Shown here: positions 1 through 64,000 of the stretch, one piece after another
Layout of the letters: every line of letters starts with the position of its first letter
Position numbering within the stretch: position 1 is the first letter of the stretch
Source of the DNA: Arctopsyche grandis
Taxonomy: Eukaryota > Arthropoda > Insecta > Trichoptera > Hydropsychidae
Direction of reading: 5' to 3'
NCBI RefSeq assembly: GCF_051622035.1
Contig: NC_135361.1
Span: forward strand, 29,257,205 to 29,321,204
Length of the DNA stretch: 64,000 nt
The notes under the pieces: generated by a model
Database searches by the model: none
What the model was told of the DNA's origin: nothing
What the model saw: the letters and a program-made list of their open reading frames with translations, nothing else
Position numbers and translations under genes: made by a program

Positions 1-8
1 AATTAATA

Positions 9-400
9 CCAGGAAGGCCTAATAGGTAACCCCAATGCGCCTTCTTGGCCAGAAACATTTTATATTTGATACAGATATTATTAGTATTATACAAAGTACA
101 TAAATACATATCAATTAATATCCACGGAGACATTTATGGTCAAATTTGTAAATTTGCAGCGTTTTATACAATTCAACGAAATTCGAGATTGCTTAAAACT
201 CGAGATTTTGCGAGAAAATGGGTAAGTTTGCCAATTTGTTGGAACCGTTTCAATGAAAATCAAATAAACTGATAGGAAACGATCGACCTGGAGTCACAAA
301 TCCGAGGTCTGGTCAGCAGAAACCAGCGGGATTTGAACCCGTGACCACTCTGTTCAAAGCATTATATGCTAACCACCAGTCTATTCTGCTGGTTGAAACC
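9..400 (-). repeat. tRNA-derived SINE, near full length
   Basis: Reverse-oriented copy of the main SINE family of this window. On the minus strand it starts with a tRNA-like head holding a B box (GGTTCAAATCC type) and an A-box-like TGGTTAGCATATAATG, then the shared body (GTGACTCCAGGTCGATCG; CTGATAGGAAACGATC on the plus strand), and ends with the 3' module seen as CCAGGAAGGC...GCGCCTTC near base 10-50. Closest relative in the window is the copy at 50532-50910, which has the same head. Confidence 0.8.
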
Positions 401-589
401 AAAACCTCTAAATTAAAAATTTTAGGATAATAATTTAATTTATAATAATTAATTTGCATTTAATAAATATTGAATTAAAAATTGAGATATGAAAGTGGTA
501 ACATAATAGAGATATTGGAAAATGTTTCTGGACAGATTTCTATGATAAGCCGACGAGACAAGTATAGAAACGGAGAGTTTATTTAACGA

Positions 590-800
590 GACTTGATCAT
601 TCGAAAAAAAACGCAGCACCCCTAGCTCATATACATGTTACAAAGTCCCAAAAATCCCCCCCTAGAGTGTTTTCGGTGGTATTTTATCATTTTATTTATC
701 CTTGCTTGACAGTGATCGATAACAGTGAATCCCATATTTGAAGAAGTGCATATGGATATACGCATGTGACTTCCCAAACATATGCATTCTGCACCTACAA
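590..800 (-). repeat. Interspersed repeat piece related to 21900-22110
   Basis: About 200 bp that match, in inverse orientation, the segment around 21900-22110. Both hold a stretch with CTTCTTCAAATATGGGATTC followed by a run containing TATCGATCACTGTCAAGC. At the second site it sits just upstream of an LTR-like block, so it may be part of an LTR element. It lies downstream of exon 4 of the prenyltransferase gene, inside the intron that leads out of the window. Confidence 0.5.
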
Positions 801-943
801 ATATACTCGAATTCGGTTTGGGGAACATCCACTGTCTACGGTCACAGTGGGAAGCCAAAGACACATGACGTCCCATACCACTCAGTGTGTTTAAATATCA
901 AAACTCAAATCATAATATTTAATTATAATAATACTAACAATAC

Positions 944-3893
<2,950 letters not shown>

Positions 3894-4234
3894 CTTGCCG
3901 ATCGTCCCTCGGCACCAACTGACACTGACATTGACAGCTGCACCGGTCGACTGATGCAAGCCCGTAACACTCTTATACACGTCCATGCCCGACCTCTCTA
4001 CATTTTATTTATTGACTCAATTTCTACCTTTATAAAGGTCTGTTCATACCTCAGCAGACTTCAGCAGGTATCCGGCCGTACGAAAAGTATTCTTTGGTAC
4101 ATTTTGTATGGGTATGTTCATTTCAACCGTCACGTTTACGCCACGGCAGGCTTACAGCAGTACCCGACATTTCCTGTTCATACTTTGATATTATAATTTT
4201 TCTTTTACATATATATCAGGAAGACCTAATAGGT

Positions 4235-5273
4235 TGTAGGCAGGGAAGGTATGTTGACCGTATACCGGCCTAACGAAACACATGTGGTGTTTGTTTGTAA
4301 GAACATCTTTATTGCTCGATTAAAGGTCTGTTCATACTGTGGGAATCTCGTCACATTCATCAAAACATTTACTGCGACGCAGAATACATTCCCAAAACCA
4401 GTCGAAGCACACCTGCAGCCATTATACTAAACTCAAGCGGAACGGTGCCAAAACCTTCGATAAAGTTCCACCCCTCCCACTCGAGCGGAACAAAACCAGT
4501 CGAAGCACACCTGCAGCCATTGAACTAAACTCAAGCGGAACGCCCCTACCAGTCGAGCGGAACCAAAACGGTCGAAGCACACCGCAGCCATTAAACTACA
4601 TCGAGCGGAACGGTGCCAATCGTTCCAGAAAATTCTACCCCATCGACAAAAGCACATTCCTCGCTTACGCATCAACAACCACCACCACGGGTCAGGCGAT
4701 ACCAGAAACACTATAAAAGGAGGTACAACCCAAACAACGCCAGTCGACCCACAGCAGCAAGCGTCGACACACAACAGCAGACCAGTCGACCCACAGCAGC
4801 AAGCATCGACACACAGCAGCAGACCAGTCGACATCCAGCTCCTGACTTGCCACCACTACACTACGCGGACTTGGAAGATCAACCAGCCGAACGAGCCAGC
4901 AACACACTGCCGTATCCAGAGACCTTCCGAACATAGCCGAACAAACGAGCCAGCAACACACTGCCGTATCCAGAGACCTTCCGAACATAGCCGAACAACG
5001 AGCCAGCAACACACTGCCGCATCCAGAGACCTTCTGAACATAGCCGAACGCCGAGCCAGCAACACACTGCCGCATCCAGAGACCTTCTGAACATAGCCGA
5101 ATGCCGAGCCAGCGACACTCTACCATATCCAGAGACCGCTGAACGACATACTTTTGCCCAAATATAATACCTTTGTACAATAATTAGGCTAACAATAAAA
5201 CTTTATTAAAACAAGCGCAACAGTGTTTCGTTAGGCTGGGATACGGTCAACACATACCTACCCCGCCTACAAT
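4235..5273 (+). mobile_element. LTR-like repeat block with internal minisatellite
   Basis: Bounded by about 48-bp inverted ends, TGTAGGCAGGGAAGGTATG at the left and its mirror ending CCGCCTACA at the right. A TATA box (ACTATAAAAGGAGG, ~4713) is followed by repeats rich in CAGTCGACCCACAGCAGCA, then four to five copies of a ~57-bp unit (4880-5130; CGAGCCAGCAACACACTGCC) and an AATAAA near 5192. Promoter, polyadenylation signal and TG...CA ends fit a solo LTR, but the inverted ends are longer than usual and I see no clear target duplication. A related block in reverse is at 24140-24990. Short ORFs here are repeat artefacts. Confidence 0.5.
4880..5130. repeat. Minisatellite, ~57-bp unit, 4-5 copies
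   Basis: Tandem units built on CGAGCCAGCAACACACTGCC then GTATCCAGAGACCTTC and GAACATAGCCGAA. Copies differ by a few bases. Frames across the array give long repetitive peptides on the minus strand, which should not be taken as genes. Confidence 0.85.
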
Positions 5274-5537
5274 ACTTAACAGCACTGCACGGCTTCAGCA
5301 CTGCACGACTTCATTTCAAATATGTCATTTTATTACATTTCTATTCATATCTACCTACACGTCGCGGTCACGTCACGTTCACAGCACTTTGGCCAAGTGC
5401 AAGGCAAAATCGGCTTACTTATACATTAGAGGCCATGACGATACGGCGCAATATTGCTTACGTCGTATTGTCGAGTACTTACAATATGAATGCATACACG
5501 TGCATTCGTAGCTACGCGTCAGAATACAAGTCAGCAA

Positions 5538-5728
5538 AAATGTTTCGGCGTTTATCGAACGAAAAATTATGTATAATCGCGTTGTTGTTGGAAGAAGAAG
5601 CTCAAGAAGGCAATAAAAAAACACGGAGGCGTTTTGATGTGCATCCCATGTTCAAAAATAGAAAAACCGAAGGAGAGTTTTGGACACTGTATAAGGAGCT
5701 TGTGGATGATGGACAAAATTTTTTTTAA
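5538..5728 (+). pseudogene. Harbinger transposase N-terminal fragment
   Basis: The reading frame around 5435-5728 includes MFRRLSNEKLCIIALLLEEE, then KKTRRRFDVHPMF and TEGEFWTLYKELVDDGQNFF. The R/K-rich segment, followed by 'vHP...k...GeF.tLy.eL..D...FF', is the usual start of Harbinger (DDE_Tnp_4) transposases. The frame ends where the catalytic domain should begin, so this is a deletion derivative inside the inverted repeats of 4036-6069. Confidence 0.6.
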
Positions 5729-6519
5729 TATTTCCGTAAAAAATTTAAATTTTTTTAAATATTTGCACCAAAACCATGTCGAACAGCTGTCAACTGTCAC
5801 TATCGATAATTGGTCCAAAACAGCAAAGCGGCTGACTCATAGCACGTAATTCGCGTGTATACTTCCACGATGGCCAAAAACACGGATGCGATACGTTGAC
5901 GGATGTTGCTGTAAGGTATGAACAAATGTCAGGTACTGCTGTAAGCCTGCCGTAGCGTAAACGTTACGGTTGGTATGAATATACCCATACAAAATGTACC
6001 AAAGAATACTTTTCGTACGGCCGGATACCTGCTGAAGTCGGTACGTGCTGACTAGGTATGAACACACCTTAATACATTTGAATTTGTATGTACGGCGAAG
6101 TATATATGTAATGTACAGTATGGTTTTTTTTATTAGAACAGTGAGTGCGGTTGTTCTTGTGCGATATTCATGAACAACCTATGATGAATGGTCTCTTAGA
6201 TTGTATTCGTTGGGGGGGCGGTGGCCTCATGTTAAGAGCTTTAACGGTCATATTCCTTGACCTTTAAAGCAGGCTTAAATATGTAATGTAGTTGCCTCAC
6301 GGAGTAGAACATGGACGAGCACCCAAAGCTCACTGGCGTTAGTTCTGATTCGCCAGTGCATCTATTTCAGTTGTACACGTGGTCGTGTACAGTTGTTCTT
6401 GTCTAGGGTTGTTCTGCTTGATTAGAAGTGCATTCCAGAGGGGTGCAGGCATCTGTGTGACGGGGAAGTATGCGCGTGTATTGATATCAATACTGGATAG
6501 TACGCAATGTGCTAAATTC

Positions 6520-6800
6520 CTAAAAGGTAAACACCAATGCGCCTTCCTGGCCAATTACAAACAATGCAGCATTTTTATTACACAAGTCGCTGAATTACGA
6601 AACACTGAAAACTCGAAATTAATGAGACATCTATGAATTGTACATTAATTATATTCAAATAGTGGTGACATAGAAGGTAAGAAGGTTTTTAGCCAATTTA
6701 ATAGGGAACCGTTTCGACAATGAAATCAGAAAAAATGGCAAACTCTGATAGGAAACGAACGACCTGGAGTCACAAATATCCAAGTCTGACCAGCAGCACT
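6520..6800 (-). repeat. tRNA-derived SINE, truncated
   Basis: Reverse copy starting with the 3' module (CACCAATGCGCCTTCCTGGC) and running through the body (CAAACTCTGATAGGAAACGA) to GACCAGCAG at ~6797; the tRNA-like head is missing. Confidence 0.75.
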
Positions 6801-6814
6801 ACACAACATTTATT

Positions 6815-6958
6815 AATCGGACTCGGGAGATCTTCACGGGACAGGGGCTCGCTCAAGAGTGTCGAATATGCCATTTGTATGTCCTTTTAAAGGATATGCA
6901 GCAGAGTCTAGCATCTGCGGTTGATGAGGCTAGTCTGACGCGTTTATTGTTTGGATGA
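6815..6958 (+). other. Unassigned open stretch, no start codon
   Basis: A 47-codon open frame in plus orientation, containing GLAQECRICHLYVLLKDMQ and ending at TGA, with AATAAA 115 bp further on (~7074). It has no ATG and no clear acceptor. It could be the end of a LINE ORF or a last exon; I do not recognise it. It directly abuts the truncated SINE. Confidence 0.2.
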
Positions 6959-7229
6959 TGATCGGATAAATGCCCTCAAGACAGCCCCACTCTCGAGACA
7001 TATAATTTTTTTCACTCTCCGTTCTGTTTTCTACTCGAATATGTAGTTATTTTTCTTAATTGGAATTAGTCAATAAAACATCATTATGTTCGTTAGATAT
7101 GAAACTTGTTCATAATTTATTAGAATGCATTTTATACGAAAATGTGCCATTTTTAATATATATACATATATTCAATATCTTTTATATAAAATAACAGTAC
7201 AAAATTTTGCCTATAAAAATATTCCTAAA

Positions 7230-8236
7230 TTAACATTGTTCATCTATATAAGTCGCATCAGTTATTTTACTAACGTCTATTTCGTCTTTAGGTTCGGTAG
7301 TTCTCAATAGCCTAGACAACCGTTTACCGATCGATTTCGGATATGTGTTATTTTTTATTCTAAATTCTTTCGACTGATGAGTCACAGCGCCGTTTTGCAA
7401 TTGGAAATCGCACAGAGCGTGCAACGGCTCTAATAACTTCTCCCGGAAGTATGAATCGTCTTCGAGATAGGCTAGAGCTTCGGCAGCAGTCTCCAGTGTG
7501 CTCAGGCAGCCTTCAGTTGGCTGCGTTCTTATAACGTAATGACTAACAACAGTACCGATCAGTTTCACCTGTCGCAGTTTGTGCAAAAGTGGACTGGACG
7601 CATACATAGCCTTGGCTTGAGGCCAAGTACCGTCGATTAAAACTATATTATACGGAGAGTCTGTCTGTTTGACGGTATCTATCGTCTTTATATCGACCGA
7701 AGACTTGCTAGGATACAGTAGGAGGGTATTGGGAGATGTTAATATGTCATGCAATCCGGTGTGGTCGTTCGTCGGAAACTTCTTTCCTTTATATATAGTG
7801 CATTTGTCCTCTATGAGAGCTAGAGATAGCATCGGAGCGGTGCGTAGACGACGTCTTTCTTCGGCTGGATGCTGGAGGATTACGAGACGACAGTTTGGCT
7901 CCAGTCGTTCCTGGGGTAGTTTGCTGCACCAGCAGACAGTTCCGGGTCGTCTAAATTGATCAAAATAGAATTCAAAATCTAAACAATGTATATCGATTAA
8001 ATAAAGGCAATTCTGTTAATGTTAATTGGTGAGTTTATACAAAAAAAAGGATTTTGAAAAATATATCTAAAGAATAGAGGGGTTCCAAATATGAAAAAGT
8101 GAGAGAGGTTCCAAATATGAAAAAAGTTGATTTATGTAAAAAATTGGATGTATTATTACCGACAACGTTGGCAAAGTTCACGTCTGGTGGACGGTTCAAC
8201 CGGAAGTTCCGAGAGACCTTCCCACGCGGATTGCAT
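7230..8236 (-). CDS. DTWD2: tRNA-uridine aminocarboxypropyltransferase, DTWD2 type
   Basis: DTW-domain enzyme that makes acp3U in tRNA from S-adenosylmethionine. Two exons: 8160-8236 (ATG at 8236) and 7230-7950, with a 209-bp GT-AG intron joined in phase (CG|A). The product is 265 residues, near family size. Seen in order: four cysteines of the N-terminal metal-site type (C22, C25, C32, C34; [18 protein letters not shown]), then [19 protein letters not shown], the DxTW signature in [13 protein letters not shown] (D132-W135) and the C-terminal [13 protein letters not shown] helix. A start at the internal Met at 7832 would cut off the cysteine motif, so the upstream ATG is preferred. No mitochondrial or signal sequence is evident. 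The neighbours are repeats. Confidence 0.9.
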
Positions 8237-8307
8237 CGTTGAATGTCAAACTGACAGTTTAAGTAGTGTTGCCCTATCAAAAAAATTGACATTTGCTGGA
8301 AATAAAT

Positions 8308-8480
8308 CGGTTCGGTGATTACTAGTCAAATGTGAACCGGTCACAGGACAACTGGTCGCTCTAGATCGGTCACAAGTGATCACCCGTCACACTAAAACTG
8401 GTCACGCGAAAACTGGTCACACCCTAAAACTGGTCACGTGAAAACTGGTCACACACTAAAATCGGTCAACCAGGCCACTT
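8308..8480 (+). repeat. GGTCAC-rich MITE-like repeat
   Basis: Starts with CGGTTCGGTGATTACTAGTC, the same kind of end as the hAT-type MITEs at 31919 and 38759, followed by six to eight copies of a unit like AAAACTGGTCAC. Such subterminal reiterations are typical of hAT-family transposase-binding sites. It lies about 70 bp upstream of the DTWD2 start. The other end is not clear. Confidence 0.45.
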
Positions 8481-8884
8481 TAATACGAATTTTTTCTTTA
8501 TCTTTTAAAATAGTGGAGACCGTTGAATGTGACAATTTCAAATTATTTGCCAAGTCCATCACTTTTTTACCACTATCATATTGTTTTATCACTTTACCTT
8601 TCTCTTTTTTTTAACAAGATTTTCTTTATCAGTCATTATCCTGTTTCTTTATCACACATTATAAATGTTCTTATAAATAAAAATTTGAGCACTAATCAAC
8701 ACGAAATTGAGAAAATAAACATCCTAAAACAATAACGAACAGTTATGTAACAAACAGTAACGACCGTATGAGTTTATTACCGTCGTGCGACTGCTGACGA
8801 ATCCCAAAGGAATGAGTCATAACTTAATTTTTAAAACTACTGCGATGTATCATTTCTTCCGAAAGAGAATTCCCCGTTTTCATT

Positions 8885-9875
8885 ATGGTCCGTACGCACC
8901 AAACCAACGACGATTTTGGGCCAACTTTTAAAACCAGTAGCGTACAAAATATCGAAATAAAAATTGAAATTAAATATCAAAATTAAGCTAACGAGCGAGA
9001 TTGAGCTAAAATTAGATCATCGTTGATGTTTTGAATTACAACAATGTTTTGAATTACGACGATATGCATTACAACCAGAGAAATATTATAATTACGAGCG
9101 AAAAAAACCTTGTTATTGTTTCTTATAAGTCGTCACGATACACTACTGTGTTTCGCCGTCGATGAAATATTTAACAAAAAAAATGTCGGTGATTTGTCAA
9201 AGGGTTTTTTTTTTCTTTCGTCGAAATAAAATTAATAATCACACATTATCCGATAAATTTTACCTCTGAGATGGATTTAATTATTTGATTTATTTCGACG
9301 AGAGAAACAATTGAAGACATTATCCAATAAAATTTACCTCTGAAATGATTTAATTAATTGATTTATTTCGACGAGAGAAACAATTGAAGACTAAAAAAAT
9401 TTCGTTTGATAAACCGACAACGTGTCGGGTTGGGACCATCGCTCGGTCACCCATACTAACACATGATATATTCTCAGTAACTGCGCATTACGGGGAAGTA
9501 AAAATAATAATTCTTTGATTTTTTTTCGATCTTAGTGCGTATCTACGTAAGTCAAAACATCTTCGACAAACAAAAGTCGAGGATTACCTGTATGTGATTG
9601 TTGACGATCTAATTTTAGGTCAATCTCGAAAATTTATTTAAATTGGGCATGTTCTGTTTTAACTTTCAATATTTTATTTTAAATTTAATATATTGATTAT
9701 AATTTTATTTTGATATTTGAATTTAATTTTAATATAATAATAATATTTTTAATTTTGATATTTAATTTCAATTTTTAAATTTAATTTTTATTTCGATATT
9801 TTGTACGCTACTGGTTTTATCCTGCTGGTTAAAACGTTGGACCAAAATCGTCGTTGGTTTGGTCCGTACGCAGCA
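8885..9875. mobile_element. Non-autonomous DNA transposon with ~130-bp inverted repeats
   Basis: Left end GGTCCGTACGCACCAAACCA at 8885 is mirrored at 9840-9875, and the inner part (CCAGTAGCGTACAAAATATC) also recurs inverted at 9800-9820. Inside are two near-identical copies of a ~65-bp unit (9257-9325 and 9326-9393; TTTCGACGAGAGAAACAATT). No ORF. Superfamily not determined. Confidence 0.6.
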
Positions 9876-10010
9876 TAACTCACATCCGCTTGAGATGTAT
9901 CAATCAATTTTTGAAAAATAATTAATTAATAAAAAATATATTATTTTTTTTAAGTCGTAAGTCGAGAACTAACTGTATATATAAATCGTGTAAAGATTGA
10001 ATACATTTTA

Positions 10011-10193
10011 TGCCCGCCCGGAACTAATGCACCCGTAGAAAGAGTCTTTTCACAAATGAACAAGTTATGGACGACCGAAAAAACGCAATTGCAAGTCTCA
10101 GTTCTTAAAGCGATGTTGTTAATTAAAAGCAATTTTAAGAAATCCTGCCAAGAACTTCATTCTTATTTAAAAGCAAACCCAGTAATACTATAG
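10011..10193 (+). pseudogene. hAT transposase C-terminal dimerisation fragment
   Basis: Open frame without a start: CPPGTNAPVERVFSQMNKLW, then KTQLQVSVLKAMLLIKSNF and KSCQELHSYLK to a TAG stop. 'PGTnApvERvFS.mN.lW..' is the hallmark of the hAT C-terminal domain. No upstream catalytic region is recognisable in the preceding 1 kb. Confidence 0.75.
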
Positions 10194-10609
10194 AAAATTT
10201 GTTCATCAGAAAAATACAAAACAACATAATTTTTTTATATTTATATTATTCATTCCTGTTCTTTTCTTTTCTTCATCAACATTACTGTTCTTTTTATTAA
10301 TAAATAAAAACTATGAAAAAATACGCGTTTTCTTGAATACACATACTATTACGTAAGAATACACATACTATTGGTAGATGTCCCGTTTTGAGGACAAAAA
10401 TAAATGGTCACATTAGGTATGGGCCCTATTTATTTAAGATTAGGTTATTAGGATCGTTTTTTATTCATTTAAGATTAGGTTGGGTTAGGTTAAATTAGGA
10501 TTGGCCTTATTCATTTAAGTGGCAAAATTCATCAGGATTTTTTATACTAGGAGCCATAATGCGATATGGCAACACTGACGATTTTCTGGCTGTCAAAATG
10601 AAATGATCA

Positions 10610-10800
10610 TTTTTAAATGATATAACTACTCATCTTATAATAATCATCCACCGTTTCATTTTATTATCTGATCTTTTTTATTTAATAACTAATTATTTAG
10701 TTTAATAACCGATAATTTAGTTTAATAAATGATCATTTAGTTCAATAAATGATCATTTAGTTTAATAAATAATCATTTAGTTTAATAACCGAGTATATGA
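10610..10800. repeat. Tandem repeat, ~21-bp unit
   Basis: Five or more copies of a unit like AATGATCATTTAGTTTAATA with drift at both ends, in AT-rich intergenic DNA. Confidence 0.75.
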
Positions 10801-11194
10801 CAACTGATCACAGCGTACTGATCATTTAGAATACTCACTGATAATTTAGTTATTTTTTTTCAAAGCCGAATGAATTACTGATCAATTAAATACATTATGA
10901 GGCACTGGCCAATGAAAGGAAATGCCAAAGATCAAACTGACATTGAGATTGATATTATAATTTTTATATGACGTGCATAAATTTTACATAAGAATATAAA
11001 CAATAATTTTTATATTTTAAAATTATTTTTTGTATAACTATAAATTTGCTTTGAAAAAATAGGTGATGTTCGCCGTCCTACCGATATTTCAGAATGTGCT
11101 CTAGGGTGCAAAAAGGTGAGGACCCCTGACTTAATAGAGAGAAAACAATATGGATAGTATCAAAATTTTTGTATATAAAGTTTTCTGTGTATTA

Positions 11195-11245
11195 TGTATT
11201 AGTGGTTTTGCACAGCTTCGCTCGGTATTTGCAACATAAACCGCT
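11195..11245 (-). repeat. Helitron-like 3' end fragment (family H3)
   Basis: On the minus strand this reads GTTTAAGCGGTTTATG then ACCGAGCGAAGC, matching the 3' end of the element that finishes at 61996. Only the end is left; a minisatellite follows directly. Confidence 0.5.
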
Positions 11246-11258
11246 TAAACATGATTGA

Positions 11259-11660
11259 AAAAGAATCTTGATCTGGAACTAAAAATGAATATGGATCCGG
11301 AACTGAAAAAGGATTCGAGATTCGGAACTGAAAAAGGAATTTGGATCCGAAATTGAAAAACAAATCTGGAACTCAAACAAGAATCCGGATCTGGAACTGA
11401 AACAGGAATCCGGATCTGGAACTGAAACAGGAATCCGCATCTGGAACTGAAAAAGGAATCGGGATCTGGAACTGAAAAAGGAATCCAGATCCAGAGCTGA
11501 AAAAGGTATCGGGGTCCGGAACTGAAAAAGTAATCCGGAATCGGGATTGAAATCAGAACCTGAAATCGGAAATGAAATTGCGATTGAAAATGAAATCGCA
11601 TTCCAAATCCGGAACTGTAAAAGGAATCCGGATACGGAACTAAATTAACAATCCGGAACA
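11259..11660. repeat. Minisatellite, ~24-bp unit
   Basis: About 15 diverged copies of a unit like GGAATCCGGATCTGGAACTG AAAA. The open frame it gives on the minus strand (FSSRxxFQFQ-type peptide) is a by-product of the repeat and not a gene. Confidence 0.85.
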
Positions 11661-11734
11661 GGAACTGAAAAAGGGATCGAAATCGATATTGATATCGTCG
11701 TCATAGAAAATTCTCTTTCGAAATTATTAGAGAT

Positions 11735-11850
11735 TGTGATCGAGAAATCTCCTCTAGAGATTTCTCGAGAATTCTCGAGAAATTTTCGTATCTCGTATTC
11801 TCGAGATTCTCGTATCTCGAGAAATCGTTTATTAGAATCTCGAAAATATC
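11735..11850. repeat. Palindromic TCTCGAGAAT array
   Basis: Multiple copies of TCTCGAGAATTCTCGAGA-like self-complementary units. A second, separate array of the same unit lies at 12657-12830. Confidence 0.8.
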
Positions 11851-11879
11851 GAGAATATTCTTAATTTATCACTACATAT

Positions 11880-12656
11880 TTTTGCTCAATAAACTGACTG
11901 ATTTGTATACTTGTTAACTCGTAAATAATTTTGTGAAGTATTGTAATATGTATAGATGGTCAGTATTTTTATTTGTCCGGTAAGTTATTATTCGGTCATC
12001 ATATAAGTACATATACACATGTTACAACGAAATCGCACCATTTTTAAGTTACATATACATATGTATGTGCATGTAGGTGCTAGTCACTAGTGCGAAAGTA
12101 TTCGGTTATGATATCACTAAAACGCTAGTGAAAATATATTTTCACTGACAATATGACCTCACTTAACACACATAAAACAAAGATTTTTGATTTATTATTT
12201 ATTTATTCGAGTATTTGTTCCTTAGATATTAATCAATTTATAGTCAGTATTTTAATATGCATAGATGGTCAGTATTTTTATTATTTGTCCGGTCACAAAA
12301 ACACGGGCAAAGCCGGGTAGCAACACTGGGAATTTTATAAAATTCTTTTTTACATATTGTTATTTTTACTATTTTAAATTACTTTTGTATATTTTTACTT
12401 ACCTCCTTTATTACTAATTATTTTCTTTTCATGCCTTCTTTTATAATATTTTTTTTATATAATTTTACTTTTTTTTCTTTTCAATGTTCTATTATATCTC
12501 TCTATATCTTTCTTTCATCATGTCTTTAATAAAGTTGTAAACCCCTGATATAATATACATATGTATGTATGTAGTGTTTGTGTTATTTTGATTTTTGTAT
12601 GTTGTCAAGTTTATATGCTAAAAAAATCAATTCACTATATTAAAAAAAAATATATA
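11880..12656. other. Intergenic, AT-rich; no gene seen
   Basis: Contains a decayed piece resembling a Helitron H3 end (GGGCAAAGCCGGGTAGCAAC, ~12303) and repeated 'GATGGTCAGTATTTTTATT' motifs at ~11954 and ~12264 (a direct repeat about 310 bp apart). No coding signal. Confidence 0.6.
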
Positions 12657-12830
12657 CTTTCTCGAGAATTCTCGAGAATCTCGAGAAACAAAAAAAGAAA
12701 ATCTCGAATTCTCGAGATTCAAATATTTCGAGAAAATAAGATTCTCAAATCTCGAGATTCAAATATTCCGAGAAAAGGAGATTCTCGAATCTCGAGAATC
12801 AAAAAAAGTCGAGAAATCACAACCTCTAGA
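12657..12830. repeat. Palindromic TCTCGAGAAT array, second copy
   Basis: Same self-complementary unit as 11735-11850, here mixed with ATTCAAATATTTCGAGA. The ORF read through it is a repeat artefact. Confidence 0.8.
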
Positions 12831-13349
12831 AATTATATATTAAATGAATCATTTTTTTTATCCATTGTACATAATATTACACACGTATTAATATAAGTTG
12901 TTTTAATAATTTCATATAAAATCATTTATATGCATGTTTTAAACATGTTTAAACGACTTTTATGTAAATATACTATAATAATAAATTACAACAATTTATT
13001 TTTTCCTTTTATAGATAACTTCGAAAAATTAGAAATGCAGTGTTTTAAAAAAACACCCAATTTATTTCGTTTCGATGCTAATTTAATATATAAAATGCAA
13101 ATATTTTATAAAGGATTTAACTTATTTACATATGTGAAAAGTTTATTCATCAAATAGAATTTGACCTTAGAAAAACTATTCATATAAATTTATTACGGAG
13201 TAATACGAATGCAGTTCCACGCTATAATCCGATTAAAAACAATAGATATTGGATGATGAATCTAAAAAGACAGGCCCAGATATCTTGCTTACGATTGAAC
13301 AACTAACCATAATTAAATTACGTATTTAGAAGTACATATGTATAATATA

Positions 13350-13962
13350 TACATTGAGTCTGAGTGAAAAACCTAGAGCATAACTTTTTTCGTATCAAGG
13401 GAACGTTAAATAAAAACTAGATATGAAATTTCAGTTCAATAAGCCAAAAGATTTCCGAGAAAAATATAAAAAACCTCGATTCTCTAGAGTAAAAGTACTA
13501 ATTCTGGTTCAAAAAAAAATATTCAAAAAATATAAAATTATAAATATTATTATTTCTAGTACATGAAAATAAATTTCAGTCCGATTCAGTTAGCAGTTTT
13601 CAAGATAATTGTATTCAAAAACTTAAAAAAAGAGGATACCTATAAGAGTAGATACCATTTCTAGTCAACTTAAAAATTTGAAAAAAATTCAGAGTTTCAG
13701 TTCGATAGGACTAACGGTGTTCAAAAAATCCCCAAAATACACAGACACACACACACATTTTTTCTAGATCATGATAACGTGATCAGTAATCGATTCTGAG
13801 TTCGAATCAGTCAAAATCTCGAGCTCAAATTTTCGCATGATCACAAAACTTCATCTATTGTTACTACGTACATAGATAAAGTAAAAATCAATGAACTTTT
13901 TTATTCAATGTTCCCTTGATACTACGAAAATCCAAAATTCGCATTTTTCTCTCAAGCCTAAT
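13350..13962. mobile_element. Possible MITE with imperfect inverted ends
   Basis: Left end AGTCTGAGTGAAAAACC...CGTATCAAGGGAAC is mirrored, with mismatches, at 13905-13962 (GTTCCCTTGATACTACG...CTCTCAAGCC). The interior holds an (AC)n tract at ~13741. No ORF. Confidence 0.45.
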
Positions 13963-14159
13963 AATGTACATATGTACATACTATCTGAATTAGAAAAAGT
14001 GTATATGCAATGTATTCATTTTGCAATTTAAATTTTTTTTTTAAATTAAAATAAAAATTGAAACCCGTTTGGTAAGTGTTCATTTTTAATAATTTGCCTA
14101 TGTACGTATATACATATGTATATAAACGTTTTTTAGAGAGAAAGCCATTTGTATTCAAC

Positions 14160-15700
14160 ATAAAGGTGTCGAAGGAGCTACACGTCTTTACAGATCAAAT
14201 TATAATATTATGCTATTGTGAGGTGAGAGTTTAATTTAACAATATAAATTTAAATATAAATTTATTTTAGTGAAATTAGCATCTAAATCGATGGTTCTCA
14301 CGTGCAATTTTACTGGCACCAAATTTCACGTTTGTTGTGATTAAATGAATTAAAGCTTAATTTTATTCACTAAAAAATGGATCAATCTACAAGTTCGTTT
14401 ATTTAAAGACATTTTAAACATTTTGGTATTTTCGACAAAATTAACAAAGCAATTTATTGGTCCCAATTCTTTAAATTGACTTTATTCATGCTCAAGGAAG
14501 GTAAACAAAATTTTTCAACCTTGTTATTACTAAAATGGTTTTCAAATACTTAGTAATGTCTCATTTTTAATAATACATATTTACCGTTGACCCAGTTAAT
14601 TAAATTGAATACTGAAAATGAAATTTTCATTTATCATCATCAAAAGAATCTACAAAAGAGAGAGAGTTTTAAACAAATCAATTCCTCCAACCTTTTATCA
14701 AGTCCCAGATTTAAAGATTTTAAACACTGTTGTTTTAAGTTTTAATTTTTATTTAGAACTTGTGTTCGTAATCTTATCTAGAAAGTCGCAAAAAGTTACT
14801 TTTTTCTAGTTATTTATTAATCGAACGGCAAAAAATCCTTTAGGAATAAAATTGACCCTTTTATATAATCATTTTCAAGCTCTTCGCTTATTTTCCATCT
14901 AATGTGGTTGTTATTGAGTAATATTTTAGTTTTTTTATTGTTTTAAGCAAGTTTGACAATTTACTACTGATATTAATTGCATTTAATACTTTTCTCACTG
15001 TTAATTCCACATACATAAAATTAACAGCTTTGCAAACTATATATGTATATATGTATCTAACTCTTCTTGATGCACAATACAATGCATGCAAATTATTTAA
15101 TTTTTGAAGTCTTCGTTATACAAATAAAATTGTGAAACATTATTTTATTAAGCGTTGAACCGTTAAAAGAGAACCAATAATCTTAGTACATTTAAAAACT
15201 ATATTTTTTCATATGTAAAGACAAAGCAACTTGATTCATTAAACAGATTTGCTGAATAAAAAGGTACGTAGAAAATTATGTATAAGGAAAATTTATTGCC
15301 TCATAATTTTAACTTACTTTCCACTTTATTATACATATTTACATATATGCAAATACACTGTAAATTCTTTATAAATATCCTGATATTTTGCAAATTTTTA
15401 AAATAATTTCATAATCGATGGATACTTTTTTCCACTGACAAGTTTTTTCCTTGAATTTTTGTAAACATCCGTCTTATTTTCTATAAAACACAATCTATTC
15501 GAGTTCATGATGCTTTTATCTTAAAAATATTAAACATATAAAATAAATTATTACCTACAAGGAAAATAAACACATAAATAATTATATTACCATAAATAAA
15601 TAATTGAACTTAATTCGTGTAACGAAATTGTATTTTTTAATTACGCAATTATAAAATATAATTATTCAACTTAAAACGTATTCATCTTTTCTGATTTACA
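14160..15700. other. AT-rich intergenic DNA upstream of the lipase
   Basis: No gene, TIR or SINE was recognised. The short ORFs are AT-rich and lack similarity I can name. Confidence 0.6.
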
Positions 15701-15719
15701 GACTTCAAATAAAAAAAAA

Positions 15720-18700
15720 ATGAAAATGTTCACTTTACCAAAAGTATTCTACTGGTTGATGACCACTCTGATGAGTTTGGCGGTAGCACAACGGATGAAA
15801 TCGAAAATACCAATTGAAGCTTTCATGAAATTGGTGAAAAACCGTTTGACATATTTGTAAATTTAACGTTTATATCAATATTCAGAGATTATTGGTGAGT
15901 TACAGCCGGAATTGGCGGACAACCATGGATATTCCGTGCGAAAATATCAATCAGAAACACCTGACGGGTATAAAATAACGACATTTCGAATTAACAATAT
16001 GTTGGACCGGAAAAAGTTGCCCGTTCTCTTGATCCACGGACTTACAGGAAGCGCTGAAGACTTTGTAAGAATGGGACCCAAACGAAGCCTAGGTAATACC
16101 AGATTGACACGATACGAATGCACTAAGTCCGAGTTCGCTAATTTGGTCACGCGGACGTTACTCGTAGCGTGGCAACGTCCGAGTGACCAAAATAGCGACA
16201 TGGGACAGTGTGATATGATACGATAGAGTGAATTCTATTAAAATATATTCAAAATGACAGCTTTTTTAATGGCCGATGCTGGTTATGACGTGTGGCTGGG
16301 AAATGTACGCGGGAATACATATTCATCCCACGCTAGTTTGAAGAGAAGTGATATCGAATTTTGGAATTACAGGTATGAAGTGAATATTGCTTTGTTATTT
16401 TTCACATTTTATTATGTACTAGATTAACCCGGCATGCGTTGCAATGCCACAATAACGCATGCAATTCCCGTTCCCGTTCCCATTCTCGTTCCCGTTCCCA
16501 TTTGTCGGAAAAACGAAGGCAGCGAACGTTGCAATGACACTCATTCCCGTTTTTCCCGTTTCCTTTCCCGTTTTTTCCCGTTTTTTTACACGGTAATCTT
16601 TCCGGACATGCATACAACAAATCCTGAAAGTTCCATAGTAATCTGTACAGTGGTTTAGGAGCCTATTCGAGACACACAGACCGACATTCATCTTTATATA
16701 TGTATATAGAAGATGGTCAGTGCTGTCATCCAAAAACCTGTTGTTAAATATTTTAATAATCACCTCTTGAAATACAATATTAATGTCCCAGTTTTGTATT
16801 TTATATAACTTATATATAAATATGCGTATTGTTAAGATTTTCATAAATTATTTCTAAGAAAGTTGATTTGAAAGTATGATGTCCTCTCTCGTCATAAATA
16901 TTTTATTGTATTACATATAGTATACAATACATACAGTTTAAATTATTAAGTATGATGATATAATACTATATTTGCTACATACATAATTTACGTAAAAACA
17001 ACAAAAATAGGGGTTTTGTAACCATAGTTTGTATGTATTACTAGTGGTGTTCCCCTTTGATTTCAACGGGTGGTTTCGGAAAGGAATTGATACACGAATT
17101 AAAATAAAGTTGAGTGAGCGCATTACCAACCCGTTCACCCGTTTGAAATTATGAATGAACGTGTATGTGTGTCTTCGTGGATGTGTGAATTTGTGTACGC
17201 TCCCGCGTAGCGCATCTGACGCTGGTGTCACTCATCGCTTGGCCTGACGTCGCTTGGCGCTTAATATCAGGAGTATATGTCAAACGCTCCACACCTAATT
17301 CCCCGCTACCCTGCTTCCCAGTGTCTCCTCGACACGAGTGGATGCTTTAAATCCACCCATTGGTCAGAATGATGATACATTGGTCTAATTGGTCAAAGGT
17401 TTTAGTCCATGTGGACCACTTCACTCTGATTGGCTGTGCGCCTTGTTCGCGTGTATTTATTTAATTAAATATCTCCATACTTGTCCACGCGTCCGTCACA
17501 AGCATGCATCGCGTCCGGTTTTTATATACATATATTATTATTATAATATTTTTGTTGAAAGCCCGTTAAGAAAGAATACGGAAATTTAATGAAATCACCA
17601 GATACAGAACTCAGTTAACGGGAGTTTGAAAATTTACGGTATTGCGAATTATGGCTTTTAATCAATAAAATGAATTAAAATAAAAAATATACAGGCGAAT
17701 ATTCTACACAAATACAATTTTAATCAGATAATTTTTCCAATTTATCTGATTTCATTGTTGAAACAAATTGACAACCTACCCTCGTTTTTCATAATTATTT
17801 TAAATTAATAATAATAATGATGTTGTAACGAACGGTTTTACGCGCGTTATCTGATCTCGCGGTGGGAGATGCAGAGGGTGGATACGTCGTTCTTCATTCA
17901 AGGGTCGGGTTATAGGGAAACGTGAACTAACCTTGGGATACAGTTTCTATAGTCGGGGAGGTTCCTGACTGCAAATCGTCTCGTTGATAACAGCTTCCTC
18001 GTGGTCGGGTCCTCCGGTTTCTCCGGAAACGGCGTGAGGAATACAGGGGACGTTGGCTGGAACTCTTGGGAGGGAGTGATGCTGCACTCGACCTCACAGC
18101 GGTTATTCAGCAAGATGGCGGATCTCTGGGCTCCGTTTCCCCGTGGAGACGTGCACAGGAGAGATCTTTCTTCGTCGGTGGATGGCGGGTGAGAGGCTCG
18201 CTCTCGATGCGCGCGCGCCTATAAGGCTCTTTTCTGTGTGGCCACTCGAAATAAAGGGCGAGTGTTGCCCTATGGGACTATGGAGAGAACGTCGCGTTAC
18301 AATGTACATTTATATAAAGTGCAGTAAACGGAACATTGCGCAAATTGCGATCACGCGCACGACAATCGTTCCCACAAAAATTGCGAATACAGAATATCTG
18401 GCAATCGAGTTTTCGTTAGTACAATATTTCATAAAAACTCCATCAATCGTACATACCCAGCAGTTTGGCTTAGTGATAGCGTATATATTTAGCATCACTG
18501 AGGTCATAGGTTCGAGTCCTCGCCACTGCTGGTTAGATTTGGGGGTTTTGTGACTCCAAATCGATCGTTTCTCTATCAGAGATTGCCAATTTTATCTGAT
18601 CATTGCTGAAACGGTTCCTGAAAATTGGTATTAAAATCTAATCCTGTTGTCACAAAAATCTGCCTGTGTATAATTTGTATTAATTATACACAGTAATCTG

Positions 18701-20918
18701 AAATCTATAGATATCTCTATCGACATCTCTATAATTTCGTATTTATTGTATGTATGTATAAAAATTGTATACAAAAAAAAAAAATCTAAAAATAATCCAT
18801 AGATGTCACTATGATTATTATTTCTGATTAATTGTTATATTCTATATATTCTGATTGTATATGTATGTATTACTGTATTTCTGATTTTCTGATTGTTTAT
18901 GTATTTCATTAACGTACACCCGTCGCATTGGAGCAAATCTGTAATGGCGAGTGTGTTTTGATTTGTGACAATAAAAATAAATAAATAAATAAAAATATCG
19001 ATTGATGGAGTTTTTGGATGTCAGATGTTTCGTGATCGAGATTTTAGTGACGTGATCCGAGATCGCTTTTTGCGGAATAATCACTGAACCATAAAGTACA
19101 TACATATGTACAAATTTAGCCATAGGTGTCGCCTTGGGGCAAAATCCGTAATGGCACTATGGTAAATATCATTTTTTTAAATAGAAATATATACAAAATA
19201 TTCCCTGCTAGATTTCATTGCATAGTGAAGAATGTTCATCGATCTGTTTGTCCCTTTAATAACTTTGTATTTATGTAAATACATATGTATTTAGTTACGA
19301 AGAGCACGGAAAATACGATATTCCGTCAGTGATGGAAACAATTCTGAGGGAAACATTTTCTTCTAAGCTACACGTCATAGCGGTTTCCTTGGGAACGACA
19401 GTTTATTTTGTAGCCTGTCATCGAAGACCTGATCTAGCAGCCAAAGTGGCCACCTTCACAGCACTTGGTCCAGTCGTCTCACCGGGTAAAGCAATCAGAC
19501 GTATACCAAAATGGATATTTGATCTTCATCTTCCCGTAAGAAATATTCTTTAAATTACTTGTATAATCATCATCATCTAAAGCCATTCACCATCTACTGC
19601 TGGATGAAGGCCTCTCCAACACGCTTCCACTCGTCTCTGTTTTGCGCAACTCTCATCCATCTCACCCCACACATTTTCCTAATTTCGTCTTCCCATCTCC
19701 CTTGCGGTCTTCCTTTTACCCTTTTGCATTCTCTCGGGTACCATTCAAGCACTTCTTTTGTCCACCTTTCGTCCATTCTTCTAGCCACGTGGCCCACCAT
19801 TGGCATTTCAATCTCTTTACTATATCCATTATGTTCACTACCCTTGTCATACTTCTCACCCACGTATTCCGCTTCCTGTCCGTATACTTTGATATAATTC
19901 GCAGGGTGCACAATTTCAACAATGATATTTTTCAGAATCGACTCAAAAATGTAAATTTGGATCCCTTTTCGTTTCCAAATGTTCGAATTTTATCAGAATT
20001 GTGCAAATCCGACGACCCAACTACAGACAGGTGCTACACTAAAATCTACTTTCCAATTTGCGGTGAAGACTATGAACAAGTCGATTGGGTTGGACATTCG
20101 TCAATATATCCAAATATTTTTGCTACATATGTATGTATGTACATATATAATTAATATACTATTTCAATTTTTAGAATAAAACCACTATAATAATCGGAAG
20201 ACTGCAACCAATTTCCATGAAAACAATCGAGCACTTAAGTCAAATGGCTTATGCAGGTATTTCATGTTTTAAAACTCCTAAATTTCGATTTAAAAATGTG
20301 TATTACAATTTCAATCAAAAATCCTTCTTATTATTTAATAAGGAGCTTTTCAAGAATATGACTTTGGAAGAAGGTTAAATATGGAGAAGTATGGATATTC
20401 ATCACCAAAGCTATATAACCTGTCGGCAAATGTAGCGCCAACGATACTTATTTTCGGTAAAAATGATCAAATGGCCGAAGCACGGGTAATGCATATTAAT
20501 ATTTATAATATAATATAATATTATTTTACTATTCACGGGATGGACTCCAGGCGCGGCTCGTTTTTAGGTACTGCGGTACTGCAGTACCTCTACCAAAACA
20601 GTTTTGATATGAAGAAACTATAGATGGGTACATGCAGTATCTCAAAAAAATTTCCCTCGAGCCGCTACCGATGGACAAAATTGACTTAATAATATTTATT
20701 TTTAAATAAAACAAATAAAATTTAAGTTAAAGTGTACATATGTATTTTAGGCGGGCGAAAGACTAGCCAGAGAGCTAAGAAAAACGAATCCAAAAGTTAT
20801 GACCAAATTGTTGCCTTATGAGAAATTCAATCACATTGATTTTGTCTATGCAAAAAATATCCACACACTGCTAAATTATGACATTTTGAAAATATTTGAG
20901 ACGATTTATGAAAAGTGA
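15720..20918 (+). CDS. Acid/neutral lipase of the gastric-lysosomal (AB-hydrolase) family
   Basis: Secreted lipase; hydrolysis of triglycerides or other esters is expected from the family. Eight exons, all frame-consistent: 15720-15833, 15888-16092, 16261-16372, 19295-19535, 19936-20130, 20175-20256, 20343-20485, 20751-20918; product 419 residues. Signal peptide MKMFTLPKVFYWLMTTLMSLAVA. Motifs: VLLIHGLTGSAEDFV (oxyanion region), AFLMADAGYDVWLGNVRGNT, nucleophile elbow IAVSLGTT with Ser175, Asp358 in FGKNDQ, His392 in KFNHIDFVY. The elbow normally reads GHSxG; here it is A-V-S-L-G, so Gly and His are replaced although the triad is kept. Introns 1, 2 and 5-7 are short; intron 3 (2.9 kb) holds two Helitron-like elements, a solo LTR and a SINE. 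The start ATG at 15720 follows A-rich leader; a second Met two codons on is equally possible. Confidence 0.88.
16419..16713 (-). mobile_element. Non-autonomous Helitron-like element, family H2
   Basis: Minus-strand 3' end: hairpin with arms GCATGCGTT/AACGCATGC, then ~11 bp and CTAG beside T. Interior is rich in CGGGAACGGGAA-type repeats. The 5' end is near TCTTCTATATACATA and carries GTCTGTGTGTCTCGAATAGG. Same family as 32207-32483. Lies in lipase intron 3. Confidence 0.7.
17041..17640 (-). mobile_element. Non-autonomous Helitron-like element, family H4
   Basis: Minus-strand 3' end is a CCCGTTGAAATCAA-type hairpin, then CACCACTAG beside T. The body includes GACCAATGGGTGGAT and TTTGACCAATTAGACCAATG, which recur in opposite orientation at 61200-61797. 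GC content is higher than the surroundings. The 5' border is approximate. Lies in lipase intron 3. Confidence 0.6.
17824..18301 (+). mobile_element. Solo LTR fossil
   Basis: 478 bp starting TGTAACGAACGG and ending GTCGCGTTACA, flanked by the 4-bp duplication ATGT (17820-17823 and 18302-18305). It has a TATAA box (~18222) and AATAAA (~18251) in the expected order. Gypsy-like by duplication length. No internal region. Lies in lipase intron 3. Confidence 0.85.
18330..19075 (-). repeat. Decayed hAT-type MITE interrupted by a SINE
   Basis: The flanks of the SINE at 18459-18995 (GAGTTTTCGTTAGTAC on the left; GATGGAGTTTTTGGATGTCA on the right) resemble the two halves of the MITE at 39001-39195 (CAAGTTCTCGTTAGTATG; GATGGACTTTTCGGCTCCCA). 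This suggests an older MITE split by the SINE. Confidence 0.45.
18459..18995 (+). repeat. tRNA-derived SINE with variant 3' end
   Basis: Head of about 75 bp with an A-box-like GGCTTAGTGATAGC and a perfect B box (GGTTCGAGTCC), closed by CAGCAG/CTGCTG. The body has GTGACTCCAAATCGATCG and the 3' end has a different module from the main family (CACCCGTCGCATTGGAGCAA) plus an (ATAA)n tail. Lies in lipase intron 3. Confidence 0.8.
19559..19915 (-). mobile_element. LINE 3' fragment (RTE/BovB-like)
   Basis: Minus-strand frame reads VYGQEAEYVGEKYDKGSEHN, MVGHVARRMDERWTKEVLEW and GRPQGRWEDEIRKMCGVRW MRVAQNRDEWKRVGEAFIQQ in parts, the C-terminus of a LINE ORF2. Less decayed than the sister piece at 1640-2265. 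Lies in lipase intron 4, antisense. Confidence 0.85.
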
Positions 20919-21173
20919 ACCCGGAGTACGAACAAATATTGAATATATAATATGTATGTACAGATCTAAAGCGTAAACGTATGTATGAATGTATAAAAAA
21001 TTAAGATTTTTTCATATAAATAAATAAGTAAAATGTTTTTTGAATAATTCATTTCAATCGCTATTATAATAGTACACAATAGAATTAAATTAAACGAAAA
21101 ATTGGGATTTATTTTATTTTTTATTTGAATAAATAAATAAAATATTATAAATGGAGTCATCATATATATAATA

Positions 21174-21600
21174 TCGCTATTCTGTATGTGTGTGTATCTT
21201 CGACATACATACATATGTATGTACGTCACAGCTTAAACACTGCCATACGAATATAATAATGAATGAAAAAAACTTTTATATATGTAAAAATTGATATATG
21301 TTCGATATCAATGTTTCCTCTAGGAAAGTCTCTGAGCATTTAGCGCCATCTATTGAAATACTATATAGGTAATTAATTTTTCTGTAATTAAGTAATTAAT
21401 AGGTAAGAAGGTAGTTCTTACCATTTTTTTTTCATATTAAACAATTAAACATAAATATTTAATTAAATAAATTTAATAGGTATTTGATAAAAATTCGACC
21501 GCGTGCGAATCAAACACAGGACCGACACATTTCTTTTAATTTTTTAATAAATTCATATGCCAACACCCATGCGATAATATTTTATCGGGTACAACACTAG
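21174..21600 (+). mobile_element. Non-autonomous Helitron-like element, family H1
   Basis: 427 bp, starts TCGCTATTCTGTATGTGTGT after A and ends with the hairpin CGATAATATTTTATCG, then GGTACAACACTAG before T. Shared interior includes GCGCCATCTATTGAAA and ACCGACACATTTCTTTTAAT. This is the least interrupted of three copies (others 31296-32633 and 38943-39529). Confidence 0.75.
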
Positions 21601-21899
21601 TAGTATTATATATTATGGATTGGTGGTATGAATATGTATATGAGAAATTTCTATAACGATTTCTTTTTTTTTATTTTTGACTAATATGCAAAAATCGGCC
21701 GAAAATTCATCTATGAAGTATATGTAGCAAAGATTTCCATAATCATAGCTATGAGGGGTGGAAGATTTTGGAGATTTTGGAGGAGCAAATGGTGAAAAGT
21801 CTTATACGAAGGATACAATTTATTAATTTATTATAAACAGTCTGACAAGGGATACGCGAATTATAAAAGGTAAGGAGCCGTTAAAAAATACAACCTTTC

Positions 21900-22640
21900 G
21901 ATAGCTCCAATAATTATCGAAATATATGGAGATAAATCAATGAAAATATATGCATATCCGTATGCAAATGATAAGTTTCTCCTATATTTCTTCAAATATG
22001 GGATTCACCGTTATCGATCACTGTCAAGCAAGGATACAATATCACCGAAAACACTCCAGGGGTGATTTTTGGTACTGTGTACTGTAGGGATATAGCGCTG
22101 TACATATACGAAACTAGGTCGATGATATCACCTATTTCCCTCATCGAACTCAATCTGTACAAAGGGATCATCGCGTCCTGTTCATATATGAAAGTCAACC
22201 TTGACCGACGTACCTCCTTTCGAACTAGGACAAAGACGATTCGACTCGCTCCAGATACGCAATCACGAGTATACGGGAACCCTCACGGAGCTACGCAACT
22301 ACGCATCAAACATAGGACACAATGGAAGACCTCGACTCCATTGGAATCTTCCAGAAGAAAAAGTTCATCGCTCGATCGTAAAACGAACGAAATCCAGCAG
22401 TGATGTCATCATGCAACTACGACACTTGACCTGAAGACATCTGCACATGGCACGCTTCGATCCACAATGTATATAAACCAATGCACCAAACCTCTGGAGT
22501 TCAGCCAGATCACTTCTCTGAAGCTCAACTTCTTCGTACATATAATTACCATTGTAACAACTGAACATAAATAAACGATCCTCTTACAAACACAAACAGT
22601 GTTTACATAGGCCGGAAATCGGTCGAAACCTATCACCCCC
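21900..22640 (+). mobile_element. LTR-like fossil with upstream repeat
   Basis: A block with a TATA box (TGTATATAAACC, ~22470), a polyadenylation signal (AATAAACGATCC, ~22570) and an end near CCTATCA (22638). Part of it (TTCATCGCTCGATCGTAAAA, ~22360) recurs inverted in the solo LTR at 44893-45570, so the two LTR families are related. The left border is not clear; the first 200 bp match 590-800. Confidence 0.5.
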
Positions 22641-22649
22641 CTATAGTAC

Positions 22650-23287
22650 TGTTGCGTAGGATTATGGAGGATCCAAGTAAAAGGCCAAAGTCGCTTCTAT
22701 GGCATTTATTGGTGATTAAGGAGATACATGCACTGCCAGTGCTTCGTCCAGAATATCTTAATATGGTCTAAGTACCTCCTTATAAACCCTGCGCTGCAAA
22801 CGATTGAAAACCAAGCGGGCGCATGCTCATTTCATACTTTTGTCTCAGCTTTTGCCATTTAAAACTTTCCAGAAAGATCCAACTCAATTTTAAGAATTGC
22901 CAATCATCAATGTACATCGAAATGTCATTTGCGGAACCCCATGAATATTTCATCTTTTGTACATGCTGAAATTCAAACAGTTAAAATTCAATCGAAACGA
23001 GCATGCAGCCGGGTGGTTTGCAATCATTTGCAGCAAACCCCCTTATAAAGGACAGGTCGATCAGGGCATCTTCGACGTCCGGTTTGTTTACCTATTGTTA
23101 TAGACATGCAGTCCCACACCACTATAACGGGAAACCGTGCTGACCACTTAGTTCATTCGGCAGTTTCCTTTGTTAGCCGAATGCACTTAAGCCTGGAGAT
23201 AATCCTCGGAACCAATCAGAACGGTCGCACAGTATCTGGGATGCTACTCGGCCTAATCCGATTGGTTACAGTACCATGTTTGTAACA
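22650..23287 (-). mobile_element. LTR fossil interrupted by a MITE
   Basis: Same family as the LTR at 2747-3106: on the plus strand it begins TGTTGCGTAGG...GGAGGATCCAAG, has the reverse AATAAA (CATTTATTGGTGATTAAGG) and ends TTTGTAACA. A 254-bp MITE splits it at 22787-23040. Confidence 0.6.
22787..23040. mobile_element. MITE with 42-bp inverted repeats and 9-bp duplication
   Basis: Ends CCCTGCGCTGCAAACGATTG and GAGCATGCAGCC...TTGCAGCAAACCC are imperfect inverted repeats of about 42 bp. The flanking duplication CCTTATAAA (22778-22786, 23041-23049) is exact and also copies the TATA-like site of the host LTR. The 8-9 bp duplication fits hAT or Mutator-like families. Confidence 0.75.
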
Positions 23288-23424
23288 GACGCCAGGCGTT
23301 CTCAATCGAGATGCCACCTGGACGTGATGTTTATAGAGTTCGTGGTAAAGCGTGGCGTGTCTTCCCTCAATGATGCCCGCTGATCGTATTCTATTGTCTG
23401 GTATCTCTGCTGATGGCGGCTCTG

Positions 23425-23600
23425 CTCTCTATCTCCCTCTTTCGTACAGTATACGTATATGTGAGTGTGATATGGGGAGAAGGAAAATGGCGGGAGATTA
23501 TATATAATGAAAACGGGTTGTAAATCTGTTTGTAAGCAACTGTATTTAAACCTTGTGTACAGATAACAAGCAGGGGGGAAGTGGGGGAGTTCGTGTACAA
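23425..23600. repeat. Direct repeat, left copy (with 23970-24130)
   Basis: About 150 bp from CTTTCGTACAGTATACG to GTAAATCTG that recurs, diverged, at 23970-24130. The two copies flank the LINE end at 23640-23945. Confidence 0.6.
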
Positions 23601-23639
23601 AGAAGCACGCACGTTAGGATTTGAGGTTGTGTCAAAAAT

Positions 23640-23945
23640 ATTAGTACATTGTCTTTTGTTTATAAGTTAGATCATAAGTTATTACCTAAGTATTTTGATG
23701 ATTATATAATAAGGAATAGAGATAAACATAGTGTTTATACTAGAAATAAGGACAAACTAGTTGTAAGTAGAGTAAGAAAGAATAAGACGGCTGGGGGTGT
23801 TTTTCACAGGGGTGTGCTCATGTATAATGCCCTCCCTGAGTGCATCAGGTCTGCTAAAAACATGGATGCATTCCTGCGAGGTGCGAAGAGACACCTCTGT
23901 GAGGGACAGTACATATAAGTTAATTATAAATTTTAGAGTTAAGTA
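23640..23945 (+). mobile_element. LINE 3' fragment (CR1/L2-like reverse transcriptase end)
   Basis: Open frame with FVYKLDHKLLPKYFDDYI, then YTRNKDKLVVSRVRKN and FHRGVLMYNALPECIRS, a C-terminal pattern of CR1/L2-type LINE ORFs ('...RGvklYNsLP...'). The stop is at ~23916. Same family as 58843-59399. Confidence 0.75.
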
Positions 23946-23969
23946 TAATAATTAAGATGTATTTTTAAT

Positions 23970-24130
23970 GTATATCTCTCTCTCGTACAGTGCGCGTAAG
24001 TGAGTGTGATACGGGACAAAGGCGGGAGTTTATATAATAATGAAAACAGGTCGTAAATCTGATCACAATGATTATATTTCCACGTTGACTGTACATAGAG
24101 CAAACAGAGGGAAAGAAGGGGGAGGGAAGT
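23970..24130. repeat. Direct repeat, right copy
   Basis: Second copy of the ~150-bp repeat of 23425-23600 (CTCGTACAGTGCGCG to CGTAAATCTGATC). Confidence 0.6.
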
Positions 24131-24139
24131 TATGGGGAC

Positions 24140-24990
24140 TGATCTAGTTGTGAAGGTGTTCTTCACCACCAGTCCGCCATGTATTATAGACGAGTTCGTC
24201 TGTGTTTTAGTAGTTAATACTGCTGTTTGTTTGAATAAGGTACTTTATTGTTTGAATATACAAGTGTATAAATATGTTGTTGAAACGGCTGGAATCGTAG
24301 TGTTCTCGAGACGGCTATTGACTGTTGACTTGGTGTCGTGCGGGCCGCTGGATCTGCAATGTGTCGTTGCTCTGGATCCGGCTGAGTTGCGAGCGTTCTT
24401 CCATTGTAGGGTAGTGTAGTGGTAGCTGGTCAGAAGCTGGATGTCGACTGGTCTGCTGCTGTGTATCGACTCTTGTTGCTGTGGGTCGACTGAAGTTGTT
24501 TGGGGTGGACCTCCTTTTATATTGTTTTTGGGGATCCACGTGACTTGTCGCAGGTGGTGTTTACGTGTGCGAGTTATGCGAGGAATGTGGTTTGTTGTTT
24601 AGGGTGGACGTTTCTCGAATGTTTGGCGTCGTTCCACTCGATTTAGTTTAATGGATGCAGGTGTTCTTCGACTTGAGATAACGTCAATGGTTGAGCGTGA
24701 GAAATGTATTCTCCGTCGCAATAGATTTCGATAGTTTCGATTGCGGTGACGAGATTCCTACAAAGTCAACAAAGAAACTACGCGTGCTTTTTGAGGTTAG
24801 CCACGCGTAGCTAAGTTGTCTGCCTTCTGGACGAAGACAGACCAGGCTTCCTCTGGTGCACACCGGACGGATACTGGAGCTGGTCTCCAAGTATCGTCAC
24901 AACCCTCACCAGCCTCTAGCTGGTGATTTCGGTGGCGAGGAGCGAAGGGCCCCGTAAACACCGCAGTGTTTACGTGCCAAACCGTTCTCG
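24140..24990 (-). mobile_element. LTR-like repeat block related to 4235-5273
   Basis: In reverse it holds the same CAGCAGACCAGTCGACATCC segment and a TATA-like site (AATATAAAAGGAGG on the minus strand, ~24520), and GGAATCTCGTCACCGC near 24750. It ends near a GTAAACACCGCAGTGTTTAC palindrome (24954-24973). Borders are approximate. It lies about 0.45 kb upstream of NDUFA1 exon 1. Confidence 0.45.
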
Positions 24991-25428
24991 ATAACTGTCA
25001 GTTTGTGGGCCAACCGCTGTCTCAGGGTGGCCAGCACAAAAATATATCGGCCAAATCGTGGGTAGTTAGGCCATGAAAGCCGATCATCAGAATTAGTCTG
25101 AACAATATGTGCTAGGTGTGTTGCGTTTTTTTCGCATTTTTGAAAACATAAAAAAAAAAAGTTAAAACGGTACGTTTAGTACTCAGTGTGTTTTCACCCT
25201 TAGGGGATCTAAGTCCCTTTCGTTTGATGGAAAAATATTTAAATCCATGTGGCCAACGTCTGTAGATGAGAGGAGTCGCAACACAAAAACGTAAAATTTC
25301 CATACAACGTGAATGCTCGTGAACGAGAGTGTTACGTTCTCAATACTTATACTGTGACAACTGAAGGGGCCCAGCTGTCAGAATCTTAGATCAGATCAGC
25401 GAGCGATTGATCTTAAAAGCATTCAAGA

Positions 25429-28400
25429 ATGTGGTTCGAAATCATCCCCCCGGGCTTGATCATCGTAGGGGCTCTTTTTTTGCCAGCAGCCGTGATGAAT
25501 GTCATGCACAGCACCGTCATCAAAACTGTGATTATAATAATACATTTCCCACTTTTTCCATCACACATAATCCCTATTTCTATTTCCAAGGTATTCAAAA
25601 GTGAGAGTGATGTTCAAGTATTGAATACCCCATCAAAATATGCTCGAAACCCAGTGCAAAATAAATTCTTTTTGGGTTATGTAATGCAGTAGTATTTGCG
25701 TTTTTCAGTACTTCAAGCCATTTCATATGAGAAAATAGTTATGAAGAAAGAATCTAATCACCATATTGCAAACATAAAAGAATTATGGATATCACAAAGG
25801 GTTCTTTTTTTTTTAATTTTACAATCCGAGTGGCCAATAGTTGTACACCGATTAACTACTGTGCCGTTTTCTTTAGTAGATCCTAATTCGCCTTGCTAGA
25901 CAATTAATTACAAACATGGCAGCATTTTTATTACATAAATCGCTGTATTTCGGAGGCTGAAGAACATGAAATGAACAATTAATTAATCTATGGATTTAGA
26001 CTTGTACATATTTTTTTACATATTGTACATAAATCAAATTCAGATATTTGTGACAGCGGGTAGGATGATTTTTGCCAATTTGATGGAGGAACCGTTTCAA
26101 CAATGACATCAGATAATTAGGCAAACTCTGAAAGGAAACGATCGATTTGAAGTCGCAAATATCCAAGTCTGACCAGCAGATTAGCACGGGATCGAACTCG
26201 GCAACCTCTCGGTGCTAAACATAAACGCAACGCATAAACGATTATATATTTTAGTAGTTTTAATGATATAGAAGTATTTAAGTGTTTTCAATATTTTTTC
26301 ACACCATAGTTCAAAAATCTGTTATACGATTTTCATTTATTTATGTTTGATTATTGATTTGTTTTGTCATTTCAGCCGTACCGAAGACACATCCACGACA
26401 CCTGGGACAGAATGTTGTATTTGCGAGATGAAAGAGTCGGAGACGGAAATGTGTACACTGTCAAAGTATGTATTTGAATAATTTCAATCAGATTTCAATA
26501 CACATGTCGGTACAACTGCCGAGTATTTTAGATTGTGAGCATTACATTTTAACAACAATGAAGAAGACGGAACTAGCTTTGGAAAAATACATTCATTAAT
26601 AGACTTCTTTTGTTTATTTTATATTATTGCAAGATATATTATAGTGTTGCGTAGGGGTGGGTGGAGGATCCAAAGAAAAGGCCAAAGTCGCTTCACAGCA
26701 TTTATTGGGTGATTAAGGAGATCCCACGCATTCCCGCAGTCAGTTCTGAGAACTCTAGCAGGATCCACTTACCGACCAGTAAGTCAATGCGGGGGTTTCC
26801 ATTGTTAGCCGACTTGCACTTAAGCCTGGAGATAATCCTCAAAACCAATTAAGACAGCTGCTCCTTTTTCGCATACGTTACAATATTCTAAACATAGCAT
26901 TACTAAACTAGAAATCCTTGGCGGTAGTTATTTAGGGTAGTGATCTAGGGTTTGTTTGGATTAGCTACAATTTTTATACCCGCCTTCTATTGGATTTCTA
27001 AATTATTCTGGGCTGGAAATATTGAAATGACGTCAGCACTCAAAGGGTTAAGATATTAAATTTCGCGGAGCAAATCCATTCATGTTATATATTTATATAA
27101 ATATATTCTTCAGCGTTATTTTATATAAAATACAATTCCAAATTACCATTTGTACCGACGACAGTTTGCAGTTTTACAAGTTTTATTCGCGAGTCGTTGA
27201 TATTTGACAGTTAACTTCCTGCGTTCCTCGCAAATTATAATATTTTACAATCAGTATTATTACTTCAAGTGAAAAATTAAGTTTGTTTTATTTTTTACAT
27301 ATATACCAGGAAGGCCTTACAGGTAAACACCAATGCGCCATCCTGGCCAATTACAATGCAGCATTTTTATTACAAGTCGTTGAATTACAAGACACTGAAA
27401 AACTCGCCAATTAACGAGACATCTATGAATTGTACACAAATTTTATTGTACATTAATCATACTTCAAATAGTGGTGACATAAGTTGAATATATGTAGAAT
27501 GTTTCATGAGTTCAAAGAAAGCCAACTTATTGTTTTTTTTTTACATTTTATTTACGCATAATTTAATCTAAAATGTTCTGCAAATCACATTATGTTCCAA
27601 CTAATTTATACTACAGTATTTGTTTGCTTGTGAATCTGTGCCAACTTTGCCATCAACTTCTACTTTTTCTACATTTGTGGACTTGGTAGTTTCTGCAGGA
27701 AGATCTTTATTTAAATTTCCTTTGTTCTGTTCCTCAATTGTTCCACTCCTTCCTCTCGGTCCCCGTCCTCCTCTTGGTCCTTTTCCTCCCCTCGGTCCGC
27801 TGCCTCCTCTCCCTGAACTTCCTCCACTCGCTCGTCTTTCTTCAATGCTGTCTTCACCGTTATGATCCGACATGTTTATCGATTTCGTCTTCCTTATTCT
27901 TCAAACCTATACAATGTAACCTTTAAAAGTACGGTGCCTAATATTTTGACGTTTAAATAGTACCGTTTGATAACTTGGATGTTATCTTATCACATTTCAC
28001 GATAAAAGTTGTTTTACTTTACTCATTTCCATCCACGTCGATTCGATTTAGCGATGTCGTTACTAAGAAGCACAGAATTGAAGAATGGAAGTGTTATGTC
28101 AGTTTGACAGTGGGGTGAGGAGAGTGGGAAGGGCTGCCTGAGCAGCATTTACAAGACTTGTAAATTAATGTAAAATAAATTACACGACATATGTATGTCA
28201 AAACGACATTTAATATCAAATTAACATCTCTAAAATAACCCAATCAGGGTTCGTCCGGCAAATCAAACGTCAAAAGGGCTGCCAGTACCAATAATACAAT
28301 TTGACGTTTCAGTGAAATCATAACCAGTTGCATTTTCACTGGGTATAGTTCAATGAAATCATATCCAATTACTTTTTCACTGGCCCCTCTCAGTGAGATT

Positions 28401-29355
28401 ATAATGTTTGACAGTTGGGTGATAGCGCGTCGCCCCGGTCTTGTCCATTCCCACTCTCTTCAAGGTATACACATCGTAATATCCGGTTCGGTGGTTATTA
28501 GCCAGCAGCATAGCTCTGCCTATCACCGAGAGGCGCCAGTTTCGATCCCATGAGCTGACCTCGATTGAAAAGAATTTTTCTTGAGTATATCTGTAGTGCT
28601 GCTGGTCAGGCTTGGATGTTTGTGACTCCAGGTCGATCGTTTCCTATCAGTTTGCCAATTTTTCTGATTTCATTGTTGTAACCATTGGGTAGAAGCGCTC
28701 TCAGCTTCCAAAAATGTTGCTACTAAAACTCCGTGCAGACGGAGATTTCGGCTGTTTTTCTCAGTTGCAGTAGGATCTCTTTGAAATAGGCTCTACTAGT
28801 GAAATTGTGTGGTAGTATTAGTTCGACAAAGTCCGAACATCTGTATGTGCACGTGCTAGATGTTCGGACCAGCCTCACTCATTGAAAAACAGTTATTATT
28901 ACTTTATCTACATTGAAGTAGTATGCATAGAATTGCTCTCAGCCCCTAAAAATGTTGCCACAAAAAATTCGTGTGCCGGGAGATGTCAGCTGTTTTGTCC
29001 AGTTGTTGTAAGGGACGATCACTTCCACGAATTTTTTTTCCTCACTCTTTTGTCTCTCTTCTGACTTTCCGTCTCTCTCTCTTCGATGGCTCGCTTTTAA
29101 GCGATACTTTTGTTAGGAATGACTATTCTATACATTATACTTCAATGGTTGTAACGGTTCCCGATTAAAAATGGCTACAAAACCTTCCTACCTACTATGT
29201 CACCACTATTTGAGTAAAACAACCAGTTATTTATAAACATACGTACATATGTAGACTTGTTTAATTACTGCATTTTTTTTCATTTGTTGATTTTGTGCTA
29301 ATCTATATATTTTTTTTGATTTTAGGGTTTACAGTCAATTCCGGATGAGAAGTAA
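25429..29355 (+). CDS. NDUFA1: NADH dehydrogenase (ubiquinone) 1 alpha subcomplex subunit 1 (MWFE)
   Basis: Small single-span subunit of mitochondrial complex I, needed for assembly of the membrane arm. Exons: 25429-25527, 26376-26465, 29326-29355; product 72 residues, the normal size. Exon 1 starts with the family's name-giving MWFE (MWFEIIPPGLIIVGALFLPA, a hydrophobic anchor), exon 2 gives PYRRHIHDTWDRMLYLRDER and exon 3 GLQSIPDEK-stop; the final GL.sIP resembles GLENID of the human protein. All joins are phase 0. The exon 1 donor (ACT|GTGATT) is weak, and a downstream GGTATT could be used instead with a longer insert. Intron 1 holds a SINE; intron 2 (2.9 kb) holds a piggyBac MITE with a nested LTR, two SINEs and an antisense RGG ORF. 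Confidence 0.85.
25885..26236 (-). repeat. tRNA-derived SINE
   Basis: Reverse copy in NDUFA1 intron 1. Body: GGAACCGTTTCAACAATG, GAAACGATCGATTTGAAG. Head: GACCAGCAG...GGGATCGAACTCGGC (B box) and GGTGCTAAACATAAACGC. The 3' module is partly lost. Confidence 0.8.
26490..27047 (-). mobile_element. piggyBac-type MITE, interrupted
   Basis: Right end GTCAGCACTCAAAGGG abuts TTAA (27048-27051). The interior matches the copy at 41105-41688 in inverse orientation (CCTTGGCGGTAGTTATTTAG; AACAACAATGAAGAAGACGG). The other terminus is lost. An LTR fossil is inserted at 26645-26882. Lies in NDUFA1 intron 2. Confidence 0.75.
26645..26882 (-). mobile_element. Short LTR fossil inside the piggyBac MITE
   Basis: Plus-strand borders TGTTGCGTAGGGGTGGG and GCATACGTTACA match those of the LTR at 2747-3106, with CATTTATTGGGTGATTAAGG in the middle. 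It is shorter than the complete LTR. It splits the surrounding MITE cleanly. Confidence 0.7.
27303..27490 (-). repeat. tRNA-derived SINE, 3' half
   Basis: Reverse copy starting ATACCAGGAAGGCC and running to AATAGTGGTGACATA; head and most of the body missing. Lies in NDUFA1 intron 2. Confidence 0.75.
27601..27873 (-). CDS. Small RGG-rich hypothetical protein, antisense in NDUFA1 intron 2
   Basis: Uninterrupted 90-residue frame: MSDHNGEDSIEERRASGG, then a Gly/Arg-rich core at residues 17-44 (SGRGGSGPRGGKGPRGGRGP type) and an acidic-polar tail ending ANKYCSIN. RGG boxes usually bind RNA, but I do not recognise the protein. On the minus strand AATAAA (27546-27551) is followed within ~6 bp by a run of ten A (27531-27541). 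That could be a genomic poly(A) tail, so a retrocopy is possible. The codon pattern in the core is varied rather than a perfect tandem repeat, which favours a real or recently real gene. Confidence 0.5.
   Translation of the reverse strand: MSDHNGEDSIEERRASGGSSGRGGSGPRGGKGPRGGRGPRGRSGTIEEQNKGNLNKDLPAETTKSTNVEKVEVDGKVGTDSQANKYCSIN
28495..29216 (+). repeat. tRNA-derived SINE split by a 460-bp insertion
   Basis: Left part 28495-28690: head with CACCGAGAGGCGCCAG and TTTCGATCCCATGAGC, then GTGACTCCAGGTCGATCG. Right part 29150-29216: ACGGTTCCCGATTAAAAATG...CACTATTTGAGTA. The insertion carries GTTGTAAC at both borders. Lies in NDUFA1 intron 2. Confidence 0.75.
28689..29149. mobile_element. Insertion with two diverged ~240-bp direct units
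   Basis: Unit 1 (28690-28925) starts CATTGGGTAGAAGCGCTCTC and unit 2 (~28912-29149) starts CATTGAAGTAG...TTGCTCTCAGCC. Both then read AAAATGTTGC...GGAGAT...GGCTGTTTT/CAGCTGTTTT...CAGTTG. Not assigned to a family. Confidence 0.5.
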
Positions 29356-29816
29356 TTTAACAAACTAGAAGCTAATTGTATAAAATATATGTTACAAAAT
29401 TAATAGAAACATTTTTAATTCTCACTGCTATGTATATTATTTGTTAATAAAATAATAAACATATAAAATCATATTGTATTTATTTCTATCTAAATAATTT
29501 TTGACATTAAAATTCTGTATAAATATTTATATATATGTATGTCAAAATTTGAATCTATATTCAATAAATAAAAAAAAAACAAGTAACTCGATGCCAATTC
29601 AGTTCTGTTGATATTCCAATAGTGATCTTTTCAGCCCTACTACAAGTAATTACATACATTAATTTGAGTCAAATTATACATATTCATTCAGGATCAGGTC
29701 CGGTATTGCAATTTAACTATCATTATTGCCAATATAAGGCCAAACTTTCAATAAAATACTATTAGTTTGCAAAAGAAATAATTATTTACACCTATACTAA
29801 CGTCCATCAAACCGTA

Positions 29817-31049
29817 TCACTTATTATTCAACACTCTCAATCTGGAATTGATAAAATCCCAATCGACATAAGCTCCGATGACTCTCCGCACATTCTGATC
29901 AGTGTCGCTGTACTCTGTACGACCATGTAGCAATCTCCTATTATCGAAACACAGCATCTCCCCTTCGGACATTTTATAATGAGCCGACTCCTCGTGTATC
30001 AGATCGGTGAAAATCTTCAAAGACTCGTACCACGGCTTGACTCCGTCGACAGACACGTCCAGGTGACTTCCACGTTGAGGCGTGGAGTAGTTGATTCTGG
30101 CCACGTCTCCGTTCTTGTCCAAACAAATCACCGGCGATCTGTACATGCTGTGGAACTTGTTCCCGTCTTCTTCCCCGTAATCTTCCCATTCGACTTGTAC
30201 GTCGGTCAGCATCTGATAGTTTGCCGGTTTGTTTCTTCTGATTTGATCAGCGACGTGCAGTCCATCGCATAGCAGGTTTTCCCCACCTGAACTGTTCGAT
30301 TGGGTGATGCAGTGCAGCAGATTAGTTCCGGGTTTGTATTCGTAGTACGGTAAGTCTGTGTGTAGTTGCAAATTGCTCGCGAGATAAGCTACATTTGTAG
30401 TGCCCGGTTTTGCTTTGACTTCGAACTCTTCTCCGTAGTGGGTTCTTTTGATGAACTCGACACGACTTGCAAGTCTTCTGCAAGAGTCGGAAGACGACGG
30501 CACGTCGGTGACTAAAGCTACACCGTATATACTGAGAGATTCAAGCCATCGCTTCAACTCCTCGTTTTCGTTTATCAAGCAGTCGTATTTGAACTTTTTG
30601 AATATTGAATCGAACTGATTTTTGCTCCATTGCTTCTTTTTCAGTTTGTAGACGTTTTCCGTGTAGTTTTTTCTGTCACTCTTGTTGAAGCTCCGTTCGT
30701 GCAACCATTTTAAATTGAAAGTGGAAAGATGTCCGTCGTCCCATTTGATTTCAATGTTGTCTTTTGTCAATTGTACGTCGGACGGTTTTGTGTTCACGTC
30801 AAAGTACTTCCAATTGATGATTCGACTTTTGGACTCGACGTGGAAGCACTTTTCGCACTGGCAGTTGTCTCGTAGCCACACGTGTGGAAAATCATGCTGT
30901 GAATTCTTCTCCTGTAGGTGGATGAAGTCTTGGCTCGTGTTTATGGTGGGTTTATCGTCACTCAACGGTCTCCGGAGTGTGTTGGTTCGCTTTGCAGTTG
31001 AAAGTATCGCTTTTGATATTGAACTTGAAAGCTTCTTGGTTAGAAACAT
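29817..31049 (-). CDS. Gamma-butyrobetaine / trimethyllysine dioxygenase family protein
   Basis: Fe(II)/2-oxoglutarate dioxygenase of carnitine biosynthesis. Single-exon frame of 410 residues, family length. N-terminal zinc domain: LRDNCQCEKCFH with C63, C65, C68 and, in WDDGHLSTF, H107, the four ligand positions of BBOX1. Catalytic jelly roll: H230 and D232 in HTDLPYYEYKPG, distal H375 in LLHGRTEYSD, with RRVIGAYVDW near the end. The N-terminus (MFLTKKLSSSISKAILSTAK) is basic and acid-free, which suggests mitochondrial import; that fits trimethyllysine dioxygenase but does not prove it. BBOX1 and TMLHE cannot be told apart here. Convergent with NDUFA1, 461 bp between stops. The absence of introns is unusual for this window and could reflect intron loss or an old retrocopy that stayed intact. 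Confidence 0.88.
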   Translation of the reverse strand: MFLTKKLSSSISKAILSTAKRTNTLRRPLSDDKPTINTSQDFIHLQEKNSQHDFPHVWLRDNCQCEKCFHVESKSRIINWKYFDVNTKPSDVQLTKDNIEIKWDDGHLSTFNLKWLHERSFNKSDRKNYTENVYKLKKKQWSKNQFDSIFKKFKYDCLINENEELKRWLESLSIYGVALVTDVPSSSDSCRRLASRVEFIKRTHYGEEFEVKAKPGTTNVAYLASNLQLHTDLPYYEYKPGTNLLHCITQSNSSGGENLLCDGLHVADQIRRNKPANYQMLTDVQVEWEDYGEEDGNKFHSMYRSPVICLDKNGDVARINYSTPQRGSHLDVSVDGVKPWYESLKIFTDLIHEESAHYKMSEGEMLCFDNRRLLHGRTEYSDTDQNVRRVIGAYVDWDFINSRLRVLNNK

Positions 31050-31375
31050 CTCTCTGGGTGAACGTACGGATGTCGTCTGCGTTCATTTTTTGTACTTTGC
31101 TCTCTCATTAAGTGGCTATCATTTAAATTTATCATGCTAAGTATTTGTTTATACACTTTTTTTATGCTGGCACAGTCGTATGATTATTTTGAAACTAGTT
31201 TTTAATTGTTTATTGAATTTTTTGCGTGTTTATTATATGTAAATTAATGAGGTTTGGTTTATCAAAAAATATTTATCATATAGGTATATATAATATCGCC
31301 ATTATGTGTGTCTGTGTATAATATAATAGTCGTTTCGATTCGACATACATATTTTATTTTATTTTATTTTACAAA

Positions 31376-31834
31376 TATACCAGGAAGGCTTAACAGGTAA
31401 ACCCCAAATGCGCCTTCCTGGTCCACATAATTATTACATAGATACATGTAAATCTAAATAATATCTGACATCTATGGTCAGTATACATATATTACAAACA
31501 TCGTATTAATACGATAAATAACGATGAATAACTTTCATGTAACAATACGAATTTTATATTCGATAAACAACCACAGAGACATCTATGGTGAGCAATATGG
31601 CGAAACCTAAGATATAACAATAACTAAAGGTTCGCAACAGAAAATTGGGAAGGAAACGCCAATTTTACAGGAATCGTTTCAATGAAAATCAGAAAAATTG
31701 GCAAATTCTGATAAGAAACGATCGCCCTAGACAAATCAAGGTCTGGCCAACAGCGAGACTTAGCGGGGAATCGAATTCGTAACATCAAGTACGAAATAAT
31801 TTAACATTCACCTCAGGACCACGCTGCTGGTTAT
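31376..31834 (-). repeat. tRNA-derived SINE
   Basis: Reverse copy from ATACCAGGAAGGCTTAACAG to GACCACGCTGCTGG, with B-box-like GGGAATCGAATTCG and body CGATCGCCCTAGACAAATC. The middle is longer than in other copies, with ATACGATAAATAACGATG inserted. Confidence 0.8.
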
Positions 31835-31918
31835 ATATATATACGTCACAGTTAAAACACTGCCAACAAAATGGACGAATGTAATAACGAAAGAAAAAAC
31901 TTCTATATGGTTCGGTGA

Positions 31919-32076
31919 TTACTGGTCACAAAGTCACTAAAATCTCTATAACGGAACATCTGGCAGCCGAAAAGTCCATCATACTAACGAGAACTTGAGT
32001 GCCATATATTGTGTATTCGCGATTTTCATGGCAAAAATTTGTGTCCACCGCAATGTGACGAATATTCCAATTAACC
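31919..32076 (+). mobile_element. hAT-type MITE
   Basis: 158 bp with ends GGTTCGGTGATTACTGGTCAC and GTGACGAATATTCCAATTAACC read inward, imperfect inverted repeats. Exact 8-bp duplication TTCTATAT (31911-31918 and 32077-32084). Same family as 38759-38932 and 39001-39195. Confidence 0.85.
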
Positions 32077-32206
32077 TTCTATATATACTGTTTGCTACCA
32101 ATGTTTCCTCTAGGGAAATAAGTTTCTGAACATTTGGCGCCATCTATTGAAAACTTATGTAATTAATTGATTAATTTTACCATTTTTTTTTCATATTAAA
32201 TAATTT

Positions 32207-32483
32207 ATATATATAAAAATGGAGATCTGTGTGTGTGTGTTTCGAATAGGCTGCTAAACCACTGAACCGATTACGATGAAACTTTGAGGATTTGTTGTGT
32301 GCATGTCCGGGAAGATTACTGTGAAAAAAAACGGGAACGGAAACGGGAAAAACGGGAATGTGTGTAATTGCAACGCAATAATTTCAAATGTGTTCGCTAC
32401 CTGCGTTTTTCCGACAAATGGAAACGGGAACGGGAATTGCATGCGTTATTATGGTATTGCAACGCATGCCGGGGTTCAGCTAG
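32207..32483 (+). mobile_element. Non-autonomous Helitron-like element, family H2 (nested)
   Basis: Near full-length: 5' TATATATAAAAATGGAG...TGTGTGTGTTTCGAATAGG, interior CGGGAACGGAAACGGG, 3' hairpin GCATGCGTT/AACGCATGC, then CGGGGTTCAGCTAG before T. Inserted in the H1 copy at an A/T site; the 5' border is uncertain by a few bases because of the TATA run. Confidence 0.75.
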
Positions 32484-32639
32484 TTAAATATAAATATTAA
32501 ATTAAATATATTTAAAAGGTATTTGAAAAAAATTTGACCGAACACAGAACCGACACATTTCTTTTAATTTTTTTTATTTAATAACTTAATATGCCAACCC
32601 CATGCGATGATATATCATCGGGTACAACACTAGTATGTC

Positions 32640-33540
32640 ATAATAACAAACTAATTTTGACCTGGGAGACGCCATATATGTTAAATGAGTATTTTTAAAA
32701 ACAGAAACATATTGTCCATGACCATAGGAACTACTACAGGTTGCCCAAGGCGACACCTGTGGCCAAATTTATGTACATTCGTGCCAAATACCACCATTAC
32801 ACACAATGATGAAACACAAAACATGAGTTGAAAACACAGTGCGTCAACCCCTGTCACACAACCCTTCCACTGCGGAATCCGCCATAGAAGCTCGGTCATA
32901 TGTAGATGTTCCTCTTCCCAATTCATCGAGCAAAACTAAAGAGTTGATTGCAGGGCACCTCAATATTGCTGCTGCTTCACTCAATTCAACCACAAAAGTC
33001 GACTGTCATCGTCATCATCCAAGCTTTCAAGTATTCCAGCGATGACTGCCAAACTGCACTCTGCAGTCTTTGCAAAACAGTCTTTTCATAATATAATTAC
33101 ATATCCAGTAATTGTCGATTTAGAATAATAAGAAACTGTATATAGTCTATTGTTGAGTAATAATAATAACATAATAATGGGTTCAATTCCAAGGTGAGTG
33201 CATGGAGTTGGTCTCCCCAAAGATGATTGAATTCATTTGCCTGGCATACAAATTGATTCAATTGGTGAAAGGCGTTAACTCTTATGGAATCGAGTTCCAT
33301 AAGTCATTTTATTATATTAAATATTATACAATAAGAAACAATATACCTGAAAAATCTAGCTTTTTTAGTTAACCGAGTACTTGAGATTAGCTTTGAAGCA
33401 AACAAGCTTATCAAATAAATCGAATCAAGTACATATATTGTTATGGAACACTTTATTTTTCTTGTAACACTTATTGTGTAATCGAAACTAACATTTCAAT
33501 TTAATCAATGAGGAAAAATATTAAATTTCTGATAAATTAT
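32640..33540. other. Intergenic; no gene recognised
   Basis: Contains a short segment (~32735-32800, CAAGGCGACACCTGTGGCC) that resembles 19110-19150 inverted, so at least part is repeat. No ORF with recognisable content. Confidence 0.5.
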
Positions 33541-33560
33541 TTTATTTTATTTTATAAAGA

Positions 33561-33998
33561 TATATAACAGAAGGCCTAACAAGTAAACCCAAATGCGCCT
33601 TCCTAGACAATTAATTACAAACATTGCAGCATTTTTTATTACATAAATCGCTGTATTTCGAGAGGCTAAAGAACACGAAATTAACAACTAATGAATGAAT
33701 TAATTAATCCATAGACACATGTATGGATTTAGACTTGTACATACATGTTTACATATTGTACATAATTCAAATTCAGATATTTGTGACATAGTGGGTGGGA
33801 TGATTTTTGCCAATTTGATGGAGGAACTGTTTCAACAATGAAATCAGATAAATTGGCAAACTATGATAGGAAACCATCGACTTCACAAGTCACAAATATC
33901 CAAGTTTGAGCAGTAGTATTAAATATTAGCACGGGAACGAACCCAGGAACTTCTCGGTGCTAAACATAAACGCAAACGCCGAGCCATACTGCTGGATA
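33561..33998 (-). repeat. tRNA-derived SINE, full length
   Basis: Reverse copy from AACAGAAGGCCTAACAAG to CCATACTGCTGG. Body GGAACTGTTTCAACAATG, GGAAACCATCGACTTCACAA; head with GGGAACGAACCCAGGAAC and GGTGCTAAACATAAACGC. Same head type as 42263-42690. Confidence 0.85.
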
Positions 33999-34184
33999 TG
34001 TCATGTTTCAAAATAAATAACAGATTTTGTCGAACTATGTATTGTATAAATATTAAAGCTCCTTTTTATAATGTTTATAACACAACTGTTTATTTCGGCA
34101 ACCGGGGAGGAAGTGAATGCTTACCGGCGAAGTACTGGCCAACCGAAGGTTTTATGGTCAGTACCTCGGGGTTGCCACAATGTT

Positions 34185-34690
34185 TAATAATAATAATAAT
34201 AATAATAATAATAGCTTTTATTCCAGACGATGGGGAGAATAGTGCAATCCCCAACGCCCATATAAATAATATATAGATAATAAAAAGAGGATTGAAATAT
34301 AGTAAACAAAAAATAAATACATAAGTAAATATATAAATATTACTAATAATAAATAATAATAATAATAAGACTAATAATAATTTAATGTCTATTCAAGGCG
34401 GTCGGTGGAGTAGTTCCATCCATCGGACATACAATGAAGAATGCAAATGAGAAGATGCAGCAGCAAGAAGACAATTAGGCGAGAAAAATATACGAAGACG
34501 AAGAGAGGCCGCTCTCATCCTGAGAATGGCTTCAAGGTGAAGCACATGCCCTTCCACAAACTCCTAGCTCCTAGGTAGCCCGAAAAGAGCACGGTAGCAG
34601 TTGTTGTATTGTACTTTTATCTTCCTCAACGTCTTCTACTTGTATCTGGTCCATAATTCACCAGTATAGAGGCTAGTACAAAATGACATT
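34185..34690 (-). mobile_element. LINE 3' fragment with (TTA)n tail
   Basis: Minus-strand frames give YNNCYRALFGLPR, then MFVEGHVLHLEAILRMRAAS LRLRIF, like the C-terminal region after the reverse transcriptase of some LINEs. The 3' end reads GGAATAAAAGCTATTATTATT with a long ATT run (34187-34213), a typical LINE tail. Frame broken. Confidence 0.6.
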
Positions 34691-35206
34691 AATAATTGTC
34701 TAAAGGACATAAATAATCAAAAGAAAATATTTGATATTTATAAATATATACATATCCAGCAGCATAGCTCGGTCGTTAAGAGGGCTGGACAGCAGCGCCA
34801 TGTCCATACAAACGTACTATCCTTCTCCCGTCCTCAATTATGGCACTAGAGAAATTATTTTTTAATATGCTATGGATATCCACCATTGGGGTGCATCTAT
34901 CGTTTTATTTTTTTGATTAATTATTTTTTATATGAGCTAGGAGCCGCCAAACATCTATAAAATCGCCTCTTTTTTACACCCACGAAACGAGTCCAGCGTG
35001 CTTATTTAACGGTTGATTTTAAAAAAAAATACGCCGATAGATGCACAGAAAGTATCTTTCTCATAACGATGATGAAATTTTTTTTAAAATTGGTCCAGTT
35101 TTGGAGGAGAAAATAGTAGAATACGAAACCTCGATTTTGTCAATTTAAAATACGTTTTATCTGGTCGAAGCGCAACTGTCGCATTCACTCAATATATATA
35201 TATATA

Positions 35207-36818
35207 CAGCAGCAGTCACATAAAACGGAACGCTTAAGCGAAACATGTTTTTGCGTGAAATTTCGGTAATCTTATATAAAACCAAAACCGAAAGTCATTT
35301 AAATGATAGGTTGTATCATAGTGCATTCGTGTAACACCAAACGTGAAAATAAAAGGTGATAAAGATGAGTTGGGGAGAAATTTAATGGAGGGCAGATTTT
35401 ACGACCGTGCGTTGACTTCACGGTTAAATGAAATTTGAAATGAAAATAGCACTATACATATACATTTTTAATTTTATTACAGTCACATATTATTATTTAC
35501 AACTTATAAAAAAGAAATTAATATTTTGTAGCGGCTCCTTTCGATTTTATAACTTCTTTTATTCGGTTTGGCATAGAATCTACTAAAGTTTTTAAATTTT
35601 CGATTGGGAGGTCTTCGTACCATATATTTTCTATTATTTCTTTCAACGATTTAAGAGTAGAAACATTGTTCTTCCTTATCCTGTACTTGATACACATCCA
35701 CAAATTTTCGATTGGATTTAAATCGGGACTATTGCCAGGTCATGGTAGTGTCTTTACACCCATTTCTTGTAAATAGTCCCGAAATTAAAAAAAAGTAAAA
35801 AAAAAATTTCAGTTTTTTGATTGAAATTTTATAATTTATATTCAATGCTATCAAATAAAATGAATACTCACCAATTTAGCTCGATGACAAGGGGCAGAGT
35901 CATCTTGAAAAATTATATCATCGGAATATGAAAGGTGGTTTTCCATCGATGGGACAAAGCTTTCTTCTAAAATTTTTTTATATTTTTTTCCATCGATGGC
36001 ACCTTGTAGAAACTCCAATTGTCCAATGTTATGGTACGAAAAGCATCCCCAGACCATTTGACTTGGAAGATCCTTAACAGTTTTAAGGGTACAATTTTCA
36101 TTATACCTTTCGCCAACTTTCCTTCGGACATACGGAAAACCATCAGGACTATAGAGGTTAAACTTTGATTCGTCGGAAAGTATCACTCGTTGCCAATCTG
36201 ATGGACTCCAATTTTCATGTGCTTTCGCCCATTCCAATCGATTGTTTTTCATTCTCTTGGTTAGTAATGGGTTTTTTGCAGCTTTCCGACCGTACAGTCC
36301 AGCTTCTCTGAGTCGCCTTCTTACTGTTGAGTCGCTGATTTCCATGGAAAATTGTGAAGATACATCTGTTCTTAATTCTACAGCAGTTTTGAATCGCTGC
36401 TGTAAAGATAATCTGGTTATTACACGGTCTTGCCTCTCCGATGTGCATCTTTTCAGTCCGGTCCCCTTCTTACGATCAAAACTTCCAGATTCTCTTTTTT
36501 TTTCCAGTAATCTCGAAACAGTCGATATAGAACATCCCATTTTCTTGGAAATTGACCGAAAGGAAAATCCTGAACTCGCCAATGTCGCGATTTTTACACT
36601 CTTCTGCAATGATAACTGAGCTCGTTTTTTCATGTTGACGTGTTAAAATTCGAATTTGATGCTTTCTCCTCAAAAACCCACACTAAACTGAACTCAAATC
36701 TTAGAAAACAATCACATTTAGAATATTTGGTCGTTAAAAACCCTACACATAAAGGGATAATCCTTTAATGGCCTCGAAGTCGTAAAATTCACAAGCGTTC
36801 CGTTTTATGTGACTGCCG

Positions 36819-36821
<3 letters not shown>
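35207..36821 (-). mobile_element. Tc1/mariner transposon, nearly complete
   Basis: 1615 bp with ~28-bp inverted ends (AGTCACATAAAACGGAACGC at both), flanked by TA in TA microsatellite. It encodes one transposase in reverse (next entry). A ~22-bp sequence (TGTCGCATTCACTCAATATA) stands on both outer sides, at 35178 and 36873, so the host DNA is locally duplicated around the insertion. Confidence 0.9.
35518..36633 (-). pseudogene. Tc1-like transposase, interrupted near the C-terminus
   Basis: Starts MKKRAQLSLQKSVKIATLAS. Order: N-terminal HTH (FSFRSISKKMGCSISTVSRL), second HTH (STVRRRLREAGLYGRKA), then catalytic D154 (VILSDESKFN) and D244 (FQDDSAPCHRAKL). After KL the DNA departs at GTGAGTATTC for ~91 bp, ending in a T-rich tract with no clean AG, before the frame resumes with DYLQEMG and NSPDLNPIENLW (third acidic residue, DD34E spacing class). 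A TGA falls where Trp is usual in the P-W-P-G motif, so this copy is probably dead. The 91-bp stretch looks like a decayed intron; some Tc1 elements are known to have one. Confidence 0.85.
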
Positions 36822-36864
<43 letters not shown>

Positions 36865-36893
36865 ATATATATTGTCGCATTCACTCAATATAT
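36822..36893. repeat. (TA)n microsatellite with flanking duplication
   Basis: TA run directly after the Tc1 element's right end, followed by a second copy of GTCGCATTCACTCAATATAT that also precedes the element on the left. Confidence 0.85.
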
Positions 36894-36929
36894 ATATCGA
36901 AGAAAGGAACGGTAACAAAATTAAGGTTT

Positions 36930-37352
36930 CAGGTGTACAGCCCTCTTAAGCTTCTGCCTAGCACCGAGAGGCGCCGGGTTCGATCCCATGAGCTGATCTC
37001 GATTGAAAATATTTTTTCTGAGTAGTGCTGCTGGTCAGTCTTGGATGTTTCTGCTCCAGGTCGATCGTTTCCTATCAGAGTTTGCCAGTTTCTCTGATTT
37101 CATTGTTGAAACGGTTCCCGATTAAAATTGGCTAAAACCTTCCTACCTACTATGTCACCACTATTTGAGTATGATTAATGTGCAATAAAATATATGTACA
37201 ATTCATAGATATCTCGTTAATTTGCGAGTTTTCAGTGTCTCATAATTCAGCGACTTGTGTAAATAAAAACGCTGCATTGTTTGTAATTGGCCAGGAAGGC
37301 GCATTGGTTTTTAGTTTACCTGTAAGGCCTTCCTGGTATATATTGTAAAAAA
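36930..37352 (+). repeat. tRNA-derived SINE, full length
   Basis: Head TGCCTAGCACCGAGAGGCGC with B box GGTTCGATCCC, body CTCCAGGTCGATCGTTTCCT and CATTGTTGAAACGGTTCC, 3' module CCAGGAAGGCGCATTGG...GGCCTTCCTGGTATA, then an A-rich tail. Confidence 0.88.
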
Positions 37353-37400
37353 TAAATAAATATGTACATATGTATAAGGTGGAACAATTGAAATGAATTA

Positions 37401-37852
37401 AGGTCTGTTCATACCTACCCAGCACGACCCGAATCCTGCAAGTACGGACATTCTTTAGTACATTCGATATGGACGCGCATGAATGTGTAAATGCGCATGC
37501 GCTAATGGAGTATGAATACGTCCATATAATGTACCAAACATTGATGTATAATACACTAGATCCGCCCTCACGTGTTATACTGGTCTCCCTTTTGGCGCAT
37601 GCAAAATACATGGCGCATGCACAGTTTCTCTTAGTAGGTAGGTAGGTACCGCTGCGTCGTAGGGAAAAAACCCAACTTCCCCGCTAGTTAAACCCCCCGC
37701 ACCCCTCAGTTAGTGAAGACAAGATCTCCGACCAAAATCACACGTCAGGGCCCATCTATGTGTATTATACATCAATGATACCAAAGAATACTATCCGCAC
37801 TTGCATGACACCTGCAGGATACGGGTCTTGCTGGATAGGTATGAACAGACCT
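37401..37852. mobile_element. Harbinger-type MITE
   Basis: 452 bp with inverted ends AGGTCTGTTCATACCTA...TAGGTATGAACAGACCT, at least 60 bp long with mismatches, flanked by TTA (37398-37400 and 37853-37855). Ends match the 2-kb element at 4036-6069. The middle holds AAACCCCCCGCACCCCTCAG (~37690), which recurs inverted at ~48935. Confidence 0.85.
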
Positions 37853-38046
37853 TTAATGTTAAAACAATTCGAAATGCAATTTATTTGTAAAAAAAATTGT
37901 CTATTCATTACTGAGGAAGTTGTAACATATTAAATAAAAAAATGACATTGCAATTATATCTCGAGTGCGAATAAATAACCGACTATTATAAAAAGTGGAA
38001 CAATATCAAGCTAGTCAGTTAGTGATATGACCGTTTCACGGACAAG

Positions 38047-41000
38047 ATGACTTCTTTCAAGCTGGTCATTTGCCGTAAGTACACGCAATTTGAATACACA
38101 TTTTCCTATCTTTCCACGGTTTGCAATAATAACATTTGTACGTTACATTACAGTCTTTAGCGTGATATGGCTAAAATTGGCGTGTGGCGAGGAACATCAA
38201 GTACATTTGACAGAAAAATTTGCAATACAATACTCCGATGAGACGCCTGGTTTATATTTGATCTCAAAAAAAGGTTCAGATTCATTTCTACCGACGACAT
38301 TAGCAAGAATCATTTCAATTCAGTGCAATGTAATTTTTTCTCCTGTGCAGGTTCGGAAGTAGAGACGGTCGCAAATTTGACACCTGAATTGGATGAATAC
38401 CACACATCGATAGAGAAAGCTTCTGGTATTGTAAAATTTACCTTCGCCAACGATTTAACGCTGAAAGTGGCTGTGGAAGAATCTTTGGATGATATTTCAA
38501 TTGAAATACACATGACGGCTAGTCAAAATCAGAGACTTTCGATATGCCTCCCACTCGGTATGTTATCATTGTTATAATGTTATAATTAAAACAGTGGTGT
38601 TATCTAGTTTCTATAGCAATGAGTACACATATATAATTACATCATAATTCATTAGAAAAAATTGTATTTTAAAAATATCCTCTAGTAATCCTTGCACTGT
38701 ATAAACAAGCATATGAAGACATGGAATTACATATCATATATGTATATGCATTTGTAATGGTTTGGTGATTACTGATCACAAAGCGCTCGCCCAAAAGCCA
38801 AAAACGGAACATCTGGCAGCTGAAAAGTCCATCATACTAACGAGAACTCGAGTACCAAATATTCTGTATTCACGATTTTCATGGCAAAATAATCTTTTGG
38901 GCGATCGCAATGTGACTAATAATCCAATTACCATATGTAATATCGCTATTCTGTGTGTCTGTGTGTCTATGTATCTGCGATAACGCTCGCTGTACTATAA
39001 GGTAATTGGATTATTAGTCACATTGAGGTGGTCACAAAGACAATTATTGCCATGAAAATCGCGTATACGCAATATTTAGCACTCAAGTTCTCGTTAGTAT
39101 GATAGTTATTGTTAGTATGATGGACTTTTCGGCTCCCAGATGTTCCGTTATAAAGATTTTTGGACGAGCGCTTTGTGACCAATAATCACCAAACCGTACT
39201 ATAATAGTCATTTCGATTCGACATACATATGTACGTCACAGCTAAAACAATGCTAACAAAAAAGTCTCTGAGTATTTACCGCCATCTATTTAAAATTTAT
39301 TTAATTAATCAATTAATTTTCTATCGGTGTTTTATATGTAGGTAGGTAGGTGGTTTTTACTATTTATTTTTTTCATATTAAACATTTAAATATAAATATT
39401 ATATTAAATATATTTGAAAGGTATTTGAAAAAATTCAAATACAGGCAGACATATTTCTTTTAATTTTTTTATTTAATAACTTAATATGCCAACACCCATG
39501 CGATGATATTTCATTGGGTACAACATTAGTATTAAATAACACTATTATAATACATATATACATAAATATCTATAGGACAGGAGGTTATGTTGTGACCGTA
39601 ACCCTTCCTATGGAAACTCGTAGTAGATAACAGAGGAAATTTATTTTCTTCAGTATACAAGTTTATTGTCAGTACAGAAAATTCACGAGGAAGTGGGCTA
39701 GTTGCCTGCTTCAGGGGAAAGCTGCTGTACTGGTTTATATATGGGCACGGTGATGTCATCTTGTTCTCGGGGATTCCTCCGGGTTCAAGGGTTTCCTTTG
39801 TGTGGGTGTGCCACAAGGTTGCTTGATGGGTATTCATCTGGAGCGAGTCGAATCGCCTTTATCAGTGGTCTGGATATGGGTGAGGTGATGTCATCTCGTT
39901 CTCGAAGATTCTTCCAGGCTCAAGGGTATCCTTTGTGTGGTCGCGTGCCTTGTGTTTTATGGGGTAATTGGATTTATGCTATTTCGGTTGTTCCCTTGAA
40001 CTCAAGGTTTGTTTATCTGGAGCGAATATATGATTGCTTTGGCTTTGCTGAAAGCTCGTACAAGCTGTATTGTATTTCTACAATCTCAGTCAAACTTGAT
40101 GATAGCGTTGAATTAAAGTGTGTTAATACCTATTTACAAATTTAGGTGAAAGTAACTGGTACGGAGGACCTCAGCAAAAGCACCAATATTGGCCTATAGA
40201 AAAACTTGTCTTTTCTGAATATTCCTACCTGCCCAAGGAAGCCGACAATGCTGCCATAACAGAACCTTACTGGTTATCTTCATCGGGGTTGATGATCTAC
40301 ATACATCCAACGGTGCCACTGTTCGTCGATCAAAACAGCTTGTACAATGACACTGTTTGCTTCATCGCCGAAGTAAAACCACCGTATTCCACCAGACGTG
40401 CTAAAAACATACTTGCCTTCACAATTGCATGGACGGATAATGTCAGGAAGACGCACGAATACGCCGTGAAACACTTCCTAAAGAAGCCTTCAGGTCGTCC
40501 GGATCGAAGGATGGTTCAGCACCCCATCTGGTCCACTTGGGCCGAGTATAAGCGGCCTATTAACGAATCTATCGTCATGGAGTTTGCTGAAAAGATCATC
40601 GAGTACGGTTTTAACAACAGCCAACTTGAAATTGACGACCTGTGGGAGACTTGCTACGGCTCGTTAAACGTCGACGAAGAGAAGTTTCCCGATCTCAGGA
40701 AGTTTAATTTGAAATTGAAAGAGATGGGCTTCCGAGTCACCTTTTGGATACATCCGTTCATAAATAACGATTGTGAGCCGTGGTATTCGGAAGCTATGCA
40801 AAAAGGGTACGTTGAATTGTTTGGTGGATTTCAGGAAGTATGCAAATCTCAAGAGAGTTTATTTTTTGTTTTGTTTCAGATATTTGGTTAAGAATGAGGA
40901 GGGAAAAGTGGATACTGCTTGGTGGAATAGCGACGGACCAACTGCTGCTTATGTTGATTTTACTAATGAAAGAGCCAAAAAATGGTGGTCTGACAGGTTG

Positions 41001-44000
41001 AAACATTTGCAAACGACCTATGCTATTGACAGTTTCAAATTTGATGCTGGAGAAACGAGCTGGTCTCCACAGGTTAGTCTTTGCTTTTCTTCAGATACAC
41101 TTAACCCTTTGAGTGCTGACATCTTTTCCGTTGAAAGCCCGCCACGCTGAAAATTTCGCCAACATTACCAACTAGAATTATTTAGAAAACCAATAGAAAG
41201 CAGGTATAAAAATTGTAGCTAATCCAAACAAACCCTAGATAACCACCGCCGAGGATTTCAAATTTTGTAAAGGTGTGTTTAGACTCCCTAATATATCTTG
41301 CAACAATATAAAATAAACAAAAGTAGTGTAGTCAATGAATGTATTTTTCCAAGACTAGTTCCATCTTCTTCATTGTTGTTAAAATGTAATGCTCACAATC
41401 TAAATGCCAAGCCACAATCTAAAATACTCAACAGTTAGGGATTTCCATCGAGAAATTCTGCTATGGTTATAAATTCAGAAATTCCGGTGTAAACCAGTCT
41501 TTGTAAACATTTACACGGATTACAACACCCATGTTCAATGCATTTTTTTTTCAATGCTACCTTTATAGGTTTAGCAGGTACATAATTGTTTACTTTGTAA
41601 ATGTAAAATTTACAACGCCTATGGGCTTTTTTCAGGCCCATGAACATGTCAGCAAAACGCCGATCGGCGTTGGTCAGCATTCAAAGGGTTAAGAGAGTAA
41701 TGGTTGCTGACAATATGCCAGGAAGTATACGAAAGAAGCGCCAGTTCACTGGTTTGTTAGAATGACTAACTCAATTTATTGATACTTCGTATGCATATGG
41801 ATAAAGGGGTCTACGTGACGAGACAGAATGTTAAATTACAGAAAACACAAATATCGGAAGGCAAAGATCGAAAATCGAAAGATCAAAAAAAAAATGGTGC
41901 ATGGTAAACGGTACATACTCACGTACATACTCACTTCATTTGCGCGAGCAGGGTACAACAGGAACAAGAGGAACAGGCTTTTCCTCCCGTATTCTGCGCG
42001 CGCACATTAATACGGGAGGAAAAGCCTGTTCCTCTTGTTCCTGTTGTATCCTGCTCGCGCAAATTAAGTGAGTATGTACCGTTTACCATGCACCATTTTT
42101 TTTTGATCTTTCGACTTAAGATCTTTCGATTTTCGATCTTTGCCTACCGATATTTGCGTTTTCTGTAATTTAACATGCTGTCTCGTCACAGAGACCGGGA
42201 TAAAGTAATAAGAAATATGTATTTATACATAATTGGAGCCATTATAGCAGTTATGTATCATACAGCACCGAGAGGTTACCGGGTTCGATCCCGTGCTAAT
42301 CTTTAATACTGCTGGTCAGACTTGGATATTTGTGACTCCAAGTCGATCGTCTCTTATCAGAGTTTGCCAATTTATCTGATTTCATTGTTGAAACGGTTCC
42401 TCCATCAAATTGGCATAAACCATCCTGCCCGCTATGTCACAATTATCTGAATTTGATTTATGTACAATATATTAATATGTATGAACAAGTCTAAATCCAT
42501 AGATTTCTCTATGGATTAATTAATTAATTAATTAATTGTTAATTTCGTGTTCACCAGCCTTCGAAATACTGCGATTTATGTAATAAAAAATGCTGCAATG
42601 TTTGTAATTAATTGTCTATGAAGGCGCATTGGGGTCTACTTGTTAGGCCTTCCTGGTATATATCTATGTAAAATAAAATAAAATAAAAATAAAAATGTGT
42701 AAATACATATGTATTTCCATGATAAGTTCAATTAATTGCATAGCAGAAGAGAATATTTCCACCACAACGAGAGGGTGAATATAGAAATTGGAATATCTAT
42801 TTATGTATAGCAGCTGGTAGCTTGAATTTTAATGTTAAATGTTGTCATATACTGCTATCGATTAGTAGTGAACAAAAATTTCACTGTAGGTTCTCAAGTT
42901 TTCTGAGTAGGTTCCAAAAGATTATCATTAATGTAGCATTCTATCTCCATTCTGAAACATAGATCAATGAGTTTATTTTACTAATGCACTACATTATCTA
43001 AGGTACCAGTTCAAATAGGAGATGTCAACACCCAACCATCCCACATAACTCAAAAGTACGTGGAAGAATGCGCCAAATTTGGACCAATGGTTGAGGTCAG
43101 AACTGGCCAAAGGTATACCAACATAATCACTTACAAATCTGAGATAACAAATTTAAATAATTGATTGTAAGGTTTGCTTTACTTGGACAGAACCCAAGAG
43201 CTGCCGATTTTCGTCAGAATGATAGACAAGGACTCGGAATGGAATTTCGAAAATGGACTACCTACACTCGTCACCACATTGCTGCAGATGAACATGAATG
43301 GCTATCCCTTAGTCCTGCCAGATATGATTGGAGGAAACGGTTATAATGAACCACCATCCAAAGAGATGTTCATCCGTTGGTTGCAAGCTAATACTTTCAT
43401 GCCCAGTTTGCAGTATTCGTACGTGCCGTGGGATTATGATAATGAGGCAAGTGGTGCTTTTTAGTAGTCGTAATAGACGTAAGAAACATTCTTTAATATA
43501 CAAAATGATTTCAGACTATTGAAATAAGTAGGGTGTTCACCGATTTGCATTCTGATTATACGTCAAAAATCATCGAGGCTTTGGATAAAGCTGTTGAGAA
43601 AGGATATCCGGTGAATCCACCTATTTGGTGGATCGATCCCACTGATCAAACAGCTCTCGGAATATGGGATGGTAGTTTAATTTAATGGTTGTGGCTATTT
43701 GCAGGTACTATATATGTGACAGGCGCAAAGCCTTCTGCGCATGCGCGTGAACTTATAATCCGATTATAATTTCTTACATTTAATGTATGCTAGACTTGTT
43801 TAATCAATCGTTCATTGTTTTAATCTTATATGTTTAATCAATCGTTCATACTACGTCACTTTACGAGTTCGAACTAAATTTTAAGAGGTTTAAAACAAAA
43901 TTTTATCAGTAAGCACGCTGACAGTGACAGTTCACGCGCATGCGCAGAAGGCTTTGCGCCTGTCGCAGATATAGTACCGGCAAATAGCCAATAATTCGCA

Positions 44001-44312
44001 GATGTAGTACCTGCAAATAGCCAATAATTTGCAGATATAGTACCTGCAAATAGCCACAACCTAATTTAATTTGTGTGTACATATTTTGCGATTGGTTATT
44101 TATATGATGATTTTTCTGTAGAGTATTTGCTCGGTGAAGATATATTGGTTGCTCCTGTGCTAGAAGAGGGATCCATCGCCAGAGATGTATATTTGCCAGA
44201 AGGAAAGTGGATGGCTGAAGGACAAAATGATAAAATCTATACCGGGCCACAGTGGATTCGGAATTATTCTGCACCGTTGAATGTTTTACCGTATTTTATA
44301 AAGTCGACGTGA
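38047..44312 (+). CDS. Secreted glycoside hydrolase family 31 glucosidase, MYORG-like
   Basis: Retaining alpha-glycosidase (MYORG prefers alpha-galactosides; the substrate here is unknown). Nine exons: 38047-38074, 38154-38273, 38351-38557, 40146-40806, 40880-41072, 43003-43112, 43191-43446, 43515-43671, 44122-44312; 640 residues, no frame break. Signal peptide MTSFKLVICLFSVIWLKLAC, so it looks secreted rather than a long type II membrane protein. Motifs: WYGGPQQKHQYWPIEKL, LEIDDLWETCYGSL, nucleophile D394 in FKFDAGE, acid/base D452 or D454 in FVRMIDKDSEW, LPDMIGGNGY, PWDYDNE and EYLLGEDILVAPVLEEG. Intron 7 has a GC donor (GAG|GCAAGT). Intron 3 holds MITEs, a Helitron and a solo LTR; intron 5 a piggyBac MITE, a foldback element and a SINE; intron 8 is mostly one MITE. 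The exon 2 donor (G|GTTCAG) is the weakest border. Confidence 0.9.
38759..38932 (+). mobile_element. hAT-type MITE
   Basis: 174 bp, ends GGTTTGGTGATTACTGATCAC and GTGACTAATAATCCAATTACC. The flanks TTTGTAAT / TATGTAAT are a near-identical 8-bp duplication. It stands just before the 5' end of the H1 Helitron copy in GH31 intron 3. Confidence 0.8.
38943..39529 (+). mobile_element. Helitron-like element, family H1, with nested MITE
   Basis: Starts TCGCTATTCTGTGTGTCTGT after A; 3' end GCGATGATATTTCATTGGG then TACAACATTAG before T (CTAG decayed to TTAG). A hAT-type MITE is inserted at 39001-39195. In GH31 intron 3. Confidence 0.75.
39001..39195 (-). mobile_element. hAT-type MITE, inverted copy
   Basis: Same family as 38759-38932 but in the other orientation, with the exact duplication TACTATAA on both sides (9 bp match, GTACTATAA). 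Two inverted copies only 70 bp apart could pair in the pre-mRNA. Confidence 0.85.
39571..40082 (-). mobile_element. Solo LTR fossil in GH31 intron 3
   Basis: Minus-strand LTR: starts TGTAGAAATACAATAC, has TATATAAACC (~39735) and CAATAAACTTG (~39665) and ends near TCCTAT. Same family as 44893-45570 with the shared core GTGGGCTAGTTGCCTGCTTC. A 4-5 bp duplication is likely but its register is ambiguous. Ends only 63 bp before exon 4. Confidence 0.75.
41105..41688 (+). mobile_element. piggyBac-type MITE, complete
   Basis: 584 bp, exactly flanked by TTAA (41101-41104, 41689-41692), with 16-bp inverted ends CCCTTTGAGTGCTGAC / GTCAGCATTCAAAGGG. No transposase; a decayed ORF piece on the minus strand (MLTNADRRFADMFMGLKKAH) is not recognised. 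In GH31 intron 5. Confidence 0.88.
41807..42197. mobile_element. hAT-like foldback element, near-perfect hairpin
   Basis: 391 bp made of two inverted arms of about 185 bp joined at a short centre (~41990-42010, CTGCGCGCGCAC). Arm landmarks: GTGACGAGACAG, ACAGGAACAAGAGGAACAGG. Exact 8-bp duplication GGATAAAG (41799-41806 and 42198-42205). Arms differ at only a handful of positions, so it is young. In GH31 intron 5. Confidence 0.9.
42263..42690 (+). repeat. tRNA-derived SINE, full length
   Basis: Head CAGCACCGAGAGGTTACCG with B box GGTTCGATCCC, CTGCTGG closure, body GTGACTCCAAGTCGATCG and CATTGTTGAAACGGTTCC, 3' module GAAGGCGCATTGGGG...GGCCTTCCTGGTATA and (AAAAT)n tail. In GH31 intron 5. Confidence 0.9.
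43687..44061. mobile_element. MITE with 9-bp duplication filling GH31 intron 8
   Basis: 375 bp with 24-bp inverted ends GGTTGTGGCTATTTGCAGGT and exact 9-bp duplication TAATTTAAT (43678-43686, 44062-44070), the size used by Mutator-like elements. The right part has three tandem copies of a ~35-bp unit (GCAAATAGCCAATAATTCGC). A shorter copy is at 59052-59189. Confidence 0.88.
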
Positions 44313-44479
44313 AACTTTATGAATTATTGATAACGTTGGCTTGAAAGAGTTCGCTGAAAATATAATAAAACGCAAAGTTACAAAGCAAATATGTAGTTTT
44401 GAATTAAATATTGAAATGTAGTTTTGAATTAAATATTGAAATTTTAAGTGTGTCTGAAATGTTTTATACTTCATATTAA

Positions 44480-44681
44480 CCCTTTTGCTGACAAGTCTGT
44501 GGACCTGCAAAACGCCGATAGGGGTTTTATATTGAGCATGTACAAAGTAAACAAGAATACTACCCTAAGAGTCTAAACACACCTTTACAAAACTCGAAAT
44601 CCTCGGCAGTAGTTATATAGTTTTTTAGGCCCTTGGACTTGTTGGTAAAACGCCGGTCGGCGTTGGTCAGCATTCAAAGGG
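44480..44681 (+). mobile_element. piggyBac-type MITE, short copy
   Basis: 202 bp between TTAA sites (44476-44479, 44682-44685); ends CCCTTTTGCTGAC and GGTCAGCATTCAAAGGG. Internal deletion relative to 41105-41688. Lies 160 bp past the GH31 stop. Confidence 0.85.
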
Positions 44682-44742
44682 TTAAAGTCATATTTTCTTT
44701 CAATTGATAAGTGTCCGATAGATATAAGAAATTTCTTTTAAA

Positions 44743-46700
44743 ATGAACAGGCTGAACTTTGGCTTCAATTCCTTCAAAACACAAGCATCAGTATTTCATA
44801 ATTCGATAAAAATAATGAAAGAAGAGAAAAGTACAATTGTTGAAATTTTAGAAGAAATTGATGATCTCATTTTTAAATTTAAAGATAGAATCTATAGGAC
44901 GGGAGGTCATGTTGTGACCGAAACCCGGCGAAACTCGTTGTAGATAACAGAGGAAATTTATAATCTTCAGTATACACGTTTATTGTCAGTACAGAAAATT
45001 CACGGGGAAGTGGGCTAGTTGCCTGCTTCAGGGGAAAAGTCTGGACTGGACTGCCGCTGCGTCTGCTGTCCGGGTTTATATAAGGAAGTTCCAGATGTGC
45101 CGTGTGCAGAGATGTCTTTGTTTTTACAGGGCACGTGTTCTCGGGACACGTGTCTTATCCGTGTATTGACCTGTTTTCAGGACACGTGTTTTATAGCTTT
45201 GGGGTCAGCGCCAGGACGTCGTTCGTTTGAGAATGGGGTCGTGTGCCACACGTAAACGCTTGCCTTGTGTAAACGCATGCCACCAGTAAACGTATGCCTC
45301 GTGTAAACGCATGCTACGTGTAAACGCATGCCTCGTATAAACTCATGCCTCGTAATCGCACATAAGATTTTGTGCGTGTAAAGGCGTGTGTTGCAGTCGC
45401 CTGATGACATCACTGTTGGGTCTCGTTCGTTTTACGATCGAGCGATGAACTCTTGCTTCTGGGATGGTCGACGTTGGGGACGTTGCCCTTGAGCTATGCA
45501 TGTTTGTACAGGATCGATGATGATCAATGGTTTTGATTCGAAATAGCACAAGTTGTGTTATATTCCTACAAATCAATTCTACATTTTTACCACCATGTTT
45601 AAAGACTATTTTAATCAATCTAATTGAAAATGGAAGTATAGAAAAATATGGTTTATTGAACAAATTATGAATTTTAATACGAGTATTTTTTCTTATCTAG
45701 AATTATGGGGTAAACAATTTAAGGAAATTACCAATTTTAAATGGATTACTTTGAAACGTCAAGTAGATTGGAACAACGTAGAAGAAACAATAGTTTTCAT
45801 AAAGAAATATTTGCCTGAAAAAGAATATCTAAAACTGGAGAATGAATTATTTGACGAAATTTCATATTTGACAAGATACGTAAACGTTGAAAAACTTCAC
45901 CAATGGAATAATGAAAAAACACTCATCGTTAGGCGTTGGATTCAAATTTTCAATCATTTTAAATAAAATTATATTCCTTGTTTGATTTTTAAATGCTTTT
46001 TATTATTACGAAATTATGTTCACAATACAACTTATATCTATTTTAATAGCTACTGATCTACTGATCATTTTCTATTTTACAATTTTATTTTATTTGGTTC
46101 GTAATCATAGTATTTACATATTATTCTAATGTTAATGTACAGCATAAAAACTTATTTATAATTCTTATAAATGCTCATAATACATCTAATACATAATATT
46201 AATTAAAGACTCTCTAAAGTCGATGACCTAAAGCAGATTGTGTTTAGGTAATCTGTGTTTATACCTGAAGGGTATAGACATTTTGTTGTAATCACCAAGA
46301 CTCTTCACAAGTGTGTTAGTATGGTTATTAGTGATTCTGTCATAGAATCTACTGGTTAGTTTGTTAGTAATGTCTGTAACAAGTATTATTTATGGCATGC
46401 AGTTTTTTCAAGTTAGTATATATGGGTGTATTATAAATTATTTTTAGGGATTTATTTTGTATTACTTGGAGCTTGGAAAGGTTAGTATTCGAGGCCTATA
46501 TTCCTTGTGTTCATCTAACAAAGTTGTCGGATCCGCACTTTATTTACCTGGTACTAATGCGGCTACCGAACGAGTGTTTTCGACTATCAATAATTTGTGG
46601 ACAGCAGATAAGTAAAAGCAATGGTTATAACAAAGTTTAATTTCGAGTATGATATGTACTTGCGAAGACTTCAACCAAAAATTAGAAAATTGCTATGAAT
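44743..46700 (+). pseudogene. hAT-type transposase relic interrupted by a solo LTR
   Basis: Left piece 44743-44892 (MNRLNFGFNSFKTQASVFHN; EEIDDLIFKFKDR), right piece 45600-45966 (MFKDYFNQSN; NFNTSIFSYLELWGKQFKEI; LTRYVNVEKLHQWNN) and a distant C-terminal piece at ~46545-46640 with PGTNAATERVFSTINNLWTA, the hAT dimerisation motif. The solo LTR at 44893-45570 sits between the first two. The catalytic acidic residues cannot be assigned. Confidence 0.6.
44893..45570 (-). mobile_element. Solo LTR fossil
   Basis: Minus-strand start TGTAGGAATATAACAC at 45570, TATATAAACCCGG near 45080, CAATAAACGTG near 44985. Flanked by the 4-bp duplication AATC (44889-44892 and 45571-45574). Contains short iterated GTAAACGCATGCC motifs at 45255-45350. 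Same family as 39571-40082. Confidence 0.85.
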
Positions 46701-47211
46701 TTAATGTATAGTATATATATATATTTTTATAGTGTATATATATATGTGTGTATATATATATTTTTACAAAAAATAGTAACCCTATATTAAGTCCAACATA
46801 TGTATTTATGTATAGTATATTGGAAGCAAATATTTAATAATGACAGGTATATTTTACATACATGTACATATGTGTAATTTCATATAATGAAACCTTTAAA
46901 TGCCCAATTTGAGAATATATTCAAAATGATTTACAATGTTAATATACCTAATTTATATCGTAAATGACCCCCGTAAAATGATTATTTATTCATAAGCAGG
47001 TGTAAAATAATTCTACACACATTTTTCCTGTAAAAGTTTCACATGCAAAAGATATACATAATTGAAGGAAATTGCTCTTAATGTGACACAGTTGGTGAGA
47101 GTTAATAGTATAATATACAAGTATATAAACAAACATTCATTGCATCCATAGCTTATTCTTCGCAGTGAATCACTTCAATTCAGTCCAATCGAATAGTATT
47201 CAAGCTGAAAT
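45967..47211. other. AT-rich intergenic DNA upstream of the odorant receptor
   Basis: Apart from the hAT C-terminal piece near 46545-46640 and TA microsatellites at 46720-46760, nothing is recognised. A basal promoter for the receptor is expected near the end, but I see no clear TATA/initiator pair. Confidence 0.5.
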
Positions 47212-50200
47212 ATGAAGAACTTGAAATACTTCCCGTTTCATTACAGACTATTGCGAATAGCCGGCCTCGGCGAGTTTCATGATCCGCATCACGGAAACTT
47301 TAACAACTTTTCCAAACCGGTTTATATTATCTACTCGGTGATTCAACACATATTTTGGACTGTCCTATTCCCAATCGCTCTATGGATGGAAGTCCCACGT
47401 CTCGCCGGAGATCTGGATCGTCTCACGCTCAACTTGACGTTCAGCATTACATTCGTATTGACTTATGTCAAGTTGTACATAATAATGGTGAAGAATCGGG
47501 ACATCCAACAGGTGGTTTACACGTTGGAAGAGGACTTTTTCAACTTCAGCCAGAGCAAGTTGATAAGCGACAAAACGGTCAAGATGAGTAAGTGTATCAC
47601 ATACTCCGTATTGATCTTCGCAAACTCCACAGTAGTCGGTTTGATCATCGGCGGCATCATACAAGCGGGGTGGAATTCGACAAGTTCCAGCTTTCACACT
47701 AGGAAGTTTCCAGTACCCGTGTATTTGCCGCATGAAATCTCATCAGATTTTATATATTCTGTGACGTTCGTTTATCAAATCTTTGGAATCGTCTGGTGTG
47801 GAAATTTGGTCGTGCTGATCAACACTTTCATAAATGCAATCATGGTTCACGTTGCAGGCCGTCTTGCGAATTTGAGGCTCGTCATAGAAAACATCAGACC
47901 GATCTGTATATCGAAACTGCACTCTAGAATACTCAGCAAGAATGATTTTAAAGACGAGGTCATCATGAATAGAGATTTTAACATTGACGAATTGGTCGGT
48001 AGCGTGGGTCGTGGGAGGATTGAGAGAAATGTTTTGACCCATTACGGACAGGATTTCCTGGACAAGTACATGTATAAGTGCATGAAAGAGTGTATTATAC
48101 ATCACAAGTCTATAATTTCGTAAGTGATGAAGTAATAATATGAAATTTATGCAAATTAATAATACTAAGCAACAAAAAAAAATACTGGAGCGGAGACTAA
48201 TCAATCTATCAAGTCATTTAACAACGGTTTTTGTTGGCTTCTTCTCGTTTATGATATAAGCGTTTAAAAAAAAACACAATTTTTGGATTTTGCAGTCTTT
48301 AGCTCAAAATCTTGTATTGCTGTGCCAAAAGTGAGTATTGGAATCCATAGTCGGGTGTTTTTCACTTCTCTTCTTCTTTTGGTGTCATGTCAGGTCCCCC
48401 CGACGTTGACTACCACCTGTGAGTATGTGTCCCTGTCCTTAGCAGTTCTAAATAGTGCCTCGACTGTACTAATCCCTGTCCAGTCTCGTATGTTCCGAAG
48501 CCAGGAGATCTGTCTTCTACCCACACCTCTTTGACCCTCTATTTTTCCTTTTATGATTAAGTGCAGTAGACTGTACTTTTCACCTCTAAGTATGTACATG
48601 CTCCAGATATGATACCTTTTGGACCTTGATATCAGTCAGCAACTGTCTATCTACTCTTGCTCTTTGGAGCACATTTTCATTGCTAATCTTTAGGGTCCAT
48701 GACTCAACTTCATTATAAAAACACCGACCAAACATAGCACCTAACCATTCTTTGCCGAAGTTTCAAATTGAGGTTATCATTGCAGAAAATACTTCTCATT
48801 TTATTGAATGCTGCACGAGCGGCTTCTATTCTGCATTTGACTTCACTATTGATTTATTAATGTCATAGATGTAGAATAATAACCTAGATATGCCATTACA
48901 TACAAATTTCGTTGGAGATCTTGTCGCCACTAACTGAGGGGTGCGGGGGGTTTAACTAGCGGGGAAGTGGTGAAAAAAAGGAAGAAAAGCAGCGGTTGGC
49001 AGTGGTCAGCAACCAGTTTATGTATACGTACATGCACTGAAGTTTTATTTTGTTTATAACTTTATTTTATTGGACACTCCGCGTGACAGTAAACCAAACT
49101 AATAAAGCCATATTAAGAAAAAAATATTTAGCTATACACACTATATTAAACTACAAATGTATGTTTCTATAATAAAACCATCATTAACTATTACAATATT
49201 TAAACATTAGTAACTTCCACAAGGATCAATTTTAAAGCTGACACTTAAATATTTAATTCATTGTTTGTAGTTTTAAACTTAATGTCGATTTCTGAATTTC
49301 CTTCAGTGCCAACAAGATATACGCGTGCATTTAGTGACACCTGTGGCAGAGGTTGTCGACCGCTGTTCCATCAGTGCATAGAAGACTAAATACATCGCGC
49401 CGATATTTCATTATATGTTAAAATACTACTACATATAATTGAAGACATTATATATTAATTCTTACTTAAGATATGTGATGCCATCCGCCTTTTTATGTTT
49501 TCTTGAGTAATTGTAGCACAATTTCATTGAACACGTTGGCATTTTCGAAAAATGTCAATCGACCTTCCTACTTATGTAGAAGCTAACTAGCTACTGAGAG
49601 AGAGTGTACATGATCTGTACTTTTTTTTGTGTATGCATGGTCCAACAGGGTCATCGGCTTAGAGTGTCAGGGCGTATCTATGGTATTCTATATCTATGAT
49701 TAATGCTTTAAAATACCTATGTATAATTAATTATCTAGAGAATTTTAAAAGTAAAAAAAAATATTTAATATTATTTAAAGAATATATAACTTAGTAAAGA
49801 TTGATTAGTCTCCGCTCCGGTGAGAAAAAAATGTGATTTTTATTGCTTAGTGTAATTTAATATGTTTTAGATGTGTTAATAAGATTGAAAATATATATAA
49901 TATTGGATTCTTGACGCATGCTATCAACAATCTGAGTATAATTTGTCATGTGATGATACAAATAACCGAGGTATGTATTAAAAATTATGACGGATGTACT
50001 TTTGGATACAAATTAATCGATGAATTCGCTTGTTGCAGAACAACTTCCTTTCAATCCGCTTCGGTACAGCCATCGCTCTATTTTTCACGGTAGTGAGCGA
50101 GTTTTTGGTTCAATGTTATGCTGGCAACGAATTAACATTACAGGTACGTCATTATTTATGTACATAAGTAATAAATGATTAATTATAATGCTATTGTATT

Positions 50201-50510
50201 GTATAACATAATATGAATCAGGCAAGCGGTTTATCGGAGAGTGCATACGACTGTCAATGGTACACTTCAAACATCCACTTCAAGAGAATGACATTGATAT
50301 TGATGATAAGAGCACAAAAGCCTTTGAAAGTGACTGCTGGGAAATTTTTCAGCATTTCAACCGCTTCCTTTGTGACTGTAAGTATGAATATAATATAAAA
50401 AAAGACAACTATACTGAACAATTATATAAAATGTTTTATAATGGCAGATAATGAAAGGAGCATACTCGTTCTTTGCCGTCATACGTAGTACAAAACGAGA
50501 TCTACTATAA
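47212..50510 (+). CDS. Odorant receptor (insect 7-TM olfactory receptor family)
   Basis: Ligand-tuning subunit of an insect odorant-gated cation channel, expected to pair with Orco in sensory-neuron dendrites. Exons: 47212-48119, 49871-49970, 50039-50143, 50222-50377, 50448-50510; 443 residues, all in phase. Exon 1 carries most helices (for example HIFWTVLFPIALWMEV, ITYSVLIFANSTVVGLIIGG, FGIVWCGNLVVLINTFINAI) and the family's HHKSIIS segment before helix 5/6. Exon 2 gives CVNKIENIYNIGFLTHAINN, exon 3 FLVQCYAGNELTLQ, exon 4 ESAYDCQWYTSNIHFKRMTL (the S-x-Y...W signature before helix 7) and exon 5 IMKGAYSFFAVIRSTKRDLL. Many short late introns and one long first exon are common in this family. 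Intron 1 (1.75 kb) holds a LINE piece antisense to the gene. No obvious defect. Subfamily and ligand unknown. Confidence 0.9.
48290..48890 (-). mobile_element. LINE 3' fragment in odorant-receptor intron 1
   Basis: Minus-strand frames give EAARAAFNKMRSIFCNDN, then ILRGEKYSLLHLIIKGKIEG and GVGRRQISWLRNIRDWTGI, a common LINE ORF2 ending. Several frame breaks. An acceptor-like TTTTGCAG at 48288-48295 precedes it but leads into a stop, so I did not use it as an exon. Confidence 0.75.
48930..49870. other. Rest of odorant-receptor intron 1
   Basis: Holds a segment (AACTGAGGGGTGCGGGGGGT, ~48932) that matches the interior of the Harbinger MITE at ~37690 in inverse orientation. Otherwise AT-rich with no recognised feature. 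Confidence 0.5.
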
Positions 50511-50531
50511 GAATATTGTATACCCAGTAAT

Positions 50532-50910
50532 AAAACCAGCAGAATAGACACTAGTGGTTAGCATATAATGCTTTGAACAGAGTGGTCACGGGTTTAAATC
50601 CCACTGGTTTCTGCTGGCTAAACCTTGGATTTGTGAATCCAGATGAATCGTTTCCTATCAGAGTTTGCCAATTTATCAGATTTTCTTTGAAACATTTTCT
50701 CGCAAAATCTTGTTTTCAGCAATCTCGAATTGTATAAAATGCTGCAAAATTATAAATTTTACCATAAATGTCTCTGTGGATATTAATTGATATGTATTTA
50801 TATACTTTGTATAACACTAATAATATTTGTATCAAATGTACAATGTTTCTGGCCAGGAAGGCGCATCTGGGTTACCTGTAAGGCCTTTCTGGTATAAATT
50901 AAAGATAAAA
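50532..50910 (+). repeat. tRNA-derived SINE, full length
   Basis: Head ACTAGTGGTTAGCATATAAT (A box) and B-box-like GGTTTAAATCCC, body GAATCGTTTCCTATCAGAGT, 3' module CCAGGAAGGCGCATC...GGCCTTTCTGGTATAAA. Starts 22 bp after the odorant-receptor stop, so it may supply part of the 3' UTR. Confidence 0.88.
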
Positions 50911-50984
50911 TAAAATAAAAACGATCTTTGATTTTTGGATACCACAGAACAGCCCACTTTATTATTTACATATCAATAAAAAAA

Positions 50985-51510
50985 GGTTTCTATTTGTGAC
51001 CCTACGACCCCTGTGGTCGAGTCTGTGTTGCTATCCTGCGAGTTAGAACTGGTTCAGGTATGTCAGTGGATTCCGCTTTACTTCCACGAGGACTTGATGT
51101 GGGGACGCGAGTGAGATCATGAACAAAGGCAGGCACGACTTAACTACACACCGGACGGCCATCCAGCAACCTAATCACCTTCTTTAGGTCATGCCTGTAA
51201 GTACCCATGCTCGTACCATGGAATCCTGTCTCACCGGGATGGGTTAAGCATCCATCCACCCTCATGAATTCATCGCCCTCAATCCACTCCGCACTCGGTG
51301 TTATATCCAGAACCAGAACAATACCACACACACAACAAATGGCCCACAACACATTATTTTTTGTATCGTTGCACTAGGGGGGGAGTACTGTAGGAACTCT
51401 ACGATATGGTTGAGCCTGTGTTGCCATCCTGCGAGTTGGCACCGGTTCAGGTATGTCAGTGGATCCTGCTATGCTTCATTCCCATCCATCATATTAAATA
51501 GTTGTGTTTA
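50985..51510 (+). mobile_element. LTR-retrotransposon remnant
   Basis: Two related pieces (50990-51070 and 51386-51480) share GTGTTGCTATCCTGCGAG and GGTTCAGGTATGTCAGTGGA. Just before the right one stands a purine run (AGGGGGGGAG, 51376-51385) followed by TGTAGGAACTCT, as expected for a polypurine tract meeting a 3' LTR. Heavily truncated; family not determined. Confidence 0.5.
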
Positions 51511-51709
51511 GATGATAGTACTTATAATATAAATGTGTAATTGAAAAAAAACTATTTAAGCAGAAAATATATTTTATTTGAATAAGAAAAATTTATAAAT
51601 CAAAAATGAAAAAATCACAACTATACAAAAATAGTTTTCAATATTAATATACGTTTTAAATTTGTATACCGTTCAACGTTCACATATGAAAAAAAGAAAA
51701 AATAAAGTT

Positions 51710-51748
<39 letters not shown>

Positions 51749-52907
51749 GTTCAATTAAAATAAGAATCGCACGAATAAAATTTTAAGAATCTGAATAGAA
51801 ATTCCAGTCATAATCAGAAGCAATACGATGACTCTTGCAAGATTCCATTTTAACCGATTTTTATCTCACGCAATAAATAAATAATAAAAATTAATCCACA
51901 ATTTCAACAATTATAAATATTAGCACAGTATCCTATTTAACGTTGAATTTATGACAAGTTTATAAATACTATACGTATAATATATATTATATTCAGATTA
52001 AATATTAGCATAAATTACGATATCACAATCTTAAAAGGAAAAATGGAAAAAGCGTACAGAAATATCGGCAATTTTAATTTAAAAAAAAATACCCACAAGA
52101 CACGTTTAATGCATTGTAATTTAATTCCACAAACCAAATTGCCACTATTAATTATACTTGGGAAAAAAAAGGGAAAAACAATATAAATGAAAATCTTAAG
52201 ACACGCTAAACAAGTCGGCTATTTAAATATAATCACAGTTATCCTGTTGTTAAAATAATAAATAACAATTTTATTTAAAATTGTACTGTTTTACAGCATT
52301 AAAAATATACATAAAAAATATCCTACAAACCGACATTGAAGAGAGAAATAGCTTAATTCAAATTATTCATTATATAATATAAATGCATATACGAACGGAA
52401 TGTACATAATATGTACTATGTATTTGCAAGTTAGCCCAACTTGTATGTCAAAATTAAAAAAAAATTTAGCGCAGACCTTTTCAGAATTGTATCAAGTTCC
52501 AATTTGGAATGGTTCACGGAACCTCAAAAATCAAATAATAAAATAAAAAGCAAACAAACAAATGTAACACTATAATAAGGCCAGTTTCATACCACACAAT
52601 ACATGTATGCATATAAAAATATATTCCCGTGATACTAATCATATAAAAATATACTCTTGCCGTTCCAACAAACTATAAATCACATCACATCAGTTCCGTA
52701 TTTTAAAAATATAAACAAGAAATATTCGAAAGGCACAGCGATTGTTCCCAACATTCAAACAACCTAAACTAGTAAATAATATTCAATGATATTCAACGAT
52801 AAAATACAGGCTCAAACTTAAATCATCCGTTCATGATAAACAGTTTATATCCTGGTTATGCTTCATATATAGATATGTATTATCACAGGAATATGTCATA
52901 TTCGAGT
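51511..52907. other. AT-rich 3' flank of the pseudokinase gene
   Basis: No ORF or recognised repeat; a (TA)n run lies at 51715-51745. Probably includes the 3' UTR of the minus-strand gene. Confidence 0.5.
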
Positions 52908-55900
52908 TTAAACATGTATAATATCATCAATCAATGAATGCTTCACATCCGAATCGTACATTTTTTGAATGGTGGAAGATTTATCTTTGGAATTTAAATC
53001 ATCGTCGAGAATTATAATACTCAATTCGCTTTCGGTGGATTTGAATTTATCCAAACCGCTCTTGTTCTGACTGTTGTGCAAATTTTCGCCTTCGTAGAGC
53101 GAAATCAAATCTTGAACGACGCGCCCGCTTCCGACATAGCTCGACTTGTCCGATTCGACGGAATCCCGATCCGAGTCCACGTCCTCGTCCGATTTCTCCT
53201 CAATGACTGACAACTTGTTATTCGACGACTTCAAATCGATGAGATTCAACGATGGCATCGATTCCATTTCCAAGCGAACGTCTTCCTCGCCGATCGTCGT
53301 CAGCTTCATGAGCTCCTCTTCTTCGTCCGACGAATAACCCAGACCAGTCTTTCGCTGCCTCATCCTTGAATCGTCGCAGAATATCAATATACGGTTACAA
53401 TTATTTTCAAGTTGGATTTTTAATAGACAACAATCCTGTCCCTTGTTGCAAGTGGCTTCATGATGATTACTCCCCAGCGGTACGAGCCTCATATTTTCAC
53501 TTAAAGTTTGCATGTCTACGTTCGCCGTCAGCTCATCGTCTATATACATATCTTCAGTACTTCGAGCATCCTACAAAAACAAACAAATTAAAACCAAGAC
53601 AAAATACAAAACAAATATTACAGGACGGAGTGGAAACATTTAGACTAAAGGCATCAACATATGTATCTTGAAAATAAGCACTTCTACTACATAGTACAGC
53701 ATTATGCCATTGTTTGATGATAATATCACGTTGGTGGTTATCCCATTATTTTCTTCAGAATAATCTCTGAAATTTAACAGGTCAGCATTCAAATACAGTA
53801 GAACCTCCATTATCCGGATTGTTAAAAACAAACACAAATTTTACGATTTTGCTGCTTTGAAATGCATAACATAAAAATTCGAAAATAAGACGGAGATATG
53901 AGTCAGTTATCTTCAAAATTCAATACTCAAAGGACGTTTGTTTCTTGAAAATTTGATCGCGATTTAAATATTTATTTTTAATATTACCAATATGGAAAAG
54001 AAAACGTGTTGTATTAAATGCCAAATCAATACTGTACAAAGCGGCGTCTTAGAACGTTTTTTGTCAAATAAATATGGTGCTGGAACGTCAACAATCTCAG
54101 ATATAAAAAAAAAACAAAGTGAAAAAATTATGAAGTTTACTGATTCTTTAACGTCAGAAGATCAAGAAATCAAGAAATTAAGAAGTTGAAGAGCGAATTT
54201 TTACGTGTTTCATTCAGACGATCGTCTGGACAGCCAATATCGGATCCATTCTTGTAATGAAAAGTATTCGCCATTTGGCAGCTTCAAAAAGAAAAGCTAA
54301 CTTTAAGCAAAAATCCATAATGGAATTTCTTAATAAAGAATAATTTAATATTGATCTTCATGTTATTATAGACACATATGTATATGTAAATGCAAACAAA
54401 TAAAAATTATTCATACTGAATGTACATGTCTTTCCCTGTTAATTGTGATTTTTTCGATTATCCGGACTACCTTCATCCCCAATTAGTCCGGATAATCGAG
54501 GTTCTACTGTAGCTCCAGAGAAATCTATAGATGATGATTTTCAATTTTCAAAAATTCTTTGAGTGACATATTCAATAAATAACTATATGGCAGCGGTTTC
54601 CAAACTTTATGCTACTACGCCTCCCTAAAAAAATTTTTTTTTCCGCGCCTCCCTACCTTTTATTTTTTAATAGATATAATAATATAGAGACGTTTTAAAT
54701 AATAAACCTTTATTTAAAAAAAAAATACTGAACACTACAATAGACAGTATAATAAAAAGGTTTTGCTATAACATAAATTTATACGAACACGTATATTTAT
54801 TTTTATATTAAATTACTAATTAAACTATTTATTGGCACAAAGTTTATCAAATCTTGGGGGCAATATGGAGAGTGCCACTCGTAACTCCTTTTCGACTATT
54901 AACCTGGTTCGATATTTGGTTTTCATTGCAGCTAATGCCGAAAAGCCCGTTTCGCATAAATAAGACGTTACAAACAGTGCCGGCCGGCCCAATAGCGCCC
55001 TCGGGCAATTTTTTCTAAGCACCCTTAGAAAATTATTTTTTTATTAAAAAGTTTTGGCGCCTCCCCTGGTGGCCCAGGTAGCCAGTAGTCCCCGCCTCCC
55101 AGTTTGGAAGCCGCTGCTATATGGTATAATGCTTATGTACATATGTAGTTCATTTATATTTAAATAGTGAATGTTTATATTTCCGCTCCATCCCTTGTGT
55201 TACAATGACTAACCTGTAGAGCAGGAAAAGCCTGACACCGTTTCAACGACCGCAAGGCCACTTCTTCGATTTCTGAAGTTGCAGACTGTGTCACGTTATC
55301 CGGAAGAGAGACTGAATCTTCATCAGCATTGTAACAATCACCCGAAAGGAAATCGTCATGATTCATCGACCGATCGAACACCTTTCTAGCTTCGAACACT
55401 GAAACACCACCACCACAGTCGTCCACATTCAATCTACTCTCATTGTTGGGCTTTGGATTCAGCGTGATCGTGATGTCGAAGTATTCGTCTTTGCGCTGCT
55501 TGTTCGATTGCAGTATGTCTTTGGAGACGTCGTCGTCACCTTTAGATTTCGTGATCCGTTCGAACGTGTCGGCCAGCTCGGCCAGCACGTTCGATTTGGC
55601 GCTCTTGATCGCCGAATCGTTCAGCCTCCGATTGTCTCGACGGGGCGTGGATCGCTCGAACACGTCGTATGTCTTGTTGAAGTTTTGCTGGCGTCCGTCA
55701 GATATGAACTTTTGACACAGCTCTTCGATGGACTCTGTGTTGGTGCATTTGTCGGCGGAAACGGACAACGGACAACATTTCGACTTTGGCGTGCTGCTAC
55801 TTTGAGGATCTTCGCACGGTCTAGTCTGGCGAATGATTTTCTCCTTTTCCTTTCGCCACAGGGAATTTTCGAAGAAGTCTAACGAGCTCGCGTTTATGAC

Positions 55901-58900
55901 GCGTTTTTTTAACACGGACGAACGTACTAAAGGCGAAACGTCTGAATAGCAACCTAAGAAAAAAAAAATGGCACGAAAATTTATAATAAAGAAACATTCA
56001 TCCAATTACAAAATATAAAATAGAATTTGTACCGTAATTTATGGCTTTATCATTTTTACAATCGGACGCAGAGTTAGGTGATGAGAATGCGTACTTGGGG
56101 CGAGCTGGATCTGTAAGATGCGACGCTGGTTTTACGGCATATAAACCTCTGTAAAGTTCAAATAAATAACATAATTTTAATTTAAAATATAAAGAAAGCC
56201 TATATCGAGACAATTCTGGATCAGTAAGGATGAACAAGCTGTTAACTTCCAAACATCAAGTCCATAAGGGAATGCGTCAAGGATGTATTTGTCATCATAA
56301 GGACGCTTGATGACTGGAAGGGAGGGGTAATAAGTAAAAAGATATCCAATCTCAGATACACTAATGATACCAATCTCATAGCCAACTCCGAAGAGGAAAT
56401 GGCTGATTTACTGCGCTGTCTGCAACACGAAAGCAGAATACTTGGACTCGGTATGAACAGAGCGAAAACAAAGATTATGATCGACATAGTTAATTAGCGA
56501 GGACGGATGCTCTATCTGATCTTGAAGTTGTACACGAGTTTATTTATCTCAGATCAACGCAATCAGATGACGGAGGATGTGAGACTCGATAAAAAAAAGG
56601 CGAAGCGGCATGGTGAAAAGCGCAATGTCAAAACTGAGCAAAATTTGGAAAGACCGGGGCGACGAAAATGCGTCTGGTCCGAACTTTGGTCTTCCCCGTA
56701 TTTATATATGGAGTGGAGACGTGGACGATACAAGCTCGAGAAAGACAGAGATGTGGTGTTCGAGACGGATGCTTAGAAACTCCTGGAAAGCGAGAAGAAC
56801 TGAGAGTTGGTGATAGGCTATCATCCAGTTCTTTGGGCACACTGCGAGGCGAGACCAGGACAGCCTGGAGAAATTGGTCGTTCTGGGAAGCAAAGGAAGA
56901 GAGTGACCAGGTCAGAGCAGGTGTCGAGAGGGCTGAAGGACCATGGGTCACATCTTAGAAGTCAGAAGACGGGAGAATCACAACCCGCTGACACGAGAAA
57001 AGCGACTGGAAAGAAGCAATCGTGGATACAATGAATCTTATATGACAATTTTAGCGATTAACTTCTCTGCTTCTTAAAACGGTTTGACTGATGGACAAGT
57101 AAATCGTCAATATTACAATACCTATAATTATCAGGAAGTGAAAACGACCGGCCTTGTTTTTTACGCGCTTCCATAATCCATTTCTCATGAATGGCCACTA
57201 ACGGCTTGATATCAACTCCCGTTACGTTTTCAGAAGATTTTTGAAACACATTTGGCTTGCTGTTCAGTGAATAACTTCGACGCCGAAACGGATTAGTATT
57301 AATATCCTCAGTAAGAGTTCCTACACATCTGCAATACGAAAACGTATAAAATACACACCAATAAACAATAATAATAATATAAACAATAAAAATCAAAACC
57401 TTTGTGATGTCGGATGGCCGATAGTATTATTCTTGGATTGAACGTCCGAATCCGGAAGACAGGCTTCAGTCTGCGTATCGATATTTGAAAAGCTTTTAGA
57501 AAACACGTGCGGTAAGGTGATCATAGAATTGGAACAATCGTTATCGTGTATACTATTTTCTGTTACTAGGATGTCGTACGTCTCCGACACACTTTTGGCA
57601 TCATCGTTACTTTTGCCGGACAGCCAGGCGTTCTTCTTGATCTTATTGTTCCTCGCTATAGGCGTGATGGGTAACGGAGTGTTTTGAATTTCGAATGAGT
57701 ACGTTGGTTTATCTTTATCGTTGATATTCCTACGGCCAAAGCTGTCAGTGAGAATTCTAATATTGTCAATCGTATCTGAAGACGGCGTCTGTATATGGAG
57801 AGGTTTGTACGACTTTGGAGTCAGGCTCGAGTTCAATTTTAAAATTTTTTCCGTTAGACTGGTGTCTCTCCCAGATGTGTACTCTTCGGTGAACGATAGC
57901 TTCGACGGCATAGTCGAAGTATCATAATTGCTCGTCTTGTTAGCAAAACGCTTGACATCGGGCGTCATAAAGCTGCAGTATTCCGTAGAATCGGTGTTTT
58001 GCAACTTGCTAGAGAACGACTCCTCTATTATGAACAATTCTGTGTTAGCAATACTCTCCTTTGACGACAGTCCTAACGACGATAAATTTTCACCGAACGT
58101 TTTCGTCTCCGAATCGTTCAAATGCTCATCTGAGGATTGCCGTTCATTTGCACAAGATTCATCGTCCAAATTTGTCACTTGATACTTTTTGATATCTTTC
58201 ATTTTTAGCATGACCGTATTTGCCTCCAATTTATGTTCATCTGACGTATTCTCTTCATCGATATGATCTATCGTTTGAATGTTATCCCGCGAAAGTGCAT
58301 CTGACAAAGTTGGAGCGGGCTCTTCGTTGAGTTGATTCTGAAAGTATATGCATGAATTCATCATCAATTTATCAAGCATCAAATCATCGAGTCAGGGTAT
58401 ATATCTTACCAGTGCCGATACGAATTTTTTGTGCAGATTATAGATATCGATTCTTTCGTCGGGATTGATAGGAAGTCCTCCGGATAGCATGTCGTAAATG
58501 AGAGGCGGATACAAGTCTTTTTGGTGCAATCTTATACCGGTATGCCAATTCAAATATAACTGTAAGAGTTGTCGGTATGATAAAGACTTCCACGGTGCTG
58601 AATCTGCAATTGAAAATTAAACGTAAGGATATTGTATATATACATAAGTGTATTTTAGTATGAAATATAAAAATAAAACATACTGTTAATGCACTCCCAT
58701 AATACTAAACATAAAGAATAAACATCGGTTTTTGTGCACGGATAAATCATATCATCAATGTCGTCAAATAGTTCAGGTGCTTGCCATCTATAATACAATA
58801 AAAATAACATTAAATCACTATTAAGAATTTTGTCTCGAGTCGTTGTTTTATTCTATTATCTCTGTGCTTAACAAGTTTAATGTCCAAGATTTAGGAAAAA

Positions 58901-61900
58901 TACAAAAATTACAAAATAAAGCCATGAGAGGTATTTTGAATGTTGGTAGATTAAAAAGTATTAGAAGTATGTTAGATGAATTGGAATGGACGAGTGTTAG
59001 AAATAGTTTAAATCTTGGTACAAGTATTTTAAGGATTATACAATAAGAAATGGTTGTGGCTATTTGCAGGTACTGAAAATAGCCAATAATTCGCAGATAC
59101 AGTACCTACAAATAGCCGATTATTCGCAGATACAGTACCTGCAAATAGCCAATTATTCGCAGATACAGTACCTGCAAATAGCCACAACCGTAATAAATAG
59201 TGATATCTATAGTTATTATACTAGAAATAAGAACAATTTAGTTGTAGGTAGAGTAAGGAAAAAGAAGACAGGTGGAGGTGTCTTTCACAGGGGTGTGCTC
59301 ATGTACAATGCCCTTCCTGAGTGTGCCAGGTCTTCTAAGAAAGTGGATACATTCTTGCAAGGTGCAAGGAGACACCTCTGTGAGAGACAGTGCATATAAA
59401 TTTAGTATATATGTGGGTGGAATTCCTAAACAGATGACGCTGTTCAGGACCACGGTGGGAATATGGCAGTGGAGATGAAGATCAAACACGTGCGTTTTCA
59501 GTCATGTTGTTTATTAAAACGACACCACGCGGTGGTTTAGCGACCAACCGCCCCCAGTGGAAGGTTAACTTCTACTAACTGTAAAATAGCGGTCGCTTTC
59601 GCGCCCTCTGCCACTTTCCATCCCCTCCCTACAATCGGTCGTAACATACCCTTTCTCAGCCATAGCCCATACATCAGCCTTTCGTTCAATTCCAACACTA
59701 CATATATATGAAGTTAAGTAATTAAGAATGTATTTGAGTAATTATACAAAGTGTATTAAATAAGCTAAATAGCTAAAATTATATAAATAAATAAAATAAA
59801 GTAAAGTAAACTGTTAGTTTACCTAAAATGAGCAAAATACTTCCTAACAGATAAGCTCTGCGATGAACATTCATAATGAACGTCGGATGTCATATCATCG
59901 AAAGATGATTTCAAATCTAAAACAAAAATAAATATAACGACAAACCTACATAATATACAAATTTATAACTTTAGAAATTTAGACGATTTTATTACTCAAT
60001 GATTCACCTTCTAGGTTCTCATATTCTGGCTCGTGCAAATAGTTCAGTTTGTATATGTCGAGCGAATTGTCGAGTTGACGAGGACGATCGTCGTTCTTCA
60101 CTAGAATTTGGGTACACAATTCGAAATTGCAAAGCTTGGCCATCCTCGACGAAGTCAGCGATATGCTGTGACTAGAAACTGACGTGTGTACATATCTATT
60201 AGTATGCAAATACACCAAAGCGCTGGCTATACCGCTGAGGTACTCGACACTCGTCCGACAAGACAACTTATTTCCCTGAAACGAACACAATATAATATAA
60301 GTTAATATATAAAATCAAACACAACCTATAAATATGTACATTCAAATATAATAAAAACCTTCAAATGAATATAATCATGCAGCGATCCGATGGTTTCTTC
60401 AAAAATTGTACACAGCTTGGTTTTCTTCTCGTAAAACAAACCCATCAACAGTAGCATATTGGAGTGATGAATTTTGCTATAAATAATAATAAGGTGTTAA
60501 ATATTAATATTAATTGACGATCGATATGTTTTGTCGTTGCCTTACGTTAATATATCAATGTCGGTAGATATGTAACGACCGGCTGACGCTTTTTTCTTCG
60601 ACTCCTGTTTAACTTTTGGATATTCCCGAAGAGTGACGGGAGTGTTGTTCCATTTAGCGAATCGCCAACGTATCTTTTCATCTGTCCGGTTGGTGTTTTC
60701 ATCGTCAACAAAGGTTATAACTTCACATCGGACTAACGGAACGCCCCGGAAGTAAGTACAGTTCGGAAGTTTGACGAATTGGCACATCTGTAAATTGGAG
60801 AACAAATCGTATATAATAATTGTCAATTGCGTGCGTGCGTGTTGAGTGCGTGTGAATGTTCGTTAACATGCTCCATTTCTCTTTCTCCCATTGGAATCGT
60901 ATGTCGTGGAAAGAGACGGAGTATGGTGAGTGTGCGCAAAGTCTCTTTTTCTCCCCTTGTAACCGTATATTGTGGAAAGAGACGCGGCATATCACTTCGT
61001 TTACATAACATAGAAAAATGTATTAACCACTTAATCGCCACGCGTTTGTAGAAACCGATTCATTTATTTTATTATACATACATATGTGTTTAGTGCCAAC
61101 CCTTGACCCTACCTCTTGAATATATCACAAACTAACGAAAAACATTGACTTTCATTAGTATCACAGGATATTTTTAGATGTCACTGTGAAGAAACCAAAA
61201 TTAATTTCGAGTCACAGCCTTAAATACGAAGGAGCGCGCACCGGTGCGCTTATGGTGATGAAATGGTTGAATTTTAAATTATTAATTCCGTTGATCCGAA
61301 TTGCGACATTTTACCGAGTGCGCAATTGTGTGCACACAGTATATAAAAAAACGGACGCGATGAGTGTATGTGGGTATGTATGTATGTGGCGGACGCGTAG
61401 ACCTTTGACCAATTACAGGAATGTATCGTCATTCTGACCAATGGGTGCATTTTGAGCATCAGCTATAGGGATGTGGCGTGCGATCGTGTCGAAGAGACGC
61501 GGGGAAGTGGGGGGGGGGTGCGTCTGAAATGTGCGACGTCAGGCCAAGCGACAGGAGCGTATACACATACATACACACATCCACGAAGAAACACACGCAC
61601 ACTCATTCATCATTTCGAGCGGCTGAACGGGTTAGATCGGTGAGCGTGTAATGCGCGTACTCAAATTTGTACTATTAATACGTGCGCGCGTCGATAAATT
61701 GCCTTACACTATATTTATATATAACTTTATTTTAATTCGTGTATCAATTCCTTTCTGAAAACAACCCGTTGAAATCAACGGGCGCAACATTACATAGTCT
61801 AATATATAATTTCGAAAGAGACTTTGTATGTATGTTTGTTTGGTTTGTAGAATCTGTGACGTTCAAATTAATAAAAAAACAAATGAATATTCAAATAACT

Positions 61901-63150
61901 TTAAATCAAACAATAAAATGTTTACTATTAGATTGGCCATGTTTAAGCGGTTTATGTATATTACAAATACTGAGCGAAGCCGGGTAAAAACACTAGTATA
62001 TTTTAAATTCATCGATTGATTTGAATTTAATATTGTTATATGTACATAATTTGCAATTCAATATGTTCATTGATTTTGCGACAAGATTCAATGTATATTA
62101 CAAATACTGAGCGAAGCCGGGTAAAAACACTAGTATATTTTAAATTCATCGATTGATTTGAATTTAATATTGTTATATGTACATAATTTGCAATTCAATA
62201 TGTTCATTGATTTTGCGACAAGATTCAAAATTATATATCCACTATTTACATACGTACATACATATAAACGATTACAGCCAATTTGAAATATAGTACTAAA
62301 ATTGAGATCGATTCACAACGAAATCACAATGGAAACGTACAATCATTGTTGTGGAATCTAATTAAAAGGAACCGATTTGGCGAATACGTTTCAAATCCAA
62401 AACACAATGAATACAGGAATTGGAAGCCTCACCTGTTCCAATTTCCGCACCAACGAATCGAATGAAGCATCCTCGCGGTTTTCAATGCTATCGTCCAAAC
62501 ACTTCCAAGCGTGCTTTCTAAACGAATCGTCACCCCCGTTTGCAGCATTTTTCCGATTTTCAATATCGGCGAACAAATCATTAGACGGTTTGGAACTCTT
62601 GTGGCTGCTCTTGTTGTTCTCGGTGAGGACAGAAGTGTCTCTATCGACGTACGGCAAAGAGTTGTCTCTGTAGAAGTCGTTCGGTGGGGATGACGGATTG
62701 TCCCCGTTGTCAAAGTCGACGTGTCTATCTCGGATGAACCGTGGAGGTAGAAGATCCGGAGACGTCGAAGTCAAACTGCCGTTGTGAAGATGCTTCTTGG
62801 CTTTCTTATCGCCGGTCGACATGTAGAATTGGTTGCTGAACGAGAATTGAATCTGCGGAGTCGTCGGAGATGAGAACTCTGTTTGGTGAGACCTGGTGTC
62901 GGGCAAGGAGAGACGTTTGGATTGTTTCTTCTCTACTTGTTGATTTTTGCGAGGCCGTTTGGACTCTTCTTTGGTGTGGTCTTCCTTGATAGGACCGAGC
63001 GATCTCCTGGCTAGAAATTCGGCGAAGGCCCTCTTGTACTCCTCCGTCCTTATCGGGTCTTCGTAGTGAAGTGATCTCGGCGAGGAGTCGTCCACGTCCG
63101 GAGATACCATGACGGCCTGGGAATCGCTGCACCGACGATTTGAACGGTCC
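52908..63150 (-). CDS. TEX14-like inactive protein kinase, 5' partial
   Basis: Twelve minus-strand exons, one continuous frame of ~1485 codons: 62433-63150, 60546-60787, 60359-60476, 60008-60275, 59823-59916, 58684-58787, 58410-58603, 57400-58337, 57063-57328, 56033-56146, 55214-55953, 52908-53570. Exons 2-7 form a kinase-like fold: WRFAKWNNTPVTLREYP where the ATP-site Lys is expected, HHSNMLLLMGLFYE, YLHTNRYVHTSVSSHSI in place of HRDxKxxN, LCNFE in place of DFG, WQAPELFDD (APE kept), DVYSLCLVLWECI. All three catalytic motifs are degenerate, so it is a pseudokinase. Flanks are long, Ser/Thr/Asp-rich and probably disordered. The order and kinase remnants suggest TEX14, a germ-cell intercellular-bridge protein; its N-terminal ankyrin repeats would lie right of the window. 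Family assignment is tentative, gene structure firm except the 57063 donor (GTTAAT). A stop there would shorten the product. Confidence 0.78.
53796..54509 (+). mobile_element. pogo/Tigger-like transposon, deletion derivative
   Basis: 714 bp, ends CAGTAGAACCTCCATTATCC and GGATAATCGAGGTTCTACTG, flanked by TA. Contains an N-terminal transposase piece (53992-54189: VLERFLSNKYGAGTSTISDI KKKQSEK, a CENP-B/jerky-type HTH) and a last segment (SIRHLAASKRKANFKQKSIM EFL). The DDE catalytic region is missing. In the last intron of the pseudokinase gene. Confidence 0.85.
54591..55116 (-). mobile_element. Non-autonomous hAT element with transposase remnant
   Basis: 526 bp; ends CAGCGGTTTCCAAACT / AGTTTGGAAGCCGCTG; exact 8-bp duplication CTATATGG (54583-54590, 55117-55124). 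The minus-strand ORF 54825-55022 encodes a C-terminal hAT piece, YLCETGFSALAAMKTKYRTR and EKELRVALSILPPRFDKLC, like ZBED5/SCAND3-type transposases. In the last pseudokinase intron. Confidence 0.88.
56240..57035 (+). mobile_element. LINE reverse-transcriptase fragment in a pseudokinase intron
   Basis: Plus-strand frames read SNLRYTNDTNLIANSEEEMA (a decayed F-A-D-D box), CLQHESRILGLGMNRAKTKI and, further on, RLVRTLVFPVFIYGVETWTI. This is the palm-to-thumb region of an RTE-like LINE, broken by several stops and shifts. Antisense to the host gene, between exons 57063-57328 and 56033-56146. Confidence 0.8.
58843..59399 (+). mobile_element. LINE 3' fragment (CR1/L2-like) split by a MITE
   Basis: Left piece FYSIISVLNKFNVQDLGKIQ, KLQNKAMRGILNVGRLKSI; right piece YYTRNKNNLVVGRVRKKKTG and FHRGVLMYNALPECARSSKK. 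The MITE at 59052-59189 separates them. Same family as 23640-23945. In a pseudokinase intron, antisense. Confidence 0.8.
59052..59189. mobile_element. MITE with 9-bp duplication, short copy
   Basis: 138 bp with ends GGTTGTGGCTATTTGCAGGT and mirror, three tandem units of AATAGCC...TTATTCGCAGATACAGTACC. Flanks ATAAGAAAT / GTAATAAAT match at seven of nine positions. Same family as 43687-44061. Confidence 0.85.
59414..59702 (-). mobile_element. LTR-like fossil
   Basis: Minus strand: TGTAGTGTTGGAATTG at 59702, AATAAACAACATG near 59505, LTR end near GTCCTGAACA (59434), then ~20 bp that may be the start of an internal region. Both outer sides read TATATATG (59406-59413, 59703-59710). In a pseudokinase intron next to the LINE end. 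Confidence 0.55.
61200..61797 (+). mobile_element. Non-autonomous Helitron-like element, family H4
   Basis: 3' end: hairpin CCCGTTGAAATCAACGGG (61765-61782), then CGCAACATTACATAG before T. The body shares GACCTTTGACCAATTAC, ATTCTGACCAATGGGTG and GACGTCAGGCCAAGCG with 17041-17640 inverted. 5' border approximate. In pseudokinase intron 1. Confidence 0.65.
61800..61996 (+). mobile_element. Non-autonomous Helitron-like element, family H3
   Basis: Begins near CTAATATATAATTTCGAAAG, ends GAGCGAAGCCGGGTAAAAAC ACTAG before T. About 195 bp, AT-rich, no ORF of note. Immediately follows the H4 element. Confidence 0.6.
61954..62227. repeat. 137-bp perfect tandem duplication
   Basis: 61954-62090 and 62091-62227 are the same by eye from ATGTATATTACAAATACTGA to TTTTGCGACAAGATTCA. 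It spans the 3' end of the H3 element, so there are two such ends in a row. In pseudokinase intron 1. Confidence 0.9.
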
Positions 63151-63325
63151 CTGAAATTAATTAAATAAAACTTTGATAACAATTAAACATTTATATTTAT
63201 GAAGCTCGCGGTAAATTTAAAACAAATTAATTCATTTTTAAATGTTTTGATTTATTAATACAAAAACTGATCCAAATGCAATCTACTACTATGAAACATA
63301 AGGTGTCATAAGTATTTCTAGATAC

Positions 63326-63565
63326 AGCCAGCAGCGTGTTTGCGTTGATACTAAGCACCGAGAGGATTCCGGGTTCGATTTTTATGAATTTTATTCCGAG
63401 TATAACCTTAAATGCTGCTGGACTTGGATATTTGTGACTCCATGTCGATCGTTTCCTATCAAAGTTTGCCAATTTATCGGATTTTATTGTTGAAGCAGTT
63501 CCTCCATCAAATTGACAAAAACCATCCTACCCACTATGTCACCACTATTCGAATATTTTATTTTA
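63326..63565 (+). repeat. tRNA-derived SINE, 5' half
   Basis: Head GCAGCGTGTTTGCGTTGATA, CTAAGCACCGAGAGGATTCC with B-box-like GGGTTCGATTTT, body GTGACTCCATGTCGATCG, ends CACCACTATTCGAATATTT. Its 3' half is missing; a second SINE in reverse follows directly, giving a tail-to-tail pair. Confidence 0.8.
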
Positions 63566-63582
63566 TTTTTATTTTACATAGA

Positions 63583-63985
63583 TATACCAGGAAGGCTTAA
63601 CCAGGTAGACCCCAATGCGCCTTCCTGGACAATTAAGGGTGACTTGTAAAACACTGTGGTATACTTGTATATTAAAATAAATAAATAAATAAAATTAATT
63701 AAAAACATTGCAGCATTTTTATTACATAAATCTGAAGAGACTGAAGAACACGAAATTAACAATTAATTAATTAATGAATTAATCCATAGAGACATCTATG
63801 GATTTAGACTTTGTACATAATTTTTACAAATTATACACACAATAAATACAGAAGATTTGTGACAACAGGAAAAATGATTTTTTGCCTATTTTGAGGAGCC
63901 GTTTCAACAATGATGAGGTAAAATTGGCAAACTCTGATAAGAAACAATTGATTTGGAGTCACAAATACCCCCAAATATAATCTAA
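63583..63985 (-). repeat. tRNA-derived SINE, reverse copy with inserted A-tailed piece
   Basis: Starts ATACCAGGAAGGCTTAACC, continues GACCCCAATGCGCCTTCCTG, then ~70 bp of other sequence ending (AAAT)n (63636-63700), then resumes with AACATTGCAGCATTTTTAT and runs to GGAGTCACAAATA near the window end. The head lies beyond or is lost. Confidence 0.75.
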
Positions 63986-64000
63986 ATAAATTTTTACATA

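Follow-up and report, generated by a model that had tools for sequence, protein, structure and literature searches.

A near-perfect foldback element in a GH31 intron of Arctopsyche grandis belongs to a high-copy MITE family probably mobilised by a MULE transposase

The foldback element at positions 41807-42197 of the 64,000-nt stretch of Arctopsyche grandis DNA analysed here (the window) is one copy of a high-copy non-autonomous foldback MITE family. We consider it probable that this MITE was moved in trans, most likely by a MULE transposase, and that its hairpin is a property of the DNA. Overall, the family is an ordinary but large one. What was a single-locus puzzle becomes in this way a family spread over the genome, open to annotation and masking, and the likely superfamily shifts from hAT, the parent implied by an earlier note on this sequence, to a MULE-like type with a 9-bp target-site duplication (TSD).

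The window copy lies on the + strand with its GGG-end first and is 391 nt long, the family consensus being 405 nt. It is a near-perfect palindrome, nearly all of the 391 nt forming one inverted repeat about a 15-nt centre or loop (CTGCGCGCGCACATT, 41994-42008). The left arm (41807-41993, + strand) begins with the G-type end GGGTCTACGTGACGAG, and the right arm (42009-42197, + strand) carries the C-type end, which reads CGGTCTCTGTGACGAG in reverse complement. The inverted repeat comes in three pieces, 41808-41884 with 42120-42196 (94%), 41886-41925 with 42065-42104 (98%) and 41923-41993 with 42009-42079 (97%). Folded as RNA, the element reaches a minimum free energy of -286.2 kcal/mol; 100 dinucleotide shuffles average -87.8 (sd 5.3), and none was as stable (0/100; z = -37.5). 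These pieces and the fold bear out the limits and the palindromic nature that the earlier note had given to the element. Its exact 8-bp duplication is also present: the direct repeat GGATAAAG abuts both ends on the + strand, at 41799-41806 and 42198-42205, and is atypical of a family whose norm is 9 bp. Of 173 ungapped arm positions 9 are mismatched, to which indels are added; the left arm carries a 12-bp tandem duplication (GTACATACTCAC twice) and is devoid of about 14 nt present in the family consensus. The interior contains nothing but the arms and the 15-nt centre, with no transposase gene inside, and over the element no stop-to-stop frame of at least 100 aa is found on either strand, the longest on the + strand being 86 aa. 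No other foldback copy lies inside the 64-kb window.

The location within an intron of a GH31 gene, as proposed in the earlier note, is confirmed by Pfam matches on both sides and by the splice sites. The GH31 TIM barrel domain PF01055 flanks the element on the + strand: upstream, one match covers 40127-40891 (profile 14-105) and another, in the ORF 40764-41147 (residues 39-100), covers profile 103-161. The exon next to the intron runs over 40878-41072 (+ strand; PF01055 positions 103-161), its start being approximate. As read from the sequence, the intron extends over 41073-43002 (+ strand, GT..AG), from the donor CAG/GTTAGT at 41072/41073 to the in-frame acceptor CTAAG/GTACC at 43002/43003, with the phase 0 join SWSPQ/VPVQIGD (slashes mark the junctions). 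Downstream coding sequence occupies 43003-43461 (+ strand) with approximate exon limits: a short exon starts at 43003 and is followed by stops at about 43162-43170, hence a small intron, and then by PF01055 positions 239-288 within 43171-43461. The GH31 C-terminal domain PF21365 lies further downstream (44070-44309). In the Pfam search, neither 42985-43161 nor 43509-43682 matched GH31, so that the former is attributed to the gene by its frame and by the next exon. The same intron holds other dispersed repeats, among them one at 42264-42686, 66 bp from the foldback element, with copies at 33537-33961, 25875-26216, 63693-63970, 37028-37360 and 6637-6796. Elsewhere in the window, a 263-aa open frame with PF01498 (Tc3-type transposase helix-turn-helix) at 35851-36642 (- strand) marks a Tc1/mariner relic or copy, and the sequence at 61954-62228 is perfectly duplicated head to tail, the period being 137 bp. 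We also noted a gamma-butyrobetaine-hydroxylase-like dioxygenase (TauD, GBBH-like_N) at 29817-31082 (- strand) and an insect odorant receptor (7tm_6) at 47209-48123 (+ strand).

The family was searched for in the 475.7-Mb assembly of 189 contigs. A likeness search with the element, a procedure that yields only minimum copy numbers, gave 1,333 candidates, of which 40 were scored. These lie on contigs C1-C13 and match over nearly the whole length; identity to the window copy ranges over 92.6-96.4% among the other 39. A degenerate 18-nt end pattern matched the genome 4,323 times, as opposed to 0 for the reversed control, providing ends for roughly 2,160 elements, and both canonical ends stand 376-406 nt apart at 512 places genome-wide (control 0). 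The sibling copies that the earlier note had considered possible exist in such numbers. The 405-nt consensus, computed from the 39 fetched copies and the window, ends in GGGTCTACGTGACGAG (G-type) and CGGTCTCCGTGACGAG (C-type) when read inward. The window copy shows 97.7% identity to this 40-copy consensus, with 9 substitutions over 391 aligned bases (2.3%), and its nearest relative among the copies fetched, L009, is 1.3% apart (5/390). The variant of its C-type end, taken as a 20-nt pattern, has 30 genome matches, 29 of them with the last base of the window copy. Heterotypic near-full-length copies are unevenly distributed between the assembly strands (290 vs 222; 245 vs 190; 28 vs 18), which has no obvious meaning, the choice of strand being arbitrary, and may stem from the way the search scans.

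A perfect 9-bp TSD surrounds 25 of the 40 copies; it shows one mismatch in 6/40 and two in 2/40, and the window copy is among the other 7/40, being the sole one of the 40 with a perfect 8-bp TSD. Since the 39 copies are the best matches to the window, a second sample was drawn independently of likeness to it, from chromosome 1, where 20 places were picked among the first 100 listed end-pattern matches, nearly all with two ends listed. One of them (L071), whose two ends lie on the same strand and make no pair, was left out; the 19 delimited copies measure 185-406 nt, several of the shorter ones being internal deletions of the consensus. In 11/19 of these copies the 9-bp TSD is perfect or has a single mismatch; 8/19 have no good one. 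The insertion at L094 is flanked by the 9-bp TSD CTAGAAAAA, and the paralogous sites L095 and L096 are empty of the element. What characterises MITEs is found in this family: a consensus below 800 bp with TIRs and defined ends, a TSD of constant length (9 bp with at most one mismatch in 31/40 copies, and in 11/19 of the second sample) and a high copy number, as seen from the end matches and the near-full-length places. Searching the literature for 16-mers of the family ends returned no matching paper and, as far as the text searched goes, the family may be undescribed.

The two ends of the element are mostly of different kinds in the copies observed. Near-full-length copies combine a G-type with a C-type end at 512 places, against 10 places with two G-type and 15 with two C-type ends (512 heterotypic vs 25; homotypic patterns are palindromic and listed on both strands, and each place was counted once). 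In the chromosome-1 sample, the G/G copies L076 (322 nt) and L078 (350 nt) show no TSD, with 6 and 9 mismatches out of 9, respectively. This suggests that movement, or the transposase, prefers one end of each kind. Alternatively, heterotypic ends could be plainly inherited from an asymmetric founder.

Perfect palindromes can come from chimeric reads or local inversions, and on this general ground the element could be a product of the assembly, or of an inverted duplication made locally, and not mobile. We give practically no credence to this reading, which is refuted by the 512 two-ended places, the copies on C1-C13, the TSDs and the paralogous empty sites; the earlier note had named an assembly product among the things that would undo its proposal, and hundreds of dispersed copies, most of the sampled ones with TSDs, rule this out. 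A hAT MITE with an 8-bp duplication, as that note implied, is hardly credible either. It is favoured by the perfect 8-bp repeat around the window copy, but that copy is the only one in 40 to show it, the TSDs of its siblings being exactly 9 bp in 25/40, and the hAT parent was rejected on this length. Moreover, hAT ends start with CAG, unlike the ends GGGTCTAC and CGGTCTCC of this family. MULE TSDs, on the other hand, are described as 8-10 bp long and associated with long TIRs (>100 bp), TSDs of 8-9 bp being given for 14 families of Aedes (PMC5225508). The foldback family agrees with this description: most of its sampled copies have a 9-bp TSD, and its arms, at about 185-200 nt, also exceed 100 bp. 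Counting against it are the 8/19 chromosome-1 copies without a good 9-bp TSD and the 8-bp TSD of the window copy. Merlin elements have 8-9-bp TSDs, ends starting with GG and an IS1016-type transposase, and the same foldback MITE might belong to that superfamily instead: its ends begin with GGG and CGG, its TSD, mostly 9 bp and 8 bp in the window copy, is of a compatible length, and as no parent was found the sequence does not decide. We nevertheless regard Merlin as distinctly unlikely, since it is the Mutator/Foldback family Tm1 that is described as combining very long foldback arms with ends of two kinds. P-type TSDs are given as 7-8 bp (PMC5199201), and the P superfamily, with its Galileo-type foldback elements, was rejected on the 9 bp of this family. 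No autonomous parent with the family ends was found in the loci sampled, so it is by the length of its TSD and the style of its TIRs that the family is placed with the MULEs, whose transposase probably mobilised it.

PF10551, the MULE domain, has 60 matches in the genome. Among 20 fetched loci, L055, L061 and L066 display a perfect 9-bp TSD at most 9 nt from the boundary of a long inverted repeat, in a search that tolerated shifts of 15 nt at most and where several other candidate repeats were of low complexity. L055, L057 and L066 (on C2) and L061 (on C13) associate the MULE domain with long inverted repeats, L057 with an 8-bp duplication, and the two ends of each of L055/L057 and L061 differ in their first bases. 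No autonomous element with the family ends occurs among these 20 of the 60 loci; at L058 and L062, family ends belong only to MITE copies contained there. The likeness between MITE and MULE termini (GGGT..AC..GAC) is no better than that obtained with shuffles, 551 of 2,000 being as good in the best case. The same end accompanied by a different interior was found at 11 exact places and at 33 when one mismatch was allowed (control 1). Six of the 11 exact places were fetched and none resembles an autonomous element, all being deletion or rearranged MITEs, with L088 a composite. The autonomous parent is either missing, outside the sample or too far diverged.

Tm1 of root-knot nematodes offers the closest comparison in architecture. 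It is reported as a Phantom-type MULE with 9-bp TSDs, foldback TIRs and MITE-like members, in which the terminal motif mostly differs from one end to the other (24/39 and 20/22 elements; PMC3169594). As far as that description goes, it shares with our family the TSD length, the long foldback repeats, the non-coding MITE-like members and the different ends (512 vs 25 here). However, its arms are described as tandem arrays with a unit of mostly 13-15 bp, whereas ours are largely unrepetitive and nearly the whole element is palindrome; the terminal motifs reported are unlike those of this family, and a transposase-bearing member is known in a group of low copy number, in contrast to our family, where ends run into the thousands and the search for a parent found none. 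Among insects, the Muta1-14 MULEs of Aedes aegypti are presented with TIRs above 100 bp in 12 of 14 families and with non-autonomous derivatives exceeding 300 for Muta1 and 200 for Muta5 (PMC5225508). They resemble the present family in their insect host, 8-9-bp TSDs, long TIRs and many non-autonomous derivatives, but in that account the derivatives share their ends with identified parents and mostly have varied interiors, while this family is made of one palindrome and its deletions, with no parent found. iMITEdb records 6,012 insect MITE families in 98 genomes, with MULE as one of 16 superfamilies (PMC5199201). Compared by description, its MITEs are like ours below 800 bp, with TIR and TSD, in high copy and often in or near genes. 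Galileo, a foldback element of the P superfamily in Drosophila (PMC4168063), is similar in foldback architecture and long inverted repeats, and differs in the P-type TSD of 7-8 bp against 9 bp here.

The few differences between the arms had led the earlier note to call the element young. This argument does not hold: arm mismatch averages 4.9% in 47 other near-full-length copies, compared with 5.2% in the window copy and 2.2% in the consensus, and as near-identical arms are a family trait, arm likeness cannot date an insertion. Relative to the consensus, the 19 chromosome-1 copies diverge by 2.9% on average (range 1.0-6.3%), from which the family appears moderately recent and not the product of a single fresh event. 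Arm changes were counted over 189 consensus pairs in 48 copies, leaving out copies below 375 nt (11/19 of the chromosome-1 sample) and setting aside 341 gap cells. Among 321 changed cells, 284 are one-sided and 37 two-sided (30 standard pairs and 7 not), where 16.2 two-sided changes would be expected if the two columns were independent. Two columns shared by subfamilies account for 19 of the 30 standard-pair cells, namely pair 17/431 (CG to AT) in 13 copies and pair 106/343 in 6 copies. Selection for pairing finds no support in this count beyond these shared subfamily changes. The pattern is one of decay after insertion together with a few symmetric subfamily changes, not of steady compensation for an RNA stem, and leaves little sign of selection. 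When one G-type and one C-type end are required, the centre lies forward at 435 places and inverted at 46, a ratio that is approximate as the two patterns differ somewhat in gap width. Inverted centres were met in 3 of 17 scorable chromosome-1 copies (L069 and L086 had no scorable centre and were left out) and in 0/40 best-match copies. Template switching between inverted-repeat arms is described as producing arm homogenisation and spacer inversion (PMC8604942). The shared two-sided changes and inverted centres fit such a switch at the DNA level.

Could the hairpin nevertheless act as an RNA? The element might be a functional hairpin-RNA source, transcribed with the GH31 gene and giving Dicer-2 siRNAs that keep the MITE family or further targets in check, or undergoing ADAR editing. 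The idea is physically sound, as the predicted duplex is very stable and nearly continuous over about 185 bp and the element sits in the intron of a gene; processing of such an RNA by Dicer or ADAR would be possible. The excess of two-sided arm changes over independence (37 vs 16.2) also speaks in its favour. Yet the predominance of one-sided changes (284/321) and the origin of 19/30 two-sided standard pairs in two subfamily-shared columns leave little sign of pairing selection. With Rfam, the element gave nine matches, seven to miRNAs and two to plastid 3'UTRs. All of them fall on the palindrome, with both strands represented, and none attains the gathering score, the best reaching 41.9 of 70 bits. 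It is small-RNA production that defines hpRNAs. In Drosophila simulans, loci of this kind are reported to yield endo-siRNAs (PMC10317233), and the window element is like them only in its long inverted repeat giving a long RNA stem, its fold being a computed one. We therefore hold a function as hairpin-RNA source to be unlikely, and return to the hairpin as a trait of a DNA element.

We suppose that a transposase acting in trans, in all likelihood that of a MULE, would recognise a G-type end (GGGTCTAC...) together with a C-type end (CGGTCTCC...) and mobilise the element by cut-and-paste. The window copy would have inserted in the GH31 intron, where it would decay and be spliced out. The long hairpin would be a property of the DNA of the element, and occasional template switching between the arms would renew their likeness and flip the centre. 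If the gene is read through the element, a dsRNA of about 185 bp would form, on which action of Dicer-2 or ADAR is only possible. It could even be imagined that template switching keeps the family palindromic, that the obligatorily different ends are protected by the transposase, and that some 2,000 copies, many perhaps intronic, supply dsRNA for a siRNA response against a transposase source now missing from the assembly; we judge this combined scenario very unlikely. Should some intronic copies be transcribed, they would allow a clean test of dispersed foldback MITEs as an endogenous dsRNA source in an insect. The hundreds of near-full-length long hairpins are a natural set for counting arm homogenisation, spacer inversion and the two-end requirement.

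Several odd copies deserve mention. By our own reading, in three of the six fetched (L089, L090 and L093) inverted flank sequence is copied beside an end, over a short length in L090. The composite L088 (C1:37732300-37734000) consists of a C-type end, then about 180 bp, then a complete MITE, the whole being enclosed by the 9-bp duplication ATATTACAT; the 180 bp match the left flank of the L094 insertion (C1:37747080-37747900), 15 kb away. In this single case it looks like flanking DNA was captured and moved with the element. Capture of flanking DNA is mentioned as a known habit of MULEs (Pack-MULEs, PMC5225508). Finally, L093 (C4:8518690-8518830) is a miniature of about 28 bp built from a pair of G-type ends. 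The sequences flanking it are likewise inverted relative to one another, which looks like flank DNA copied through a change of strand at the element's end.
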